Below, piece by piece: positions 1-64,000 of a stretch of DNA of 64,000 bases. The notes below the pieces were generated by a model. That model was not told where the DNA came from and did no database searches. It was given only the letters and a program-made list of their open reading frames with translations. The stretch comes from Gimesia aquarii (lineage in GTDB: Bacteria > Planctomycetota > Planctomycetia > Planctomycetales > Planctomycetaceae), in assembly GCF_007748175.1 (NCBI RefSeq), contig NZ_CP037422.1, positions 3,044,020 through 3,108,019 on the forward strand, in the 5' to 3' direction. Position numbers and translations under genes: made by a program. Each line of letters opens with the position of its first letter. Within the stretch, counting starts at the first letter, position 1.

Positions 1-2
1 AA

Positions 3-668
3 CAGAAGACCGTCACCCAGACCTTTAAACGGCAGGTTGATCATCTGCGAATTCTGGAAGTCGAAGGCGAGGATGGCTCGACGCAAACGATCAAAACGAC
101 AAACGAGCATCCCTTCTGGTCAACAGCCGCCAGGGATTATGTCGAAGCCAAACACTTAAAGCCCGGCACCAAACTGCAAGGCGCTAACGGCCACTTCATC
201 ACCGTCAAATCCACCCGCTACGAACCTCATCCAGAAGGCATCACCGTCTACAACGTCGAAGTCAAAGGCCCCCATAACTACTTCGTCGCCGCCAATGGGT
301 ATCGCGGACCGCCTGTTTTGGCACATAATACTTGTAACGCTTCGGATTTACCTATAACCAATTTAGATGATTTTGCAACAAAAAATAAAACTATAAAAAA
401 TTTGAAGAATGCAACGGGTAGCTTTAACATTCGAGTCAAGAACCAGAAACAAGCTGAAGAACTATTAGCATCTGCTCGGAAAAGAATCTATGATAACCCC
501 AAGATTACATATGGTGGGAAATCGGGAAAAGTTGGATTTGAAGTTCATGGTGTAAATAGTTCTGAAAGAAGAGTTGGCAATAATTTACCCCATCTTAAAA
601 TATGGGACTGGCTAGACGGTAAGAGTCTTGGTTTTGATGGGCACATTTTCTTTGATGGAATACCCTAA
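3..668 (+). CDS. Secreted HINT-domain toxin, copy 1 (5' end outside window)
   Basis: The frame is open from base 3, so the N terminus lies upstream of the window. Residues up to the His-Asn-Thr-Cys near base 335 are nearly identical to the HINT domain of copies 2-4, with the TNEHPFW block and the YNVEVKGPHNYFV block that precede the C-terminal cleavage site. After that point the sequence becomes AT-rich and unlike the other copies. The tip of about 110 residues contains GSFNIRV, a LPHLKIWDW block and ends with GHIFFDG. I recall this pattern from C-terminal tips of other polymorphic toxins but cannot name its activity. The partner immunity gene starts 63 bases downstream. No lesion is seen in the visible part. 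Confidence 0.85.
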   Translation, partial: QKTVTQTFKRQVDHLRILEVEGEDGSTQTIKTTNEHPFWSTAARDYVEAKHLKPGTKLQGANGHFITVKSTRYEPHPEGITVYNVEVKGPHNYFVAANGYRGPPVLAHNTCNASDLPITNLDDFATKNKTIKNLKNATGSFNIRVKNQKQAEELLASARKRIYDNPKITYGGKSGKVGFEVHGVNSSERRVGNNLPHLKIWDWLDGKSLGFDGHIFFDGIP

Positions 669-731
669 AATGAAGTTCATAGTTTATCATAAAGCTACTA
701 TTTAACATCATATCAAGGAATTCATTCCCCC

Positions 732-1202
732 ATGTCCTCGGAATTAGAAGACGGCCCAGAATGGAGGTGGAGAGAAACCATTCATGAAGGTCAAAAATTA
801 TTAACTTACGTAAAAAAAAATGATTCTCAACATAGTAATGAATTATGGGACAAATATATTCATAATAAAAAAGACCACTTCATGATGTTTGATGCCGAAA
901 TCTTTGATGATCAAGATACGTTGTATATAGAAGAAGCAGGATGGAATCAGAAGTCTTTGGAAGATAATACGAAAAAAATTCTCTCTGAGAAATTAGATTA
1001 TCAAGAGAACGACCAAATTATTATATTTTGGTCTAAAGAATCTTCAGTTTATGTGAATTGGAAATTATTCCTCAGTTATTGGTCAGATTTTATTTATTCA
1101 AGTGATGAAGGGGTTTTAATTGTAAATCCTATAAGTGACATGAGTTTTGTATACATACTAGATAAGATATGGATTTTTAAGCGAAAATTAATAGCTACAT
1201 AG
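732..1202 (+). CDS. Probable immunity protein for toxin copy 1 (DUF2947-like)
   Basis: This 156-residue protein follows toxin copy 1 on the same strand and has no signal peptide, as expected for a cytoplasmic immunity protein. The spacing of ELWDKYI, an acidic-aromatic middle, a central IIIFWSKE strand, and a later W-x(8)-W-x-F block resembles the DUF2947 type of small protein that often accompanies polymorphic toxins. That match is from memory and has not been tested. Base composition is AT-rich, matching the toxin tip rather than the HINT region, so tip and immunity gene probably moved together. Function is inferred from position. Confidence 0.65.
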   Translation: MSSELEDGPEWRWRETIHEGQKLLTYVKKNDSQHSNELWDKYIHNKKDHFMMFDAEIFDDQDTLYIEEAGWNQKSLEDNTKKILSEKLDYQENDQIIIFWSKESSVYVNWKLFLSYWSDFIYSSDEGVLIVNPISDMSFVYILDKIWIFKRKLIAT

Positions 1203-1279
1203 TTGTGGCTCTATATTCGGTACTTTCCCAGAAATAGTTTAGATAGAAAAAATGTCAGCGACTGTGGCTTCCGTTGTTA

Positions 1280-1390
1280 ATTCATTGTAATAATCTCTTT
1301 CCAGGTTTGGCCGTTTTTTATCATTGAATTCAAGACTACAAGCAACTTCCTAATGCAGGCAACTAGGACCACTTTTTTCCCCCAACCCTC
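1280..1390 (-). mobile_element. IS110-family transposase C-terminal remnant
   Basis: Read on the minus strand, this stretch encodes GKKVVLVACIRKLLVVLNSM followed by IKNGQTW. This is the characteristic end of IS110/IS116/IS902 transposases, where the protein normally closes with a (M/I)RKLL.ILN.M block. The DEDD catalytic domain and the rest of the element are absent. It sits between the copy 1 immunity gene and the leader of toxin copy 2, and a related tail lies at 32.1 kb in the same orientation. Confidence 0.6.
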
Positions 1391-1424
1391 TCGCCAGCAC
1401 AGCAGGCTATCGGGAAGGAAAAAG

Positions 1425-1501
1425 CTGTCAGGAACCTTTCTCGACTGATTCCCCAAGATAACCATTTTCTAAATCACTCATCTGAGAGGGGAAAGAGTCA
1501 G
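1425..1501 (+). promoter_or_regulatory. Leader of toxin copy 2 with TGTCAGGAACC motif
   Basis: The stretch starts with CTGTCAGGAACCTTTC and continues with a segment related to the leaders at 3918-4064 and 5750-5894, but about 60 bases of the middle are missing here. It ends with GAGAGGGGAAAGAG, a ribosome binding site placed just upstream of the GTG at 1502. The same purine-rich site precedes copies 3 and 4, which supports GTG as the shared start. The TGTCAGGAACC motif is the same one that forms the inverted repeats around the RAYT gene at 7.5-8.0 kb. Confidence 0.55.
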
Positions 1502-2411
1502 GTGAAACGGAATACCAATCAGTCCCACACGCTGTCCTTCGTGATGCGACTGTTTACGATATTGCTCTGCTTTGCAGCAGGTGGCTTTTGTCTGTTCAAG
1601 TCGGGCATCGGCCAGTCAATCGAACAGCCCGCAGTCGCCGCACTTTCTCAAAGCAAAAAATCACCCCCGCTAGAGCAACCACAGTTCAAGCTCAAATCGG
1701 TTGCCGATTATCAAGTCGGCGATGCCATCATGGCCTTCAATCATGAGACAGGCCAGCGCGAACAAAAGACCGTCACCCAGACCTTCAAACGGCAGATTGA
1801 TCATCTACGGATTCTGGAAGTCGAAGGCGAAGATGGCTCGACGCAAACGATCAAAACGACAAACGAACATCCCTTCTGGTCAACAGCCGCCAGGGATTAT
1901 GTCGAAGCCAAACACTTAAAGCCGGGCACCAAACTGCAAGGCGCCAACGGCCACTTCATCACCGTCAAATCCACCCGCTACGAACCCCATCCCCAAGGCA
2001 TCACTGTCTACAACGTTTAAGTCAAAGGCCCACATAACTACTTCGTCGCCGAAAATGGCTATCACGGGCCACAGGTTTTGGCGCATAATACGTGCAAAGT
2101 TTTTCATGGAACAGATGACATTTCTGCTGCTAGTATTTCTAAAAAAGGGTTTGATGCAAATGATTGGCGAAAGGCAGCTGGAGCAGCGGGTCCAGATCCA
2201 AAAGGTTTTTCGGTTACGACTGACCGGTCAGTTGCAGAGAAATGGGCGACATTTTGAGCCGCAGAGATGGGGGGGAATACCAGTGGTTTTGGAAGCTAAC
2301 ATTGACGATCTTCCGTTGCGACGTGGTCGACCAGGAAAATGGGCTGATCCTGATGAGTTATTTATTGACTTAATTGATTTTGATTTAGTTGGTGGTGGAA
2401 TTTGTAACTAA
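1502..2411 (+). pseudogene. HINT toxin copy 2 with ADP-ribosyltransferase-like tip; one stop and one frameshift
   Basis: From the GTG start the N-terminal membrane segment and HINT domain are intact for 172 codons. Then a GAA-to-TAA type change (stop at 2018-2020) interrupts the block before the cleavage site. Reading on in frame gives HNTC followed by a new tip starting VFHGTD and running to VAEKWATF. There an extra T in the run at 2252-2255 shifts the frame. The frame beginning EPQRWGG and ending at 2411 clearly continues the same domain. The tip looks like an ADP-ribosyltransferase fold, because it opens with an F-H-G-T block and has a KGFSVTTDR-like middle. That assignment is tentative. 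Two lesions mean this copy cannot make full-length toxin, yet its immunity gene is intact. Confidence 0.75.
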
Positions 2412-2427
2412 TTTTAGGAATCTTCAA

Positions 2428-2823
2428 ATGCCAACGATAACACTTGATATTGACCGTAATAGTAATCACCAATTAGATGTTTTGGCCATCTTTGAATTAA
2501 TTGAAAATGAATTTTCTTCTGCCAAGCTCTTATCAAGTGATGCATTATTAGATCGCGCAAATAATGCTAGGGTTCTGTTAGAAAAAATGGATTTTGATGA
2601 AAAAGATAAATCAAAAATTCTTCGAACACTTGAGAGAAATGCGAAGCAATATGGACCTGCATACTCATTCCAGATTTCAGATGAATCTGGTATAGTTAAT
2701 GGTGTGCTAAGGCCAATTGATATCACTTTTATGGCAGAATCGACCATATCTCCAGAATTATGGGAGAGGCTCGTCAAGTTTGTTCAACAATTTGATATTG
2801 GTAAAGTATCAACTTTTGATTAA
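2428..2823 (+). CDS. Probable immunity protein for toxin copy 2
   Basis: I place the start at the ATG at 2428 (MPTITLDIDRN) because an AGGAA sits 8 bases upstream and the frame upstream overlaps the toxin tip. The product is about 131 residues, acidic, with no signal peptide or membrane segment. No family was recognised. It lies 16 bases after the end of the toxin tip and shares the low GC of that tip. Its reading frame has survived although the toxin is broken, which fits selection for protection against a toxin carried by relatives. Confidence 0.6.
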   Translation: MPTITLDIDRNSNHQLDVLAIFELIENEFSSAKLLSSDALLDRANNARVLLEKMDFDEKDKSKILRTLERNAKQYGPAYSFQISDESGIVNGVLRPIDITFMAESTISPELWERLVKFVQQFDIGKVSTFD

Positions 2824-2854
2824 TAAATATTAACCACATATCAGGGAAATAAAA

Positions 2855-3073
2855 GTGTCACGCTTACGCAAAATATACCAGGACTGCGACGTTTTCACAA
2901 AAGCGGAAGCGCTCGTCGACAAATCACGAGCACGTGCCGAAGAACTGGCAGAAAGCGTCGACAACGAAGATTTCAAACAATTACTGAAATTCTTCTGCGA
3001 AACCGTCCTGGCCGAAGAAACCCCCGAAGAAAAACCAGAGCCCAACGTGCTGATGCCACAACCGATTAGTTAA
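2855..3073 (+). pseudogene. Small ORF resembling the C-terminal end of a polyprenyl synthetase
   Basis: A GTG-started 72-residue frame follows the immunity gene after 31 bases. It reads KAEALVDKSRARAEELAESV followed by a segment ending FFCETVLAE. This resembles the last helices of trans-isoprenyl diphosphate synthases, in which a K.EAL...AR..AE.L repeat precedes a short hydrophobic helix. The catalytic DDxxD regions are missing. Its GC content is visibly higher than the genes on both sides. It may be a displaced gene fragment captured during cassette rearrangement, or a real small protein. I lean to a fragment. Confidence 0.4.
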
Positions 3074-3206
3074 CTACTTCGATCGTTTCTATCTGGTTTG
3101 ATCAATATCACGATTGAAATATGCCATTACCGATGTGTTCCAGCCTATAGGGAGGAGGAACTCAATTTTCGGTTCCTAGTATCTCACATACGAGCACCAT
3201 TGAACC

Positions 3207-3893
3207 ATGCTAACCGACCATGCGGAATTTAGTTTTTATATATTAGATTTTACTGAATTATTAGATGCCATAAAGCATACTTTGGAAATAGTATCAAATA
3301 CTTGCGATTCCTTCTCACCAGAAATCATTGTTAACGATTTAAAAGATTGGCTTTTACTAGAAAAAACAGATCTAAATTTAGAATTGTCAAAATATGTCTG
3401 GTCTTTTCTAGGATTTAACATTTCAAATTCACACAAAAAATATAAGTCTCAATTGAAAAAGAAATTGTCAAACCATTGTGTAGAACGAAAAATAATTAAT
3501 TTTATTTGGAGTCATCCTGTTGATTACTACAAATACCAAATTTCTTGGACTAAAGATGATTTGTTATTTCGGCATGGAACGCCTCCACTTGCTACTGCCA
3601 GAGGCATTTGTCATGTGAAAAAAGGAATGATTCATCATCCTCTTAAAGAATTATCGCTGGAAGAAAGAAAACGACGTAATGATTTTACTTGTTTTAACTT
3701 AAAAAGTCATCCTAATAAAATCACTCCATCATTTTTGGGTTGGGAGATAGGAATATTTCTCGGATTATTCCAACTCGACTATTATCTTTCTTCTCAGTGT
3801 GATGAAATTATTGCTAACCGAGACATTCATCCAGATGAAATAGAACAAAAACTCTTGAAATTAATATTACTGGAAGGAACAGATTCAGAATAA
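3207..3893 (+). CDS. Hypothetical protein, possible orphan immunity protein
   Basis: This is a 228-residue, AT-rich, soluble protein of no recognised family. It begins MLTDHAEFSFYILDF and has a helical N-terminal half. A central LFRHGTPPLATARG block is followed by a His-rich GMIHHPL. It stands between the copy 2 immunity gene and the leader of copy 3 and has no toxin tip immediately in front of it. Composition and location are those of the other immunity genes, so an orphan immunity protein whose toxin tip was lost is a reasonable guess. No ribosome binding site is convincing. Confidence 0.45.
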   Translation: MLTDHAEFSFYILDFTELLDAIKHTLEIVSNTCDSFSPEIIVNDLKDWLLLEKTDLNLELSKYVWSFLGFNISNSHKKYKSQLKKKLSNHCVERKIINFIWSHPVDYYKYQISWTKDDLLFRHGTPPLATARGICHVKKGMIHHPLKELSLEERKRRNDFTCFNLKSHPNKITPSFLGWEIGIFLGLFQLDYYLSSQCDEIIANRDIHPDEIEQKLLKLILLEGTDSE

Positions 3894-3917
3894 TAGGCTA
3901 TCTAAAGAAGAAAAAAA

Positions 3918-4064
3918 GTGTCAGCAACTTTTTTCGACTAATTCCTCAAGATAACCAAGTCTTAGGTCACCTTATTCAGAGAATCTAAAGCCAGTAACTC
4001 CTAATAGTAACTACATCTAAAAGCTATTTTCTAAATCGTACTACTGAGAGCGGAGAGAATAAAA
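3918..4064 (+). promoter_or_regulatory. Leader of toxin copy 3
   Basis: It begins GTGTCAGCAACTT and runs for about 147 bases into the purine-rich site before the GTG at 4065. Most of it aligns by eye with 5750-5894, including the AAGATAACCAAGTCT and CTAAAAGCTA segments. So each repeated unit includes its own upstream region, not only coding sequence, and the copies could each have carried a promoter. I could not pick out -10 and -35 boxes with confidence. Confidence 0.5.
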
Positions 4065-5015
4065 GTGAAACAGAATACCAATCAGTCTCAACCGCTGTCG
4101 TTCGTGATGCGACTGTTTTCGATATTGCTCTGCTTTGCAGCAGGTGGCTTTTGTCTGTTCAAGTCGGGCATCGACCAATCAATCGAGTAGCCCGCGGTCG
4201 CCGCGGTTTCTCAAAGCGAGAAATCACCGCCTCTGGAGCAACCACAGTTCAATCTCAAATCGGTAGCCGATTTCAAGGTGGGCAACAAGATCATGGCCTT
4301 CAATCATGAAACGGGACAGCGGGAACAGAAGACCGTCACCTAAACCTTCAAACGACAAGTCGATCATCTACAGATTCTGGAAGTCAAAGGCGAGGATGGC
4401 TCGACGCAAACCATCAAGACCACGAACGAGCACCCCTTCTGGCCCTCAGCAGCCAACGAATATGTTGAAGCCAAACACTTAAAGCCCGGCACCAAACTCC
4501 AGGGTGCCAACGGACACTTTATCACCGTCAAATCCACCCGCTACGAACCTCATCACGAAGGCATCACCGTCTACAACGTCGAAGTCAAAGGCCCACATAA
4601 CTACTTCGTCGCCGCCAATGGCTATCGTGGGCCGCCTGTTTTGGCGCATAATACATGTGGGGATTCAGTATTTAGAGCCTTGTCACCAGATGATCTAGAG
4701 AACTTTAATCAAGGTAGACGTATTCTCCCTAAAGGGATTGGTGGTAGTATCGAAGAGCACGTACAAGGGTATCCAACTAAGTATATTTCTGCGGCAGAAA
4801 GTCTGGAAGGTGCGAGAAAGTTTTTAGGACCTTCTGGGATAGCTGAAATTGATGTAAAAAAACTTCTTAAATCAGGAAGTGGGATTGTCCATCATGAAAA
4901 TGTAATTCAAAAATTGAATAGACCTCATGATATAAAAAATACTGAAGAAGCATTCGAAATCTTAATTACAAAAGGTATAGACCCTAGTGCTATTATCGAT
5001 ATCATCTTAAAATAA
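4065..5015 (+). pseudogene. HINT toxin copy 3, two in-frame stops in the shared part; tip intact
   Basis: The frame starts at GTG 4065 like copies 2 and 4, but codon 42 is TAG (4188-4190) and codon 93 is TAA (4341-4343). After the second stop the same frame stays open to 5015. It passes through the HINT cleavage site (HNTC) and a tip of about 120 residues. The tip starts GDSVFRALSPDDLENF, has EEHVQG and a TKYISAAESLEGARKF block, and ends EAFEILITKGIDPSAI. This arrangement resembles ADP-ribosyltransferase-fold toxins, whose late motif often reads E.LI..GI. This is tentative. The tip itself shows no damage, and the immunity gene follows at 5048. Confidence 0.75.
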
Positions 5016-5047
5016 ATACTTCCATAAAGAGAATTCAATAATTTCAA

Positions 5048-5731
5048 ATGAATAGTATAAATCAAGCAAAAGAAATAATAAGAAAGCACTCAGGACAAGG
5101 CAGTAGTGTTAGCTTGGGTCTACTAGATTCATTTCGACCATATCAAGGATTTTCAGACCGTGATGCACAAGAATTTTTTGAAGCAATCATTTATTACTCT
5201 GTAGAATCTACATTCCCACAAAATGATCAATTAGAAATTATTTATTGCCTTTGGAATACATGCCATACAATAAGAAGACTTGCACTTTCTGCAAATGGTC
5301 CTTTACAAAGAAATGCCATAATTGATAATGCAGATATTGCCCATATCGAAAAATGGGTTGATAGTATTGAGCACTCATGTTTAATCTGGATTTCTGGTGA
5401 TCAGGATTATAAAGTTGCATTACCATTTGCAGATTATATTACAAATGGACATCCTATCGCAGATAAAAAATCAGCTTTTAAATGTCTCTTTGATTTTCTT
5501 AAAAAAGCTATTTCGCAAGAGAACTCACATAGTGTTGAGTCTAATTCCAAAGGTTTTTTTGAAAAAAGCTTTGACGCTCAATATTCTTTTATCATCGCTT
5601 TAGAAAAACTCGGAAACGAGTCCAAAGAATGGGTAGAATTCCTGAAAAAATTATCCAGTAACTCAGAAAGTAAAGAAATCCGCGATGAAGCAAGAAGAAT
5701 ATTGAATCAGATTTCAAAAGAAAGCAGATAA
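5048..5731 (+). CDS. Probable immunity protein for toxin copy 3
   Basis: This 227-residue soluble protein begins MNSINQAKEIIRKHSG, 32 bases after the tip of copy 3. It is predicted largely helical, with a C-terminal segment (EWVEFLKKLSSNSESKEIRD) that could be a HEAT-like helical pair. No family was recognised. AT-rich composition and position support an immunity role. As with copy 2, this gene is intact while the toxin reading frame is not. Confidence 0.6.
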   Translation: MNSINQAKEIIRKHSGQGSSVSLGLLDSFRPYQGFSDRDAQEFFEAIIYYSVESTFPQNDQLEIIYCLWNTCHTIRRLALSANGPLQRNAIIDNADIAHIEKWVDSIEHSCLIWISGDQDYKVALPFADYITNGHPIADKKSAFKCLFDFLKKAISQENSHSVESNSKGFFEKSFDAQYSFIIALEKLGNESKEWVEFLKKLSSNSESKEIRDEARRILNQISKESR

Positions 5732-5749
5732 CACAAAGGAAGTAAAACG

Positions 5750-5894
5750 GTGTCAGAATTTTTTCTCTACTGATTCTCCAGGATAACCAAGTCTCGGGTT
5801 ACCTTTTCAGAAGACCTAAAGTCACCAAATCCTAACAGTAAATACACCTAAAAACTACTTTCTAAGCCGTAACTCTGAGAGGGGAGAGAATCAG
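5750..5894 (+). promoter_or_regulatory. Leader of toxin copy 4
   Basis: The leader starts GTGTCAGAATTTTTTC and aligns with 3918-4064 along its whole length. It ends with GAGAGGGGAGAGAATCAG and then GTG, giving a strong ribosome binding site (GGGGAG) for the intact toxin gene. It belongs to the repeated unit, so transcription signals for the toxins should lie here, but I do not see an unambiguous promoter. Confidence 0.5.
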
Positions 5895-6806
5895 GTGAAA
5901 CGGAATACTAATCAGACCCAATCGCTGTCGTTTGTGATGCGATTGTTTACGATTTTGCTCTGCTTTGCAGCAGGTGGCTTTTGTCTGTTCAAGTTGGGCA
6001 TCGGCCAATCAATCGAGCAGTCCACAGTCGCAGCGATTTCTCAAAGCGAGAAATCACCATCAATAAAGCAACCACAGTTCAAACTCAAATCGGTTGCCGA
6101 TTATCAAGTCGGCGATGCCATCATGGCCTTCAACCATGAAACGGGACAGCGCGAACAGAAGACCGTCACCCAAACCTTCAAACGACAAGTCGATCACTTG
6201 CGGATTCTGGAATTCGAAGGCGAGAATGGCACCACACAAACCATCAAGACCACGAACGAGCACCCCTTCTGGTCCTCGGCAACCAACGAATATGTCGAAG
6301 CCAAACATCTGAAACCCGGCACAAAGCTCCAGGGCGCCAACGGCCACTTCATCACCGTCAAATCCACCCGCTACGAACCTCATCCCGAAGGCATCACCGT
6401 CTACAACGTTGAAGTCAAAGGCCCCCATAACTACTTCGTCGCCGCCAATGGGTATCGCGGGCCACCGGTTTTAGCGCATAATACTTGTAAGCTTGACACC
6501 AATTCAAGTTCTATGAGAGAGGCCTTTAATAAAGCAAAAGATGCCAATGGAATTCCCAAAAGTGCGCAACCTTTAAGAACAATTAAGCCTAATACACCAG
6601 ACGGGACTCGATTTGGTCTTGATTCTCGCAATGTTAAACTTTATGAGTTTATCAACAGCAGTGGAAATAAAATCCATATTCGACTAGACAAACCCGCTAC
6701 ATTTAATCAAGGAGGTCGCGGTGATCAAAGGTGGCATTTTAATGCTGGTCCAGCTTTCGAAAAATTGAAACAGCATCACTTTTTTGGAGCGTTTCCAGGA
6801 GATTGA
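5895..6806 (+). CDS. Intact secreted HINT-domain toxin, copy 4
   Basis: This 303-residue protein is the only complete copy. Residues 14-34 are hydrophobic after a basic start (MKRNTNQ) and form a signal peptide or signal anchor. A Ser/Gln/Pro-rich linker leads to a HINT domain at about residues 63-198, with VGD at 72-74, TNEHPFW near 120, a VEVKGPHNYFV block, and the cleavage site His195-Asn196-Thr197-Cys198. No cysteine lies at the start of the HINT domain. The tip (199-303) contains NGIPKSAQP, a GDQRWHFNAG block and KLKQHHFF. I recall this signature from nuclease-like tips of Rhs/LXG-type toxins but cannot name it. GTG is chosen as start because of the conserved ribosome binding site. The immunity gene starts 3 bases after the stop. 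Confidence 0.8.
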   Translation: MKRNTNQTQSLSFVMRLFTILLCFAAGGFCLFKLGIGQSIEQSTVAAISQSEKSPSIKQPQFKLKSVADYQVGDAIMAFNHETGQREQKTVTQTFKRQVDHLRILEFEGENGTTQTIKTTNEHPFWSSATNEYVEAKHLKPGTKLQGANGHFITVKSTRYEPHPEGITVYNVEVKGPHNYFVAANGYRGPPVLAHNTCKLDTNSSSMREAFNKAKDANGIPKSAQPLRTIKPNTPDGTRFGLDSRNVKLYEFINSSGNKIHIRLDKPATFNQGGRGDQRWHFNAGPAFEKLKQHHFFGAFPGD

Positions 6807-6809
6807 AAA

Positions 6810-7466
6810 ATGGAAGTCTTAAAAAAAGGGACTCCCAGACACAAACATCGTTTTATCTTTGATGCTGAGCTTGCCAATTCACTTGTAATTAAAAAATGGC
6901 AATTAAGATCAGAAGAAAAATACGATAGTGATCCCAATCCCAAGCTAACGGCATTGTCATATCTACAAAGTATACTTAAATGTTCTCAAAAATCACATTA
7001 CCTAATCACTGTAAGTGAATTAGAAAAAGCATCTAAGTACCGTAGTAAAAAAGGAATTTTCTGGAATATACGAGATTTACAACATCTTGACACAAATTAT
7101 TTTGAAATATTTAATGATAAGGGAATGAGTCGGCTTGCCGCAGTAGTTAATCTTGAAAATATTTCTTCTGGTGACTCAACGGACTTAATACTCAATTGGG
7201 GTATCAGTATGATCTTGCTTACTGATATGAAGCTCAAGTATGTTACCCCCGAGATTGAAAAATGGATTTCGACAAATACGAAATCATCATTTGGATATAA
7301 TTATGATTTGGCAGCAAACACTCTACTCAATAATCGTAATATGGCAATTCTGAGATACTTCCCTGCAGATAATGGATCAAATGAGCAAATCGCCATCATC
7401 GGAGATGATTCTTTTATAAATGATGAAGTTGCACATTGTATTTCATCCATAGCTGAAGATAAATAA
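6810..7466 (+). CDS. Probable immunity protein for toxin copy 4
   Basis: This 218-residue soluble protein starts almost at the toxin stop codon (3-base gap), so the two are probably translationally coupled, which is usual for toxin/immunity pairs. It begins MEVLKKGTPRHKHRF and has a mixed alpha/beta appearance with several charged helices. No family was recognised. The low GC matches the toxin tip. It is the last gene of the array before the RAYT element. Confidence 0.65.
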   Translation: MEVLKKGTPRHKHRFIFDAELANSLVIKKWQLRSEEKYDSDPNPKLTALSYLQSILKCSQKSHYLITVSELEKASKYRSKKGIFWNIRDLQHLDTNYFEIFNDKGMSRLAAVVNLENISSGDSTDLILNWGISMILLTDMKLKYVTPEIEKWISTNTKSSFGYNYDLAANTLLNNRNMAILRYFPADNGSNEQIAIIGDDSFINDEVAHCISSIAEDK

Positions 7467-7475
7467 TTCGACAAG

Positions 7476-8001
7476 ATAAAGGTGTCAGGAACCCTTTTAA
7501 TTGACTTCAAGTGAAGACGGGCAGCTTTCTCGCTTTACAGGTTGGCTCACTCTAACACACACCCAACGCTGGCACGCCCATCGGCAGAGCACCGGCTCTG
7601 GTCATGTTTATCAAGGCCGTTTCAAATCGTTCCCGATTCAGAATAATGAGCACTTCTATACGGTGTGCCGTTATGTCGAACGCAATGCCTTAACAGCAAA
7701 TTTGGTTCAAAAGGCAGAAGACTGGCAATGGGGAAGTCTCTATCACTGGAAACAAGGAGCTTCAGATCAAAGGCAATTGTTATCTCCCTGGTCACTGCGA
7801 CGAAAGCAGGGTTGGTTGTCGCATGTCAATCAGCCGCTAGCCGATCGGGAACAGGAAGCACTACAACGCACTATCCAACGCGGAAGTCCCTTCGGTAACA
7901 CAGAGTGGACAGCACAAATCATCAAAAAACTCGGTCTCGAAAGTACCGTAAAACCAAGAGGAAGACCCCGAAAGTCAAACAAAGGTTCCTGACACCTTTA
8001 T
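7476..8001 (+). mobile_element. RAYT gene remnant bracketed by perfect 18-bp inverted repeats
   Basis: ATAAAGGTGTCAGGAACC at 7476-7493 is matched exactly in inverted orientation at 7984-8001. The repeats tightly enclose the truncated RAYT transposase frame, and the right copy overlaps its last codons. REP-associated tyrosine transposases are known to act on such short palindromic units. The same TGTCAGGAACC core occurs singly at 1425-1440 and in weaker form at 3918 and 5750, always at the left edge of a toxin cassette. Confidence 0.7.
7501..7992 (+). pseudogene. REP-associated tyrosine transposase (RAYT), N-terminally truncated
   Basis: About 163 residues match the C-terminal two thirds of the family. 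The blocks LTHTQRWHAHR, GHVYQGRFKSFPIQ, FYTVCRYVERNAL and EDWQWGSL are all hallmark RAYT sequence. The expected first 80-90 residues, including the His-hydrophobic-His metal site, are absent. Just upstream there is only the inverted repeat and the end of an immunity gene. The apparent TTG start at 7501 is therefore not a real start. It ends PRGRPRKSNKGS, a basic tail common in the family. It cannot catalyse strand transfer without its HUH motif. Confidence 0.75.
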
Positions 8002-8181
8002 TTGATTGCATTTGAGGTTATTTGTTGAATAGCTCGCAAAAGCCACTTGAAGACCGCGCGGCGACGGGAGTTGTGATCATTTTTGTGATCAGTTGGAAAC
8101 AAGCTTTTCGAGCTTAATTATGTAATCAAACATCCTTGAACAATAGGTAAATAGGAATTCTTATTATTGAATCACTGGTAG

Positions 8182-8973
8182 CTAATTAAGTTCATTTTTA
8201 AACTCAACTCGAAACTGTGTACTGCTTAATTCCCCTTTAAATATTCTTACATTTTGATTTTGATTTTTAAGGATTAAACACATGATTTCAACAATTTGAT
8301 CTTCCATATCTGGGCCCAAATAGACTGCTTGCAATGCTTTTGGATCATATTCACAAGTAATGTTTGCATCTTTTCTAATGACTCTCCACTCTTCTTCATA
8401 TTCCCACGACAATGATTTAATACAAAAAAGACGTCTCAAAACCTCGTTATTATTTTCATTTTTTTCATTACAGATTACTTGCGACATTTCTTTCATGCTA
8501 ATCTGAGGAATTTCATTAGTATACTTAACATGATGAGCAAAACTAAAAGGCTCATATTTAGTACTGAACTCCATACAATACCCTCGATATTTATCTGCAT
8601 AATGAGACCACATTAGTAGGTTATCATTTTTCGCTGAAAAACATGAGATACCTCGAGACGATAAGATCATATCGCGTTCTTTGTTTAAGCTAGACTCAAT
8701 CCCTTTTAATAACTGCAGTCTAATCTTCTCTATTGGGAAACTCTTTAATTGTTCTTGATGAAGTGGAGGTACAGTTGGGTCATCAGCTAGCTTTGATTTA
8801 AGATTCTCAATATCTTCGTCTGTTGGCTCAGCAAGTGACGTTGGGATTGCACAATCATAGGGGTCATTAAAATCTTTAGGGGCTCCAAAGTATATAGAAT
8901 GAGACTGTAAGTTTTTTAAGGAAAGGGGGGTAAATGATTCGTACTTAAAAATACTATCCGGACGTTTTTTCAT
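8182..8973 (-). CDS. DUF2971-family protein
   Basis: This 263-residue cytoplasmic protein has the family pattern. It opens KYESF..LSLKNL, then YFGAPKDFNDPYD near residue 32-44, a central ISCFSAKNDNLLMWSHYAD block near 110-130, GYCMEF after it, and SWEYEEEWRV near 200. DUF2971 proteins are often found in defence islands, and some fuse to effector domains, but no activity is established. Here it stands alone at the left margin of the island, divergent from the gene at 9158. Confidence 0.8.
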   Translation of the reverse strand: MKKRPDSIFKYESFTPLSLKNLQSHSIYFGAPKDFNDPYDCAIPTSLAEPTDEDIENLKSKLADDPTVPPLHQEQLKSFPIEKIRLQLLKGIESSLNKERDMILSSRGISCFSAKNDNLLMWSHYADKYRGYCMEFSTKYEPFSFAHHVKYTNEIPQISMKEMSQVICNEKNENNNEVLRRLFCIKSLSWEYEEEWRVIRKDANITCEYDPKALQAVYLGPDMEDQIVEIMCLILKNQNQNVRIFKGELSSTQFRVEFKNELN

Positions 8974-9157
8974 GGCTTATATTTCTATTGTATTGGTATG
9001 AGAACACTTATTATTAAAAATACCATTCTAGCTCATTTGCAAATCACACTTTTAAGAGAACGTTGTAGTTCATCTTTCTAAATACATCGTATAAAATATT
9101 AACTGTGCCGACTCTCTTAAAAAAATCATCGGATCATTGATAGAAAACGTTATAGAC

Positions 9158-9997
9158 ATGAATGATATTTTTGGTGCTAAAAAGCCTCATGATGAAGAAT
9201 TTCTTTCAATACGTGATTCCCCTGATTACGAAGAGATTCGCGATTATATTAATTTGCTTTGGTCACAATTCCACACTCTCGCAGATTCTCATTTCATTAA
9301 TGAAATAGGCAAGCAATTCCATAGACGTTACTGGGAAATGTACTTAGCTTGTGCATTAAAAAATACTGGAATGGATCTTAGTTCAGAAGATTCTGGTCCT
9401 GATCTTTGCGTTAAGAATAATGAAAGTTCAATTTGGGTTGAAGCGATTGCCCCCACTAATGGAGAGGGCCCTGATGCTGTTCCCCCTCCAGCGAGAAACG
9501 GAATAGCTGAAGAAGTTCCAGAAGAACAAGTGATTTTTAGATTAAGAAATGCAATTGAAACTAAATTCGGCAAATACTTAAAGTACCTTGAAGAAGGTAC
9601 AATTTCACACTCTGCTCCTTATATCATTGCAGTAAATGGGAATAAGATCTCGCATGCTCAGATAACAAGCAGACCTTCAATCATTGAAAAATCAGTGTAC
9701 CCTCTGGGTGCTAACATTGCCGTATACAGCCTTAAAGAAAAAAAATTGACAAATTGGGAGATAGAGCATCGTCCTGAAATTATTAAAAAAAGTAAATCAA
9801 CTGTTACTACAACAGTATTTGAAGATAAAAAATATGAGGGAATCAGTGCTATTATTTACTCAAATACTAGTGTCTGGAATAGAAAAAGAGATGATTCATT
9901 AGGTGAAGATTTCCTTTTACTCCATAATCCCCTGGCCTTAAATCCAATTTCAAATGATTGGCTAAAAGTTGGCGATGAGATTAAACAAAATATTTGA
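9158..9997 (+). CDS. Hypothetical protein with PD-(D/E)XK-like features
   Basis: I choose ATG 9158 (MNDIFGAKKP) over an upstream TTG. The roughly 279-residue product has a helical N-terminal part with RRYWEMYLACAL. This is followed by SGPDLCV, then a strand ending WVEAIAP. The order helix-E, G-P-D, hydrophobic strand with (V)EA resembles the catalytic core of restriction-like nucleases, but the usual lysine after the second acidic residue is replaced by Ala, so activity is doubtful. No named family was recognised. Its location next to DUF2971 and McrBC supports a defence connection only by association. Confidence 0.5.
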   Translation: MNDIFGAKKPHDEEFLSIRDSPDYEEIRDYINLLWSQFHTLADSHFINEIGKQFHRRYWEMYLACALKNTGMDLSSEDSGPDLCVKNNESSIWVEAIAPTNGEGPDAVPPPARNGIAEEVPEEQVIFRLRNAIETKFGKYLKYLEEGTISHSAPYIIAVNGNKISHAQITSRPSIIEKSVYPLGANIAVYSLKEKKLTNWEIEHRPEIIKKSKSTVTTTVFEDKKYEGISAIIYSNTSVWNRKRDDSLGEDFLLLHNPLALNPISNDWLKVGDEIKQNI

Positions 9998-10124
9998 GAA
10001 AGTTTCTATGTAAAACTTTTCTCGTCCTTAAACATTATTTTTCAAGCGAATGGCTTTATACTGTAAGATCTCAATCAGTAACACAATAACCTTGATTAAA
10101 AGTAGTTAAACACTCTCTATTTCC

Positions 10125-11435
10125 TCACTCAACAAATACAAGCCTGGATGCCATTGCCGCCCTCTCTCTCCTTGCGGCAGCAGTTTCAGCTGAAACAAGT
10201 TCTTCAATCCGATTCAAATTCACCGGCCTCAGACAGACTTGTCCCATGTGTTTACCAAAAACGGGATCACTCACATTAATCCGTGATTCTTTCGCTAAAG
10301 CGTCTGTCGTGGGATAAAGAATCGCACTCCGCGGACTTTCTGTCTGACTGATGGCATAAATAACAAGCTGATATAACATTTTACTGGGAAGGGGTTTCTC
10401 CCAGAGGTCGCGATACTTAGCATCAAGCAGCGTCACAACCTGATTCTGACTCATAATGGCATAATCTGGACGCGGTGTCGGCGCAGGCTTGCCTTGTGGG
10501 TTGAAACCTGGATGATACCGCATCATGCCCTTCAAACCATGTTCATCACGTACTGTGTAATCACTTAGGTTGTCTGACAGAAACCGGGAAAGTAATGTCT
10601 GAAAAAACGTATTCATGTCAAACATGAAACCGTGAAGAAGTTGTGTATTCTGTCGTCCTTCAAGTGCGATGCCTTGCCCTTCAAAAAGCAGGCGTATAAT
10701 CGATACGGCAGGATGATAAGCTGCCGTCAGACGATTTCTTTCACGTTCATACCGGTCAAATATATTCGAATCAAGTTTGACCGCTGAAACCTGCCCTTCC
10801 ATCAGAGAAGCCAGTTTTCGGCACTCACGCCGCAAATCAACCAGACTGGCCAGGCGACCGGCAAAACGAAGCCCAGCCATCAACAGCTGATTAATGAATG
10901 TATCTTCAACACGAGGATAATGCTGGCATGCTAAAGTGGCTGTAATTGTCCCACCATCCAGCGCGAGCCGGTTGATATCGATCCTGCCCCGGGGAGAAGC
11001 CAGGCGATCGTCCACACGGACATAACTCTTCCGTAGACCGCGCGAAATCAGTTCCTGAGCTTCCGCATTCAGCTGGCTGATCAGCAGATCTTCAAATCCA
11101 CACCGGTCGTAAAGATGAGCCGACTCGGAAATCAGATTTAGGCGGCGGAATCCAAATGCATACCGCAGTAGACGCAGTAAAGATGAAGTTTTCAATTTGG
11201 GTAAAATAGTGATCTGAAGCTGACCGACACGAATTCGTCCCACATGGGAAAAGGACGAAATCTCAATTCCATCTCGTAATTCCGTTAGCTTGAGCTTCTG
11301 ACTTGAATTCAGGTCATTAACCACACGTCGGCTTTCGATTGAAAGATCAAAAGAAATTCCAGCCAGAGCAGGGTAGTTTTCGGGTGTCAGCGTTTCCCAT
11401 TCTGATAATGTAATTGTCACAAGATCCTGGCTCAT
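10125..11435 (-). CDS. mcrC: McrC-type nuclease subunit of a McrBC restriction system
   Basis: The 436-residue product has the McrC layout: an N-terminal region with an SFSHVGRIRVGQLQITILPK block that contacts the McrB ring, then a C-terminal PD-(D/E)XK nuclease with RPDYAIM at about residue 320 and TLLDAKYRDLW about 14 residues later. These supply the D...D-x-K metal site. McrC is the nuclease that stimulates GTP hydrolysis by McrB and cuts DNA containing modified cytosine. Its ATG overlaps the stop of mcrB by 4 bases, so the two are co-translated. Confidence 0.9.
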   Translation of the reverse strand: MSQDLVTITLSEWETLTPENYPALAGISFDLSIESRRVVNDLNSSQKLKLTELRDGIEISSFSHVGRIRVGQLQITILPKLKTSSLLRLLRYAFGFRRLNLISESAHLYDRCGFEDLLISQLNAEAQELISRGLRKSYVRVDDRLASPRGRIDINRLALDGGTITATLACQHYPRVEDTFINQLLMAGLRFAGRLASLVDLRRECRKLASLMEGQVSAVKLDSNIFDRYERERNRLTAAYHPAVSIIRLLFEGQGIALEGRQNTQLLHGFMFDMNTFFQTLLSRFLSDNLSDYTVRDEHGLKGMMRYHPGFNPQGKPAPTPRPDYAIMSQNQVVTLLDAKYRDLWEKPLPSKMLYQLVIYAISQTESPRSAILYPTTDALAKESRINVSDPVFGKHMGQVCLRPVNLNRIEELVSAETAAARRERAAMASRLVFVE

Positions 11436-14077
11436 GGCTTCAGTTCCTCTGTTTCATCCTCTTCCTCGTCCGTTTCATCACTCAGTTGAGATGCCTCCGA
11501 CGACATTGCCTCTGAAGAAGCAGAAATCTCTGGGCAGGGAGACAGCAGAGCCTGCACCAGGGCAGTTTCCTGTCCTTCTTCAAACAGCTCCTGACGAATA
11601 CGCTGGCCGGCTTCATCCACAATCTGATTTCCCAGGATTATGGCAAGGGTAGAATAATCCTCATAACAATATTCTTCCAGCAGAGGGATCAAATCGTCCC
11701 GAATAATTCGTTTCAAAGCAGCCACACTCTTAATTGGACTCCCTGATTGCATCAGATAGGAATGCCCGATCTGCAGATTGCGGGCATCTCGCCCCACATA
11801 TTCACGGATTCGAGTATTGAACGAATCGAACCAGGCACGCAGTGGAATTCCAGAGATGGATGTATCTTTTAATACACTTCCATCAGGCATCATTTCATAA
11901 AATCCAAATCTGCGGCGCAGGGCAGCATCCAGGAGAGAGATGGAGCGATCTGCAGTATTCATTGTCCCAATCAGAAACACATTTTCGGGAACGGTGAAAC
12001 TCTCCTGACTGACCAGAAGGATAATCCGTTTTGTGCGCTTATCCTTTTCCAGAATTGTTAACAACTCGCCAAAGATACGTGGGATATCCCCTCGATTAAT
12101 TTCATCAATAATTAAGTAAAAATTCTTCTCAGGATTTTGAGCAGCATCTTTGCATAACTGCTTAAACACACCATCCCGAAGTGTAAAAGATACCTGCCCA
12201 TCAACTGATTCGGGACGATAGCCTTCCAGGAAGTCCTCATATCCATAAGCAGGATGAAAACAACAGAAACGCATCATTCCTGTTGTACGATCATCACCCA
12301 ATATGACTCTTTTTTCAGATTCATCCAGAACCTCATATCTCTTTCCCAAAGCGGAAATTGCCGCAAGGTCCCGCGCTGTCTGTTCTGCCCAGTAAGTCTT
12401 GCCTGTGCCCGGCGGCCCATACAGAATCACCTGCCCCTTGCGTTCCAGAATGGACTGAATCCGCCCAGGAACTCCTGTCAGAACTACTTTCTTTCCAGAT
12501 CCTTTTCCGATCTGTTTAACGACCGATTTACTCGATTGAATCCTTCGCTCCGTTTCCAAAATATTAATTGAATGCTTCTTAATCTCGCGAAAGGTAGACT
12601 GGAGTCCCTCATTCACCGGCATCTTCCATTCATCGAGATTCAACCATTCAACAGGCCGCTGATGAGGGAACTCATCCTTTGGATTAAAGCGATATTCCCC
12701 AGTCACACGACCTACCCCCAGGATCGTAGAACCATTTGCCGCCCAGACGAAATCACCTTCATTCAATCTCGCCACAAAGTTGGTAACTTCAGTAGTCGCT
12801 CTTCCTTCAGCACTTGAATTATTGGGATATTTCTCATGGATGAGTTTTTTGAGTTTACTCCGCGATTCAGTTTTAACGTCAACCCAGGAAAGATTCCCTA
12901 ATTTCGGCCAACCAATCGCAATACATCCCGTATCCTTCATCATCGGCCAATAGTCTATCTGTGTTTTTCCTCCAGTCGTCCCCACTCTCCAGTATCGATG
13001 CAAATCTCCATACAGAGCATTTAAAATCCGACTATAATTGACGATCGGTATTCCCACTTCACGTGAGGCGGGGACAAAGCGACAAGCATTGATATATCTT
13101 CCATTTCCTTCAGGCGGGAGCTGCAATAACTTCAGTATATAAAACCGCTGCCAGTCCGGAGATTGAAAGTCATCCAGTTTGTCAGGAAATAACAGACTGA
13201 AATACTTGTGCCCCCATCCCAGACGGCTCACATCAGGAGCTAATTCGTCCATCTGGTCTTGAAGTAACGCATAATCTTCATCCGAGGCATTTTCCGGAAA
13301 GGCTTCCAGAATTTCGACACCTTGTAAAAGCTGATCTCGATGTGAACGAGCGATCTCAATTGCTTCCTCAATGGAAATATCATGGGGATAGTTCGACTTA
13401 TCTGCCGCCTGCCAGTGACCGGTTTCTTTGCGTTTAAAAACCCGATACTTGAGCGCACTGCCACCTGCAATCCCTCCATAGCGTCGGGTTTCAAATTCTT
13501 CATCATTCTTGAATTCGAGCCAGTAAATCAATCCGTCACGATTTCCCGGATCTTGCAATAGATTGAGTAGTGCTTCCCCATCTAGGCCAGCCAGGACTTG
13601 AGGACCAAAACGCTCGCGGAAACGAGCATACTCCTGACTATATTGCTGCTCAGTTGCTAATTGATTTTGAGATAACAATTGCTGATATTTTTCCAGAATC
13701 TTTTGCTTTTGATCCTCAGTCAACAGAGGGGTATCACTGTCTCGGGACACACTCATCGCCTTACTCATCAAAATCCCTTCCGGCGTTCTCCATTCATCCC
13801 AACCATTCGCATTTCGGCCTAAAACAACCATTGCCGCGCGACTAGGAGAAGAAAACGGATAATCTTTGGTAAAACGAAGTTGATCCCCTTCAGGCTCTAA
13901 GACACCTTCTGCGAGCAATTCGTCCCGAATCTGATTAGCTCGATCAGAAGTAGCATAATTAATATCCTTTCGGACCAGGCTCCCCTCTTTCACGAGAAAC
14001 GCATCCTCTGTCCGGTAACCAACCGCATGAAGGTCTTTGGCATTAATTTCCAGTTGTACGCTCTTATCTTTTACCAC
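11432..14077 (-). CDS. mcrB: McrB-type GTPase with EVE-like recognition domain
   Basis: The 881-residue product has a long N-terminal half and a C-terminal AAA+ motor. In the N-terminal half, residues about 340-470 read RYWRVGTTGG, CIAIGWPKLGNLS, and later GDFVWAANGS and ILGVGRVTG, the pattern of a YTH/EVE-like modified-base reader. The motor has Walker A GPPGTGKT near residue 555, Walker B LIIDEINRG near 658, and GTMNTADRSISLLDAALRRR near 705, typical of McrB. The start is GTG with AAGGTGG upstream. The last 40 residues are acidic. The gene follows the amber-broken nuclease gene by 18 bases. Confidence 0.9.
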   Translation of the reverse strand: MVKDKSVQLEINAKDLHAVGYRTEDAFLVKEGSLVRKDINYATSDRANQIRDELLAEGVLEPEGDQLRFTKDYPFSSPSRAAMVVLGRNANGWDEWRTPEGILMSKAMSVSRDSDTPLLTEDQKQKILEKYQQLLSQNQLATEQQYSQEYARFRERFGPQVLAGLDGEALLNLLQDPGNRDGLIYWLEFKNDEEFETRRYGGIAGGSALKYRVFKRKETGHWQAADKSNYPHDISIEEAIEIARSHRDQLLQGVEILEAFPENASDEDYALLQDQMDELAPDVSRLGWGHKYFSLLFPDKLDDFQSPDWQRFYILKLLQLPPEGNGRYINACRFVPASREVGIPIVNYSRILNALYGDLHRYWRVGTTGGKTQIDYWPMMKDTGCIAIGWPKLGNLSWVDVKTESRSKLKKLIHEKYPNNSSAEGRATTEVTNFVARLNEGDFVWAANGSTILGVGRVTGEYRFNPKDEFPHQRPVEWLNLDEWKMPVNEGLQSTFREIKKHSINILETERRIQSSKSVVKQIGKGSGKKVVLTGVPGRIQSILERKGQVILYGPPGTGKTYWAEQTARDLAAISALGKRYEVLDESEKRVILGDDRTTGMMRFCCFHPAYGYEDFLEGYRPESVDGQVSFTLRDGVFKQLCKDAAQNPEKNFYLIIDEINRGDIPRIFGELLTILEKDKRTKRIILLVSQESFTVPENVFLIGTMNTADRSISLLDAALRRRFGFYEMMPDGSVLKDTSISGIPLRAWFDSFNTRIREYVGRDARNLQIGHSYLMQSGSPIKSVAALKRIIRDDLIPLLEEYCYEDYSTLAIILGNQIVDEAGQRIRQELFEEGQETALVQALLSPCPEISASSEAMSSEASQLSDETDEEEDETEELKP

Positions 14078-14095
14078 AAAACCACCTTTACTACA

Positions 14096-14734
14096 TTAGA
14101 TATTTAACTCAAATATCTTATCCATATCGACTTCAGAAAGTTGAAAAGGGACTAATCTAAAATTGATGGATCCCCGACTCTGAGTACCCGGTTGCTGCTC
14201 TCCTTTTTTGCAGAAAACAAGAAGTATATGCTCAATCGTACCAGGAGATTCACACTGATAAGAATGGCCGCAGAGTTGGTTAAGAACTGCTTCTAGATTG
14301 CTTGCCTACACAGCACCATTTGATGCCAGAGGTTTTGAATGAAAGGCATTTTCAAACCCAGTCGAATGTTTTTTCTTAAAATCTCTCCAAGTTTGTACTT
14401 CTTTCCACTTGTTTTTAATCCATTCAAAGATTTCATGTCGAAGTACCTGATTAGGCTTTAGGGGGATTCTCTTTTCGGGATTTCCTGAGCGAATCCACTT
14501 CGACTCAATAAGATAAATACACTCGTGAGTTGCGAGAATTGCGTCAAATTCACCAAACGATGATCCTGAAATCCCTCCACTTCGTCCAAAACTCGGACGA
14601 TAGAAAACCAGACATTTGTCAGGATCAGTTTGATCACCAAGTTCATCCAATAGACCGGGTAAATACTTAGTAACCGCAGCCAGTGTCAATTCATCTTCGC
14701 CATAACACTTTATGCTTACCACGATCTGCTCCAT
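14096..14734 (-). pseudogene. PD-(D/E)XK-type nuclease gene interrupted by a single amber codon
   Basis: The first 142 codons from ATG 14734 contain FGEFDAIL and YLIESKW, spaced like the Asp and Glu-x-Lys of a NERD/restriction-type nuclease. Codon 143 is TAG (14306-14308). Without any frame change the reading continues as ASNLEAVLNQLCGHSYQ and on for 69 codons to a TAA at 14096-14098, just before mcrB. A coding-like extension in the same frame, ending neatly at the next gene, shows one nonsense change in a gene of about 212 codons. The truncated product still holds the catalytic motif. Readthrough is possible but less likely. Function is inferred from motif and location only. Confidence 0.7.
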
Positions 14735-14807
14735 CTCCCTTAAAGAGTACTAGGACATAAAAACAAACACTAAAAGCAGGTAAATAATCTGCTTAGATCG
14801 CGCCTTC

Positions 14808-15599
14808 TTAAAATGCTTTGACCAAAAGCCCCTCGGCCTGCAAATGGAGAAAGTGCTTAACCAGCCGTTCTGCTAACCATTCGCTTTTGATATTCAATCC
14901 CACTTCGATGTTTCGTTGCTGGCCGGCCTCTGTGAAGTTGGCAGAGGAAACGAAGACATGTTCCAGATCGACAACAATACATTTTGCATGCAGAGAGGAG
15001 CGGACTGGTGCATCATCCGCTACTGAACGCGGGTCATAATACACGTTCGGTAGACGACAGTTACCAGGCCATTGTGTTTGCTTAAACCGCTGTTTGAACT
15101 GAGATATGATTATCTCAGAGGACGTTTCGTCACGATCTGGTCTGGAGATGTTGAGGAAAAAATTGACATCCAGATCCGGATTTTCTTCCATCCTTTTAGC
15201 CAGTGCCTCAAATACCCGTTGTCCCTGATACACTGCATATCCCACGACCAGAACGGACTGCCTCGCGTGTGCAAATAGTTCGCGAACAACAACAGAGGTA
15301 TCCCGATTGGTAATTCCCGGCGCCTCTGGTCCGGAAGTAACCAGGTCGATCGGCAGTTCGTCCGTACGACCATTTTTTCGATCCTGTTCGACCAGTTCCA
15401 AAACAGTCGCTATTTGAGCCGCGGAAAACCCAAGACTATCATAGTAAACCAACCCATCCAGGACCTCACTGCTTAAACCAGTCGGAAGAATACGCGTCAA
15501 CTGCAGGCTCGTATAAGGAGCCGCCACTCGACCTGAACGCAAATAAGCAGCAAGCGTCTCAAGGTCAGTGTTACCGAGTTTGATAAAGGCATTATTCAT
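14808..15599 (-). CDS. drmC: DISARM core protein DrmC, phospholipase D-like
   Basis: The 263-residue product has a helical N-terminal part and a phospholipase D/nuclease-fold C-terminal part. The HKD motif appears as LHAKCIVVDLEHVFVSSANF near residue 203. The earlier half has the matching strand VLVVGYAVYQG near 115 but lacks an obvious first HKD, so two chains may be needed for one active site. PLD-like DrmC is one of the three core DISARM genes, though known systems can protect without it. Its ATG overlaps the drmB stop by 4 bases. Confidence 0.88.
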   Translation of the reverse strand: MNNAFIKLGNTDLETLAAYLRSGRVAAPYTSLQLTRILPTGLSSEVLDGLVYYDSLGFSAAQIATVLELVEQDRKNGRTDELPIDLVTSGPEAPGITNRDTSVVVRELFAHARQSVLVVGYAVYQGQRVFEALAKRMEENPDLDVNFFLNISRPDRDETSSEIIISQFKQRFKQTQWPGNCRLPNVYYDPRSVADDAPVRSSLHAKCIVVDLEHVFVSSANFTEAGQQRNIEVGLNIKSEWLAERLVKHFLHLQAEGLLVKAF

Positions 15600-17431
15600 T
15601 CAGCAGCCATCTTGAAAAATTCGATCCCCAGATTGTCCACCGTAGGCACTACTAAAGCGCGATCCAGAAACTCATTGTGTTGTTCACACGATGTTTCCGA
15701 AATCAAAAGACATCCATGGCAGGCAGCGCCGTGGAGAAAGCGCCGTTCATGCATATTAGCAGGCTGATGCTGAGCACAGACAGGGTCATTAGAGCAGAGT
15801 TCCCCCATTTCGAGTGCGTTTCGAATATGCTCATGTATTTTTCTCCCTACCTGAACCAGTCCCCCCAGGGTTCCCTCCGCGTCAGATGTGCCAGTATAAA
15901 GCAGGATTCCATAACCAACATCAGGTATCGAGTAGATACGCTCTCTAATGGAACTGGCAGGGTAACCACACTCCAACGAAACCGCAGTTACCAGCATATG
16001 CGAAAACGAATGAAATAATACATAGGGGAGTAAGCCCCCCGTCTCAACAAATTTCTTTGTCGCGCCATGATGCTCTGCTTTCCAGGCATCATAACCAGCC
16101 AGCAAACGATCCCCTCTCGCAATCACATCTTCCCGAACAACCCATTTTTCAACCGCATCTGATCTGAATTGGATAAATATGCCCTCACCACGGTTTTCCA
16201 CAGCCGGCAACCAGGTAATCTCTCTCGCCAGGGCTGCCCTGCGGACCCCTATTTCCAGCTCGCCATCAATATCGGGTGATACAGCCTCAAAACGGGTAAA
16301 TCCAACCTGAGCCATGACCTCGCGCAGTCGATGAACCAGCACGACTCGTTCCACTCTGTTCATCCATGGTTGATCCCAGACTTCGCGTGGTAAAGTTCTG
16401 GCAAAGAAATTACCGTCCGGTTTGTCATCCCCCAATTCGTCCTTGCTGGCAATTAGCGTTTCCATCTCGGCCTGCTTGACTGATTTGGGAATCTGAGGAG
16501 TCTCTCCCCTGATCACCTTGACCTCTGCAAAGACTTCCTCATCCCGGAAGCCCTCCAGCAGAGCATAGACCTTCGACTTTTTTCGCTCATATTTGAGCAT
16601 ATCTGTATCTTCGACTTCACCAATAAAGTCCCAGGCCGACTTAACAGCTTCATGTAGATTCTCATTACGATCGGGCAATGAAATTACACTCATGAGCTGG
16701 GAAAAATAAGCATTACTCGCCTGGCGAATCAGCAAACGGTTCAGCTCATTACATTGTTCCCGCGCATAAGGTCCCAACCAGGGTCGAGCTCCGTCACAAT
16801 GTCCGAGCGCCCCCGTCGAAAACCCTACTGCTTCAGTGAGTGGCCTGCGACTACCACATTCACAGCGAACATAAACTTCTGTAATGTCCCCACTCGTTCC
16901 GACCTCCTCAATCCACAAGGGACGACGGCAATCAGTTTCGTGAAAGTGAGCGAAGGTGTACCAGTCAATATCTCCAATGTGCCCACTTCGACATGCTCTT
17001 ACGAAACGGATCGGAACAACACTGCGTTTTTTTCTGTTCTCATCAATGAATTTCCCCTTCGTCAGCATTCGACGAGGAACAAGCATCCTGGCTCTGACTG
17101 CCCCCTGGCTGGCCTCTCGGTCAACATCTTGTGTAATGAACCATTCAGGAAACTGCCAGGCTGTGATCCCGGTCTGGGGCGCTGTCGGGTCTTCCGAATC
17201 TGGTGGAGGGCTGTGAAGTCGCAAAGTTTGCAGGGGGGGATCAAATAATTCTTTCAATTTGTCTGTCAACCGGGGTTCAATGATCTCTTCGCCTCCCGTC
17301 GACCAGGCCTCCAGACCACTGATCAGAACCGAGTGATCAGGCAAATCCATCATCGCTCCGGGACCAAATGACGTGATCAACTGGCTTTGACGTATTTGCC
17401 CATGTGCTTTCTTCTGCTGACGTCGACTCAT
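15596..17431 (-). CDS. drmB: DISARM core protein DrmB, DUF1998
   Basis: The 611-residue product begins with a basic segment and HGQIRQSQLITSFGPGAMMD, a conserved DrmB opening. The middle has RCECGSRRPL, a possible zinc site. The C-terminal DUF1998 region has YVLFHSFSHMLVTAV, YGILLYTGTSDAEGTLGGLV, and then a cysteine cluster with CSNDPVC, ACHGC and ETSCE, likely binding a metal. DrmB forms the DNA-binding core complex with DrmA. It overlaps drmA by 4 bases upstream and drmC by 4 bases downstream. Confidence 0.92.
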   Translation of the reverse strand: MSRRQQKKAHGQIRQSQLITSFGPGAMMDLPDHSVLISGLEAWSTGGEEIIEPRLTDKLKELFDPPLQTLRLHSPPPDSEDPTAPQTGITAWQFPEWFITQDVDREASQGAVRARMLVPRRMLTKGKFIDENRKKRSVVPIRFVRACRSGHIGDIDWYTFAHFHETDCRRPLWIEEVGTSGDITEVYVRCECGSRRPLTEAVGFSTGALGHCDGARPWLGPYAREQCNELNRLLIRQASNAYFSQLMSVISLPDRNENLHEAVKSAWDFIGEVEDTDMLKYERKKSKVYALLEGFRDEEVFAEVKVIRGETPQIPKSVKQAEMETLIASKDELGDDKPDGNFFARTLPREVWDQPWMNRVERVVLVHRLREVMAQVGFTRFEAVSPDIDGELEIGVRRAALAREITWLPAVENRGEGIFIQFRSDAVEKWVVREDVIARGDRLLAGYDAWKAEHHGATKKFVETGGLLPYVLFHSFSHMLVTAVSLECGYPASSIRERIYSIPDVGYGILLYTGTSDAEGTLGGLVQVGRKIHEHIRNALEMGELCSNDPVCAQHQPANMHERRFLHGAACHGCLLISETSCEQHNEFLDRALVVPTVDNLGIEFFKMAAE

Positions 17432-20400
17432 GAATCTTGCTCCTCTTCATCAATATCGACGCCATCAATGGTCTTTAACCAGAGGTTCACACTGGGTTCA
17501 ACGTCACGCATGGAACGATTGGCCCGAAATTTTTTATGTCGCGCTGGTAACGTCTTCAGTTCAGTATTCAAAAACTCGTAGAGCAGTCTCTGCGCCCCTC
17601 CGATTTCAGTCTGGTACTGAAGGGCTCCTCCCACATCGTGAAGCTCTTTGGCAATTCTACTCCACTCATCAAGTAAATCTTTACATTGATCGTGCACTTT
17701 TAACTGTAACTGCTTCGCACCGTCTGAAGATCTGTTATTGTGAGTCTCCAGAGCACGTTCAGCCAGCAGATCAACAGCGAAGTCTAATCGGGTCCGTTCA
17801 TTGAGAATTTCCAGAGCACCGCGCGGTGGAGTCATTACCGAATTTCCCAGACGTGCCAACGCAAGCAAAGTCCCCGCCAGTCCTCTGTCCAGCGCCCTGG
17901 GGGAGAAGGGGGTTACACTGGTCGCTTCGACACTTCGATAAAACGTTTCATGGAATGCAGTGAATCGTTCGTAATGTGAACGGTCTCGAGGTCGGTGAAT
18001 GTTGAGAATGGTCACCACCAGACCCGGTCGATCAACATCACGTCCCACACGACTGGTCGCCTGAATATATTCCGCACTGGTTTTCGGCTGTCCGAAACAG
18101 ACCATCAGTCCAAGTCGCGTAATATCCAACCCGACAGAAATCATGTTTGTTGCGATGGCCACATCCACATGATCCTTTTCTTTAAACAGCTGGGACAGCC
18201 TGCGTTTCGCCTCTGAAACCTTATCTGTCGAAACGCGACTGGTCAGCTCGACTGGCTCATACGCGATGGTTCTATCAAGAAACAAACCTTCCGTTTCCCC
18301 GATCCGTTTTCGAGAACCACGTCCCGTCAGCTGCGTTCTGACATCATCTTCGATCAGTCGCCGCGCCCCTCCCAGCTCACGCAAACTGTTGAAGTAGCCT
18401 AATAGTGTCATGTAGGGATCTGCGGGATTCTCATCATTCTTCTTTCCACCGGCTTCAGAATATGCTTTCTGAGCCGCCCCCAGCAATGCCATATAGACTC
18501 GCAACAGAATTACCTTAGGACTCCGCCCCTGAGCAGCAATTCCTACGTATTTACGTGCATTGCTTTTCTCTGTCGAATGGGTTTCCGCAAAAAATGAATC
18601 GCGAATATCCGGACCCGGCGGAGGAAACACATCGACATCACGTCGATTAAACAGAGCGCGGATCTGGCTCTGGGCGCGGCGGACCGTGGCAGTCGAAGCG
18701 ATGATCTTAGGATGAACCGTTTTGCCGTTGATTTCAATTGCCGATAATTCATCCAAGGCAGTCTCATAAAGTCCCACCAAGGTTCCCAGGGGCCCTGAGA
18801 TCAGATGCAACTCGTCCTGGATTACCAGGTCCGGCGGAGGAAGACGATCAACCGGCAAGGGAACGCCCTCCGTGGGGTTACAGGGACCATAAAAACCAGC
18901 TGAATCCGCCCGGTCGACACGTCCAAAGAAGCCTCCCACTTCACCGGTCCAGGGCATGGCAGCAAATTTGTCAACAGTGGCAATCATGAAGCAGGGCAGC
19001 CGTCGGTAAATCGGCTCATCCACCGAAAGGATCGGCAGGCTGTTTCCCTGTGAAAAGTCGCAGAGGCGATTGAAACAGGTAACGCGCAAGTCCGTTGGCT
19101 CGTCAGCATAGGGCAACAGTTGAAATGAAGTCGCTTTGAACTTCGTGCCACACCAGGGGCACTCTTCCAGAGGAATTGGGGACGGCTTTTTGTCGTTGTT
19201 CTGAAAGGCAATGGTTTTCCGGCGTGCTGAATGAGGATCGGTATCTCGTTTAGAGCCCATCCGGTTGGGAGTCGCCGCTTTCCCGACCCATAAACCGATC
19301 TCAAAGGGCCACTCGCCCAGTTTTTCTACATCCTGTTGACGTTCCAATTCCAATGCGCAGATCAACGCTGCTGCACGTCCCAGCTGATCGAGTGTCAGCA
19401 GACGCAGCGTATAACGCATCAGCACGCTTAACCCTGCGGAGGAAAGGCCCGGGTTCCGGAGGCGTCTCAACACGAGCGTGAACGCTGCGAGCCCCAGGTA
19501 TGCTTCAGTCTTTCCACCACCGGTCGGGAAGAACAGCAAATCGACCAGTTCACGATCGTCGCTGACAGGATCGGCAATCCCGCGCAAGTTCATCAAAATA
19601 AATGCCAATTGAAAAGGACGCCACTCAGGAGTGATCTCTTCGGGAGCTTTATTCCACTGTAAAGCCAGTCGACGACGTCCCTGGGCTGCCATGGCTTTAT
19701 TTGCGATACGAAACGCTTCCAGGCATTGTGGATCTGCCAGCAGGTCAATTCCCGATTGAATTCGATCCGCAGCGAGATTTGCGCGATGTAACAGTTCCTG
19801 TGCCGTTTCCCTGCGGTGTGTCGACAACCTGTCGAGGGATGTTCCCTGATTCTTGATCCATTCCTTATAGGAAATCACAAACTGTCCCAGTTGGGCCTGG
19901 GCATCAGCGGCATCGCGTAAGACAGAGAGCAACCCCATATCAAGGGTCACCCCCTCTTTTTTGGCCGGCGCGACGCGTTCGACTTCCGCTGTAGGCAGCC
20001 AGGTGGTTTTCACCTTCCTGCACTCATCCTGTTCGACCAGGGATTCTGTTGAAACGCTGTGTCCCACAGAAAACTCAAATGCATCGCGATATTGGAGATC
20101 AGCCACGCGCTCGTCCCAGTCATCGCTTTCCAGGCTGTGCAGATTCGGCCGGGCGACAAAAGAGACTTCGCTGCGCAGCTCCAGTTCCACCTGGAAGATG
20201 AAAGCCTGATCGCGTTTCTCGTCACTCTCTGGCTTGAGGCGATTCACCACAAACACAGAAAGACTTCGCGTTCCGACAGGGAGCCCGCCTTCGGCCCCCG
20301 TTTCTGGAATACTTCTGACTGACCAGACCACTTCGACGCCGCGACTCTCAGGCACAGGTACGATACCATTGCCTTTTTCCTTCCCTCCGATAGAGAGCGG

Positions 20401-20829
20401 CATGATTTCCTGTCGGGGAAGTCGCTTCCACATCGAAGAACCAGTTCCGGCTTCCTCTTCATAAATCTCCTGACTCAGATACTCACCATACCGCACCAGG
20501 ACTTCGAGATTCTCTACCTGCGGGGGGATCAGTACGCTCAATCCCATACTACTGGGAAGAAAGGAGAGTCGCGCTGCAGGCTTCTCTGGTGTATCATCAT
20601 CATCTAGCCCGACCGGTTCTGCCGCCTGGTCGAGATCATCATTGCTGGTCGGATCGCACCGCTGTTCTTCATCAGCTTCCGTAGGCACCAGAAAGCCGGT
20701 CAGATACCAGCGAGAAGGGGCCTGCGGCAAAATTTCTCTCGGATCCCCCAAATCACCAGTCGGGCCGATCAGATCGAGCTGTAATGCGTCAACAAGCTCC
20801 GTTCGAACTTCGATGGAAGAAATACTCAT
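17428..20829 (-). CDS. drmA: DISARM core helicase DrmA
   Basis: This 1133-residue superfamily 2 helicase has Walker A FPTGGGKTEAYLG near residue 436, the Walker B-type QDELH near 673, ASTATVRRA near 713, SVGLDITRLG near 905 and QATSRVGRD near 925. A cysteine set (CPWCGTKFK and CFNRLC, about residues 560-590) between the motor motifs is a probable zinc site. DrmA with DrmB is thought to engage incoming DNA ends and exclude self DNA. The N-terminal 400 residues are beta-rich and acidic. The ATG at 20829 opens an A-B-C block with 4-base overlaps, so it is one translational unit. Confidence 0.93.
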   Translation of the reverse strand: MSISSIEVRTELVDALQLDLIGPTGDLGDPREILPQAPSRWYLTGFLVPTEADEEQRCDPTSNDDLDQAAEPVGLDDDDTPEKPAARLSFLPSSMGLSVLIPPQVENLEVLVRYGEYLSQEIYEEEAGTGSSMWKRLPRQEIMPLSIGGKEKGNGIVPVPESRGVEVVWSVRSIPETGAEGGLPVGTRSLSVFVVNRLKPESDEKRDQAFIFQVELELRSEVSFVARPNLHSLESDDWDERVADLQYRDAFEFSVGHSVSTESLVEQDECRKVKTTWLPTAEVERVAPAKKEGVTLDMGLLSVLRDAADAQAQLGQFVISYKEWIKNQGTSLDRLSTHRRETAQELLHRANLAADRIQSGIDLLADPQCLEAFRIANKAMAAQGRRRLALQWNKAPEEITPEWRPFQLAFILMNLRGIADPVSDDRELVDLLFFPTGGGKTEAYLGLAAFTLVLRRLRNPGLSSAGLSVLMRYTLRLLTLDQLGRAAALICALELERQQDVEKLGEWPFEIGLWVGKAATPNRMGSKRDTDPHSARRKTIAFQNNDKKPSPIPLEECPWCGTKFKATSFQLLPYADEPTDLRVTCFNRLCDFSQGNSLPILSVDEPIYRRLPCFMIATVDKFAAMPWTGEVGGFFGRVDRADSAGFYGPCNPTEGVPLPVDRLPPPDLVIQDELHLISGPLGTLVGLYETALDELSAIEINGKTVHPKIIASTATVRRAQSQIRALFNRRDVDVFPPPGPDIRDSFFAETHSTEKSNARKYVGIAAQGRSPKVILLRVYMALLGAAQKAYSEAGGKKNDENPADPYMTLLGYFNSLRELGGARRLIEDDVRTQLTGRGSRKRIGETEGLFLDRTIAYEPVELTSRVSTDKVSEAKRRLSQLFKEKDHVDVAIATNMISVGLDITRLGLMVCFGQPKTSAEYIQATSRVGRDVDRPGLVVTILNIHRPRDRSHYERFTAFHETFYRSVEATSVTPFSPRALDRGLAGTLLALARLGNSVMTPPRGALEILNERTRLDFAVDLLAERALETHNNRSSDGAKQLQLKVHDQCKDLLDEWSRIAKELHDVGGALQYQTEIGGAQRLLYEFLNTELKTLPARHKKFRANRSMRDVEPSVNLWLKTIDGVDIDEEEQDS

Positions 20830-20856
20830 GCATGCATATCCCTGGGAGTGATTAAT

Positions 20857-21045
20857 CTATTTAGCGATGTAGCACAAAGTCGAAAAGCATATAAAAGTAA
20901 GTAAAGTCGATATCAGAAAATAGTTTTCTGTTTTATCTAACACTCTCCAAGACCGTTTAATTTCCTGCGGCGCATTACCATCATTAAGAGATCTCAGCAC
21001 GGCGATGCCACCGATGAACGATTCTACCAGCCCACTGTTGTCCAT
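20857..21045 (-). CDS. Small hypothetical membrane protein
   Basis: A 62-residue frame lies 27 bases upstream of drmA on the same strand. The N-terminal half is soluble (MDNSGLVESFIGGIAVL). The C-terminal end, YFLISTLLTFICFSTLCYIA, is one hydrophobic helix that could anchor it in the membrane. The ribosome binding site is weak (AAGGG). It is not a known DISARM component and no family was recognised. It could be a genuine accessory protein or chance coding, and the strand and tight spacing to drmA are the only support. Confidence 0.35.
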   Translation of the reverse strand: MDNSGLVESFIGGIAVLRSLNDGNAPQEIKRSWRVLDKTENYFLISTLLTFICFSTLCYIAK

Positions 21046-21192
21046 GTAAACCCTTGTCAGCTGATGATAAAATCAATTCATTCATCGCATTTAATTCCTT
21101 TCAATCCAGTTTTTTCAACCGTGTCATATTTACTCTTGATACCGGTATGGTCGAGAACCAGTCATTTGCCACTCGAACAATGAATCCATGAA

Positions 21193-21217
21193 CCGCACAC
21201 CGCATGCGGTGTTGCGG
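21193..21217. other. Perfect palindrome and stem-loop downstream of the EEP nuclease gene
   Basis: CACCGCATGCGGTG at 21198-21211 is a perfect 14-base palindrome. It is extended by CCGCA on the left and TGCGG on the right with one bulged base. It lies in the 300-base gap between the nuclease gene and the small gene before drmA. There is no T-run on either side, so it may be a processing or pausing hairpin, or an operator, rather than a classical terminator. The rest of the 21046-21345 gap shows nothing I recognise. Confidence 0.4.
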
Positions 21218-21345
21218 CTCATGCTGTGACCCATTCAGAAAGTGGGGTTGCCGATCATTGAAAATTCCACTCATTCATTGAATCTTCCAATAGAATGAAA
21301 GATTCGTTGATCACTGGTTACAATTTTTGACCTGCCCGTTCGCTT

Positions 21346-22476
21346 TTAAAGTCTAAAATCAGCGAGGACGGGGGCGTGGTCAGAGGCAGCGTTGGTCCAT
21401 CGGGTGACCGTGCTGAATTGGGTTTCATTATCGATATCCGGATCACTGGCTGTGAGCCGATCCAGTTTGTACATGCCACGTCGTTCCACGCCGGCACTGA
21501 TGAAACGATCTTTTAACGGTTTCGAAACAAGTACATAGTCGATCTGCTCAAAGCTGTTGTAATGGTAAGTCCAGCGTTTTGCGGGATGATTTGGAAATTG
21601 TAATTCCAGTACATCGTATAAATAGCGGACGTCCATCAGCGGTTTCAAAGGACCGCTATTGGGGGTATCATTCAAATCCCCGGCGACCACCACCCAGTCG
21701 TTTCTCAAATCATACTTCTTCAAAATATCCGCAATTGCCTTTGCCTGACGTTTTCTGCGCGCATCTGCTGTTCCGCTATAATCATAGCCTTTGCTTTTTA
21801 AGTGATTACAGAGCACGTACAGACTCTTACCATTAGGTAATATCACTTCGTATTCCGGGCAATCGCGACTGAAGGTTTTACTCCTGCTGGTGCCGTCAAA
21901 CATGTGCGTCCAGATTCCTCCGAGTGGATATTTACTGTATAACCCTACGTCAATTCCACGTCGATCGTTGCCATCAAGCAACATCTCATAGCGATATTTG
22001 GAACCGAGAACATCCGTGTCAAAGCGTTTCAATCCCGGTCGATTATCTGCTTCCACGATACAGGCAACGTCCGCATTCACTTTACGGATCACCTTACCTG
22101 TATTCTCTCTTCCGACCTTGGAGAACTTTGCTTTAATAAATTCCACGGTTAAATCACAATCGCCAATTCCGGAGGCCTTGACGCCAACGATTTTTCTTTG
22201 CCGCCTCTTCCACAGCTTACTACCGCGATCCTCACGAATCTTGATATATTTTTTCAACGGCTGTTTATTGTTCGCAGGATCACCTTTCTCAAATTCCTTA
22301 ACGAGTCTGGTTTTGTCAGCGGCAGTGTACGTTCTCTTTTCCAGAATCTTGCGAAACGCACCAATTCGCTTCAGCAGGTCATCACCAATCGACTTATCCT
22401 GAAAGTTAAAAACCTTTAGCCGTTCAAACAAATTTTCCACATTAAAACTGGCAACTCGAAACTGGGTCTGGGGCAT
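21346..22476 (-). CDS. Endonuclease/exonuclease/phosphatase-fold nuclease inside the DISARM locus
   Basis: The 376-residue product opens FRVASFNVENLF, has ACIVEADN near residue 140, LCNHLKSKG near 225, VVAGDLNDTPNSGPL near 265 and ends SDHAPVLADF. These are the N, E, H, D-x-N and S-D-H motifs of the DNase I-like EEP family, so it should be metal-dependent and active on DNA or on a phosphoester. There is no signal peptide, so it acts in the cytoplasm. EEP nucleases are not part of the standard DISARM set. Its position between drmMI and drmA, on the same strand, suggests an accessory nuclease, but a 322-base gap separates it from drmMI. Confidence 0.82.
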   Translation of the reverse strand: MPQTQFRVASFNVENLFERLKVFNFQDKSIGDDLLKRIGAFRKILEKRTYTAADKTRLVKEFEKGDPANNKQPLKKYIKIREDRGSKLWKRRQRKIVGVKASGIGDCDLTVEFIKAKFSKVGRENTGKVIRKVNADVACIVEADNRPGLKRFDTDVLGSKYRYEMLLDGNDRRGIDVGLYSKYPLGGIWTHMFDGTSRSKTFSRDCPEYEVILPNGKSLYVLCNHLKSKGYDYSGTADARRKRQAKAIADILKKYDLRNDWVVVAGDLNDTPNSGPLKPLMDVRYLYDVLELQFPNHPAKRWTYHYNSFEQIDYVLVSKPLKDRFISAGVERRGMYKLDRLTASDPDIDNETQFSTVTRWTNAASDHAPVLADFRL

Positions 22477-22798
22477 AATTCAATCTCCTGAAACAATTTT
22501 TTGTACAAGGTTAGATTTCTAATTCTGATTCCAGTAGTGCCTGCTTTTTGCGTTTGTAATTAATTGAGAAGACGTGCTAAGAGCAGCCTATATCCCTATC
22601 TGCCGGTCACTTCGAAAGCTGACCGGATCTGTAGCGATTTCACATCTGTGTCGCTGTTTGCGTTGATTTAATCGTTCATCAGCTACCTCCTTTCTGTAGA
22701 TCTGATTGCTCATCTAATGATTTAACTCATTTTCCAAAAGCATCCAGGACTTCTTCTGCCATAACCACCTGAAAAAAGACATTTTCCTTTACAAGCCT
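22477..22798. other. Intergenic gap between drmMI and the EEP nuclease gene
   Basis: No gene is visible. A stem-loop is present, with CCGGTCA at 22603-22609 pairing exactly with TGACCGG at 22620-22626 across a 10-base loop that is itself partly self-complementary (CTTCGAAAG). It has no T-run. The gap suggests that the nuclease gene has its own promoter or is poorly linked to drmMI, although no promoter could be read with confidence. Confidence 0.4.
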
Positions 22799-25700
22799 TT
22801 AAAACAGATCGCGCTGGTCGGGGTTCTTCTTTTTTTTGCGTGTCGTTTTGGTTTTCTGTTTTGGTTTTGTCTTCTCGGTGGAGCCGACACCAGTGAGGAG
22901 TTCTTCCTGGTGGCGTTGTTCGTTGAGTTCCAGCAGGCGGGCGAGGACTTCGTCGCGGAATTCATCAGGCCAGCGCAGCCGCCACGGCTTTTTCTTCTTC
23001 GACTTCTTGGCGCCTTCGGTGTCCTCTTCTTCCTCGTAGTCCAGCAGAAATTCACACGTCGCCGACTCCGCCAGATCCTCCCAGCCATATGCCCGCAGCA
23101 CCGCCCGGTCCATCTCGTCATGCAGCTCGCGCAGCTTGATAATTTCCGGAGATTTTTCGTGAGGGTCGTGGAACCGGTTGTAGGTTTTTGTGAGACCTTC
23201 GTTATTTTTAACTAATAGATCCTCACGAAAATCATAATATTCGAGTCCAGCATTCTCCAAATTGTTGCAAGACTCCTGACAACTATTAAAAAGTTCTGGA
23301 AAGGCAAAAGTTTCAAAGCAATCTGAAGGCGTATAACGTAACCTATCTTCCAACGATGATCCAAAAAAACGAGCCCAGATCTCATGAGGCCGAGATTGTA
23401 GAACCGCAAACCAGAAATAGTCACAAAGTGGAAAAACAGCTAACGCATGTGAAAATACGGATTCCGATGGCATAAAAACAAATGATAGGTCTTTACTATG
23501 TAATATAGTCACTAAAACCCGATCGAGTCCTTGACTTGCCAGCTTAAGCTCAGGCCGCGGACGAATGAATTGCCACCATTTCTCTTTAGCTCCTTTATCT
23601 TTTTGAGCCAGACGCTCTGGTTTTACTTTTTCTTCTATAATTTTCATTAACTCTGGCCAACCAGACCGTGCTTCTTCTTCTGTTCTTTCACCAAAGTTTA
23701 TCACAAAACGGTGGTTTTCATGTGTAGGACTTGTATTGATTTCCTCACCGCCTATGTATGGAAATATACAATTTGAATTTCGACTATTTTCTTTTATCAA
23801 TCTTTTCATTTCAGAAACGGGTGTAGCAATACCTTTCGAATCTGTATCATCAAAGGTAAAACCCATTCCCAACACAATACTACCTTGAAAACTCTTTCCT
23901 GCATTCGTAATCAGCCGCGCAGGATCATCATTTCCACCTCGATGAAAAAGAAAAGCTGTGATATTTTCTACTGTCACATTGTTTAATGTTCTTTGGGCAA
24001 AGAAGCTGCCTTTATAAATATGCAAAATGCTTACTATAACGGCTGCTAAGCCTGGCCACTTGACTCGACGTCGAGCATGATAGATATTTCCATTATTTGA
24101 GCAGATCCAACGTAGTCCAGTAGATCGAGTATCACCCTGACCAATCGTATTCGTGGCAATTAATCCCAAAGTAGCATTGCTTCTAAGCCAACCGAACGAA
24201 GCCCGAAAGAAATGCGAAACTAAATCAGCATTACCGTGACTTTTAGGATGAGACTCCATTAACCAGTCAAGATAATTTGTACGGTTTCCACTTATAACAG
24301 TATTCTTCCCAGCAAATGGTGGGTTCCCGACAAACGCATCAAACCCAGGATTCACGCGTGAAAAGACTTCGGGAAATTCAATCTCCCAGTGAAAGGGGGA
24401 GAGTGGGTGTTCGCCCCGTTGTAACTCCGCTGCTGCGGCAGCGACCGGGCCGCGTTTGTTGATGTCGTGGCCGCTTTCGTACCAGTCGGAAACTTGCTCG
24501 AACAGTTCCTCGCAGCGGGTTTCGCGTTCTCTCTTTTTCTTGCCCGCAAAAAAGGCACTGACGCAGGCATCGCCGGTCAAACGGACGACGTTCAACGCTT
24601 CCTCTGTCAGCGCCATGCGTTGTTCCTGGTCGCGATAGGGGGTGTCTTCGCGGGCGTTCAGAATTTTCGCCCGGGTGGCGGTTGCCTGGTCGAGCAGTTT
24701 TTGAATCCGGCCTTCATCAAATCGCTTCTGTTTTTTCGGTTCCCAGTGGAAGCCGATGATCTGTTCGCGGGTCAGGCCGACCAGCGAATCGCCGGCACGC
24801 AGAGAGTGATCCAGGAAGGTAAAGGGATGATCTTTGGCCAGCGTCACCAGCCAGAGCGACAGCTTGGCCAGGTCGACGGCCATTTCATTCTTATCGACAC
24901 CGTACAGACACCGCTGCGCCACCAGCCGGCGGGCATACAGCAGTTCGTCTTCATCGGGGGGAATGTCGGTCGGCACCAGATCGTGGGCGTACCAGGCCTT
25001 GACCAGTTCATCTCCCAACTGGCGGCAGGTCTCCACCAGAAACGCACCACTCCCCATTGCCGGATCACAGACTTTCAACTCCAGGATCTGGGAGGGGTGA
25101 GGCGTGCCGACGGCGCGGGCGGCCTGCACCAGTTCAATGGCTTTCTCCGACTGTTCGACCCGTTTCTCCAGTTGGCCTTTCGTAAAGCGTTTCTTATCGG
25201 CCCGCGTCGGCTCATAGACTTCCGGCAGTTCCGCTTCCGGATCGCACAGCTGTTTCAGAATCGGTTCCAGTGTGGTGCGGACAATCGGTTCGGTCAGCGA
25301 GCGGGGCGTGTAATGCGAACCGCTGCGGCGGCGTTCATCGGAGGGCTGCAGCACAATCGCCTCGGCAGGCACCACACGCGGCGTCACCTTTTTGGCAATC
25401 TTCTTATCGAGGGCCAGCAGCAAATCATCGATCGAGGCAGCCGCCTTAAGCGCTTTGGCGTCCGCGGCCCCCAGCTTCTGATCGGCCTGGTCCTTAAGCC
25501 ACTTCACCCGGTCTTTGCCCGGAGTCTCCAGCAGGGCTTCCAGGTCGATTGTCGCCGGTGCGCCGTGCGTTTTGACCGGTTTGATGGCAATCGATTTGCC
25601 GGTGGCGACTTCCAGGTTAAAGCCCATCACCGTTTCATACACGCTGCCGATCTGTTCGACGTCCAGCGTCCGGTAGCTGAGCCGTTCCCCATCCAGAATC

Positions 25701-26944
25701 AGCAGGTTCTGCAGCACGTTGAACACAACGCCATCCGAAATTCTGGGGATCGTTGTTAGTTGTTGGGGGTTAGTTGTTAGTTTTTGATTTCCTTCGAGGA
25801 AGGGGTAGCGTTCCGGGTCGAAGAGGTAGCCTTTGCGGGGAGGGAGTTTGAAATCGTGGTGCTGCCCCCCTTCGTAGACCAGGCGGAACAGGGTGAGCAG
25901 TTGCGACCAGGCGCCGTGCCGCTGGTTCATCGAATCGGGGAAACGGCCAGCGTCCTCACGCAGCCGATCGAACAGGCCGCTCACCGAATAATAATTGGAA
26001 TACAGCGGATCGCTGGAGAGCAGGTCCCGGTCTTCCGCATACAACACAAACACCAGCCGCAGCAGGACGGTCAGCAGTCCCGCATAGACGTGGTTCGGAT
26101 CCTCTTCCAGAATGTCGTGGAGCAGTTCCCCCTTACGGGCATCGTTGGCAGCCTGAAAACCCCACATCAGTTCATACAGCGCCGCCAGCACCTGTTCCGC
26201 CAGCTTGGTCGACACCGTATTCTGATACTTGCGGCTGTTTTCCAGAATCGCCGGCAGACGCTGGTTTTCCCCCAGCGTAAACAGCCGCTCGCTGCAGAGC
26301 AGCATATACAGGGCGGCAAACATCGGTCGGCCCGCGACCTGGATCATTTCATCGACATTAAACGTGGCATACCCACTGGTCTCTCCCCGGGGCGCGTAGA
26401 CCAGTCGCAACTGACGCCCGTTGGAGAGCAGGCCGATGGGAACCTGCGTCTCCCGGAGCAGCCGCTCAAACTTCGCCTGCGGGGCGGCGTGCCAGTGCCG
26501 ACTGCTGTCCGCTTCGCTTGGATCATCCAGCTCCGTTCCCGTGGGCAGTTCCGAAATCAGCACCATCCAGGGAATTTCCTCTTCCGCCGGTTTGAATTTC
26601 GCAACGGCGCGCGTGGGCCGGAGGGTCTCATGGTATTGCGGCAGGACGACTTCCAGAGCTGCCATAGTGCCCGTCAGTTCCCCGCGGGCAGGGATCTCCT
26701 GCAGATCTTCGGCTTCCCACTCGAGCACTTTCTGCGTGAATTCCGATAGATCACGAATTTCAGGAATCATCTCGCCTGATTCCTCACGGGGAAGACAATT
26801 CAGAAACTGCGCATGCCGGCCCATGACGTTCTGGTTGATATAACACTGCGCTTCCAGCAGCGCCGGTACAGAGACCACCAGTCCCACCGGCTGAACATAG
26901 CCAAGCCATTCAATGTGAGCGTATTCTTCAGGGGGTTTGGACAT
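22799..26944 (-). CDS. drmMI: DISARM class 1 adenine methyltransferase DrmMI
   Basis: This 1381-residue protein is related to PglX/type IIG methylases. SAM-binding motif I reads DPAMGSGAFLVE near residue 625 and the catalytic motif is NPPF near 875, marking an N6-adenine methylase. A DVEQIGSVYE block near 425 and RRRSGSHYTPRSLTEP near 535 are typical of this family. The C-terminal part should recognise the target, and it ends in a basic tail. In class 1 DISARM this enzyme marks self DNA. The N-terminal linker near residue 385-398 is built from an inserted repeat (see 25752-25787). A stand-alone BREX PglX is excluded by the drmD and drmABC neighbours. Confidence 0.9.
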   Translation of the reverse strand: MSKPPEEYAHIEWLGYVQPVGLVVSVPALLEAQCYINQNVMGRHAQFLNCLPREESGEMIPEIRDLSEFTQKVLEWEAEDLQEIPARGELTGTMAALEVVLPQYHETLRPTRAVAKFKPAEEEIPWMVLISELPTGTELDDPSEADSSRHWHAAPQAKFERLLRETQVPIGLLSNGRQLRLVYAPRGETSGYATFNVDEMIQVAGRPMFAALYMLLCSERLFTLGENQRLPAILENSRKYQNTVSTKLAEQVLAALYELMWGFQAANDARKGELLHDILEEDPNHVYAGLLTVLLRLVFVLYAEDRDLLSSDPLYSNYYSVSGLFDRLREDAGRFPDSMNQRHGAWSQLLTLFRLVYEGGQHHDFKLPPRKGYLFDPERYPFLEGNQKLTTNPQQLTTIPRISDGVVFNVLQNLLILDGERLSYRTLDVEQIGSVYETVMGFNLEVATGKSIAIKPVKTHGAPATIDLEALLETPGKDRVKWLKDQADQKLGAADAKALKAAASIDDLLLALDKKIAKKVTPRVVPAEAIVLQPSDERRRSGSHYTPRSLTEPIVRTTLEPILKQLCDPEAELPEVYEPTRADKKRFTKGQLEKRVEQSEKAIELVQAARAVGTPHPSQILELKVCDPAMGSGAFLVETCRQLGDELVKAWYAHDLVPTDIPPDEDELLYARRLVAQRCLYGVDKNEMAVDLAKLSLWLVTLAKDHPFTFLDHSLRAGDSLVGLTREQIIGFHWEPKKQKRFDEGRIQKLLDQATATRAKILNAREDTPYRDQEQRMALTEEALNVVRLTGDACVSAFFAGKKKRERETRCEELFEQVSDWYESGHDINKRGPVAAAAAELQRGEHPLSPFHWEIEFPEVFSRVNPGFDAFVGNPPFAGKNTVISGNRTNYLDWLMESHPKSHGNADLVSHFFRASFGWLRSNATLGLIATNTIGQGDTRSTGLRWICSNNGNIYHARRRVKWPGLAAVIVSILHIYKGSFFAQRTLNNVTVENITAFLFHRGGNDDPARLITNAGKSFQGSIVLGMGFTFDDTDSKGIATPVSEMKRLIKENSRNSNCIFPYIGGEEINTSPTHENHRFVINFGERTEEEARSGWPELMKIIEEKVKPERLAQKDKGAKEKWWQFIRPRPELKLASQGLDRVLVTILHSKDLSFVFMPSESVFSHALAVFPLCDYFWFAVLQSRPHEIWARFFGSSLEDRLRYTPSDCFETFAFPELFNSCQESCNNLENAGLEYYDFREDLLVKNNEGLTKTYNRFHDPHEKSPEIIKLRELHDEMDRAVLRAYGWEDLAESATCEFLLDYEEEEDTEGAKKSKKKKPWRLRWPDEFRDEVLARLLELNEQRHQEELLTGVGSTEKTKPKQKTKTTRKKKKNPDQRDLF
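25752..25787 (-). repeat. Solo copy of the S23-element terminal repeat, in frame inside drmMI
   Basis: On the minus strand the coding sequence reads CAAAAACTAACAACTAAC, then CCCCAACAACTAACAAC. It uses the same AACTAACAACTAA words as the repeats that flank the four-helix-bundle gene at 26945-27357. It is translated as QKLTTNPQQLTT between FLEGN and IPRISDGVV, and the frame is preserved. By eye this is low-complexity sequence unlike the GC-rich coding DNA around it. Confidence 0.7.
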
Positions 26945-27357
26945 TGTTGTTGTTAGTTTTTAGTTGTTAGTTTTTAGGGATTTGATCAGACCGCTTAATA
27001 GGCGGCCTACTTCTTCTACAATTGGTAGTGCTTTGTCTGTTTTGTTGATGTAACCTAAGTTCGCCGCTATTAATAATTGTGTTGTTAATTCGGCTGTGGA
27101 ACCGCGGGCGATTCCCAGGAACTGAATGAATTCCCCCGAAGAATTTCTTGCCTGTCCTTCTGCGATATTACTGGGAACGGAAACTGCAGAACGACGAATT
27201 TGAGATACCAATCCATACTTTTCATCATGGGGGAACGTCTTTGTCGTTTCATAAATATGAGTTACCATCGACATCGCCTTCTGCCAGGCAATCAACTCCC
27301 GATAATGCTTCGCCATGTCTCCTCCCAAAAAACTAAAAACCAACAACTAAAAACTAT
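26945..27357 (-). mobile_element. Putative small mobile element: four-helix-bundle gene with terminal inverted repeats
   Basis: The right end (27326-27357) carries, in minus-strand sense, AGTTTTTAGTTGTTGG followed by TTTTTAGTTTT. The left end (26945-26978) carries the inverted form, with AAAAACTAACAACTAAAAAC. Together they form imperfect terminal inverted repeats around one gene of about 119 codons. The right end supplies the TAG stop of drmD and the left end abuts the ATG of drmMI, so the element fills exactly the junction between two DISARM genes. No transposase is encoded. Mobility is inferred from the repeats and the extra copy at 25752. Confidence 0.6.
26960..27316 (-). CDS. Four-helix-bundle protein (S23 / avd-like)
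   Basis: I choose ATG 27316 (MAKHYRELIAWQKAM) because GGGAGGAG lies 5 bases upstream. A longer frame would start inside the repeat. The 118-residue protein has the family signature WQKAM near the start, FP.DEKYGL..Q.RRSAVSVPSNIAEG in pieces near residues 30-55, and EFIQFLGIARGS later. Such proteins form pentamers. One branch is encoded by 23S rRNA intervening sequences and another (Avd) serves diversity-generating retroelements, but there is no reverse transcriptase here. The last residues and stop lie inside the terminal repeat. Confidence 0.85.
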   Translation of the reverse strand: MAKHYRELIAWQKAMSMVTHIYETTKTFPHDEKYGLVSQIRRSAVSVPSNIAEGQARNSSGEFIQFLGIARGSTAELTTQLLIAANLGYINKTDKALPIVEEVGRLLSGLIKSLKTNN

Positions 27358-30300
27358 CCCGTCACTGGCCAGAGATAAACCAATCCCACCGGTTCAACGC
27401 GGCGGGATTTGACGGTGTACAGTTCCTGGATTCGTGTGGGTTCGGATTTCAGTTCTTCTTTGATCTCGTCCAGGCGTTTACCCCAGTAACGTTTGTTGGC
27501 GTTGAGCTGCTGGATTTCATCTTCTTCGTCGCCGAAATCCAGCTGCATCTGTTTCGGGTTCAATTTTGAAATACGCTTGATCGTTGAGTCGATGTGTTTC
27601 TGTTGCGTCTGCAGAATTTCCCGCATGGCTTTGGCTTCGGCCTCTCCGCGGGAAGCCAGTTTTAGTTCTGCTTCCCTGGCATATTCAGCACCCCGCGTTT
27701 CCAGATGGGGCAGGAGATCGTGAATATCCCCGGCCGCCGCCTGTTGCAGCTGGCTGATGATTTCCTGAGTCAGCTGCATGCCTCCGGCTTTCAACAGTGA
27801 ATCATCCAGCAGAGAGAGGGTTTTGGCTTCTGTGTCTTTCCCATAAGGAGTCATTGGCTTTTTACGTATTTCCGGATCGGTCCAGCGTGCGGTAACGGGA
27901 ATCAGCTCTTCATGCAGGCGGGCTGCTCCCAGACCATACAGGCACAAACGCCCCAGCAGAATCACGCGTGGAATCGAGTCTTTCGCCTGCGCAAAACAGG
28001 CCCGTGACAGGTCATGCAGCACAAAACCCTGTGCCGTGAAGCGACCGAGCAGCCGTTGAACCACGCGCTGTTCCAGGTGCAGATGGACATAATCATCTCC
28101 CACCAGTCCCGGATCTTCGAAAACGACTGGCCTGATCGGTGAGGAGTGCCGCCAGTCCCAGAGCTTCTGGTCCCGCTTACGAGGGACACGCAGAGTGTCC
28201 ATTGTCTCCGCCCAGGACGGATCCGCACCGGATCGTTCATCGATGGCAGGAAATTCGAAACAGGTCAACCCGTTTTCGCCCTGTATCTGCTGCATGCCTT
28301 CCACATCCATCAGTTGCAGGGAACTGGTAATTGCGGCCTGAAAATGTTCTTCGCTCAGCCCAATACTCTTACGCGAATTCTCCAGCAGTGTTCGCAAGCG
28401 ATCAATCTGTTCGCGCAGAGCATGCTGTCGCTCGCGAGCCGCTTCCAGGTCCTGTTCAATCGCAGAACGGCGGGAATCATCCAGGTCGGCAAACTCGATT
28501 TCACTTTCCAGCGAGTCCAGAAAATCATGCCTGATCCCCTGAGTCATCGTTTTCGCCAGATTAGAATCGATCACCTGGGAAAGGCTGCCTAGTTCTTCCT
28601 TAATCGTTTCCGTCTTGCGAACCAGCACCTGCAGAATGCGATCTTCGGGACGTTGCTGATAGACAAAATAATGACAGAAGACTTCCGGCATGGATTGCAG
28701 TTTACGGTCGATGCGACCATTCCGCTGCTCCATCCGACTGGGATTCCAGGGAACGTCGAAATGGAACAGATTGTGACAATAAGCCTGCAGGTTAAGCCCT
28801 TCGCGGGCGGCATCGGTGGCAATCAGAATACGGACCGGATGCTTACGCGGGTCCGTATTGAACGCCTTTTTGATCTCTTCCCGTTTCGGAGGGGGAGTGG
28901 GACCATGGAAGATCTGAATGCGCTGCTCAGCCTGGTCGCTGCCGGTAATCGCTGCTTCCAGGCGGCCCACCAGGTATCGCTTGGTATCATCGTATTCTGT
29001 AAAGATCAGCACGCGCGTCTCATTCCATCCGGCCCCGGCCTTTCCCAGTTCCGGACACATATTCTCTCGAATCCACTCGATCAGCTTCTCAGTGCGGGCA
29101 TCTGACTTTCCCCGGGACTGCTCCGCGACTTCGGTCATTTCATCCAGGAGTTTCTGTTCATGCGCAAACAGGTCTTTCGCCGACATGTCTTCCAAAGGCC
29201 CAAGAGTGGCTGAGGAAGCAGCTTCAAACTGGGCATCTTCCTCCGCCCGAAGCTGGTCTTCTTCGAGAGTGGCTCGATCATCATCTGAATCGACAATGCC
29301 CGTTAGCAGGTCCAATGTTCTGAGGTCATGCTCATCCGCAGCTGAAGCTTCCTGAAGTTTCTCCCACTGGCGTTTGACAGTTTTCCGATGAACTTTCAGG
29401 GTGCGTGCAAATGCTTCGATTGAGGAGAGCAGACGTTGCTGCAGACCGGTGATCAATAATCCCGAAGCCGCCTGCTTGCGTTTTGTTTCATTTTTCAGTC
29501 GTTCCTCACGTGACTCCCGATATTCCTGGAGTAAACGGGACAGACGCAGTTCCGGCGCATCAGTCGGGAGGCCGTCGATACTGATCTGTACGACGTTACG
29601 CTTCGGAAAACCTCCCTGAATTTCGCGAATGTCTTCCTTGATACGCCGCACAATAACTTCATCCCGATATTTCGCCGTGACAGGAACTCCCCGACAGAAT
29701 CGCTGCGGGTCGAGAATTTCCAACAGCGCAGAGAAACTGTTGGAGTGCCCGTTATGAGGTGTTGCTGAAAGGAAAAGCCGATGTTCAAAACGGGGTGCCA
29801 GATCGCGGACGGCACGGGTAATCTGGGAGTCAATCGCATATTTGGCACCACTGGAAGGAGCGGCATGATGCGCTTCATCCAGGATAAACAGTGATCCACC
29901 ACGGAATGTCCCCAAATGATCGCGTAGCGGGCCGGCATAAGTCTCATCGATCAGTAACCGATGCGAAACCAGAAATCGCGTGTGTGTCCCCCACGGATTG
30001 ACGCTGAAACCTCGTTCGCGTCGAACTCGTTTCATATAGTCTTTGTCGAGAATCTCAAAAGTCAGTCCAAAGCGGGCTTCCAGCTCTTCTTTCCATTGCA
30101 GGAGCATGGAAGGGGGGCAGGATACGAAGATCTCTTTGACCTTCTTGCGCAACAGCATCTCGCGGGCAATCAGCCCGGCTTCGATCGTTTTCCCCAGACC
30201 GACATCATCGGCGATAAACAGATTGACGCGAGGCAGCAGCAGCGCTTTGCGAAGGGGTTCCAGCTGATACGCGTCGAGCCGGATTCCAGCCCGGAAAGGG

Positions 30301-30617
30301 GACTGAAACAGCTTCGGATCAGTGGAAGTCACACAGTTCCACTTCAAAGTATTCAGATAGGCAGAGAAAAGTCTGGAATCGTCAAATCCTTTCGATGCGA
30401 CTTCTTCCCATGCTTCCCCAGTGAGAATCTCTGGATCTAGTTCTTTCTCCCAGAGAACTTCCAGAGGCTGCCCTTGGTTATCGTCATCAACACAAGAGAG
30501 ACGCACGAGCGTACTGTCAACCACCCGTTTGGGTTTGACGATCTCCTCGACCAGATAGGTTCGCTGCCGAACACGGGCTATTTGCCCGGGGGAAAGTGAA
30601 TCAATCAATTGGCTCAT
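27354..30617 (-). CDS. drmD: DISARM class 1 SNF2-type helicase DrmD
   Basis: I start at ATG 30617 (MSQLIDSLSPGQIARVRQR); the upstream extension begins with TTG and has no support. The product is about 1087 residues. SNF2 motifs are clear: ADDVGLGKTIEAG near residue 140, LFILDEAHHA near 240, FLSATPHNGHSNSFSAL near 280, RILIATDAAREGLNLQ near 600 and QRNGRIDR near 635. The C-terminal part holds long coiled-coil stretches with EAARERQHALREQ near 730. DrmD defines class 1 DISARM together with DrmMI. It is first in the minus-strand run, so the main promoter should lie in 30618-31112. Its stop codon comes from the flanking repeat. Confidence 0.92.
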   Translation of the reverse strand: MSQLIDSLSPGQIARVRQRTYLVEEIVKPKRVVDSTLVRLSCVDDDNQGQPLEVLWEKELDPEILTGEAWEEVASKGFDDSRLFSAYLNTLKWNCVTSTDPKLFQSPFRAGIRLDAYQLEPLRKALLLPRVNLFIADDVGLGKTIEAGLIAREMLLRKKVKEIFVSCPPSMLLQWKEELEARFGLTFEILDKDYMKRVRRERGFSVNPWGTHTRFLVSHRLLIDETYAGPLRDHLGTFRGGSLFILDEAHHAAPSSGAKYAIDSQITRAVRDLAPRFEHRLFLSATPHNGHSNSFSALLEILDPQRFCRGVPVTAKYRDEVIVRRIKEDIREIQGGFPKRNVVQISIDGLPTDAPELRLSRLLQEYRESREERLKNETKRKQAASGLLITGLQQRLLSSIEAFARTLKVHRKTVKRQWEKLQEASAADEHDLRTLDLLTGIVDSDDDRATLEEDQLRAEEDAQFEAASSATLGPLEDMSAKDLFAHEQKLLDEMTEVAEQSRGKSDARTEKLIEWIRENMCPELGKAGAGWNETRVLIFTEYDDTKRYLVGRLEAAITGSDQAEQRIQIFHGPTPPPKREEIKKAFNTDPRKHPVRILIATDAAREGLNLQAYCHNLFHFDVPWNPSRMEQRNGRIDRKLQSMPEVFCHYFVYQQRPEDRILQVLVRKTETIKEELGSLSQVIDSNLAKTMTQGIRHDFLDSLESEIEFADLDDSRRSAIEQDLEAARERQHALREQIDRLRTLLENSRKSIGLSEEHFQAAITSSLQLMDVEGMQQIQGENGLTCFEFPAIDERSGADPSWAETMDTLRVPRKRDQKLWDWRHSSPIRPVVFEDPGLVGDDYVHLHLEQRVVQRLLGRFTAQGFVLHDLSRACFAQAKDSIPRVILLGRLCLYGLGAARLHEELIPVTARWTDPEIRKKPMTPYGKDTEAKTLSLLDDSLLKAGGMQLTQEIISQLQQAAAGDIHDLLPHLETRGAEYAREAELKLASRGEAEAKAMREILQTQQKHIDSTIKRISKLNPKQMQLDFGDEEDEIQQLNANKRYWGKRLDEIKEELKSEPTRIQELYTVKSRRVEPVGLVYLWPVTG

Positions 30618-31112
30618 AAGTTTATACTCTATCACTGCTTGTAGTTGATTCTTCAGCAACTGCCAAATTTACACTGAAATACAATCGTGCACAGCCAAAG
30701 AATCAGACTACCAACAGTCGAACCAGAATGCAATCAGTAGTAATATTGGATAGATAAAGTTCCTTTACATATCAAAGTGCACTCAAAAAAGAAATCAGAT
30801 TCCTCAGTATGCTCCACAATATATGTTAAGTTGAGTGAGTTTCCTTAGAATGCCCATCAGTTAACTTATGAATGGATCAGTCAGCCACATTTTGTACGAT
30901 TCTCATTTCGATACGACGATGAATAATATTTGGTCTAGAATTCATCCGACCGAATTAATTCATATTCCATTTTGCTCACCTGTTTTCAAAAGTAAACGTT
31001 GATGAATCGTGAACCCGATTCCGAGAATCATTCTGATCTAGTTTACGACATGACACAGCTGGCTTATTCCTGGCTAAATTAGGTAGAGTAAATATTTAAA
31101 GCATTTCGACGT
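30618..31112 (-). promoter_or_regulatory. AT-rich region upstream of drmD; probable promoter region of the DISARM locus
   Basis: No gene was found in these 495 bases. The region is AT-rich and divergent between drmD (minus) and the gene at 31113 (plus), so it should carry promoters for both. I cannot assign specific boxes. There is no obvious operator palindrome, and no WYL or other regulator gene lies next to it. Confidence 0.4.
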
Positions 31113-31580
31113 GTGTCCAAGAAATTCCCTCTCGAAGAGATCGATTCACTCAATGGCCGAATCTTAAATAGCGAGATTGGAAGATGCTACACTCTATGTG
31201 AAAAGTGTGTCAAAAAGCTGGATAAGATCTATCAACCCCATCAACATGATCCCCGCAGGCTCGTTTTGGCAACGGAGCTCATTAAAGAAGCAAATGCTGA
31301 ATGGCTGGAGCCAATTTGCTTCAAAGGTTACACTGCATTCACTGCCTTAGAAGCTGTCCATCACATTACAGAATCACTTTACAGCTCTGATTTCCAGGCA
31401 ATCCCCTGCTGGGCAGAAGAAAGAGAGGATGCAGCATTTGAACTGGAGGAGAGCAGAAAGTTTTTAGATGATTTTCCTGAACTCAATACTGATTTTTTCA
31501 GCATGCTGCAATTTAAACTTGAACAACAGCAAATCATTGCCGAAAAGTCATTCAGGCCAGCGCGAACAGAAGACCGTTAG
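31113..31580 (+). CDS. Hypothetical protein, 3' end replaced by a HINT-gene remnant
   Basis: A GTG-started 155-residue soluble protein (MSKKFPLEEIDSLNGRI) with CEKCVKKLDKIYQ near residue 29 and a helical, acidic C-terminal half. No family was recognised. The last 25 bases before the stop match the HINT toxin genes at GQREQKTV, but in another frame. So the present C terminus (RPARTEDR) is probably not original and the natural end has been lost. It resembles the immunity genes of region 1 in size and setting. Confidence 0.5.
   Translation: MSKKFPLEEIDSLNGRILNSEIGRCYTLCEKCVKKLDKIYQPHQHDPRRLVLATELIKEANAEWLEPICFKGYTAFTALEAVHHITESLYSSDFQAIPCWAEEREDAAFELEESRKFLDDFPELNTDFFSMLQFKLEQQQIIAEKSFRPARTEDR
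31553..31577 (+). repeat. 25-base remnant of the HINT toxin gene
   Basis: CAGGCCAGCGCGAACAGAAG followed by ACCGT matches bases 1749-1773 of toxin copy 2 with one mismatch (G for A), and shares 20 exact bases with copy 4. HINT homology is lost immediately on both sides. It is some 24 kb from the nearest toxin copy and on the other side of the defence island. Confidence 0.7.
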
Positions 31581-31641
31581 ATTTAGTCAATCGAATTTTA
31601 AGTTATGGAACTATTCTTAAATAATTTAAAGATCTAAGTCC

Positions 31642-31917
31642 ATGTATTTCTTACAGGTTAAATGGCTTCACAAATTTCAAGAAGAACCCGTTGTAATTTA
31701 TGCTGAGTTAGATGATGAATTGTGGGAAATTCGAAAAATTGAAGAGTTTCCAGACGGAACATTCGGTTATGCAGATAAAGAAAATCATACAGAGTCTACC
31801 GAATTGTCTACATCACAATATCCTCCATTAGAGCAAATTGCTTCTAATCCAGAATTTGAATTGCAACACATAGATCAAGAAGAGTTTGAAAGAGTATGGC
31901 TTAACTCACACTCTTAA
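31642..31917 (+). CDS. DUF6881-like probable immunity protein (orphan)
   Basis: The 91-residue product starts MYFLQVKWLHKFQEEPVVIY, then has a DDELWEIRKIEEFPDG block with GYADKE, a P-P-L-E-x-I segment and a late FERVW. That is the DUF6881 layout as I remember it, a family commonly encoded beside polymorphic toxins and taken to be immunity. No toxin tip is next to it, only the HINT remnant 65 bases upstream. It is therefore a likely orphan immunity gene from a lost cassette. Confidence 0.7.
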   Translation: MYFLQVKWLHKFQEEPVVIYAELDDELWEIRKIEEFPDGTFGYADKENHTESTELSTSQYPPLEQIASNPEFELQHIDQEEFERVWLNSHS

Positions 31918-32039
31918 ATTATAGCATTCCCGATTCCTTTAGAATTCACCCATAGACTAATTAACGGAGCGAGGAATTAAAAAACGCTGAGAACGATCAA
32001 ATGGCACTCATATTTACATCTAAAATGAGTTAGTGGTCG

Positions 32040-32290
32040 TCTTGAATTTTTCAAGAGAGGCAAGAAAAGTTTGATTCCATGTTTGATTGTTTTTTATCAT
32101 GGAATTCAGGATCGTAAGAAACTTTCTCATATAGGCTGTGATTGCCAGCTTCTTGGATTTCCCTCTTTTTAATAAAGATAAAATACTTTGTTTGATGCGG
32201 CTGTTCCAACAGGCTGATACAAACATCGCGATGTAGAGCAGACAGCGAATGGAACTTCGGTCGCTATGCGTTCGTCCTTGTCCTTAACAA
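32040..32290 (-). mobile_element. IS110-family transposase remnant, C-terminal part
   Basis: The minus strand reads RTHSDRSSIRCLLYIAMFVS, later LLKRGKSKKLAITAYMRKFL and TILNSMIKNNQTW. This is the transposase_20 domain that ends IS110/IS116/IS902 transposases. The catalytic N-terminal domain is missing and I see no continuous frame upstream. It has the same orientation as the tail at 1280-1390, and both end with NSMIKN.QTW. Confidence 0.65.
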
Positions 32291-32867
32291 ATCACACTAC
32301 TACTGGATTTTCATCTCTCAGTCGATTGCTCTGATCAAGTAAAATATGATAGTACGAGCCAGAGAAAGCTCGTATGTGATCGGTTTATTCTGCTTGTAGA
32401 TTGGCCCTGTTTTACTTATGCGTCATTGGAGGCCGTCAATCATGGTGTTCTGGTATGTATCTTGTCTAAACTTTCTCAAAATGCACATTTTGACTTCGTA
32501 CCATCTTCGCCAAGGGCATTCACCAGTCAAGCAAAGACTTTTGCGCAGTTTTGTCTCGGATATGGTAAAACGACACGTTAAAACTCTCTGTTTTTTGTTG
32601 AAAATGATCCGAAACGGGGTCCTCCATAATGCACATCGGGAAGTGGTTTTGGTGGCGGTCTCTGAAATTTGTCTCTTTCCAGGGGTTTTTATAGTGCTGA
32701 GAAATGCAGGGGAGCAGAACTTCACCCGCGAAATTTCACTGCCTCGCGCGCGCGACGCAGAAATTAAGAGTTTCGAAAACGGGAGCCACCCGTCAAGACG
32801 AAGATCGACACTTTTTTGGAAGGGAGGAGGGCAGATGAGCCCTGTGATCACTTGCGGATCACTGAAG
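32291..32867. other. Gene-poor stretch between IS110 remnant and tRNA fragment
   Basis: Two overlapping opposite-strand frames of 142 and 159 codons cross this stretch, but neither shows recognisable motifs, ribosome binding sites or protein-like composition. I treat it as non-coding or decayed mobile DNA. GC content rises towards 32700-32800. Confidence 0.4.
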
Positions 32868-32912
32868 AAATACGCCCGAGTGGATTCGAACCACTGACCT
32901 ACGGATTAGAAG
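32868..32912 (-). repeat. 45-bp duplicate of the tRNA-Arg 3' half (attachment-site-like)
   Basis: These 45 bases are identical to 34172-34216, covering the tRNA from the first base of the anticodon loop to three bases past its 3' end. Identity stops abruptly at the anticodon loop. A perfect partial tRNA copy in direct orientation is the usual footprint of an element integrating by site-specific recombination into a tRNA 3' end. The period between the copies is 1304 bases. Confidence 0.85.
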
Positions 32913-33046
32913 ACTGAACGGACTCACAAAGTCTGATAGTAGTCATACGATAGACTCTATGTATAAGGTTGACCTTGTCCCCTAAACCGAATCCAGAACT
33001 TGATATACCTGATCAGGATTCTGGACCTAGTAAGGAGGAGGCAATC

Positions 33047-33148
33047 ATGCCCACCAAGTGTGTATTCGATGCTATAGACCCCACATCTAAATTGTATCAA
33101 CTAACAATCAAACTAGGTCAGAAACACAACAAGCAAACATTGAGTTAG
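33047..33148 (+). CDS. 33-residue ORF with a strong ribosome binding site
   Basis: ATG follows AAGGAGGAG (33032-33040) at good spacing and opens MPTKCVFDAIDPTSKLYQL, ending after 33 residues. Upstream lies TCCAGAA paired with TTCTGGA and a TTGACCTTGTCCCC segment that looks like the terminal sequence of an IS3-type element, whose first gene often begins MP.K. The peptide does not look like a transposase. I suspect a leftover left end of an insertion sequence rather than a functional gene. Confidence 0.3.
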   Translation: MPTKCVFDAIDPTSKLYQLTIKLGQKHNKQTLS

Positions 33149-33251
33149 GTGTCTCGTGTCATACTTGGGGCACGTCAGTCTATACTTGAATACAAAATCA
33201 TGTTAATCTTTTGCAGTAATTTTCAATTAAAACTCTTAACAGGAGATATAT

Positions 33252-33890
33252 ATGGCCGATTATATGGAAGAAAATTTAGACATGCCTTTGTCAAAAGTTT
33301 TAGATGTCATTCAAGATCGTATCATGACAAAAACTACTTATTTCGGAGTACCAGCACTTAAAAGTCCAACTGATTTCTGGATCTACCAGGAGATCATGCA
33401 TGAGACCAAGCCAGATGTAATTATTGAAATTGGTAATAATTGTGGCGGCGGCACACTGGCTTTGGCTCACCTCTGTGACCTTCTTGATAAAGGTAGAGTT
33501 ATCGGAATCGATATTTCACATGAAAATGTACCCGATCTCGTAAAAAATCACCCACGTATTACACTCATTGAAGGGGATGCCTGCAATTCATTTACAGTTG
33601 TGAGTAAACTCGTCTCATCTTCCGATAGAGTACTAATTATCGAAGATAGTGCCCACACTTACAGCAATACACTGAATGTCCTAATGTGTTATCAATCACT
33701 GATCAAGCCAGGCGATTATTTTATTGTGGAAGATGGGATTTGCCATCATGGATTAAATGTGGGACCAAATCCAGGACCTTACGAAGCGATTGAAGAATTT
33801 GTAAGAACTAATTCTAATTTTGAAATTGATCGTGATCGAGAATCTTTTTTGGTCACATGGAACCCTAAAGGTTATTTAAGACGAGTGTAA
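33252..33890 (+). CDS. CmcI-family (cephalosporin hydroxylase-like) SAM-binding protein
   Basis: The 212-residue product has YFGVPALKSPTDFWIYQEI near residue 33, then DVIIEIGNNCGGGTLALAHL near 58, the glycine-rich nucleotide-binding loop, GRVIGIDIS near 88, LIIEDSAHTYSNTL near 127 and a YFIVEDGI block near 157. This matches the CmcI family, Rossmann-fold proteins related to methyltransferases and often found with sugar or antibiotic modification genes. AGGAGA precedes the ATG. It stands alone between the two tRNA-derived repeats, so it is the only sizeable gene of that 1.3-kb segment. Substrate unknown. Confidence 0.8.
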   Translation: MADYMEENLDMPLSKVLDVIQDRIMTKTTYFGVPALKSPTDFWIYQEIMHETKPDVIIEIGNNCGGGTLALAHLCDLLDKGRVIGIDISHENVPDLVKNHPRITLIEGDACNSFTVVSKLVSSSDRVLIIEDSAHTYSNTLNVLMCYQSLIKPGDYFIVEDGICHHGLNVGPNPGPYEAIEEFVRTNSNFEIDRDRESFLVTWNPKGYLRRV

Positions 33891-34138
33891 GCTATAGATC
33901 AGACAAAGGATCGTGAATTAGTAGAGATAGCAGTGGCCGACTAACTGGGAGAATAAATTTTTACCGTGATTCTGAACGTGAAATCCGTATGCCATCTACT
34001 ATTATTTTTTTTAGTCGGGGGTTAGATGTGATTTACAAATCCCCAAAAGAAGACAGTAACAATTTGGAACGCTTCTGAAGAACCACGTAGCATTTTACGT
34101 AGCACTCCAAAAAACTAGAGCAAACCACATCTACAAAG

Positions 34139-34169
34139 AAAGCCATAAACCAGATTGGTTTATGGCTTT
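34139..34169 (-). terminator. Terminator-like hairpin downstream of tRNA-Arg
   Basis: AAAGCCATAAACC (34139-34151) pairs perfectly with GGTTTATGGCTTT (34157-34169) across a 5-base loop. On the minus strand this hairpin lies just after the tRNA 3' end and is followed by TTTCTTTG, consistent with an intrinsic terminator for the tRNA. The stem is rather AT-rich. Confidence 0.65.
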
Positions 34170-34174
34170 CTAAA

Positions 34175-34248
<74 letters not shown>

Positions 34249-34442
34249 AAAAGTAATCGTTTGACACTCATGCGGTCAGGCCAGTTCACTCTGGAACTTC
34301 CCTTGACCGGAAAGGGATTTTAGCTTGAAAGTGTTTTCATTCTCAAGACTTATGACTCAGAATGCTTGATCTGATTTCAAAAAATTTCGCATCTTGTCGA
34401 GAGAGATTGCCAAATGTGGAATATCCACGATTTCAAATGAAT

Positions 34443-37400
34443 CTATTTCGCAGGATTGACTCGATTTTCGGACGTCACTGCGGTTTGTGCATCGCGAAGT
34501 TGTTTGACATCGATGGGATCGTCGGTCGTCCATTGGCTCACTTCCGGCATATGCACCATACCAAAAGAAGTTTGCAGCGGATAATTACAAATGCAGCCGG
34601 TTGAAAAGCAGGGGATGCTTAACAGGCCGTTCGCGGCCACGAGGCTGTTGCTGCAACCTGAGCGTAGATTACGAAGACTGAATTCTTTCTTCTGATCCAT
34701 ATCGACATAGGCGGCACAATTGTTTCTCAAAAATAATAGGTTTTGATTTCCGACCGTGTAATTACAGCCGCTACGTTTGAAGAGCGGTTTTTTCGAAATC
34801 TGTTTGCCTGTGAACAGATCGTACTTGACGCCGGCCTGATTAATAAAAGAATCGTCATACAGTAATAACGGTTGCAAGCCGATTGGTTTTTCCCAGACTT
34901 TTTCACCCGTCGTGGCGTTCAGAGCTTGCATCTCTTTTAGTTTTCCCGTGTAGAGTAATTGAGATTTTTCAGAAAAGGCAGACCAATCATCATAAGGACG
35001 AATCGCCAATGGGCCGCGGCCTGTCATGACCCGATGACCATATTCACGTCGAAATTTCCACTTGACCGTTCCGTGCTTTGGATCGAGGGCCAACACTTCC
35101 GATGTGAACGTCTCGGGGGCGGTGCCACGACGTTTCATTTGATCGGCTTTTAAAGGGGAGATGGAATCGGTACAGAACACCAAACCATTACCAAGGACCA
35201 GAGAATGAATATTAAATCGTTCTTTCGCCACAATCGACCAGAGCTGTTTTCCCGATTTTCGATCAAAGGCAACAATGGTTTTGGCGTCCCACAATCCAGT
35301 TTCAATCGCAGGATGACTGTGCCCTTTGGGGAGATCGAACCCGATAGCGACGAGAATCAGCGGATCGGCCACGCGGACATCGACGACACCCGGCATGCCT
35401 GTCAGTTTCGGATCAAGCTTACAGGGAAGTGTTTTGATAATCGAACCATCCTCGGGATTGAGGATGACACATTCAGAATTCCTGCCGACAATGATCGCAT
35501 GAGGCAGCGTTGCAAAACGAACAATTGTTGTTCCGGTATCAAAGTTCCACAAGAGTCGACCGGTGTAAGCGTCAATCGCTGTCAGGCGTTTGGCGCGATC
35601 GTCGAAGGCGACCAGCCTGCCGCCGGCGACTTGTGGTTTGACGCCTCGACCATAGTCTTTGAACTTATGGAACCCATAACCGGGCCCATCACCATACCAT
35701 AAAATTCCCAGGGGGGCTTTGACGAGTTGATCGCGAGAGAAATAAGACCGAGCCGCATCGGAACATTCGTGGGTCCAGTCGGACGAACCGGGCAGGGCTC
35801 CCTTGCGCTGCAGAGTTACCAGATTGTTCTGTCGCTGAACTTTCCAATGTGTCTTGTCCAGGCTGGCTGTCATCTTTTCTATCAACGCCTGGTTGGCATC
35901 GTTCACCCTCAAGCAGGCGACGCCCCCGTAAGGTCGAACCGACTTGAGCTTCTCAGACAGCGCGACCGCATTCTTCGCAGCAGGTGTCGGATCAATGACC
36001 AGTTCGGCCAGATAGTGAGGCAGTGGAAAGGTGTCGGGGTCGGCGTGAATTATCTGGACTTCCCCGCTATAAACGCCAACGTCGTGGAGCTTTTTCCGCA
36101 ACCTGTTGACCAGCTCGATGTCATCCTCGATCACAATGATCCGAACTCTGGCTACCTGCAGCAATGCATCTGGCAGCGAGTCGGACTCTATACCACGTAT
36201 TACAATATTACCCGCTATTAGAGGACCCTCAGAACCCACTTTGATAGAACTTGCATCCAGATATTCAAAAGCAAGCTGGTTATCTTCAGCTGAAATTCTC
36301 GGTAGTGGAACACGCACCTGCTTCAGCCACTTGTGTTTCTGTGGCTCGGTCTGAAAGCAGTGCAGATATCCGTTGAGACAGGAAACAATCAAACGTTGAT
36401 TGGCAACGATCAGCGAACCAACCGGCTGCGTCAGTTTGTGTTGCCAGACGACTTTGGCCGACTTTTGGTCTTTGGCTATTTTTGCTGCAAATAAGGTTTT
36501 ACCAACATGAGCATACAATGTGTTTCCCGCTTTGATAATCGAATGAGTCTTATCTTTTCCCAAACCGGTATCCAGTTTCCAGAGCAGAGGGGCTTCCCAC
36601 TTGGCTGGTCTGACGGTCTGCGCGCCATGTTTTTTCTCATACAAACTTTTCTTAGCTTTAGACAAATCGTACGCGTAGACCACACCCATATCGACACCGT
36701 AACAAATCCCTTGATCATACACAGAGCGAAAGCTGCAACCAGGCATACTTTTATAGGCATCAAAGGGACCCTCAAACTGATCGCGTTTGGACATGCTCCA
36801 GGATTTCGGCGCATCCTTTCCGGCATCGACCCAGCGATTGCCGACCTCGCGACCGTCGGCCAAGTTGACAACTCCAGAGTGGCCGACCAGAAGATAATCT
36901 CCCGCGGCTATCACCCGAGAGTCACCATTGCGATAACCTTGCACAAAGTAGTGCATCTTGCCGGTCTCGGGATCGATCCGAGCCGGCATGGATCGACCAT
37001 TGGGAACCACGAGCATGTTATTGGCAATCAGACAGTAACCTTGAGGCGAGAGACCTGCTTCGTGCAGATAATTATGATCGATGCGTACATTTTTCAAGTA
37101 TTGAATTCGCTGGTTAATCCATTTTCGTTTTCCTGTTTTGATGTCAACGGCACTCAAATAGGTCCCCATGGAGGGCCAGATCCCGGCACCGAAGAAAACG
37201 ACTCCCTCTTTCACTACAGGAGCTCCTCGAATGGGCCAATACGAAATTAATCGATCGTTACCCAGATGCCAACGTTCCTGATGAGTATCGGGGGCACCTT
37301 TGATTTTCCAACGTAATTTACCATCAGCAAGATTCAGACAATAAAGAAAGCCATCATCCGAACCAAAGATTACATTTTGATCCGAAACGATGGGGGCAAA

Positions 37401-37745
37401 TCGGACCGGACCGTTAGTATAAAACTTCCAGCGTTGATCGCCCGTTTTGGCATCATACGTGGTGAGACTTCCTTCCAAAGGTGATCCCACCAGGATATGA
37501 CTCCCAACGGCTACCGGTTCGTAGGCGAAATCGAAGTGCAGACGCTCTTCGTTTGGCCAGGCCACCTGATAAGCGGGCAACTTGCGCGACCAACCGGGGA
37601 ATAATTTTTCGGGCAACACTTCTGATGTGACACCGGTCCGTTCGACATTGCCACGCCACATCGGCCAATCGGCGGCTTCTGTATTTCTATTACTGAGGCC
37701 TAACACACATAGGAGCAGACAACAGCAAATAATATGTTTTAACAT
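34443..37745 (-). CDS. Secreted PQQ-type beta-propeller protein with inserted Rossmann-like domain
   Basis: I favour ATG 37745 (MLKHIICCCLLLCVLG), which gives a clean signal peptide; ATG 37763 is also possible. The mature protein of about 1080 residues starts ADWPMWRGN. It has many repeated blades with patterns such as GSPLEGSLTTYDAKTGDQRW, YCLNLADGKLRWK and FDRKSGKQLWS. In the middle (about residues 540-660) a segment reads RVRIIVIEDDIELVNRLRKK, then EVQIIHADPDTF, resembling a methyltransferase-type nucleotide-binding fold placed between two propellers. This architecture recurs in planctomycetes but its substrate is unknown. It probably acts in the periplasm. Confidence 0.8.
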   Translation of the reverse strand: MLKHIICCCLLLCVLGLSNRNTEAADWPMWRGNVERTGVTSEVLPEKLFPGWSRKLPAYQVAWPNEERLHFDFAYEPVAVGSHILVGSPLEGSLTTYDAKTGDQRWKFYTNGPVRFAPIVSDQNVIFGSDDGFLYCLNLADGKLRWKIKGAPDTHQERWHLGNDRLISYWPIRGAPVVKEGVVFFGAGIWPSMGTYLSAVDIKTGKRKWINQRIQYLKNVRIDHNYLHEAGLSPQGYCLIANNMLVVPNGRSMPARIDPETGKMHYFVQGYRNGDSRVIAAGDYLLVGHSGVVNLADGREVGNRWVDAGKDAPKSWSMSKRDQFEGPFDAYKSMPGCSFRSVYDQGICYGVDMGVVYAYDLSKAKKSLYEKKHGAQTVRPAKWEAPLLWKLDTGLGKDKTHSIIKAGNTLYAHVGKTLFAAKIAKDQKSAKVVWQHKLTQPVGSLIVANQRLIVSCLNGYLHCFQTEPQKHKWLKQVRVPLPRISAEDNQLAFEYLDASSIKVGSEGPLIAGNIVIRGIESDSLPDALLQVARVRIIVIEDDIELVNRLRKKLHDVGVYSGEVQIIHADPDTFPLPHYLAELVIDPTPAAKNAVALSEKLKSVRPYGGVACLRVNDANQALIEKMTASLDKTHWKVQRQNNLVTLQRKGALPGSSDWTHECSDAARSYFSRDQLVKAPLGILWYGDGPGYGFHKFKDYGRGVKPQVAGGRLVAFDDRAKRLTAIDAYTGRLLWNFDTGTTIVRFATLPHAIIVGRNSECVILNPEDGSIIKTLPCKLDPKLTGMPGVVDVRVADPLILVAIGFDLPKGHSHPAIETGLWDAKTIVAFDRKSGKQLWSIVAKERFNIHSLVLGNGLVFCTDSISPLKADQMKRRGTAPETFTSEVLALDPKHGTVKWKFRREYGHRVMTGRGPLAIRPYDDWSAFSEKSQLLYTGKLKEMQALNATTGEKVWEKPIGLQPLLLYDDSFINQAGVKYDLFTGKQISKKPLFKRSGCNYTVGNQNLLFLRNNCAAYVDMDQKKEFSLRNLRSGCSNSLVAANGLLSIPCFSTGCICNYPLQTSFGMVHMPEVSQWTTDDPIDVKQLRDAQTAVTSENRVNPAK

Positions 37746-37827
37746 TTCGCTTTGATACAACATGTTATACTTTCGCGAGCAAATCGCTTGTTTGTTGAAA
37801 CTTAAAGGAGAGACCGAAGTTCAAAAT

Positions 37828-39228
37828 TTAATGAGCCTCTTTGACAAGTTCGTGTATGCGGTGCATTAGGATTTCTTCGGTGCCTTTTGACCAGGGGCCG
37901 GGTTGATTGTAATAGATCATCGAAAAGTCATATTCGTATCCACCTTCGGCCCGCATGCGTTCTGAGGCAACGTAACCAAAAATGTCATTCGCATACGCGG
38001 TCACCCAAATCAGGTCACTTTTGATTTCTTTCTTTAAACGGAGTGCATAATCAACAACGACTTCTCCCCCCAGAAAAATCATGGTTAACTGATTGCCAAA
38101 TTTCCAGACTTGTACCGGAGCAGGGTAGGTTTCAGGAAGATGTCCTTTTTGTTTATAAATCGCCAGCATATTCTCTGCATGTTTTTTGACTTGCTCTCGT
38201 TTATTTTCGAATGCGTTTTTCAATTGTGCTTCTGTGGGACGATCGAAGGGAAGGTTGGCAACACCATAGGATGTTTTTACAGGAGAACTGATTTCCTGCA
38301 TGGGCTGCTTCAAAAGGCGAGAGACTTCCAAAGCAATTGCTCGTCCATGACCGATCGCCAGATCTTTGGCAACATTTTTATTTCCTCGGATGGGATTCTG
38401 ATCCGCACCACAACCGATGGTACAAATTGCGGTGATGTCACCATGCTGTTCTTCAATGTATTTTGCCGCATAGCCGGCCCAGTCACCATTCAACCGATTG
38501 TAATCACTACCGAAAGTCGTACAGTGACAGGCATAATTGAATACAAGCCCTCGTAGTTTTCCTGACTCATCGGTAATCTTGATCAACGGTAGACTATGAT
38601 CAACGGGTCCTTCTGGATTGAATCCAAACCCGCTCCACTTGCCATTCTTCAACACACGACGGTTTTGGGCAAAGCTTACTTTACCGGAAATGACCGACAT
38701 CTTTCCAGGGCGAAGATCCTGAATGGCTCTGCCTACAGATTCTACGATTTGTGTTTCGATCATATCCCAATATTTTTGTGATGCTTCCTTTTGGTCTCTT
38801 GTCATTGGGGTTGAAAAGATGTTCGACAAGCCTTCGACCGGGTGAGGAGCGGTATGGGAGTGGGTACTACACACCACCAATTGATCGCGGTTCATTCCAT
38901 ATTCTTTTTTCACCTTTCCGGCAACGCGATCAACAAAACTCCCCGCAAAGCCAATGGAATCAATGGAAACCAGCGAACAGATTTTTCTGTCTGAAGTTTT
39001 GATGGCAACTGCACGAATATAAAGCGGCTCATCAATGCCTTCATAGACTACAGCACGGTTTCCATAACCAGAAAGCCTCAATGGGACATCGGGAGTAATT
39101 TCCGTCTTTGCAAAACCAAAAGAAAATGTTGTTTCTGCAGCAGTGAGAGTTCCCTGTGTATAGAAACTGGATCCCAACAGGAGAAACAGAACAGGAAATG
39201 GTAGGAATCTTTGAATTATCAAAAGCAT
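37828..39228 (-). CDS. Neutral/alkaline ceramidase-like secreted protein
   Basis: The 466-residue product has an N-terminal signal peptide (LLIIQRFLPFPVLFLLLGSS). The N-terminal ceramidase fold follows: FGFAKTEITPDVPLRLSGYG, then CSTHSHTAPHP near residue 118, the metal-binding His pair, and later NYACHCTTFG and GDWAGYAAKYIEE. True ceramidases have a further C-terminal domain, and this shorter form is common in planctomycetes with unproven substrate. A paralogue lies at 54024-55448. It ends 65 bases before the PQQ gene start on the same strand, so co-transcription is possible. Confidence 0.78.
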   Translation of the reverse strand: MLLIIQRFLPFPVLFLLLGSSFYTQGTLTAAETTFSFGFAKTEITPDVPLRLSGYGNRAVVYEGIDEPLYIRAVAIKTSDRKICSLVSIDSIGFAGSFVDRVAGKVKKEYGMNRDQLVVCSTHSHTAPHPVEGLSNIFSTPMTRDQKEASQKYWDMIETQIVESVGRAIQDLRPGKMSVISGKVSFAQNRRVLKNGKWSGFGFNPEGPVDHSLPLIKITDESGKLRGLVFNYACHCTTFGSDYNRLNGDWAGYAAKYIEEQHGDITAICTIGCGADQNPIRGNKNVAKDLAIGHGRAIALEVSRLLKQPMQEISSPVKTSYGVANLPFDRPTEAQLKNAFENKREQVKKHAENMLAIYKQKGHLPETYPAPVQVWKFGNQLTMIFLGGEVVVDYALRLKKEIKSDLIWVTAYANDIFGYVASERMRAEGGYEYDFSMIYYNQPGPWSKGTEEILMHRIHELVKEAH

Positions 39229-39783
39229 TACATGAGCCTGGAAAAGTGGTCAATCTTTATAGCCAAGTATTGCTTTCATTATGACATAAACAATCATCGA
39301 TGTGAACTAGCCCTCACTGTATTGGGTCCTGCATCTTGATTTTTCTTAGTATTTTTTCTGATTCTGCTGCTCTTTATTTGATAGCCTTTCTTTACAAGCA
39401 CCCCTTTGCTTGAAGCTTGATCTTAAGTTATTGACCAAAAAACAAAGCCCATCAAATTGATACTGTCGCGCCAGAAACAGATACCATTCAACGGGCTTTG
39501 TTGTGGTATTGATCCTGCAGCGTTCTGATTTTGTTTTCTTTTTTGAAATTATTTTTAATTCATGACAGGTATCGTTCCTTTCGATCCTGATTCTGCTAAA
39601 GGAAAGTATGAATTTTATAATTGATTTTCTGGTATGTATTGTGTTTTTATTACCCTATGGATAACAATATAAACTACTGGTTGGTGAATCAGCATCAACA
39701 ACCCTCATGAAATATCCTTCCTCCGATCCCCTTAAAGATTTAGAATTACTTACATCAAGATTTGATACTGGGAGTTAACAGTC
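39229..39783. other. 555-base gap with a long-range inverted repeat
   Basis: No gene is visible. AACAAAGCCC at 39441-39450 is matched exactly by GGGCTTTGTT at 39493-39502 around a 42-base loop containing CTGTCGCGCCAGAAACAG. This could fold as a structured RNA or mark a mobile-element footprint. Otherwise the region is AT-rich and divergent between the ceramidase-like gene and the gene at 39784, so promoters for both should lie here. Confidence 0.4.
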
Positions 39784-40740
39784 GTGTCGGGACTAACAGT
39801 CACTTGCCCTCACTGCCAGACAAAGGTCAGGCTCAAAAGCTCTAAAATGCTCGGCAAAAAAGTTAATTGTCGAAAATGTGATAGTCCGTTCGTGCTAAAA
39901 GCAGATGGCCAAAAGAAATCCCAATCAGCTCGTAGACCCAGAAGCGAGGATCTCGAAGAGAGCGGTACGCATTCCTATGATCCCGAACGGATTCGGGCAC
40001 GTCGTTTAAAAAAACGTAAAAGTACTTCAGGGTCAAAGAGTGTTGCTAAAAACTCCTCTTCAAAAAAATCAAAGTCATCAAAAAAGTCGGACTCTCAAAT
40101 ACCACTTCCGCTCCTTATCGGCGGCTGTGTTTTGGGCCTGTGTGTCACAGCAGGCCTGATCTACTTTGTCTATTCAATGGGAAGTTCACTGAATTCTGGC
40201 GCAACAGCCAAGAAAAAAGCGGCAGCGCCGGTTAAATTTGCCAAATTTGAACCGGAAGTAGGTGATTTCGGCTGTGAATACCCAGAGGGATGGACCGTGA
40301 AAAATGGTGGAGGAAAAGGGGGAGTTCAAAGCTGGGCACAATTCCTTTCTCCGGATGAAAACACCAAAATATCAATTCGAGGAAATATGACAGGAGCAGC
40401 TTTGGGAGGCGCTGGCATCTCTATGACACAAGGTGCTGATGCTGACGAAATTGAACCTCCTGTTGTGGATATTCATCGTTTAATGAAAATCAAATTTTCC
40501 GATGATTATCCAAACTATGAAGAAATCGGGGCTCATCAATTATTCAAAACCAAAATGGGGGATACTTGCTCATCTATCTTTACCACGAAAACGATGTTTG
40601 GAGGGAAACAGAAAGGCTACCGTGTTACCTTGCTTACAGGAAGAGTCCAGTTTAATTTGATTTGCCTTTGTGACGAAGGACTATTTGAACAAATGCGTCC
40701 TACTTTTGATAAGGTCGTTCAAACCATTCATGAAAAATAA
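39784..40740 (+). CDS. Zinc-ribbon and single-membrane-helix protein
   Basis: The start is GTG 39784, with GGGAG upstream. The 318-residue product begins VTCPHCQTKVRLKSSKMLGK, then CRKCDSPF, a two-pair zinc ribbon of MJ0042 type. A Lys/Ser-rich linker follows (about 45-105), then one membrane helix PLLIGGCVLGLCVTAGLIYF (about 108-130) and a domain of about 185 residues with FGCEYPEGWTVKNGG. The layout puts the zinc ribbon in the cytoplasm and the C-terminal domain outside. Function unknown. It is convergent with another zinc-ribbon membrane gene at 40766. Confidence 0.7.
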   Translation: MSGLTVTCPHCQTKVRLKSSKMLGKKVNCRKCDSPFVLKADGQKKSQSARRPRSEDLEESGTHSYDPERIRARRLKKRKSTSGSKSVAKNSSSKKSKSSKKSDSQIPLPLLIGGCVLGLCVTAGLIYFVYSMGSSLNSGATAKKKAAAPVKFAKFEPEVGDFGCEYPEGWTVKNGGGKGGVQSWAQFLSPDENTKISIRGNMTGAALGGAGISMTQGADADEIEPPVVDIHRLMKIKFSDDYPNYEEIGAHQLFKTKMGDTCSSIFTTKTMFGGKQKGYRVTLLTGRVQFNLICLCDEGLFEQMRPTFDKVVQTIHEK

Positions 40741-40765
40741 GACTGAGCTTGAAATCGCCCGTTTA

Positions 40766-41782
40766 TCATCCCCAATGCCAGGCGAAGCGTTTTTTGAAAT
40801 GATGATAATACAGGCCAATCATACGCAGCGCAACGATTTCCAGATACAGAATGATCCCCATCATAATGATAATTCCCACGACACCTAATTGCATGGCCGT
40901 AATTGTGGTAAAAATCTGAAAAACAGCCGTGATAAAAATAGCACCTGCCGTGAAGAAATAAGCAGCCATTGATCGAAAGATCGTTATGATCATTAAATCA
41001 ATTCGAAAGACGGTTTCAAATCCACCCACGGCGACGCATAACGCAAGAATGGGCCAGAAAAACAGTCCCGCACAATAGAGAAAAACGAATACACCAAGAT
41101 GAAAAAGCGGTAAAAAATCAGCAAGTTCCTGAGGAATAAGATTGGGTACACCGCCACCAGCCATATCTTCAACATAGAAATAAATCGCGAATCCCAAATA
41201 AAGATAAGCTGGTAAATGGACTAGCAACCAGGTCCCCGCCCATTTGAGCATTGGAATGAAATAGCCTTCTTCCGGGCTTAGCTCTGGCAATTCTTTGCGT
41301 CCAGATGTCGCTTCGTAGATTACACTAAATCGATAATTACTATACCACCCCAGGATGATGATATAGCCAAATAATCCAAATCGCCCCCCATAAGGTAATA
41401 CCAGATCTCGTAAACAGAGCAGGATCCATATAAAAACAAACGTGAACAGATTCGCGGGATCTAACAGAAAGAGGAATGTCTCTTTCAAATCCTGGACATA
41501 ATTATTTGTCTTTTTTCTGGTGACAGGCCCATCTTCGTCTCCCTGATATTTTTCTGCCTTGACCATCGGCTTTCTGACAACACGCCGAATGGATTTTGAT
41601 TTGGCCTCCAATTCAACAGCATCATCTAACAGTTTGGAAAAATCATCGTCATCGTGATCCGTTTCTGGCTCCGGAATTGTGATCGTCTCACCACACTCTT
41701 TGCAACGCATACGCTTACCGGCTGCTTCATCACGAACCTTATACTTCTTTGCACAAATATCACAGCTTACTTTGATGGTCAT
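40766..41782 (-). CDS. Zinc-ribbon multi-pass membrane protein
   Basis: The 338-residue product opens with CDICAKKYKV and CKECGETITIPE, a zinc ribbon like that of the convergent gene at 39784. A charged linker of about 60 residues follows, and then five or six membrane helices starting near LFTFVFIWILLCLRDLVLPY. The membrane part recalls DUF4013/Yip1-type proteins. No catalytic motif was seen. Its 3' end is 25 bases from that of its neighbour. Confidence 0.68.
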   Translation of the reverse strand: MTIKVSCDICAKKYKVRDEAAGKRMRCKECGETITIPEPETDHDDDDFSKLLDDAVELEAKSKSIRRVVRKPMVKAEKYQGDEDGPVTRKKTNNYVQDLKETFLFLLDPANLFTFVFIWILLCLRDLVLPYGGRFGLFGYIIILGWYSNYRFSVIYEATSGRKELPELSPEEGYFIPMLKWAGTWLLVHLPAYLYLGFAIYFYVEDMAGGGVPNLIPQELADFLPLFHLGVFVFLYCAGLFFWPILALCVAVGGFETVFRIDLMIITIFRSMAAYFFTAGAIFITAVFQIFTTITAMQLGVVGIIIMMGIILYLEIVALRMIGLYYHHFKKRFAWHWG

Positions 41783-42229
41783 CCTGGTTGCCTACGAGTG
41801 AGAGTGAAACAGAGATCATATGCTCCTGATTTCAACGTGCTGTTATTCCAGTCGGATCAATCTTTTTCGAAATTTTCAATCTTACGACAGTGCTTACAAT
41901 AAATTTCAAGTCAGTCAAGTTTAGCGATTTCATTTCTCTTGTGTGATGGCCTTTTGCAGGCTCAAATATGAAAATAGAACTGTAGAACGTCTTTCTGTAC
42001 CATGGTCCATAAAAAACACGTGCGTATATATTTCCAAAACAGTTCATGGAAAGGTCAGCAGAATATAACCAAAAAGTTTACCTGAAAACAGCTTACACAC
42101 AAAACAAATAAGCACCACTGCTTATAAACAAAAATTTAAATAGATATAAACAAAGACATGACACGCTTATATAATCAAATTTCTAAGCCAGAATACAAAG
42201 ATTCTTTTTAGTTGATGTGAAAGATCATA
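41783..42229. other. 447-base gap without recognisable features
   Basis: AT-rich DNA upstream of both the minus-strand zinc-ribbon gene and the small membrane gene at 42230. Only short unconvincing frames are present. It probably carries promoters, but none can be assigned. Confidence 0.4.
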
Positions 42230-42520
42230 ATGATTAAGTGCGACAGCTCTAACAATATAGCCCAAACATTAATCATTGTGTTTTTGTGTGAAATTGCTTT
42301 ATTGGCTATTTATATATCAATTTTAGGAAGAGTTGGACCGCCTCTTGTTATTATAATAGCGGCCCTCTATTGGACCTTCCTGCTCGTCAGAAGAGTTTTC
42401 TCTATGATCAATTATTCTAGATTAGAACGAATTGTATTCATTGGATTTCTATTCGTATCGTCTATTGCAGGCGCAATTGGTGTGTGGCTTTGGCTAGTAG
42501 CCATCAAAGTGATTCAATAA
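42230..42520 (+). CDS. Small membrane protein, unknown function
   Basis: The 96-residue product has three hydrophobic stretches: TLIIVFLCEIALLAIYISIL, then PPLVIIIAALYWTFLL, then FIGFLFVSSIAGAIGVWLWL. These are separated by short basic loops with VRRVFSMINYSR. This is a typical three-helix membrane protein. No family was recognised, no clear ribosome binding site precedes the ATG, and it is not in an obvious operon. Confidence 0.5.
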   Translation: MIKCDSSNNIAQTLIIVFLCEIALLAIYISILGRVGPPLVIIIAALYWTFLLVRRVFSMINYSRLERIVFIGFLFVSSIAGAIGVWLWLVAIKVIQ

Positions 42521-42776
42521 TAATTGGATTTCTTAAATTGCTGTTTCGTTTGTTAGAAACATTACTGAGAAAATTCAGTTTATTTTTTGGGGATGCCGAA
42601 AAAACCAGCACAATTAAGGACAGAATTAGTAGCCTTATTGCTTGGCATGGTAGCGCTGACGAATCTAAGTTGGCTCACTTAGAGTAATTTACTTCATTGT
42701 AGGATCCCCAAAGGGTATAATCGGAAAAGAAATGATCCCATAGAATCGACTCAAATTGTTTCCCGGAGCACATTTG

Positions 42777-43718
42777 ATGGCAGACTCAGATTTTCAGGAC
42801 AAGTTATTGCGGTGTTTAGGTGGTGAATGGCCCAAACCACCTGCACTGAATGTCATTTCACGAAAAACCATTCAAAAACTAGGCTATCGCATAGAGTCAC
42901 TTAAGTATGAAGCGGAACCTGGCGACGCGGTTCCCGCCATGCTTCTGATTCCCGATACGGTATCTCCAGCACATCCTGCGCCGGCTATTGCTGTCTGGCA
43001 TCAACATGCGGGTCAGTATCATTTAGGGAAAAGTGAACCTGCTGGTTTAGCGGGGAATCCGATGCACCATACAGGTGCCGCATTGGCTAAAGAGGGATTT
43101 GTGGTTTTATGCCCTGATGCCCTTTGCTTTGAAGAGCGCCAGGATCCCAGTAAAAGACTAAAGGCCGGTCACTACGAACGGCATGAATTTCTGCGATATG
43201 TTGTCGCTGGCAAATGTATGGCCTGGAAAAATATACTCGACATGAAACGAGCGATTGACTTTCTTCAAAGCCGGCCAGAAGTCATCAACGAAAATATTGG
43301 TTGTTATGGACACTCAATGGGTTCAACACATACCTGGCTGGTCGGTCCCTGGGAAAAGAGAATCAAATGTCTGGTCGGAAACTGTTGCCTACCCACTTAT
43401 CGTGGGATTCATCGAGAGCACATGCTGCATTGCTTCCCGAATTTTATCCCAGGAATTTATGAATTCGGCGATACTCCGGATATTGCCGCTCTCATTGCTC
43501 CTCGGCCGCTACATTTGAACTTTGGTGAATTAGATGGGGGTAGTCCTATCGAAGATGTGCGGGACGGTGTGAAAATAATTGCAAACAATTATGCGACCAT
43601 GCATGCAGAAAAGAATTTCACTTATTATATTGAAGAGGGAGCCGGGCATGTGCTCTCTCCCAAGATGTGGGAAAAGACCCTGTCTCACTTTCAACATCAT
43701 CTGAAGTCTCAATCATAA
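42777..43718 (+). CDS. Dienelactone hydrolase-type alpha/beta hydrolase
   Basis: The start is ATG 42777 (MADSDFQDKLLRCLG), preceded by GGAG at 8 bases; an upstream TTG is not needed. The roughly 313-residue product is an alpha/beta hydrolase. It has a PAIAVWHQHAGQYHLG strand-turn, EGFVVLCPDALCFEER, the nucleophile elbow YGHSMGS, then FGELDGGSP for the acidic residue and GAGHVLSP for the catalytic His. It has no signal peptide. The family includes esterases acting on plant polysaccharide acetyl groups, but the substrate here is open. The M20 peptidase gene follows after 24 bases, so the two probably form an operon. Confidence 0.8.
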   Translation: MADSDFQDKLLRCLGGEWPKPPALNVISRKTIQKLGYRIESLKYEAEPGDAVPAMLLIPDTVSPAHPAPAIAVWHQHAGQYHLGKSEPAGLAGNPMHHTGAALAKEGFVVLCPDALCFEERQDPSKRLKAGHYERHEFLRYVVAGKCMAWKNILDMKRAIDFLQSRPEVINENIGCYGHSMGSTHTWLVGPWEKRIKCLVGNCCLPTYRGIHREHMLHCFPNFIPGIYEFGDTPDIAALIAPRPLHLNFGELDGGSPIEDVRDGVKIIANNYATMHAEKNFTYYIEEGAGHVLSPKMWEKTLSHFQHHLKSQS

Positions 43719-43742
43719 ATATTTCGACTCTGGAAATCATTA

Positions 43743-44870
43743 ATGGATGCTCTCAAATATACGAAAGAACTTGTTGCGTTTGAATCAACGAGTTGTTACT
43801 CCAATCTGGAAGTCAGTGATTATGTGGAATCGACTCTCAAAGAACTGGGATTTGACATTGAGCGTCTGGAATTTGACGATCCCAATGGCATTCGCAAAGC
43901 GAACATCATCGGACGTAAAGGAACAGGCAAGGGCGGTCTGGCGTATTTCGCACATACGGATGTGGTTCCCGCTGATCCCTGGTTTACCGATGAGTTCACT
44001 CCTTTTACCCCCACTTTAAAGGGAGACAAACTTTACGGTCGGGGCAGTTGCGATATGAAAGGCTCCATCGCCTGCATGTTGTCGGCAGCGAAACAATATG
44101 CCGACCGTCCTTTGAAACAGCCACTCTATATTACGTGTACCGCTGATGAAGAAGTTGGATATCATGGTGCACGGAACGTAGCCGAAAAATCAGCCATGTA
44201 CCAGGAAATGATTGAAGGTGAGAGTCATGGAATCATTGGCGAACCCACACGACTGGAAGTTGTTTACGCACACAAGGGAACCTATGGTTTCCAGGCGATT
44301 TCACATGGTCGGGCGGCACACTCGAGTCTGAGCACTGGTATTAATGCCAATCTGGCAATGATCCCGTTTCTCGTAGAGATGAAAGCACTCTATGAGGAAT
44401 GCATGTCAGACCCTCGCTGGCAGAATCAAGAATTTGATCCTCCGACCAATGGCTGGAACATCGGAATCAATGACAGAACGGCCGCAGTCAATATTACACC
44501 GCCACAAAGTATCTGCACAGTTTATTTCAGACCAATGCCGGGACAGGATCCGGAAGAACTGGTAACACGCGCGCGAAGTGCCGCTGAAAAATGTGGAGTA
44601 GAATTCCAGTTCAAATGTGGAGGCCAACCGGTCTATACTGATCCCCATTCCCCATTCGTGAATGAAGTACTGAAGATCGCGGGTACCGAACGCGCAAAAA
44701 CAGTTTCTTATGGAACAGATGGCAGCATGTTTCACGAACTGAAAAACATCGTTGTGTTTGGCCCGGGAGATATTAGACAAGCTCACACCCACGATGAATT
44801 CATTGAATTAGAGCAGTTGGAACAAGGGACCCATAAATTTGGTGAATTGATTGAGCACTACTGTTTGTAG
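43743..44870 (+). CDS. M20 family metallopeptidase (ArgE/DapE/CPG2 type)
   Basis: The 375-residue product has all metal ligands of the M20 family: FAHTDVVPADPW (H-x-D) near residue 72, RGSCDMKGSIACM near 97, ADEEVGYHGA (the catalytic Glu pair) near 133, IIGEPTRLEV near 160, and a final His in QAHTHDEFIEL near 345. A dimerisation insert (HGRAAHSSLSTG) follows in the middle. These enzymes remove acyl or amino-acid groups from small peptides or amines. The exact substrate cannot be told from sequence. Cytoplasmic, co-oriented with the preceding hydrolase. Confidence 0.87.
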   Translation: MDALKYTKELVAFESTSCYSNLEVSDYVESTLKELGFDIERLEFDDPNGIRKANIIGRKGTGKGGLAYFAHTDVVPADPWFTDEFTPFTPTLKGDKLYGRGSCDMKGSIACMLSAAKQYADRPLKQPLYITCTADEEVGYHGARNVAEKSAMYQEMIEGESHGIIGEPTRLEVVYAHKGTYGFQAISHGRAAHSSLSTGINANLAMIPFLVEMKALYEECMSDPRWQNQEFDPPTNGWNIGINDRTAAVNITPPQSICTVYFRPMPGQDPEELVTRARSAAEKCGVEFQFKCGGQPVYTDPHSPFVNEVLKIAGTERAKTVSYGTDGSMFHELKNIVVFGPGDIRQAHTHDEFIELEQLEQGTHKFGELIEHYCL

Positions 44871-44880
44871 ATTTCGCTTT

Positions 44881-46044
44881 TTAAGGTTGATCAACAGGTT
44901 TTGGATTATTAAAAAGCTCAGGATCAAATGGATCTTCTGGTTTGGGTTGAACCATTTCTTCGATTTCCGCATCTGTTAATTTCTTTGGCTCAAAACCGGA
45001 AATTAAAGAAATGTCTCCTTTTAAAGCAGCAGGAGTAACTTCCAGCTTTGCCTGTTTCACAGCTGACTTACCCCAATTAGGGTCCAGAAGATTCTTTTTC
45101 GCCTGACCGTGTCGGCGTGCCGCACGACGTGCTAAACGCTCCGCCCGCAATTCGTCTTGCTGGATGCGATCAGCCACAACTTCTGACACCCATTTTTGGA
45201 GAAGCTGCTTCTGTTTCCGTGCAGCATGTCCGGAAAATACGACCATGCCACGTTGGGGGTGTTCTTTCTCTGGCTTCACGAGCAACTGACTACGAGTGGG
45301 ATCATCTAAATCAATCCATCGCAGCACTTCTGCCAGATTTCTTTCTGCATGAATTCTGTGATTTCCATAGCGTCTACTAATCTGAGTCAGGCGAAATTGT
45401 GATTTTGTAGCACTACCATGACAATTCGCATTACCACATTTATTTGAAAGAATGGGTTGGATTTTTCGAACAAATATCGCCGATTGCTCCCGCGAGATTC
45501 CTGTTAATGAAGTTGCTTCATCAGATCGCTCTGCCTGTTTTTTTAGTATCTTCTCCTGGATTTTTTGGTTTACCGTTAGTCGATTCGTGGATGAATCTCT
45601 CATCAATCTCTGTAACATTAATTGTGGCTCGGATCGTTTTGGCTCAAGCCTGATTGCGTCCTTCAACTCAATCTTGGCTTCCTCGTATAACTTGTTTGTA
45701 ATACACCAGCGAGCCAGATTGAGATGCGTATTTGCTGTTGGAAATTTCATTGATTTCCTCTGCTTCAAATAGATCTCATGCAGATTCTTCGCTTCAAAGA
45801 CTATATCTTCATAGGGAACCAGCAGACTTCCGGAGGGGTTTTTCACCAAATATCCACCTGCACCTTCACTGATGTGACCAGAGAGCATCCGACCGCTTTT
45901 CATCAACAAAAGCGTAACTCCACTGACTTGCGGTTTCTCTTCTGCAAAAACCAACCAAGCATTATTAAGACTTACCAAAACCAGGCAAAAAGGGACCAGA
46001 CTCCAGAAGAACTGGAAAGTGAAATGATATGGTAAATGCTTCAT
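44881..46044 (-). CDS. Secreted protein with TPR-like region and CxxxCH site
   Basis: The 387-residue product has a signal peptide (FQFFWSLVPFCLVLVSLNNA). A small beta-rich domain (SGRMLSGHISEGAGGYLV) comes next, then a TPR-like segment with HLNLARWCITNKLYEEAKIE near residue 105. A later stretch holds IQPILSNKCGNANCHGSATK, where the CxxxCH resembles a planctomycete cytochrome-like c domain that may or may not bind haem. The C-terminal region is basic, then ends acidic and Pro-rich. Function unknown; likely periplasmic. It converges on the M20 gene with a 10-base gap. Confidence 0.65.
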   Translation of the reverse strand: MKHLPYHFTFQFFWSLVPFCLVLVSLNNAWLVFAEEKPQVSGVTLLLMKSGRMLSGHISEGAGGYLVKNPSGSLLVPYEDIVFEAKNLHEIYLKQRKSMKFPTANTHLNLARWCITNKLYEEAKIELKDAIRLEPKRSEPQLMLQRLMRDSSTNRLTVNQKIQEKILKKQAERSDEATSLTGISREQSAIFVRKIQPILSNKCGNANCHGSATKSQFRLTQISRRYGNHRIHAERNLAEVLRWIDLDDPTRSQLLVKPEKEHPQRGMVVFSGHAARKQKQLLQKWVSEVVADRIQQDELRAERLARRAARRHGQAKKNLLDPNWGKSAVKQAKLEVTPAALKGDISLISGFEPKKLTDAEIEEMVQPKPEDPFDPELFNNPKPVDQP

Positions 46045-46369
46045 ATTAAATTGAGTAACAGGTACTTAAGGAGATATTGAGAAACCAAAGCCAAATCAGG
46101 CAATTTGACCTAAGTAAATGAGCTAACGTGACTTAAAATCATTGTGGTAGAAATGAGATTGATTGAGGTGGGAGAGAGTCATTCTTAAGGAGTGACATAA
46201 TAAATTCTTACTTTTAGGTCAAGACAAGTTTTGTTGACTGGCACTATTGAATATCGCAACTGAATATGTAAGTGAAAGCTAACAAGTTGATTTCAGTTAG
46301 GAAGAAGCCAAAATAGATTTTGATTTCTATCTTGAAAATCGAATTACTTATATCTTTTAGGATGATTTT
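46045..46369. other. 325-base gap without recognisable features
   Basis: AT-rich divergent intergenic region between a minus-strand secreted protein and the small plus-strand gene at 46370. It presumably carries promoters for both. Nothing specific is seen. Confidence 0.4.
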
Positions 46370-46648
46370 ATGAGCGATGAATGCCAAAGCTTTGAACAAT
46401 TACTAGGCCGGGAAATTGTTGTAGATCTTTCCAGCCTGTATGTGATTGCGGGAACTCTGGTCGGGCAGGACCAGCACTATCTCATTCTGGAGAATGCTGA
46501 TGTGCATGATTTAAGAGACACTGCTACAACTCGTGAATTGTATGTGCATGAGATGGGGCTACATGGACTGGCTGCGAATCGGCGGAGGGCATTGGTTTCC
46601 AGAACCGAAGTCGTCTCGCTTTCCGCACTGGACGATATTATCCATTGA
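46370..46648 (+). CDS. Small conserved hypothetical protein
   Basis: The 92-residue product begins MSDECQSFEQLLGREIVVDL, followed by strands VIAGTLVGQDQHYLILENAD and an HEMGLHGLAANRRRALVSRT segment. The alternating hydrophobic strands suggest a small SH3 or Sm-like beta barrel. No catalytic motif. I believe it belongs to a planctomycete-restricted family but cannot confirm that. AGG lies upstream of the ATG. Confidence 0.6.
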   Translation: MSDECQSFEQLLGREIVVDLSSLYVIAGTLVGQDQHYLILENADVHDLRDTATTRELYVHEMGLHGLAANRRRALVSRTEVVSLSALDDIIH

Positions 46649-46680
46649 ATACTGTCTCGTAAACTTCGAAATAAAAGCTC

Positions 46681-46714
46681 AAAAAAAAACCCGCAGAACA
46701 AATTGCCCTGCGGG
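46681..46714 (-). terminator. Intrinsic terminator of the Gfo/Idh/MocA gene
   Basis: CCCGCAG (46690-46696) pairs with CTGCGGG (46708-46714) around an 11-base loop. On the minus strand the stem is directly followed by a run of nine T. It lies about 40 bases past the stop codon at 46752, as expected for Rho-independent termination. Confidence 0.8.
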
Positions 46715-46751
46715 GATTATAATTTAACGAATCGATTCAACTACTGCCAAA

Positions 46752-48068
46752 CTAAAGCGACCAACCATCTCGGTAGTCACGTGTCAAAAACTTATTGGCT
46801 TCTGGAGCATTCGTGAATTCCATTTTTTTAGGATCCCATTCAAGCTTCTTACCAGCACGAATGGCAACATTCCCTAACAACGTCGTTTCGGTCAAACGAC
46901 TTGCATAATTGAAATTGGACATTGCAGGATCTCCACCTTTGCAGGCAACCACAAATTCTTCAAAGTGACCGGGCGAACGCGGTAGACTTTGCTCAGGTTT
47001 TTTGAAATCCTTGAATTTGTCTTTCGGTAACAGTACATATTCTGCACCATAATCATCGGGCGTGTAAAGATTTCCTTCATCACCAATGAGAACAACCCCA
47101 CTGGCTTTCATTTTTTCTCCCATCAAAAGTTCTTCAGGCGGCTTGTTACCGCCGTCGTACCATGTCAACTTCAGCGGAACCAGATCGCCACGCTGCCCGA
47201 ATTCATAAGTAATCTTTGTCGATTTCGGATAGGTTTCGTTTTCGATCATCCCTTCCTGTTCTGCTTCTACAGTCAGAGGATCATAAAGATCAAGCGCCAT
47301 CACATGCATGTTCATCGTGTGACAAGCCATGTCTCCTAAAGCACCAGTTCCAAAATCGAGCCAACCACGCCATTCAAATGGATGATAAAGCGTACTGAAC
47401 TCACGATAAGGAGCGGGTCCCAAGAAGAGATCCCAGTGGATATGTCTTGGAACCGGTTCTCCTTCTGGTGGACGATCTACGCCTTTCCCCCAAACGGGAC
47501 GGTTTGTCCAGACATGAGCTTCGCGTACATTACCCAACACACCCGAGCGAATCACTTCCACCGCTTCACGGAATCCATTTTTAGCAGTACCCTGATTCCC
47601 CATTTGTGTTGCTACCTTATGTTTGTTGGCAACTTCGCGCATCATGCGGGCTTCATGAACTGACCAGGTTAATGGCTTTTGTGTAAAACAGTGCTTGCCT
47701 TTTTTCATCGCCATAATGCTTGCAGGAGCATGTGAATGGTCGGGAGTACTAACAGTGACCGCGTCAATCTGATCTCCCATTTCGGTCAGCATTTCCCGAT
47801 AATCATTAAACTTTTTGGCTTTGGGATAACGAGCAGCTGATTTTGCCAGACGCTTATCATCAATATCACAAATGGCAATCAAGTTCCCATGCTTCGCAGC
47901 ACTTGCAGAATCACTTGAACCTTTACCACCGATACCAACTGATGCGAAATTGAGTCGCTCAAGGGGTGATTTTTCTTCTGCAAGCAGGCTCTGACCACCC
48001 ACCCAAAATGCAGCACCTAGTGCCGATGATTGCTTAATGAACTCGCGGCGAGTTGAACGTTGACTCAT
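46752..48068 (-). CDS. Gfo/Idh/MocA oxidoreductase with Tat signal
   Basis: The 438-residue product begins with a twin-arginine signal, [20 protein letters not shown]. The NAD(P)-binding domain follows, with [20 protein letters not shown] near residue 38, [11 protein letters not shown] near 66, [19 protein letters not shown] near 101 and [12 protein letters not shown] (the E/Q-K-P motif) near 122. The C-terminal domain has [17 protein letters not shown]. This is the standard planctomycete exported dehydrogenase type, likely acting on a sugar or inositol derivative in the periplasm. Substrate unknown. Confidence 0.85.
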
Positions 48069-48394
48069 GAAGTGCTCCTGTTTGAAAGTTCTAGAGTATT
48101 CTTGTTACGCCATTTTACTTTTGTCGGTTAAAACATTTCACAACTTTTACGAATATTACATCAGAAAAGTCTTATTTATTGTAGTTTCTGCAGGAAGGAA
48201 TGAAAACAGAATAACAGGTGAAATGAGAATCATCGTCAAATCACTTGATCTGGGATGACTTAATAAGGAGCTCTAAATTATTTTGAATTATTACTCCAAT
48301 GAGGCTTTTCTCCCGGTCATAAAAACGTCAAAGTAAATTAGTCTTCCAGCGCATCCTTCCTGCAATACTCCTCAAACCAAATGCCACATGACTC
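48069..48394. other. 326-base gap without recognisable features
   Basis: Divergent intergenic region upstream of the Tat-exported dehydrogenase (minus) and the amidohydrolase at 48395 (plus). It probably contains both promoters. No box, hairpin or frame stands out. Confidence 0.4.
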
Positions 48395-49999
48395 ATGAAC
48401 ACCAACAATTCCCTTTCTCAAGATCCAGATTTTGATGTACTCATCCAAGGTGGTACTGTAATTGACGGTACTCGAGCCCCCCGATACCGTGCAGATATCG
48501 GCATCAAAGCAGACAAAATTATAGCAATTGGAAATCTGGAACATGCTTCCGGTTCATATTCAATTGATGCCTGGAATAAGATTGTTGCCCCTGGTTTTGT
48601 GGATGTGCATAATCATTCCGATAGCTGGCTGCTCAATACCCCTAATTTTATCTCTAAAACATCACAGGGATTCACAACAGAAGTCATTATGGCTGATGGA
48701 ATTTCTTATGCGCCTGTAGATCGATGTACTGCCGAAGACTGGATTTACTATTTGCAATCTCTGGATGGTCTCTTCCCCGAAGAATACACTGGGTGGGAGT
48801 CGCTACATGAATACATGAGCCTGATTGATGGCAAAAATGTTCAGAATGTGATGACACATCTACCTTATGCAAATTTGCGTTCGATGGCATGCGGCTTTGG
48901 CCGCCAAAGAGTTGATGACTTTCAGATGAAACAAATATGCTGTGAAGTCATCAAAGGGATGGAAGCAGGTGCCGTGGGGATCTCAACAGGTCTCGATTAT
49001 ATCGCTCAATGTTTTTCCACAACTGAAGAAATTGTAGAGGCTTGTCAGGCCATGTCGAAATATGATGGTCTCTATGTTTCTCATGTAAGATATAAAAAGA
49101 CTTTAATTCCAGCGATCAAAGAAGCAGTGGAGATTGGGAAAAGAGCAGGGGTGAAAGTTCATATTTCACACTTAAAAGGACAACATCCAGGGCAAGCGGA
49201 AGAAGCATTAGAGTATATTGACAAAATAGCACGACATGAAGTTGATATTTCGTTTGATGTTTACCCTTACCAACCAGGTTCCACAATGCTGCATTTTTTA
49301 CTGCCTTATGAAGTATGGGAAGCAGGACCGCGCCAGGCAGTAGAAAAACTCAAGCAGCCGGAATTGCAACAGCGTTTTCGGTACGGACTGGATAATTATT
49401 TATTAGATATCTCGGCCATACAGATTGCCTGGGTTCGCAGTGAAAACAACAAACATCATCAAGGAAAGTCACTAAGCCAATATGTGGAAGAGTCTGGACT
49501 CTCACAAGAAGAAGCTCTGGTCAACCTTCTGATTGAAGAAGAAATGGCAGTACTTTTAGTATTCAACATGGGCGATGATCGACTGGTCGACCCTGTTTTA
49601 CAACACGATTTATATATGATGGGCACAGATGGGATCTATATGGAAGGGGGAATTATTCACCCTCGCCAATTTGGTTCTGCACCACGATTGCTGGGTCCCT
49701 GTGTCAGAGACCACCATCTATTCTCACTCGAAGATGCCGTTTATAAACTATCGGGAGCGGCAGCCCACAGGTTTGGTCTCGGTAAGCGAAGCCAATTAAA
49801 AGAAGGTTATTTCGCTGACGTCGTTGTCTTCGATCCACTCACAGTTCAGGATCACGCCACCTATCAGGATCCACAGCAATTTTCATCGGGAATCAAAAAT
49901 GTGATATCTAATGGAACTCCCATCGTTCAGGACAATGTTCCGCTCACAATTGAGACAGAAACACTTCCCGGACGTTATTTGAAGTATCAACCTAAATAA
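48395..49999 (+). CDS. N-acyl-D-amino-acid deacylase / D-aminoacylase-type amidohydrolase
   Basis: The 534-residue product has the amidohydrolase start IQGGTVIDGTRAPRYRADIG and the metal motif PGFVDVHNHSD near residue 65-75. Other features are GAVGISTGLDYI near 190, KVHISHLKGQHPGQ near 250 and MMGTDGIYMEGG near 408. The order and the C-terminal FADVVVFDP block fit the D-aminoacylase/dihydroorotase-like group, which hydrolyses N-acyl-D-amino acids. The metal-bridging residue should be a Cys, Lys or Glu in the middle, which I did not fix. No signal peptide. Its 3' end overlaps the convergent gene by 13 bases. Confidence 0.8.
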   Translation: MNTNNSLSQDPDFDVLIQGGTVIDGTRAPRYRADIGIKADKIIAIGNLEHASGSYSIDAWNKIVAPGFVDVHNHSDSWLLNTPNFISKTSQGFTTEVIMADGISYAPVDRCTAEDWIYYLQSLDGLFPEEYTGWESLHEYMSLIDGKNVQNVMTHLPYANLRSMACGFGRQRVDDFQMKQICCEVIKGMEAGAVGISTGLDYIAQCFSTTEEIVEACQAMSKYDGLYVSHVRYKKTLIPAIKEAVEIGKRAGVKVHISHLKGQHPGQAEEALEYIDKIARHEVDISFDVYPYQPGSTMLHFLLPYEVWEAGPRQAVEKLKQPELQQRFRYGLDNYLLDISAIQIAWVRSENNKHHQGKSLSQYVEESGLSQEEALVNLLIEEEMAVLLVFNMGDDRLVDPVLQHDLYMMGTDGIYMEGGIIHPRQFGSAPRLLGPCVRDHHLFSLEDAVYKLSGAAAHRFGLGKRSQLKEGYFADVVVFDPLTVQDHATYQDPQQFSSGIKNVISNGTPIVQDNVPLTIETETLPGRYLKYQPK

Positions 50000-50358
50000 C
50001 GTTTTAATCGAGAAACCGTTTCAGGGTTCTCATATTCGTTCTTACCAAATCCGTACTCCGCACCAGCATCAACCGCTTCCTCCTGATACTCCGGGTAATT
50101 TGAGACAAGCATAAAATGACTTGATTTGATTTCAGGTAAACTCTTTATTTTCCGGATCAGTTCGATTCCATCACTATAATCTGCGTCCAATTTTCGATTC
50201 ACCGTAACGAGGTCGTAGGGATTTTGTTTCAACTTTTCCAATGTATCTGCTTCAACGTCGGATTGATCTATATCGACATCAAAATGACTTGTCAAAAAAT
50301 GGACTAATGAATTGGTATCTGGCACACACTGGCCCACACTCAGCACACGTTTCGCCAT
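49987..50358 (-). CDS. Receiver-like protein lacking the phosphoacceptor Asp
   Basis: The 123-residue product has the alternating strand-helix pattern of a response-regulator receiver: RVLSVGQCVPDTNSL, then YDLVTVNRKLDADYSDGIEL at strand 3, FMLVSNYPEY at strand 4 and YGFGKNEY at strand 5. The conserved lysine is kept, but the strand 1 acidic pair is missing and the strand 3 Asp is replaced by Asn. It should therefore not be phosphorylated in the usual way. No output domain is attached. It overlaps the amidohydrolase 3' end by 13 bases and lies downstream of the HD gene on the same strand. Confidence 0.7.
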   Translation of the reverse strand: MAKRVLSVGQCVPDTNSLVHFLTSHFDVDIDQSDVEADTLEKLKQNPYDLVTVNRKLDADYSDGIELIRKIKSLPEIKSSHFMLVSNYPEYQEEAVDAGAEYGFGKNEYENPETVSRLKRYLG

Positions 50359-50415
50359 CGAGTTAATCCTAATTAATTATTGAGTAATTCCATAGATAAA
50401 ACCGGTTTCTCTGAA

Positions 50416-51519
50416 CTAACCGCAAAGTCGAGAGACTTCGCGAATTGAATCTAATGCATCATCAAGATCCGGTACTTCCACACCGGGCACACGCCCGGCT
50501 TGATCACATTCTTCCAACAATAAGAGGTCTTCATAGTTTTCATTCGCCATTAATCGTCTTCTGGCACGAGCACCAATTGTTCCCGCTTTTATTGCATGAG
50601 CGTCCATATGGTGCTGTATTAGCCAGGCTGTTCGCTCCGAAATAAAGCCATCCAAGGCTTCTAATCCCGCTTCAACATGGTTCTGAGCATCAATCGCTTT
50701 TCCTACATCATGTAACAAAGCGGCTAATTGAAATTCTTCATCATAAGGTTGTTCGTCGTAGGCCAGATCATAAACCTGTAAACTGTGATACAGTGCATCT
50801 CCTTCCGGATGATGTTTACGTGATTGTTTCACACCTGCCAACGGAATCAACAACATACGATAAATTTGAAAGCGGTCTATATTCTGTTCTACCTCTGCTA
50901 ATCTTTGATCCAGGTCGATGCCGGGATACTCCTTCAATAGAAACTGTTCAAACTCTGGCAACGTTGCTCGTTCGATTTGTTTACCAGTGATAGAGCACTT
51001 AAAACCGTAACTTGCCCGCTCAGTCGGGTAGAGCGTCAGTTCGACTGCATATTGATCCTGGATGTGAATATGAGTAAAAATTCGTTCTTCACCATGCTTT
51101 TTAACGGTTTTATGTTCCACACGATAGTCTATACCTTCATCATCAAGTTGTGCTGTGACAGCTTCGCAACTATGTGAGAACACATGCAGGTCAATATCAG
51201 ATCCCTGACGAATATGTCCCGTCAAAGTACTTCCGATAATTTTGGGTCGATAGGCTTTCAATAACCGCATATATCTCAATGCTTGCAGGCGCATCGAAAG
51301 CAGATTCTGAGTACGAGTGTCTCCTTCAAACGTGCAGGCGAACCGCTGAATTTCATCCCGTATTTCGCGATTGCTTGGGAGGTCGGCAGGCTTAACCCAG
51401 CCTTGGCACACTTTCCTGGCGGCTTTCATTTTGGCCCGATAATACTCTGTCTCCTGGCGGGAATACATCAGTCGTGCCGCTTCGAATACAATCTGGCGGC
51501 GCAATTTGCTGGTGTTCAT
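50416..51519 (-). CDS. Nucleotidyltransferase-HD domain protein
   Basis: The 367-residue product has a helical N terminus (RRQIVFEAARLMYSRQETEY). A nucleotidyltransferase core follows, with KIIGSTLTGHIRQGSDIDLH near residue 94-113 (G-S...S-D-I-D). A C-terminal HD domain has FQLAALLHDVGKAIDAQNH near 265 and later LIQHHMDAH. The combination recalls CCA-adding/poly(A) polymerases, or bacterial RelA/HD relatives, but the layout is shorter. I cannot say which nucleotide it handles. Cytoplasmic; 57 bases upstream of the receiver-like gene. Confidence 0.75.
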   Translation of the reverse strand: MNTSKLRRQIVFEAARLMYSRQETEYYRAKMKAARKVCQGWVKPADLPSNREIRDEIQRFACTFEGDTRTQNLLSMRLQALRYMRLLKAYRPKIIGSTLTGHIRQGSDIDLHVFSHSCEAVTAQLDDEGIDYRVEHKTVKKHGEERIFTHIHIQDQYAVELTLYPTERASYGFKCSITGKQIERATLPEFEQFLLKEYPGIDLDQRLAEVEQNIDRFQIYRMLLIPLAGVKQSRKHHPEGDALYHSLQVYDLAYDEQPYDEEFQLAALLHDVGKAIDAQNHVEAGLEALDGFISERTAWLIQHHMDAHAIKAGTIGARARRRLMANENYEDLLLLEECDQAGRVPGVEVPDLDDALDSIREVSRLCG

Positions 51520-51660
51520 TCAAAAATTGGTGAACTTCCTCACCGTCGAATCGAAAAAAGGATAGGGTGATGCATGACCCATAGACAATCCTGGATCAAT
51601 GCTCATCAAGATTTTAGTCTCATTGATTTGAAAAACAACTTCGCTTTACTTCAAAATCAA

Positions 51661-53871
51661 TTACTTTGCTTCAGCAACTTGTTTCTGTTTCCATTCGTTA
51701 TACAGAATACTACTGCGAAAACGGCTAAAACCAGGGCCAGCTCCTACACTCGCTGGTTTCGCCCCCAGATCATATTGTCGTGCAGCGACTTTCGAATCTT
51801 CGGAAAGTTCCCAGTCTTCCGGTCGATACCGATGGTTGAAAGAATTATTGGAGCGACGTAATACAAACGAAATCGTCTCTTCCAACGAAGTTTTTTCTTT
51901 ATTTCCCCAAAAACGATCCCAACTTTTCGCATCAGTAATACTTGTGTCCGCCTTACCATTCATTCCGAGCCATTTATCGACATCATAAACATTTCCGTCA
52001 CCTTCAAATGAACGACTCTCTTTCGATGATTTCTGTGATAAGAGCGAGAGCCCCAGGTTTTCAACCTTATATGCAGAATGGTCACTCATGATATGAATAT
52101 CATTGACAAACCGCTCAAAATTGAAAGCTTCTAATCCCTGAATCGTACAATGCGAAAGGTTAAGATTAATATTGCCTCCGACAGTCTTTCCAGAGGTTTT
52201 AAGCACGGAGAATATTTTCCTTGAAAAAAGGATCGAATCATCAACCGTTAATGTTTGTTTGCCGGTACCTTCGATTTCAAACGCAGCACGCCCCCCCACA
52301 AAAAAACAATTCGTAAACGAGGAATCGGTGGGGGATAAGATCTGAATTGCCGCCATTCCTTTATTATTCTGTTCGGAGATGGAACAATTCAACATTCTCA
52401 GATTTCCACCATTCACGACGACGGCAGCCCAGGGAACTTCTTTCCCAACTTCCGGTGGATCAAACTGAAATGAGATACCTTCTATTGCAAGCGTTCCCTT
52501 TGAAACGCGAATCAGGTGCCTTACATTTGGATCACGTTCGGGACGGGCTCGCAATCCTAACTTATTGCGTCCTCTGGTATAGACAAAAACAGGGTCATAA
52601 CCAAAACCAGCTTCGATTGTCAAATCCTTATCAATTTCAACATGAGGGATGCGGAAGGGACCATCGCCGTTAACGCGGATAAGATCTCCTGATTTTGAAT
52701 CTTTAACGGCTTCTGAAAGTGAAGCATATTCAGGCTTCTTATCCTGAGTGAAGATTTGAAATTTCTTTTCAGGCTCCCCATTCAACATACGAGAAATATC
52801 ACTTCCCAGGTTCGCTTTCCGCAAGAAAAGAATGGCAAAAGAAGTATCAGCGAGTTTGCCACGTGAATTTTCCCAACTCCCATCCTCTTTCTGAGTTTTG
52901 ATGAGTACACTTGCGCCTTTTGAAAACCAATCCGTATCTCCTAACTTCTCCAAACCTAACAATACGCCTACTCGTTCCGTCGACCAGAGAAAATAACGCG
53001 CTGAGGAAGTACTGATCCCTGCGGCATACTTACCAGCCATTTCCAGCCCTTTGGAAAAAATCGGATCGGAGATCAACGTTTCTCCTTCTTTTTGAGTTTC
53101 TGCTCTGGACTCTCCTTCTTCCTCTTCTTCTTTTTCCATAGACTTAATTTTTGATGCACGGGCTACAGTCAGACAAAATAACCCTGCGAGTGTCATTGAA
53201 TTCTTGGAAGGTTCTGCCTTCTCTTCAGTGGGAAGACGATAGGACCACCCGCCATCTTCGTTTTGAGTTTCAACAAAGCGCCTGGCAACCCCGATCATTG
53301 ATTCTTCAATATCGACATTGGATCGGGAGGCAGTCCATAAACCTAACACAGCAAACTGAGTACAACTATTATCTCCCGGTGACGTTCCCAGTTTGGGGCG
53401 CGCTCTTGGATTATTTAGTGTACTTGAAGCAACGATCGGACAAGAATAGCTCCAACCTCCCGTCGTTGTCTGTCCGGCAATCAGACGTGCTGCATACCTG
53501 CGAATCATCGTCTTGTCTTCCCGGTCGCCAATACGAGAGAGTAATAAGGTTGCCAACGCGAGATCGTATGTCGATTTTAGCTTTTCTGACTCTTTAAGAA
53601 CGAATAGTCTGCCTTTTTGGATAAGTGGATCATTGACTGGTACCCCGTTCTCCAGCAAAGCAAGCGTACAAAGCGCAGTAATTCCGACCGGATGTCCTTC
53701 ATATTCCCAGCTTCCATCATCTTGCTGCTGGGACTTCAGGAACTCCACACCTTTTAAGCGAGACTCAGTCACTTCTTTGGCTGTTTGTGCCTGTACTCCA
53801 GTAATCAGCACAGCCGATGAGATGACAATCATCAGAAGAGATACAATGTTTTTTAAAGCGCGTCGTAACAT
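51661..53871 (-). CDS. Secreted squalene-cyclase/prenyltransferase-repeat protein
   Basis: The 736-residue product has a signal peptide (NIVSLLMIVISSAVLITGVQA). The alpha-toroid repeats of the squalene oxidase cyclase superfamily follow: FLKSQQQDDGSWEYEGHPVG near residue 48, TQNEDGGWSYR near 200 and IKTQKEDGSWENSRGKLAD near 325, each with the QxDGSW core. From about 400 on the sequence is beta-rich (DLIRVNGDGPFRIPHVEIDK), like a right-handed beta-helix. No DxDD cyclase motif is seen, so it is a binding or scaffold protein rather than a terpene cyclase. Likely periplasmic. Confidence 0.75.
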   Translation of the reverse strand: MLRRALKNIVSLLMIVISSAVLITGVQAQTAKEVTESRLKGVEFLKSQQQDDGSWEYEGHPVGITALCTLALLENGVPVNDPLIQKGRLFVLKESEKLKSTYDLALATLLLSRIGDREDKTMIRRYAARLIAGQTTTGGWSYSCPIVASSTLNNPRARPKLGTSPGDNSCTQFAVLGLWTASRSNVDIEESMIGVARRFVETQNEDGGWSYRLPTEEKAEPSKNSMTLAGLFCLTVARASKIKSMEKEEEEEGESRAETQKEGETLISDPIFSKGLEMAGKYAAGISTSSARYFLWSTERVGVLLGLEKLGDTDWFSKGASVLIKTQKEDGSWENSRGKLADTSFAILFLRKANLGSDISRMLNGEPEKKFQIFTQDKKPEYASLSEAVKDSKSGDLIRVNGDGPFRIPHVEIDKDLTIEAGFGYDPVFVYTRGRNKLGLRARPERDPNVRHLIRVSKGTLAIEGISFQFDPPEVGKEVPWAAVVVNGGNLRMLNCSISEQNNKGMAAIQILSPTDSSFTNCFFVGGRAAFEIEGTGKQTLTVDDSILFSRKIFSVLKTSGKTVGGNINLNLSHCTIQGLEAFNFERFVNDIHIMSDHSAYKVENLGLSLLSQKSSKESRSFEGDGNVYDVDKWLGMNGKADTSITDAKSWDRFWGNKEKTSLEETISFVLRRSNNSFNHRYRPEDWELSEDSKVAARQYDLGAKPASVGAGPGFSRFRSSILYNEWKQKQVAEAK

Positions 53872-54023
53872 TAAAATCTACTCCAGGCGAAAACGAACAG
53901 ACCTTTTGATCTCGAATTCTTTAATACTAATTTACCTATTGTAAATATGAGGTTTAGTAAAGAAAACGCAAAAAACTGTTAATTTGGATAAAAGTACTAC
54001 CTACTCGTTCTGGTCGCGCTAAT

Positions 54024-55448
54024 TTATTTGGCTGCTTTGCGGGCTTGCTTTGTCAACTCAACAATTTTGGAGACCACACGTTTTTCCACGGAATCAGTAA
54101 AAGGACCTGGATACGAGGTATAAGTCATTGCCCCAACTCCTTCATAGCCTCCCTCTTTCAAAACGCGAAGGCTTGGCAGATACCCAAATACATTATTGGA
54201 ATAGCCGGCGACCCAAATGATTGGTTCGACATTCTCGACAGCCACCAAATCTGTCTTCAGATCTTTTTGCAGACGAAGCGAGTAATCTACGACTGTTTCA
54301 CCACAAATCGCGACTAATGTTAAATCTGATCCAAATTGTATGACCTGTAAGGGAAATGCATAGCGTATTTGAATCCCTCCACGCTCTTCTAGCTGGGCTA
54401 ACAGACGATCTGCGTGACTCTTTTCATATTTATTTCCCCGTTCCTTCTGTTTCAGCAGTTCTTCACGAGTGGGAGGAGTCGCAAATTCCAGTACCACATC
54501 ATCCATAGCCACTCCCAGCGGCCCATGAATCATTCGTGGTTGACTCACAGACAAAGCCACCTCGACTGCATTTGCAAGCGCACGTCCATGTTGTTTGGCC
54601 AAATCTAAAGTTCGACGCGGGTAGGGATTTTGGTCGCCACCACAACCCATCATAAATAAAGCCACCATCCCCGGATGATCAGCTTCGAGATACTCCTGAG
54701 CGAAGCCCGCATAATCGCCACAAAACTGATAAAAACTGAGAGTCGTATTGTGACATGCATATCCAAAAAGCGCTGCCATAATAGAACCATCATTCCGTCT
54801 GGCACTTAATACTGGTACTCGTTGATCGACGGGCCCTTGAGGATGGGGGCTATTTCTTACTCCTTTAGAAGTTGGCAAACGTCGATTCATTGCGAATCCT
54901 GCTCGACCATACGAATATTTCAAAGTGACTGGTTCGAGATTTGGTAACGTTTTACCTATGGTTGCGATGATTTTCTTGACTAAAGATTGAGTATATTCTC
55001 GTGCTTCAGCCCCACGATCCCCTCCCAAACCTCGACGTGTTGCTTTTCCTTCACGCAATTCGGGACCGCAGTGCGTATGAGAAGCATTCATCAATAAAGC
55101 TGCCGCAGGGATTTTTAATTCGGACTCTAACCGAGCTGCGATAGGATCCCTTAACGCGGGTGTAATTCCAATCAGATCCGTAGTAACGATCACTACTTTT
55201 TGCCCGTTCATATCTTCAATAATCAGGACTTTAGCAAAAAGGTCATGAACTTTGCCTTCAGAGGGTTTATTACGGGCGGCATACCCTGACATCCACATCG
55301 ATTTTTCGGGTGTAATCACAACAGATGTAGCGGCTGCCCGCCACTCTGTTTTCTGTACTGACTCGGCAGACTGTAACAGGCCCTGAGTACCAAATAAACA
55401 ACCTGTGATCAGGACAACAATAGTAAATCGTCTCCAAATTCTTTTCAT
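54024..55448 (-). CDS. Neutral/alkaline ceramidase-like secreted protein, second paralogue
   Basis: The 474-residue product has a signal peptide (FTIVVLITGCLFGTQGLLQS). The ceramidase N-terminal pattern follows: AAATSVVITPEKSMWMSGYA, then VVIVTTDLIGI, LMNASHTHCGPEL near residue 115 (the S-H-T-H metal site), GYACHNTTLSF near 225 and MMGCGGDQNPYPRR near 265. It has the same layout as 37828-39228 but is clearly diverged. Substrate unproven. It is the last gene of the long minus-strand run that includes the molybdenum genes, with 34 bases between it and moeB. Confidence 0.78.
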   Translation of the reverse strand: MKRIWRRFTIVVLITGCLFGTQGLLQSAESVQKTEWRAAATSVVITPEKSMWMSGYAARNKPSEGKVHDLFAKVLIIEDMNGQKVVIVTTDLIGITPALRDPIAARLESELKIPAAALLMNASHTHCGPELREGKATRRGLGGDRGAEAREYTQSLVKKIIATIGKTLPNLEPVTLKYSYGRAGFAMNRRLPTSKGVRNSPHPQGPVDQRVPVLSARRNDGSIMAALFGYACHNTTLSFYQFCGDYAGFAQEYLEADHPGMVALFMMGCGGDQNPYPRRTLDLAKQHGRALANAVEVALSVSQPRMIHGPLGVAMDDVVLEFATPPTREELLKQKERGNKYEKSHADRLLAQLEERGGIQIRYAFPLQVIQFGSDLTLVAICGETVVDYSLRLQKDLKTDLVAVENVEPIIWVAGYSNNVFGYLPSLRVLKEGGYEGVGAMTYTSYPGPFTDSVEKRVVSKIVELTKQARKAAK

Positions 55449-55482
55449 AAGATCCCCCCAGGATCATTCACTTAAGTGAATT

Positions 55483-56241
55483 TTAAACATCTAGTTTCTT
55501 ACAAACAGAACATTCGGATCGACGCAAAATACGATTACGACGGAATGTCATATCACGCAAATCAAACATTAATAACTGGTTTGTCAGGGGTTGCCCCAAA
55601 CCAGAAAGCAGCTTAATGGCCTCCATCGCAGCCATACAACCCACTGTTCCTGAAACAGCACCAAAGACTGGAAACTCTCGCTTCCAAGCCGGTGGATCAT
55701 CTGGATACAAACATGCTAAGCATCCCGTTTGACCAGGCACAAACGTTGTCAGTTGTGCTTCCAAGTCATACATGGCACATTCTACCAATGGCTTATTTTG
55801 TATCACTGATTGCTGATTCATCGCATAGCGTTCAGGGAACAGGGGTGCACAATCTACGATCAAGTCTACTTGATCAACGATTTCCTCTGCATTCTTTTCA
55901 GAAATATTCTCCGGAATCGCTTCGACTTCTAATCGAGGATTCAGTTCTTTCAGCCGTCGTTCCGCCGATTCGACTCGTGGTTTTCCTAACCAGTCATGCG
56001 TCATTAACAATTGGCGATTTAAATCGCTCGGCTTTACATTTCCCGCATGAGCAATGACTAACTTCCCCACTCCTGCTGCAGCTAACTCATAAGCGACCAC
56101 ACTTCCCAAGCCTCCACAACGTGAGACAAGAACCGACGAATTCTTTAATTTTTCCTGACCAAGTTCACCAAATCCCGGTACCCAGATTTGCCATTCGTAT
56201 ACCGCTCGCTCTTCATCTGTCAGAGGAGAGAAACCAGACAT
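55483..56241 (-). CDS. moeB: MoeB/ThiF-type E1-like adenylyltransferase
   Basis: The 252-residue product has VLVSRCGGLGSVVAYELAAA near residue 31, a nucleotide loop slightly unlike the usual GxGxxG. It also has KPSDLNRQLL near 75 (the catalytic R), LIVDCAPLF near 130, and two zinc pairs, CLACLYPDDP near 195 and CSVCKK at the end. These adenylate the C-terminal Gly-Gly of a ubiquitin-like sulphur carrier. The MoaD gene directly upstream is the likely partner, so molybdopterin synthesis is a better fit than thiamin synthesis. Confidence 0.85.
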   Translation of the reverse strand: MSGFSPLTDEERAVYEWQIWVPGFGELGQEKLKNSSVLVSRCGGLGSVVAYELAAAGVGKLVIAHAGNVKPSDLNRQLLMTHDWLGKPRVESAERRLKELNPRLEVEAIPENISEKNAEEIVDQVDLIVDCAPLFPERYAMNQQSVIQNKPLVECAMYDLEAQLTTFVPGQTGCLACLYPDDPPAWKREFPVFGAVSGTVGCMAAMEAIKLLSGLGQPLTNQLLMFDLRDMTFRRNRILRRSECSVCKKLDV

Positions 56242-56291
56242 TGCATCTCCATTCGCGCTTCATGAATTAAGTGATGAAATCAGGTCAATGG

Positions 56292-56570
56292 TTAACCGCC
56301 TGAAATTGGTGAAAGGATTGTTACGACCTGATTAGGTTGTAAAGTCAACGCTTCACTCCATAACACCTGCTGGTCTGCAACAAATAACAGAATCGATGGA
56401 TGGAGCTCTTCGGAATCAGGGAACAACATTGATTTCAGATTTGATTCATGTTTTTCTGAAACTTGTTTGACAAGCTCCTGCAAAGTGCATCCGTCATTCA
56501 CTTGAAAGTCTTCGCGACTCTGTCCAACAGCTTTTTTAACTTGTGCCGTGTATTCCACAACAATGTTCAT
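56292..56570 (-). CDS. moaD: MoaD-type sulphur carrier
   Basis: This 92-residue beta-grasp protein begins MNIVVEYTAQVKKAVGQSRE and ends VVTILSPISGG, with the Gly-Gly C terminus that is adenylated and thiocarboxylated. It carries sulphur for molybdopterin formation. It sits between the modC-like and moeB genes, 12 bases after modC. MoaE is not in the window. Confidence 0.85.
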   Translation of the reverse strand: MNIVVEYTAQVKKAVGQSREDFQVNDGCTLQELVKQVSEKHESNLKSMLFPDSEELHPSILLFVADQQVLWSEALTLQPNQVVTILSPISGG

Positions 56571-56582
56571 CTTAATCAGCTT

Positions 56583-57305
56583 TCAATTCGGCAAATTCTC
56601 TGGGGCAGGATTCGATTGCTGATACTGTTTAGTAGTGAATTTCGATAACTCACCTGTGTTTTGAGACGTAAGTCGTTGAACCTCTCCATCAGCAAGTTGT
56701 AACTTAAGATCTCCTAATCGATCAGACTCAGATAAATTGTGAGTAATATGCAATGTTGTCACACGCGTCATATGTTGAACATCATTGAGTAGCTTACACA
56801 TTTCCGCACGGGTTGATTCATCTAATGCGCTTAATGGCTCATCGAGACACAATATCGCAGGCTTAGTAGCAAGTGCCCGTCCGAGTGAAACGCGTTGTGT
56901 TTCTCCTCCACTTAAACCCACTGGGGTACGATTCAACAAATGAGTAATCCCTAATAGATTTGCCAGTTCTTCGACACGATCATTAATCTTTTGCTTGCTC
57001 CATTTTCGTAATTCTAATGCAAACGCCAGATTATCTCTCACAGTCATTGTGTGAAACAGAACACCATCCTGGGGGACGTAACCAATTTCACGTTCAGCCG
57101 GTTTTGCATGAGTGACAAGTTTTCCGTTGAGATGGACCATTCCGGAAACCACTTTTTTTAAACCGCAGATGGTTTCCAAAATTGTAGTTTTTCCACAACC
57201 CGTCTTACCCATTAAAACGGCATATTTTCCATGTGGAACCTCAAAGCTAATATCTTTCAGATTAAAATCGCCAACTTGTACACAGAGTTTTTCAACGCGA
57301 ATCAT
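56583..57305 (-). CDS. modC: Molybdate/tungstate-type ABC transporter ATPase
   Basis: The 240-residue ABC ATPase has Walker A LMGKTGCGKTTIL near residue 32, signature LSGGETQRVSLGRAL near 128 and Walker B ILCLDEPLSALD near 150. It lacks the extra C-terminal MOP/TOBE regulatory domain of the longest ModC proteins. Its place between the ModB-type permease and moaD gives it its substrate assignment. By itself it could also be a phosphate or sulphate type ATPase. Confidence 0.8.
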   Translation of the reverse strand: MIRVEKLCVQVGDFNLKDISFEVPHGKYAVLMGKTGCGKTTILETICGLKKVVSGMVHLNGKLVTHAKPAEREIGYVPQDGVLFHTMTVRDNLAFALELRKWSKQKINDRVEELANLLGITHLLNRTPVGLSGGETQRVSLGRALATKPAILCLDEPLSALDESTRAEMCKLLNDVQHMTRVTTLHITHNLSESDRLGDLKLQLADGEVQRLTSQNTGELSKFTTKQYQQSNPAPENLPN

Positions 57306-57368
57306 AACTCATCTAATCAGATACGAAGTATCCCGACCACCGGCCTCTCATCACTTTATATTCAAATG

Positions 57369-58313
57369 CTAAATGCCCGCACCACGAGTCAAACCAAACA
57401 TTCTGGCAATCACTAATACGATTAAAGCAGAAACAACCATAATGAGCGAAGCAGCAACGGCGCCTTCAATATTACCAACAGTGAGTTCTAAAAACACGGT
57501 CGTTGGCAGAACTTCTGTCTTCATACGGGTAGCACCCGAAAAAATTAGAATCGGCCCGAACTCCCCCAGAGAACGAGCCCAGGCAAGCGTCGCAGCCGCC
57601 AATAACCCTCGATATGCTTGAGGAAACACTACACGCCAGAATGCTTGCCCCCGGTTGCAGCCAAGTGTCAATGCCACCTGTTCATAACGGGGGCCTATTT
57701 GATCAAATGTCACTCTCATTGTTCTGACCGCAAAAGCGCAGGCAACCATAAATTGAGCCAGAATCACACTGGGTATTTCGTAAGTGACTCCAATGGGTGT
57801 CCCAAAAATCAGTTTTGTCATTTTACGAATCGCGTCATCGAGGGAGTCACCAGGGGTGAGATAGATTTCTTTGCCAAATCGTGCTTCTGAAATCGATTTC
57901 ATCAAATCATTCACCCATTCAAATCGAGGAACCTCCACTTGAAATAAAATTAATAAACACAAGCCAATCACGAGAGGAGGTAACACGATGGGAATGTCCA
58001 AAACCGCATCAATAAATGTTTTACCCCAAAAATTGTGACGCGACATTAAATATCCAATTGGAACAGAAACCCAGAGAGAGAGAATTGTCGTGATGGAACA
58101 TGAGACCAGGCTAAGCCAAATCGCATACCGGATTTCTGGCTCAGCAAATGCCCCCCAGATATGATCAGGAGTGGTGTAGGTCGTCTCAGCCAACAACATT
58201 GACACAATCAACAAGATATAAATCCCGCTGATTGCAATAAAAATGAAATAGAAGGGAATATCAGAGCGCAACTTGAAGGTCTTTGAATGGTCGTCAGATA
58301 GCTTCTTAGTCAT
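57369..58313 (-). CDS. modB: Molybdate-type ABC transporter permease
   Basis: I start at ATG 58313 (MTKKLSDDHSKTF), which overlaps the TGA of the upstream gene as ATGA; a longer frame is only read-through of that gene's end. The roughly 314-residue product has about six membrane helices, with DIPIVLPPLVIGLCLLILFQ as a conserved segment. The inner-loop motif for the ATPase reads GCNRGQAFWRVVFPQAYRGL, followed by AWARSLGEFGPILIFSGATR. The last two blocks are characteristic of ModB/CysT-type permeases. Confidence 0.85.
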   Translation of the reverse strand: MTKKLSDDHSKTFKLRSDIPFYFIFIAISGIYILLIVSMLLAETTYTTPDHIWGAFAEPEIRYAIWLSLVSCSITTILSLWVSVPIGYLMSRHNFWGKTFIDAVLDIPIVLPPLVIGLCLLILFQVEVPRFEWVNDLMKSISEARFGKEIYLTPGDSLDDAIRKMTKLIFGTPIGVTYEIPSVILAQFMVACAFAVRTMRVTFDQIGPRYEQVALTLGCNRGQAFWRVVFPQAYRGLLAAATLAWARSLGEFGPILIFSGATRMKTEVLPTTVFLELTVGNIEGAVAASLIMVVSALIVLVIARMFGLTRGAGI

Positions 58314-59896
58314 AGCGACTCCGGAGTAATGCGCCAACGAAATCCTTTAGATTCAAACATGGCGCGAGAAGATTCCGAAGTTAATTGATCGACTAAACGC
58401 TGCATCAAGTTGGGATATTTTGTGGAGTTCAAGATTGCAATCGGCTGCTCTGCCATTGGTCGTCCCTCTTTGATTTCGACGACATCCAGCTTATCAGCGA
58501 CTTTAGAAATATTAGCACGGTAAACAATGGCTGCATCTAAAGAACCGGTTCTCAACTGATTCACCAGTAGATCAGCAGTGGGTGTGTTTGTTTTCACATT
58601 AGGTTGAATCGCATCATAAAGACTTTTGTCTTTGAATCGGAGTGGCCCTAATAACTTTTTCGTCAATGCTCCGAGTGCACTTTGCTCGTGATGAGCGATG
58701 CCCACTTTGAGATTATCACTGGCCAAATCGTAGACGGACTTGATCTTTTTAGGATTTTCTTTTTCCACGATCAGAATCATATCTGTTTCGGAAACAGTCA
58801 AGGGCAGGGAAAACTGAGGTTGAACCTGTACCATATAAGACGTATCACAGGCAAAATAAGCATCGGGGCGCTGACCGCTATTAATTTGCCCTACTAAGAT
58901 ACCACAACCATTATAAACGACATTGATTGAGACACCTTCGCGCTTTTCAAATGCCTTTAAGGTATCTTGTATGGCCAATCGGTTGACACCACCACTAAAT
59001 AAAAGAATTTCAGGGTGTGGCTCCCATGCATCGCCCTTTACAGTCTGATATCCCATGTCGGAAAATTGTTTTTGCCCTTTACCCTTTGCCTGTAGATAGC
59101 GAGCAAACATTAATGCCTGCTGAGGTTTTTCAGAGGATGTTAAAACACCAACAGTTACGTTTTTTACTGCCTGAGAAAGCTCAGGCACTTCAACGATCTC
59201 CGCTTGATCTCGATGCTGATTCACTGTGGCATCCCAGACTATTCCGGCATCGACAGTTCCTATCAGGATATCGTTTGCTACTTCAGATACTGTTGGTTTG
59301 AAAACCCTGGCAGACTTTGAAATGTGTTCCCACTTGTTGGATTTTTCCAATATCTTTTTTGTCAGTTTTCCCACCGATGCGGCATCAGGATTTGCCAAAG
59401 CGAAAGTCACTCCTTCTTTTGTCAGATCATCGAGTGACTTGATGTTTTGAGGGTTGCCTTTTTTGACCATAATTACCGGATGTAACTTTGCAACAGGGAT
59501 CGCCTCTTTCACAAGATCCTGTTTACGAGCGATATCGATATAACTGGTATCTGCTGCTAGATACAAGTCTCCCGTTTTTGCAACTCGCAAGTTACTCAAC
59601 AATGTGCCAGAACCACCATATTGCAATTTAACAGGCACACCATATTCTTCTTCTGCAAATTGTGCTGCAGTAGCTGCCACCGGAGGTTTGATTCCTGCAG
59701 CACAGTACATTAGTAGTGACTCATCATCATCAGTATTTTCTGATGACTCTTCTGGAGCAGCATAAAACAGTAACCCCAGCATGAATATCAAGAGAATGAA
59801 AGACCCGCTCACAAGCACCAACCCATTATTGAGTTTTCCGCCTGGAAATGTGTTTCGTTCTATTTGATTCAAGTTATGACTGCGTAATTGCTTCAT
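58310..59896 (-). CDS. modA: Membrane-anchored tandem ModA substrate-binding protein
   Basis: ATG 59896 (MKQLRSHNLNQIER) has GGAAG upstream. A membrane helix (VLVSGSFILLIFMLGLLFYA, about 30-49) anchors a double periplasmic part. The first ModA-like domain (about 65-290) has YCAAGIKPPVAATAAQFAEE, then YGGSGTLLSNL. The second (about 305-528) has FSGGVNRLAIQDTLKAFEKR and NVVYNGCGILVGQI. Both carry the DLYLAADTSYID / DAYFACDTSYMV loop. Ordinary ModA is one domain of about 230 residues, so this is an internal duplication. It translationally overlaps modB. Tungstate is possible instead of molybdate. Confidence 0.82.
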   Translation of the reverse strand: MKQLRSHNLNQIERNTFPGGKLNNGLVLVSGSFILLIFMLGLLFYAAPEESSENTDDDESLLMYCAAGIKPPVAATAAQFAEEEYGVPVKLQYGGSGTLLSNLRVAKTGDLYLAADTSYIDIARKQDLVKEAIPVAKLHPVIMVKKGNPQNIKSLDDLTKEGVTFALANPDAASVGKLTKKILEKSNKWEHISKSARVFKPTVSEVANDILIGTVDAGIVWDATVNQHRDQAEIVEVPELSQAVKNVTVGVLTSSEKPQQALMFARYLQAKGKGQKQFSDMGYQTVKGDAWEPHPEILLFSGGVNRLAIQDTLKAFEKREGVSINVVYNGCGILVGQINSGQRPDAYFACDTSYMVQVQPQFSLPLTVSETDMILIVEKENPKKIKSVYDLASDNLKVGIAHHEQSALGALTKKLLGPLRFKDKSLYDAIQPNVKTNTPTADLLVNQLRTGSLDAAIVYRANISKVADKLDVVEIKEGRPMAEQPIAILNSTKYPNLMQRLVDQLTSESSRAMFESKGFRWRITPESL

Positions 59897-59929
59897 TACG
59901 TCTTCCAACAAATATAATCTGGTTTACTC

Positions 59930-60619
59930 TTAAGAAGTCATCAACGTTTCGGCTTCTTCACTGGGAGTCAGTCGGCCTTCTTTGATCCCCAATACTTTTT
60001 GGGCAGACTTTACAGCCTGGTCATCATGCGTAACCATCAACACACACCCACCATTCTTTGCAAACTGACTTAAGGCATCGAGCACAATTTCAGAATTTTC
60101 CGAGTCCAGGTTTCCTGTGGGCTCATCAGCCAGCAAGACTTTAGGTTGATGGAAGAGTGCTCTTGCTAACGCAACACGTTGTTTTTCCCCTGTACTCAAT
60201 TCAGCAGGTGTATGGTGTAAACGATGCTCCAGACCAAAGTGTGAAATCAGTTCAGTAGCATGTTCTTTTGCCTGCGGGAAGCGGGTTGCTAATGCAGGAG
60301 TCAGAACGTTATCGAGCACATTGAAATAGGGAACCAAGTGAAACTGCTGAAAAACAAAACCGATATGAGTCGAGCGAAAACGGGCTCTTTCATCGTTGGA
60401 TAATTCATAGGGGTTAGTGCCTTCGATTAATACACGACCTGAATCAGGACTCAATAATCCTCCCACCATTAAAAGCAAAGTTGACTTTCCACAACCACTG
60501 GGCCCTTTAATCGCAAGAAACTCACCGGCATCAACTGTCAGACTGATCCCATCAACGGCTCGTACTTGTTCCGCACTGGATTTGAATGACTTTGATAACT
60601 CTATTAATTCTAATAGCAT
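59930..60619 (-). CDS. LolD/MacB-type ABC ATPase
   Basis: The 229-residue product has Walker A IKGPSGCGKSTLL near residue 36, FVFQQFHLVPYFNVLDNV (the Q-loop of the LolD/MacB/FtsE group) near 88, signature LSTGEKQRVALARALF near 140 and Walker B VLLADEPTGNLDSE near 160. The adjacent FtsX-type permease is 10 bases upstream, so the two form an exporter or lipoprotein-handling transporter. It lies in the same run as the molybdate importer, 33 bases before modA. Confidence 0.85.
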   Translation of the reverse strand: MLLELIELSKSFKSSAEQVRAVDGISLTVDAGEFLAIKGPSGCGKSTLLLMVGGLLSPDSGRVLIEGTNPYELSNDERARFRSTHIGFVFQQFHLVPYFNVLDNVLTPALATRFPQAKEHATELISHFGLEHRLHHTPAELSTGEKQRVALARALFHQPKVLLADEPTGNLDSENSEIVLDALSQFAKNGGCVLMVTHDDQAVKSAQKVLGIKEGRLTPSEEAETLMTS

Positions 60620-60629
60620 ACTGCTTCGA

Positions 60630-61910
60630 TTACCCTTCTTGCAGAATTGTGGCAGGGTCCACTCTTGTAGCCAACAATGCGGGTACCCAGCTGGAAAGAC
60701 TCGCTAGAATTGGTGCAAAGATCAAGCTGAGTAGTAACCACCGCCCTGAAAACAGCACCTCTTCTGGATTAACTGATGCTGGCAAATTTCCCCAAGTCAC
60801 ACCAATACCATATCCGACAAAGTATCCAATTAATGCACCAATGAGACCAATCACAAATGCTTTGATGATAAAAATCCCAAAGACTTGGACAGATCGCAAA
60901 CCTAGTGCACGCAGTACGCCAATCTCGGTTGAGCGGCGTCTCACATTTTCCAATGACAGAAACCCAATCCATGCGCCGCATCCCAGCACCACTAAGGGAA
61001 CAAGCACTGCCGCAAAGTCAGCATGACGCTTTATTATCTGCAAACGATTCGTTTCTTCCTGTTCGAACGCTGCCACCGCACTCGCATGTGCCTGATTCCG
61101 AGCTTCTGCCCTCGCAAGAGCAGGTGGCCCTCTTTCAATGATCTGTGTCCCTGGAAGGATTTTCCCAATTTCATCACGAATTTGAGCAACTCGATCCTTC
61201 GCTTTACAATTACATTCTAACGCCAGAATTGCATTTACCAGGTTTTGCATTCCCAGTAGTTCTTGCGCCTCTTCAAGATTGATCCAGACAGTACTATCAT
61301 CCGCTGTGCCACGCTCGGGATAACATTGAGTCACTTTGAAGTTCTTACCCATAAGTTGAGTCTGATCACCGGGCTTCAGGCCTAGCTTCTTCTGTATCTG
61401 ATAGCCCATCACCATCGTACCTTTAGGAACCTGTTGCTGAAGCGGTTTTTTGAGAGCACGATGTAAAAGTGGTACTTCGCCCCGCGTTCCGGTTAAAATG
61501 ACCTCACACTTTTTTTCAGGCCAGATTATTTTCTTAGCAACCATCGGTAGCAGGTGGTTAACAGTTACAATTTTTGATTCAGCAAGCACTTTTACATTTT
61601 CTTCTGGCATTGATCCCGAGACAATCCCCGTGAGATAAAACTCATTTAAATCCTGATTTGCCGGCAATATCAGAATATTAAATCCCAGTCCTTTGGTAAT
61701 TTTCCGCATCGCATCTTCGAGTTCAGCACCAGCCTGTTTGACATCCTTCGCTTTCTGTTCCAAGATAAACGTTGTCTGAATTTCATCTGCTTGCAATAGT
61801 GTTAAAGATGCTATTAAACAAGCAACAGCAACTACAACTGAAGCTAATCCCAGCAAAAAATTGATCTTGCGATGCTGCATTTCTTGAATAATGAGTCGGA
61901 ATAAAGACAT
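60630..61910 (-). CDS. FtsX/MacB-type ABC permease
   Basis: I favour ATG 61910 (MSLFRLIIQEMQHRK), with an alternative GTG 18 bases upstream. The product of about 426 residues has an N-terminal membrane helix (FLLGLASVVVAVACLIASLT) and a periplasmic domain of about 240 residues with a PANQDLNEFYLTG block. Three C-terminal helices include VLRALGLRSVQVFGIFIIKA and LIGALIGYFVGYGIGVTWG. This is the four-helix MacB/LolC layout. A central coiled-coil-like stretch (ARAEARNQAHASAVAAFEQE) precedes the second helix. Substrate unknown. Confidence 0.8.
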   Translation of the reverse strand: MSLFRLIIQEMQHRKINFLLGLASVVVAVACLIASLTLLQADEIQTTFILEQKAKDVKQAGAELEDAMRKITKGLGFNILILPANQDLNEFYLTGIVSGSMPEENVKVLAESKIVTVNHLLPMVAKKIIWPEKKCEVILTGTRGEVPLLHRALKKPLQQQVPKGTMVMGYQIQKKLGLKPGDQTQLMGKNFKVTQCYPERGTADDSTVWINLEEAQELLGMQNLVNAILALECNCKAKDRVAQIRDEIGKILPGTQIIERGPPALARAEARNQAHASAVAAFEQEETNRLQIIKRHADFAAVLVPLVVLGCGAWIGFLSLENVRRRSTEIGVLRALGLRSVQVFGIFIIKAFVIGLIGALIGYFVGYGIGVTWGNLPASVNPEEVLFSGRWLLLSLIFAPILASLSSWVPALLATRVDPATILQEG

Positions 61911-61970
61911 AACCGAGATTCTTTTCACTTATCAGGAATTGGAGATACCAAAACAGCTAAATAGAAAAAA

Positions 61971-63233
61971 TTATTTTCGAGCCACCATGACATAGCTTGC
62001 TCCTAAAACGAGCAAGATCATCAATGAAACTATGATTAACAAATTCTGTATAAGTGAGCTGCTCTGAGTCTTTTCTACAGACTCAGATTGGATTGTACTC
62101 TGTTGTTCTGAGTTATCTGAAGGCAAAGGTGAGGTTGTGTTACCACTCGCTTCTGTCGTGGTCGAATTTGCGGTGTCTTCTATTTTAGTCTTTTCAGACT
62201 GAGAATTAACCTCATCCGAACTATCTTTGAGTATGTCAGATAACTTCACAGAATCAGCTTTTTTAGGTGCCTCACCAGAAAAACCAATTAGTCCTGTTAA
62301 AGGAGGGAGCTCTTTTTCATCTTGTGTCGTTGGAGATACTAGTTTTTCCCAATTCACGGCCATTAGTAAGTCAGTTCCCGGATTTTGATCTTTCACTTGG
62401 CAAGTGCAAGGTCCCGTTAAATCTCGACACGCCTGTTCAATGGTCCCAGCATTGATTCCCTTACCAATCAAAGCATATAAAACCCGTCCTCGCCCAAACA
62501 CTGGAAAGGCCATTGGCTCCTCTTTGAAATCTTTCAAATCATTTTCGGTGGCCAGCAACATCTTAGTGAAATAAGCTTCAGCAGAATCTTCACGTGAGCA
62601 TTTTTCGACACTGAATTTCAACTTCAAACTATCTGGAGAAACGCTGACTAAACCCTGCTCGATATCAGCCTCTTCAATTTCAGGCAGTTTCAGAGTTTTT
62701 TCCATCCGTTTGAGTTCTTTGCTCAATAGCTCAAAAGCCGCTTTATCTTTTTCGGAATCTCCACTCTCCAGGAATACCCAAACAGCAGTTTGACCATCGA
62801 TCAGTTGTTTTGCGACATTCTGTCGCAGAGGAGAATTAATTAATCGAACAAGATTTTCTTCTGTCAATTCTCCGGAAAGGAAACCCTCTGGAACAGGAGC
62901 GGGCAGGGGAGTGCGTACTACCATTAACGGCAGAGTTTCTGAATTTTGCTTTTTCCAGAGTTCAACATCTTTCGGATCCGGTTTCGAATCTAAATTAACC
63001 AATTGAAGTTCAGCATTGGCTGACTTTTGAGTAATTGCACCTTCTTTATTAAATAGTGAAACTATTTTTTGATGCTCTGGGCTGAGAGAACCGCGATAGA
63101 AAACAACAACGCTATATTTATCAGCGGGCCAGCGTTCCAATGCATACCGAAACACGGGAACTGAACAAGCCCAGATCACTGTTGCTGTCAAGAGAACACT
63201 AAGGACAGCCAGGGTTGCTATGAACCATCGCAT
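61971..63233 (-). CDS. Membrane-anchored periplasmic protein of unknown function
   Basis: The 420-residue product has an N-terminal hydrophobic helix (WFIATLAVLSVLLTATVIWA) and a C-terminal one (LIQNLLIIVSLMILLVLGAS). Between them is a periplasmic part that starts CSVPVFRYALERWPADKYSV followed by VVFYRGSL, and has a thioredoxin-like alternation of strands and helices. A Ser/Thr/Glu-rich spacer of about 70 residues precedes the last helix. It is first in the minus-strand run and 60 bases ahead of the FtsX gene, so it is a likely partner of that exporter. No known family was recognised. Confidence 0.6.
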   Translation of the reverse strand: MRWFIATLAVLSVLLTATVIWACSVPVFRYALERWPADKYSVVVFYRGSLSPEHQKIVSLFNKEGAITQKSANAELQLVNLDSKPDPKDVELWKKQNSETLPLMVVRTPLPAPVPEGFLSGELTEENLVRLINSPLRQNVAKQLIDGQTAVWVFLESGDSEKDKAAFELLSKELKRMEKTLKLPEIEEADIEQGLVSVSPDSLKLKFSVEKCSREDSAEAYFTKMLLATENDLKDFKEEPMAFPVFGRGRVLYALIGKGINAGTIEQACRDLTGPCTCQVKDQNPGTDLLMAVNWEKLVSPTTQDEKELPPLTGLIGFSGEAPKKADSVKLSDILKDSSDEVNSQSEKTKIEDTANSTTTEASGNTTSPLPSDNSEQQSTIQSESVEKTQSSSLIQNLLIIVSLMILLVLGASYVMVARK

Positions 63234-63636
63234 GAATAAACCTTTCGAGGAGGGAAAGTATCGTCGGGCGGGTTGATGAACTTATCGGGTCTCTGTGATC
63301 AGCGAACCACAAAATCCGAAACACAATTCAGCTAATACTATGATGACATAATGTTATCTAATTGTGAAGAAAGGATGATTTCAATCGCAAAGTTTTATTT
63401 GAAGTGACAGTGAATCAGATGAAGCTGCATTCATCATCTTATCCAGCCCACCAAAATACACATACTTACACTATTATATTCCCAAAAGAACCCTGTAGTA
63501 AAACTTTAAACGAATTCTGGGTGATACAATCCCTGACCAGAATTGAGAAGTATCTACAAAAAATTTTGGTTAGAAAGCGACCCATTACGCATACACTATG
63601 GTATTAATCGTTAAATATCGCTCGAAGGTTTCTTAG
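63234..63636. other. 403-base gap without recognisable features
   Basis: AT-rich region upstream of the minus-strand operon that starts with the gene ending at 63233. It should hold that operon's promoter. A 67-codon plus-strand frame shows no protein-like pattern. No molybdenum-cofactor riboswitch pattern was recognised. Confidence 0.4.
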
Positions 63637-64000
63637 TCATTTCTTAGTAATCAATTTAATTTCAACTGGCTTGCCGGGAGCAACTGTCGCCTTTAATTGC
63701 GATTTATCATAATCGGAATATATACCAGGAAGCGTTTCGCTAGCGGGTGATTCGATAGGTGGTGTGGTATCGCCTTCAGGCACAGGAGACCCATCTGGCA
63801 TCAATCGATAGCTCACGGTGACTCGATAATTACCAGCGGGTAGGCCCTCACCACCGCGACTATAAACGACATTGAACTCGCCACTCGCTTTTGTACGAGC
63901 TTCTCCACCAACTCCCGGTGTACTTTCTACAGGGATAAAGTGGAGATCAGCATTCGCCAATGGCTTTTCATTCAACAAAACACTGCCTGTAACAGCAGTC
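63637..64000 (-). CDS. Carboxypeptidase-regulatory-like protein (5' end outside window)
   Basis: The frame is open to the window edge, so the N terminus lies beyond base 64000. About 120 residues are visible, reading VTGSVLLNEKPLANADLHFI, then GEFNVVYSRGGEGLPAGNYR, then a closing LKATVAPGKPVEIKLITKK. This is the beta-sandwich seen in many short planctomycete lipoproteins, in which the domain follows a lipobox. Function unknown; likely surface-exposed. Confidence 0.7.
   Translation of the reverse strand, partial: TAVTGSVLLNEKPLANADLHFIPVESTPGVGGEARTKASGEFNVVYSRGGEGLPAGNYRVTVSYRLMPDGSPVPEGDTTPPIESPASETLPGIYSDYDKSQLKATVAPGKPVEIKLITKK

Follow-up and report, generated by a model that had tools for sequence, protein, structure and literature searches.

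To our knowledge, no function is known for the S23 proteins, which are common and structurally solved, and no source is known for heptamer repeats, which are also common. S23 elements have been described mainly as invaders of rRNA genes. The nearest described relative of the locus analyzed here is the intervening sequence (IVS) of the Coxiella burnetii 23S rRNA gene, which is an element of ~430 bp with an S23 gene, 28-bp terminal inverted repeats and tandem GACAGAT heptamers before the S23 start codon (PMC4990558). The protein of the Coxiella element is seemingly not made in vivo (PMC4990558), which suggests that S23 may not always be needed.

Tandem heptamers of the TAACTGA type, similar in style to those of the window arms, occur in Beggiatoaceae, Cyanobacteria and Bacteroidetes, again near start codons and sometimes inside ORFs. 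They differ from the arrays considered here in having been described as direct repeats without a known source and without a link to S23, a term absent from the main text of the paper (PMC4679880). Among open-access papers, none was found to connect S23 genes with heptamer arms and with insertion outside rRNA. The REP/REPtron and TIRtron systems (RAYT/TIRYT) resemble S23 elements in placing one short gene between inverted repeats, in having small non-autonomous derivatives and in inserting within genes, but they end in REP hairpins or in TIRs of other kinds, and their gene encodes a catalytic HUH transposase (PMC3733652). The DGR accessory protein Avd (bAvd, PF22296) is a homologous pentameric four-helix bundle (PMC10053308); it differs in partnering a reverse transcriptase and a template repeat, neither of which is present at the element described below.

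The window, a stretch of 64,000 nucleotides from Gimesia aquarii, contains a DISARM operon with the minus-strand gene order drmD, S23, drmMI; all features located below are on that strand. S23 is the only gene between drmD (27354..30659, upstream), encoding the DISARM SNF2-like helicase, and drmMI (22799..26944, downstream), encoding the DISARM methyltransferase, and the two neighbors match the PADLOC DrmD and DrmMI profiles with E = 0. The S23 gene (26960..27316) is preceded by a ribosome-binding site, GGGAGGAG (27319..27326), and encodes a 118-residue four-helix bundle of the 23S rRNA-intervening-sequence protein family (PF05635, E = 5.3e-38). With a weaker match to bAvd PF22296 (E = 1e-7), the S23/Avd-like assignment made in the initial annotation is confirmed. 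A relative of the protein in the PDB is 2gsc (E = 8e-27).

As the initial annotation states, the gene is bounded by inverted repeats. They are 31-32 nt long, 84-87% complementary and absent from shuffled windows. They are tandem arrays of degenerate heptamers rather than one fixed 12-mer. The 5' arm (about 27323/27326..27356) reads TAGTTTT TAGTTGT TGGTTTT TAGTTTT, and the 3' arm (26949..26984), its inverted copy, reads CTAAAAA CTAACAA CTAAAAA CTAACAA. When up to 2 mismatches are allowed, CTAANAACTAANAACTAANAAC has 4 matches in the window, all within the two arms, and 0 arrays of this type are expected by chance (100 shuffled windows). The drmD stop codon TAG (27354-27356) is completed by the first bases of the 5' arm, AG, and is the outer tip of this arm; the 3' arm contains the last S23 codons with the TAA and stops 4 nt short of the drmMI ATG (26944-26942). 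These coordinates agree with the initial annotation, in which one repeat gives the drmD stop, the other adjoins the drmMI ATG and the S23 gene ends within the repeat. Because the element gives drmD its stop and keeps the drmMI ATG, the DISARM operon probably still works. In the folded window RNA the arms pair as an uninterrupted outer helix of 24 bp (z = -3.9), or 29 bp including the next helix. No further S23 gene or copy of the ends was found in the closed 7.2-Mb genome, and the element is single copy.

The window element shares with the Coxiella IVS a PF05635 gene, inverted arms (31-32 nt, forming a helix of 24-29 bp) and tandem heptamers. The Coxiella element, however, lies in rRNA and is excised by RNase III, whereas the S23 elements analyzed here lie in or between protein-coding genes and have heptamers that vary among elements and agree across the two arms of each. 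Since the window element lies outside a 23S rRNA gene, it is kin to the IVS rather than an IVS in the strict sense, and by analogy it would work like its Coxiella relative. The S23 ORF stands alone between the arms; there is no transposase gene as in an insertion sequence or autonomous transposon, nor are there the REP ends and Y1 transposase gene of a REPtron.

The S23 genes surveyed came from 343 Planctomycetota genomes, of which 175 had a match, from 80 loci spread over many phyla and from viral contigs, the sample being picked via a conserved S23 motif. For each gene, the upstream flank was aligned with the reverse-complemented downstream flank, and a score of at least 28 was counted as inverted arms. 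Such arms are present at 107 of 144 S23 loci (74%), compared with 20 of 744 ORFs of the same stretches (2.7%); at this threshold 26% of the S23 loci have none. Repeats in direct orientation are far rarer at S23 loci than inverted ones. For the first 107 loci the median flank alignment score was 38 for own pairs and 16 for flanks swapped between loci. The best period is 7 in 85/107 5' arms and 84/107 3' arms, with 14-15 arms having a period of 8, and identity at a lag of 7 is 0.53 in the arms versus 0.26 in control segments. The arms are ~32 nt long and the elements span ~470 bp; G exceeds C in the 5' arm of 90% of elements, and the S23 stop codon lies inside the 3' arm in 47%. These data show that an S23 gene between inverted heptamer arrays is a general arrangement, widespread across bacteria. 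The expectation that other S23 genes would have ends like those of the window was borne out for inverted ends, which occur in many phyla, but not for a conserved AACTAACAACTAA motif. The heptamer differs per element, so a search for AACTAACAACTAA elsewhere yields mostly arrays without S23.

None of 40 sampled S23 loci is in rRNA. Insertion outside rRNA is therefore the rule and rRNA residence the exception, in line with the general insertion habit outside 23S rRNA genes that had been suggested from the window. Most elements (64/78) lie between co-directional genes; 43 of these have the same orientation as their neighbors and 21 the opposite one (p = 0.008), as expected of a gene without its own promoter. 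A search for S23 genes in annotated phages gave no match.

The heptamer varies between elements (e.g. TTAGTGG, CAGTTGT, AAGGCAT and GGACGGT), yet the arms of one element are 87% alike. Between elements whose S23 proteins are 60-70% identical the 5' arms score 15, against a background of 12 (range 12-15 below 70% identity), whereas the two arms of each element score 41. Turnover is much faster in the arms than in the S23 gene, and yet the two arms of an element remain matched; being element-specific and matched, the arms evolve in concert. Mismatches between arms comprise 107 G.U and 124 A.C pairs (p = 0.29). Selection for RNA pairing was rejected as the cause of the matching, because G.U would then outnumber A.C, and the lack of a G.U excess favors copying at the DNA level as the process by which the arms would be kept alike.

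The S23 genes of cyanobacterial plasmids were compared with related plasmids. Empty counterparts exist for 7/7 insertions examined (sites A-G), and the empty sites lack arms and gene together. Site A is occupied in plasmid C of Trichormus variabilis and empty in Nostoc linckia (97.7% identity). The empty sequence is AAAGTAATTAACAAAT, and the full site consists of AAAGTAAT, the unit arm-S23-arm, and GTAATTAACAAAT; the unit comprises both arms and the gene, its ends are exact, and GTAAT is duplicated. A base-exact target duplication is seen at this one site only, the relatives at sites B-G being too divergent (85-95% identity). A remnant of the element is present at the same site A (L228), and site G has a derivative that is bounded by arms but lacks S23 (L244). 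Other plasmid insertions are at nrdB/nrdA, at cas10/cmr3 and among conjugation genes. S23 elements insert as discrete units, arms included, between and inside genes, and S23 genes and heptamer repeats are tied into one mobile unit with empty sites and boundaries. The sharp-edged empty sites elsewhere, together with the absence of a transposase between the window arms, sustain the initial annotation in its proposal of a mobile unit of ~0.4 kb that lacks a transposase. As regards the features of MITEs, there is one base-exact duplication, GTAAT, and the arms are not common to different elements. In CRISPR-Cas operons, S23 elements were seen at cas6/cas4 of type I-D and at cas10/cmr3 of type III-B (L222, L234).

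Through several elements a long host ORF remains open in a frame other than that of S23, and in the clear in-gene cases the host frame is always offset by 2 from the S23 frame. The clearest example is a DnaE2-like error-prone polymerase, whose residues 590 and 787 align with positions 579 and 582 of E. coli Pol III alpha (5fku); the insert encodes S23 in a different frame (PF05635, E = 1e-34). In 7 genomes of a family that we take to be Brocadia-like, a Mod-type methyltransferase has an element between the motifs QPDV and VEV(H)GFDYY; the two halves of Mod are in frame in 6/7, and the host frame is open in all 4 that were fully read. At that place, Mod relatives without the element show either a plain linker or short repeats of another kind, and the same Mod ORF elsewhere holds heptamer hairpins without S23. 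With such varied short repeats, the Mod linker is a hot spot at which small repeats insert. In other species (L177, L179, L173, L175), in-frame GTCATTGCGAG...GAAGCAATCT and SPSGGGKG-type repeats were observed in this linker. Frame +2 is open in 12.3% of all S23 genes versus 1.6% after synonymous shuffling. Host proteins read through a double-coded S23 insertion are a prediction from the reading frames, and such double coding would represent an unusual way to tolerate a selfish gene. Rickettsia palindromic elements are small repeats that lie in frame in host proteins and have no gene of their own; S23 elements differ in that they encode a protein in addition to that of the host, in a separate frame.

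Heptamer arrays are not confined to S23 loci. The exact array type of the window is present at 5 places in 170 genomes of the same family, 1 with S23 and 4 without, and 1.2 Mb of one genome contains 8 arrays, of which 3 are at S23 genes and 2 form one hairpin without S23. The exact array was rejected as an S23 marker, its matches being mostly without S23. Arms are present at 74% of 144 S23 loci; they are not exclusive to S23, since solitary arrays and short hairpins lacking S23 are found as well. The arms may belong to an older class of repeats that S23 uses. In genus g107 and its relatives there are dispersed arrays of a 9-mer (TTTAAACGG-like) with many S23-less copies (L272, L306, L021). An array of this type also forms the arms of one S23 element, and a search for empty sites of two S23 loci in genus g107 was swamped by the dispersed 9-mer repeats.

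S23 is absent from the drmD/drmMI junction of all other DISARM loci seen. One genome of the same family (G130, L042 6828-6920) has a 93-bp gap with a GTAGG...CCTAC repeat, the core of which has 11 dispersed occurrences in that genome, and the DISARM locus of a Nostoc plasmid has a 14-bp gap and no S23. A DUF4435/AAA gene is found at the junction in a genome of the same genus (G029, L040 6074-7738), and in G083 another ORF (L005 about 3060-3562) is probably at the junction. The junction is a variable spot. In comparison with related DISARM loci, the conserved flank ends at ...GACGGGAT and resumes at the drmMI ATG. The initial annotation had looked to such loci for empty sites with exact boundaries. 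The gene is indeed absent from them, but the homologues are at most 82% identical, so that the base-exact ends of the window element, and any target duplication, can only be inferred.

We consider it likely that the 0.4-kb window segment is a mobile S23 element, a four-helix-bundle gene between inverted arrays of ~4-5 heptamers, which would have landed at the drmD/drmMI boundary. S23 would be the nucleic-acid-binding part coded by the element and would bind the repeats, perhaps with one heptamer per subunit. The S23 relatives in the PDB have five chains (2gsc, 2rld), and PMC10053308 cites 2gsc as a structure of five four-helix bundles; ~5 heptamers per arm would be compatible with a ring of five-fold symmetry. 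The element does not code for a recombinase, and the analysis found no partner enzyme; cutting and joining would occur in trans, by an enzyme coded outside the element. During copying, one arm may be rewritten from the other by snap-back or by a template switch at the inverted repeats. This would explain heptamer growth as well as matched arms. The binding target of S23, the mover of intervening sequences and the origin of heptamer repeats become testable. More tentatively, and as a possibility rather than an expectation, S23 elements could be a separate class of mobile DNA, with a gene for a pentameric non-enzymatic protein, heptamer arms rewritten in concert and double coding in host proteins; its footprints would be the heptamer repeats that stand alone in cyanobacteria and other bacteria, and the 23S rRNA IVS would be a special landing site.

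A different explanation has the element acting at the RNA level like the 23S IVS, with a transcript stem cut by RNase III, selection on that stem and mobility by reverse transcription. The 24-bp helix of the window transcript (z = -3.9) and the Coxiella precedent of a 28-bp stem cut by RNase III, with heptamers (PMC4990558), are consistent with this, as is the location of 64/78 elements between co-directional genes with a 43:21 bias to the same direction (p = 0.008). Against these points, arm mismatches show no G.U excess (107 vs 124 A.C), 21 elements are antisense to both neighbors and no linked reverse transcriptase has been shown, and we judge an RNA-level element unlikely. A correlation between S23 counts and the presence of reverse transcriptases was set aside because of strong confounding. 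That two independent repeat copies (heptamer STRR or REP-like) flank an immobile S23 gene by chance or recombination is highly unlikely. Arrays do exist alone, intergenic TAACTGA repeats of unknown source are abundant (PMC4679880) and one genus has dispersed multi-copy 9-mer arrays; but 74% of S23 loci have matched, element-specific inverted arms, direct orientation is rare, and empty sites lack arms and gene jointly, with site A disfavoring independence.

The mobile S23 element might instead be REPtron-like and moved in trans by a Y1/RAYT transposase, which we regard as very doubtful. REP-type repeats and S23 elements do use the same spots (the drmD/drmMI gap and the Mod linker), and the G. 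aquarii genome has 4 Y1_Tnp matches. The inverted ends of 28 Y1 genes, however, are REP hairpins, with a period of 7 in 1/18 with inverted ends, and the duplication at site A is 5 bp long, a length atypical of Y1 enzymes. It is hardly probable that the window S23 gene has long resided in DISARM as an accessory gene with a defense function and is no recent insertion. The occurrence of S23 in CRISPR operons (cas6/cas4, cas10/cmr3) and restriction-type methyltransferases, and the other genes at the junction in G029 and probably G083, would fit such a role, but S23 is absent from all other DISARM loci seen, and the same elements are also found at genes for ribonucleotide reductase, for conjugation and for DnaE2. 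An S23 gene within a DISARM or CRISPR operon need not be annotated as a defense component by default.

Planctomycetota Y1/RAYT genes lie between double REP hairpins in inverted orientation (GCCCCGAAGGGGC-like; L360, L362, L368, L382), and these genes were rejected as carriers of the same ends as S23, their ends being REP hairpins. In the DISARM cluster of the window, a gene of the endonuclease/exonuclease/phosphatase family (21346-22476) lies between drmMI and drmA. A 20-nt direct repeat (85%) at 26877-26896 and 27379-27398 flanks the window element; it codes for a PVGLV motif common to the DrmD C terminus and the DrmMI N terminus and was rejected as a target duplication, being a likeness of the proteins. 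The C-terminal part of DrmMI gives a match to a DrmD profile of PADLOC (PDLC02626) as well.
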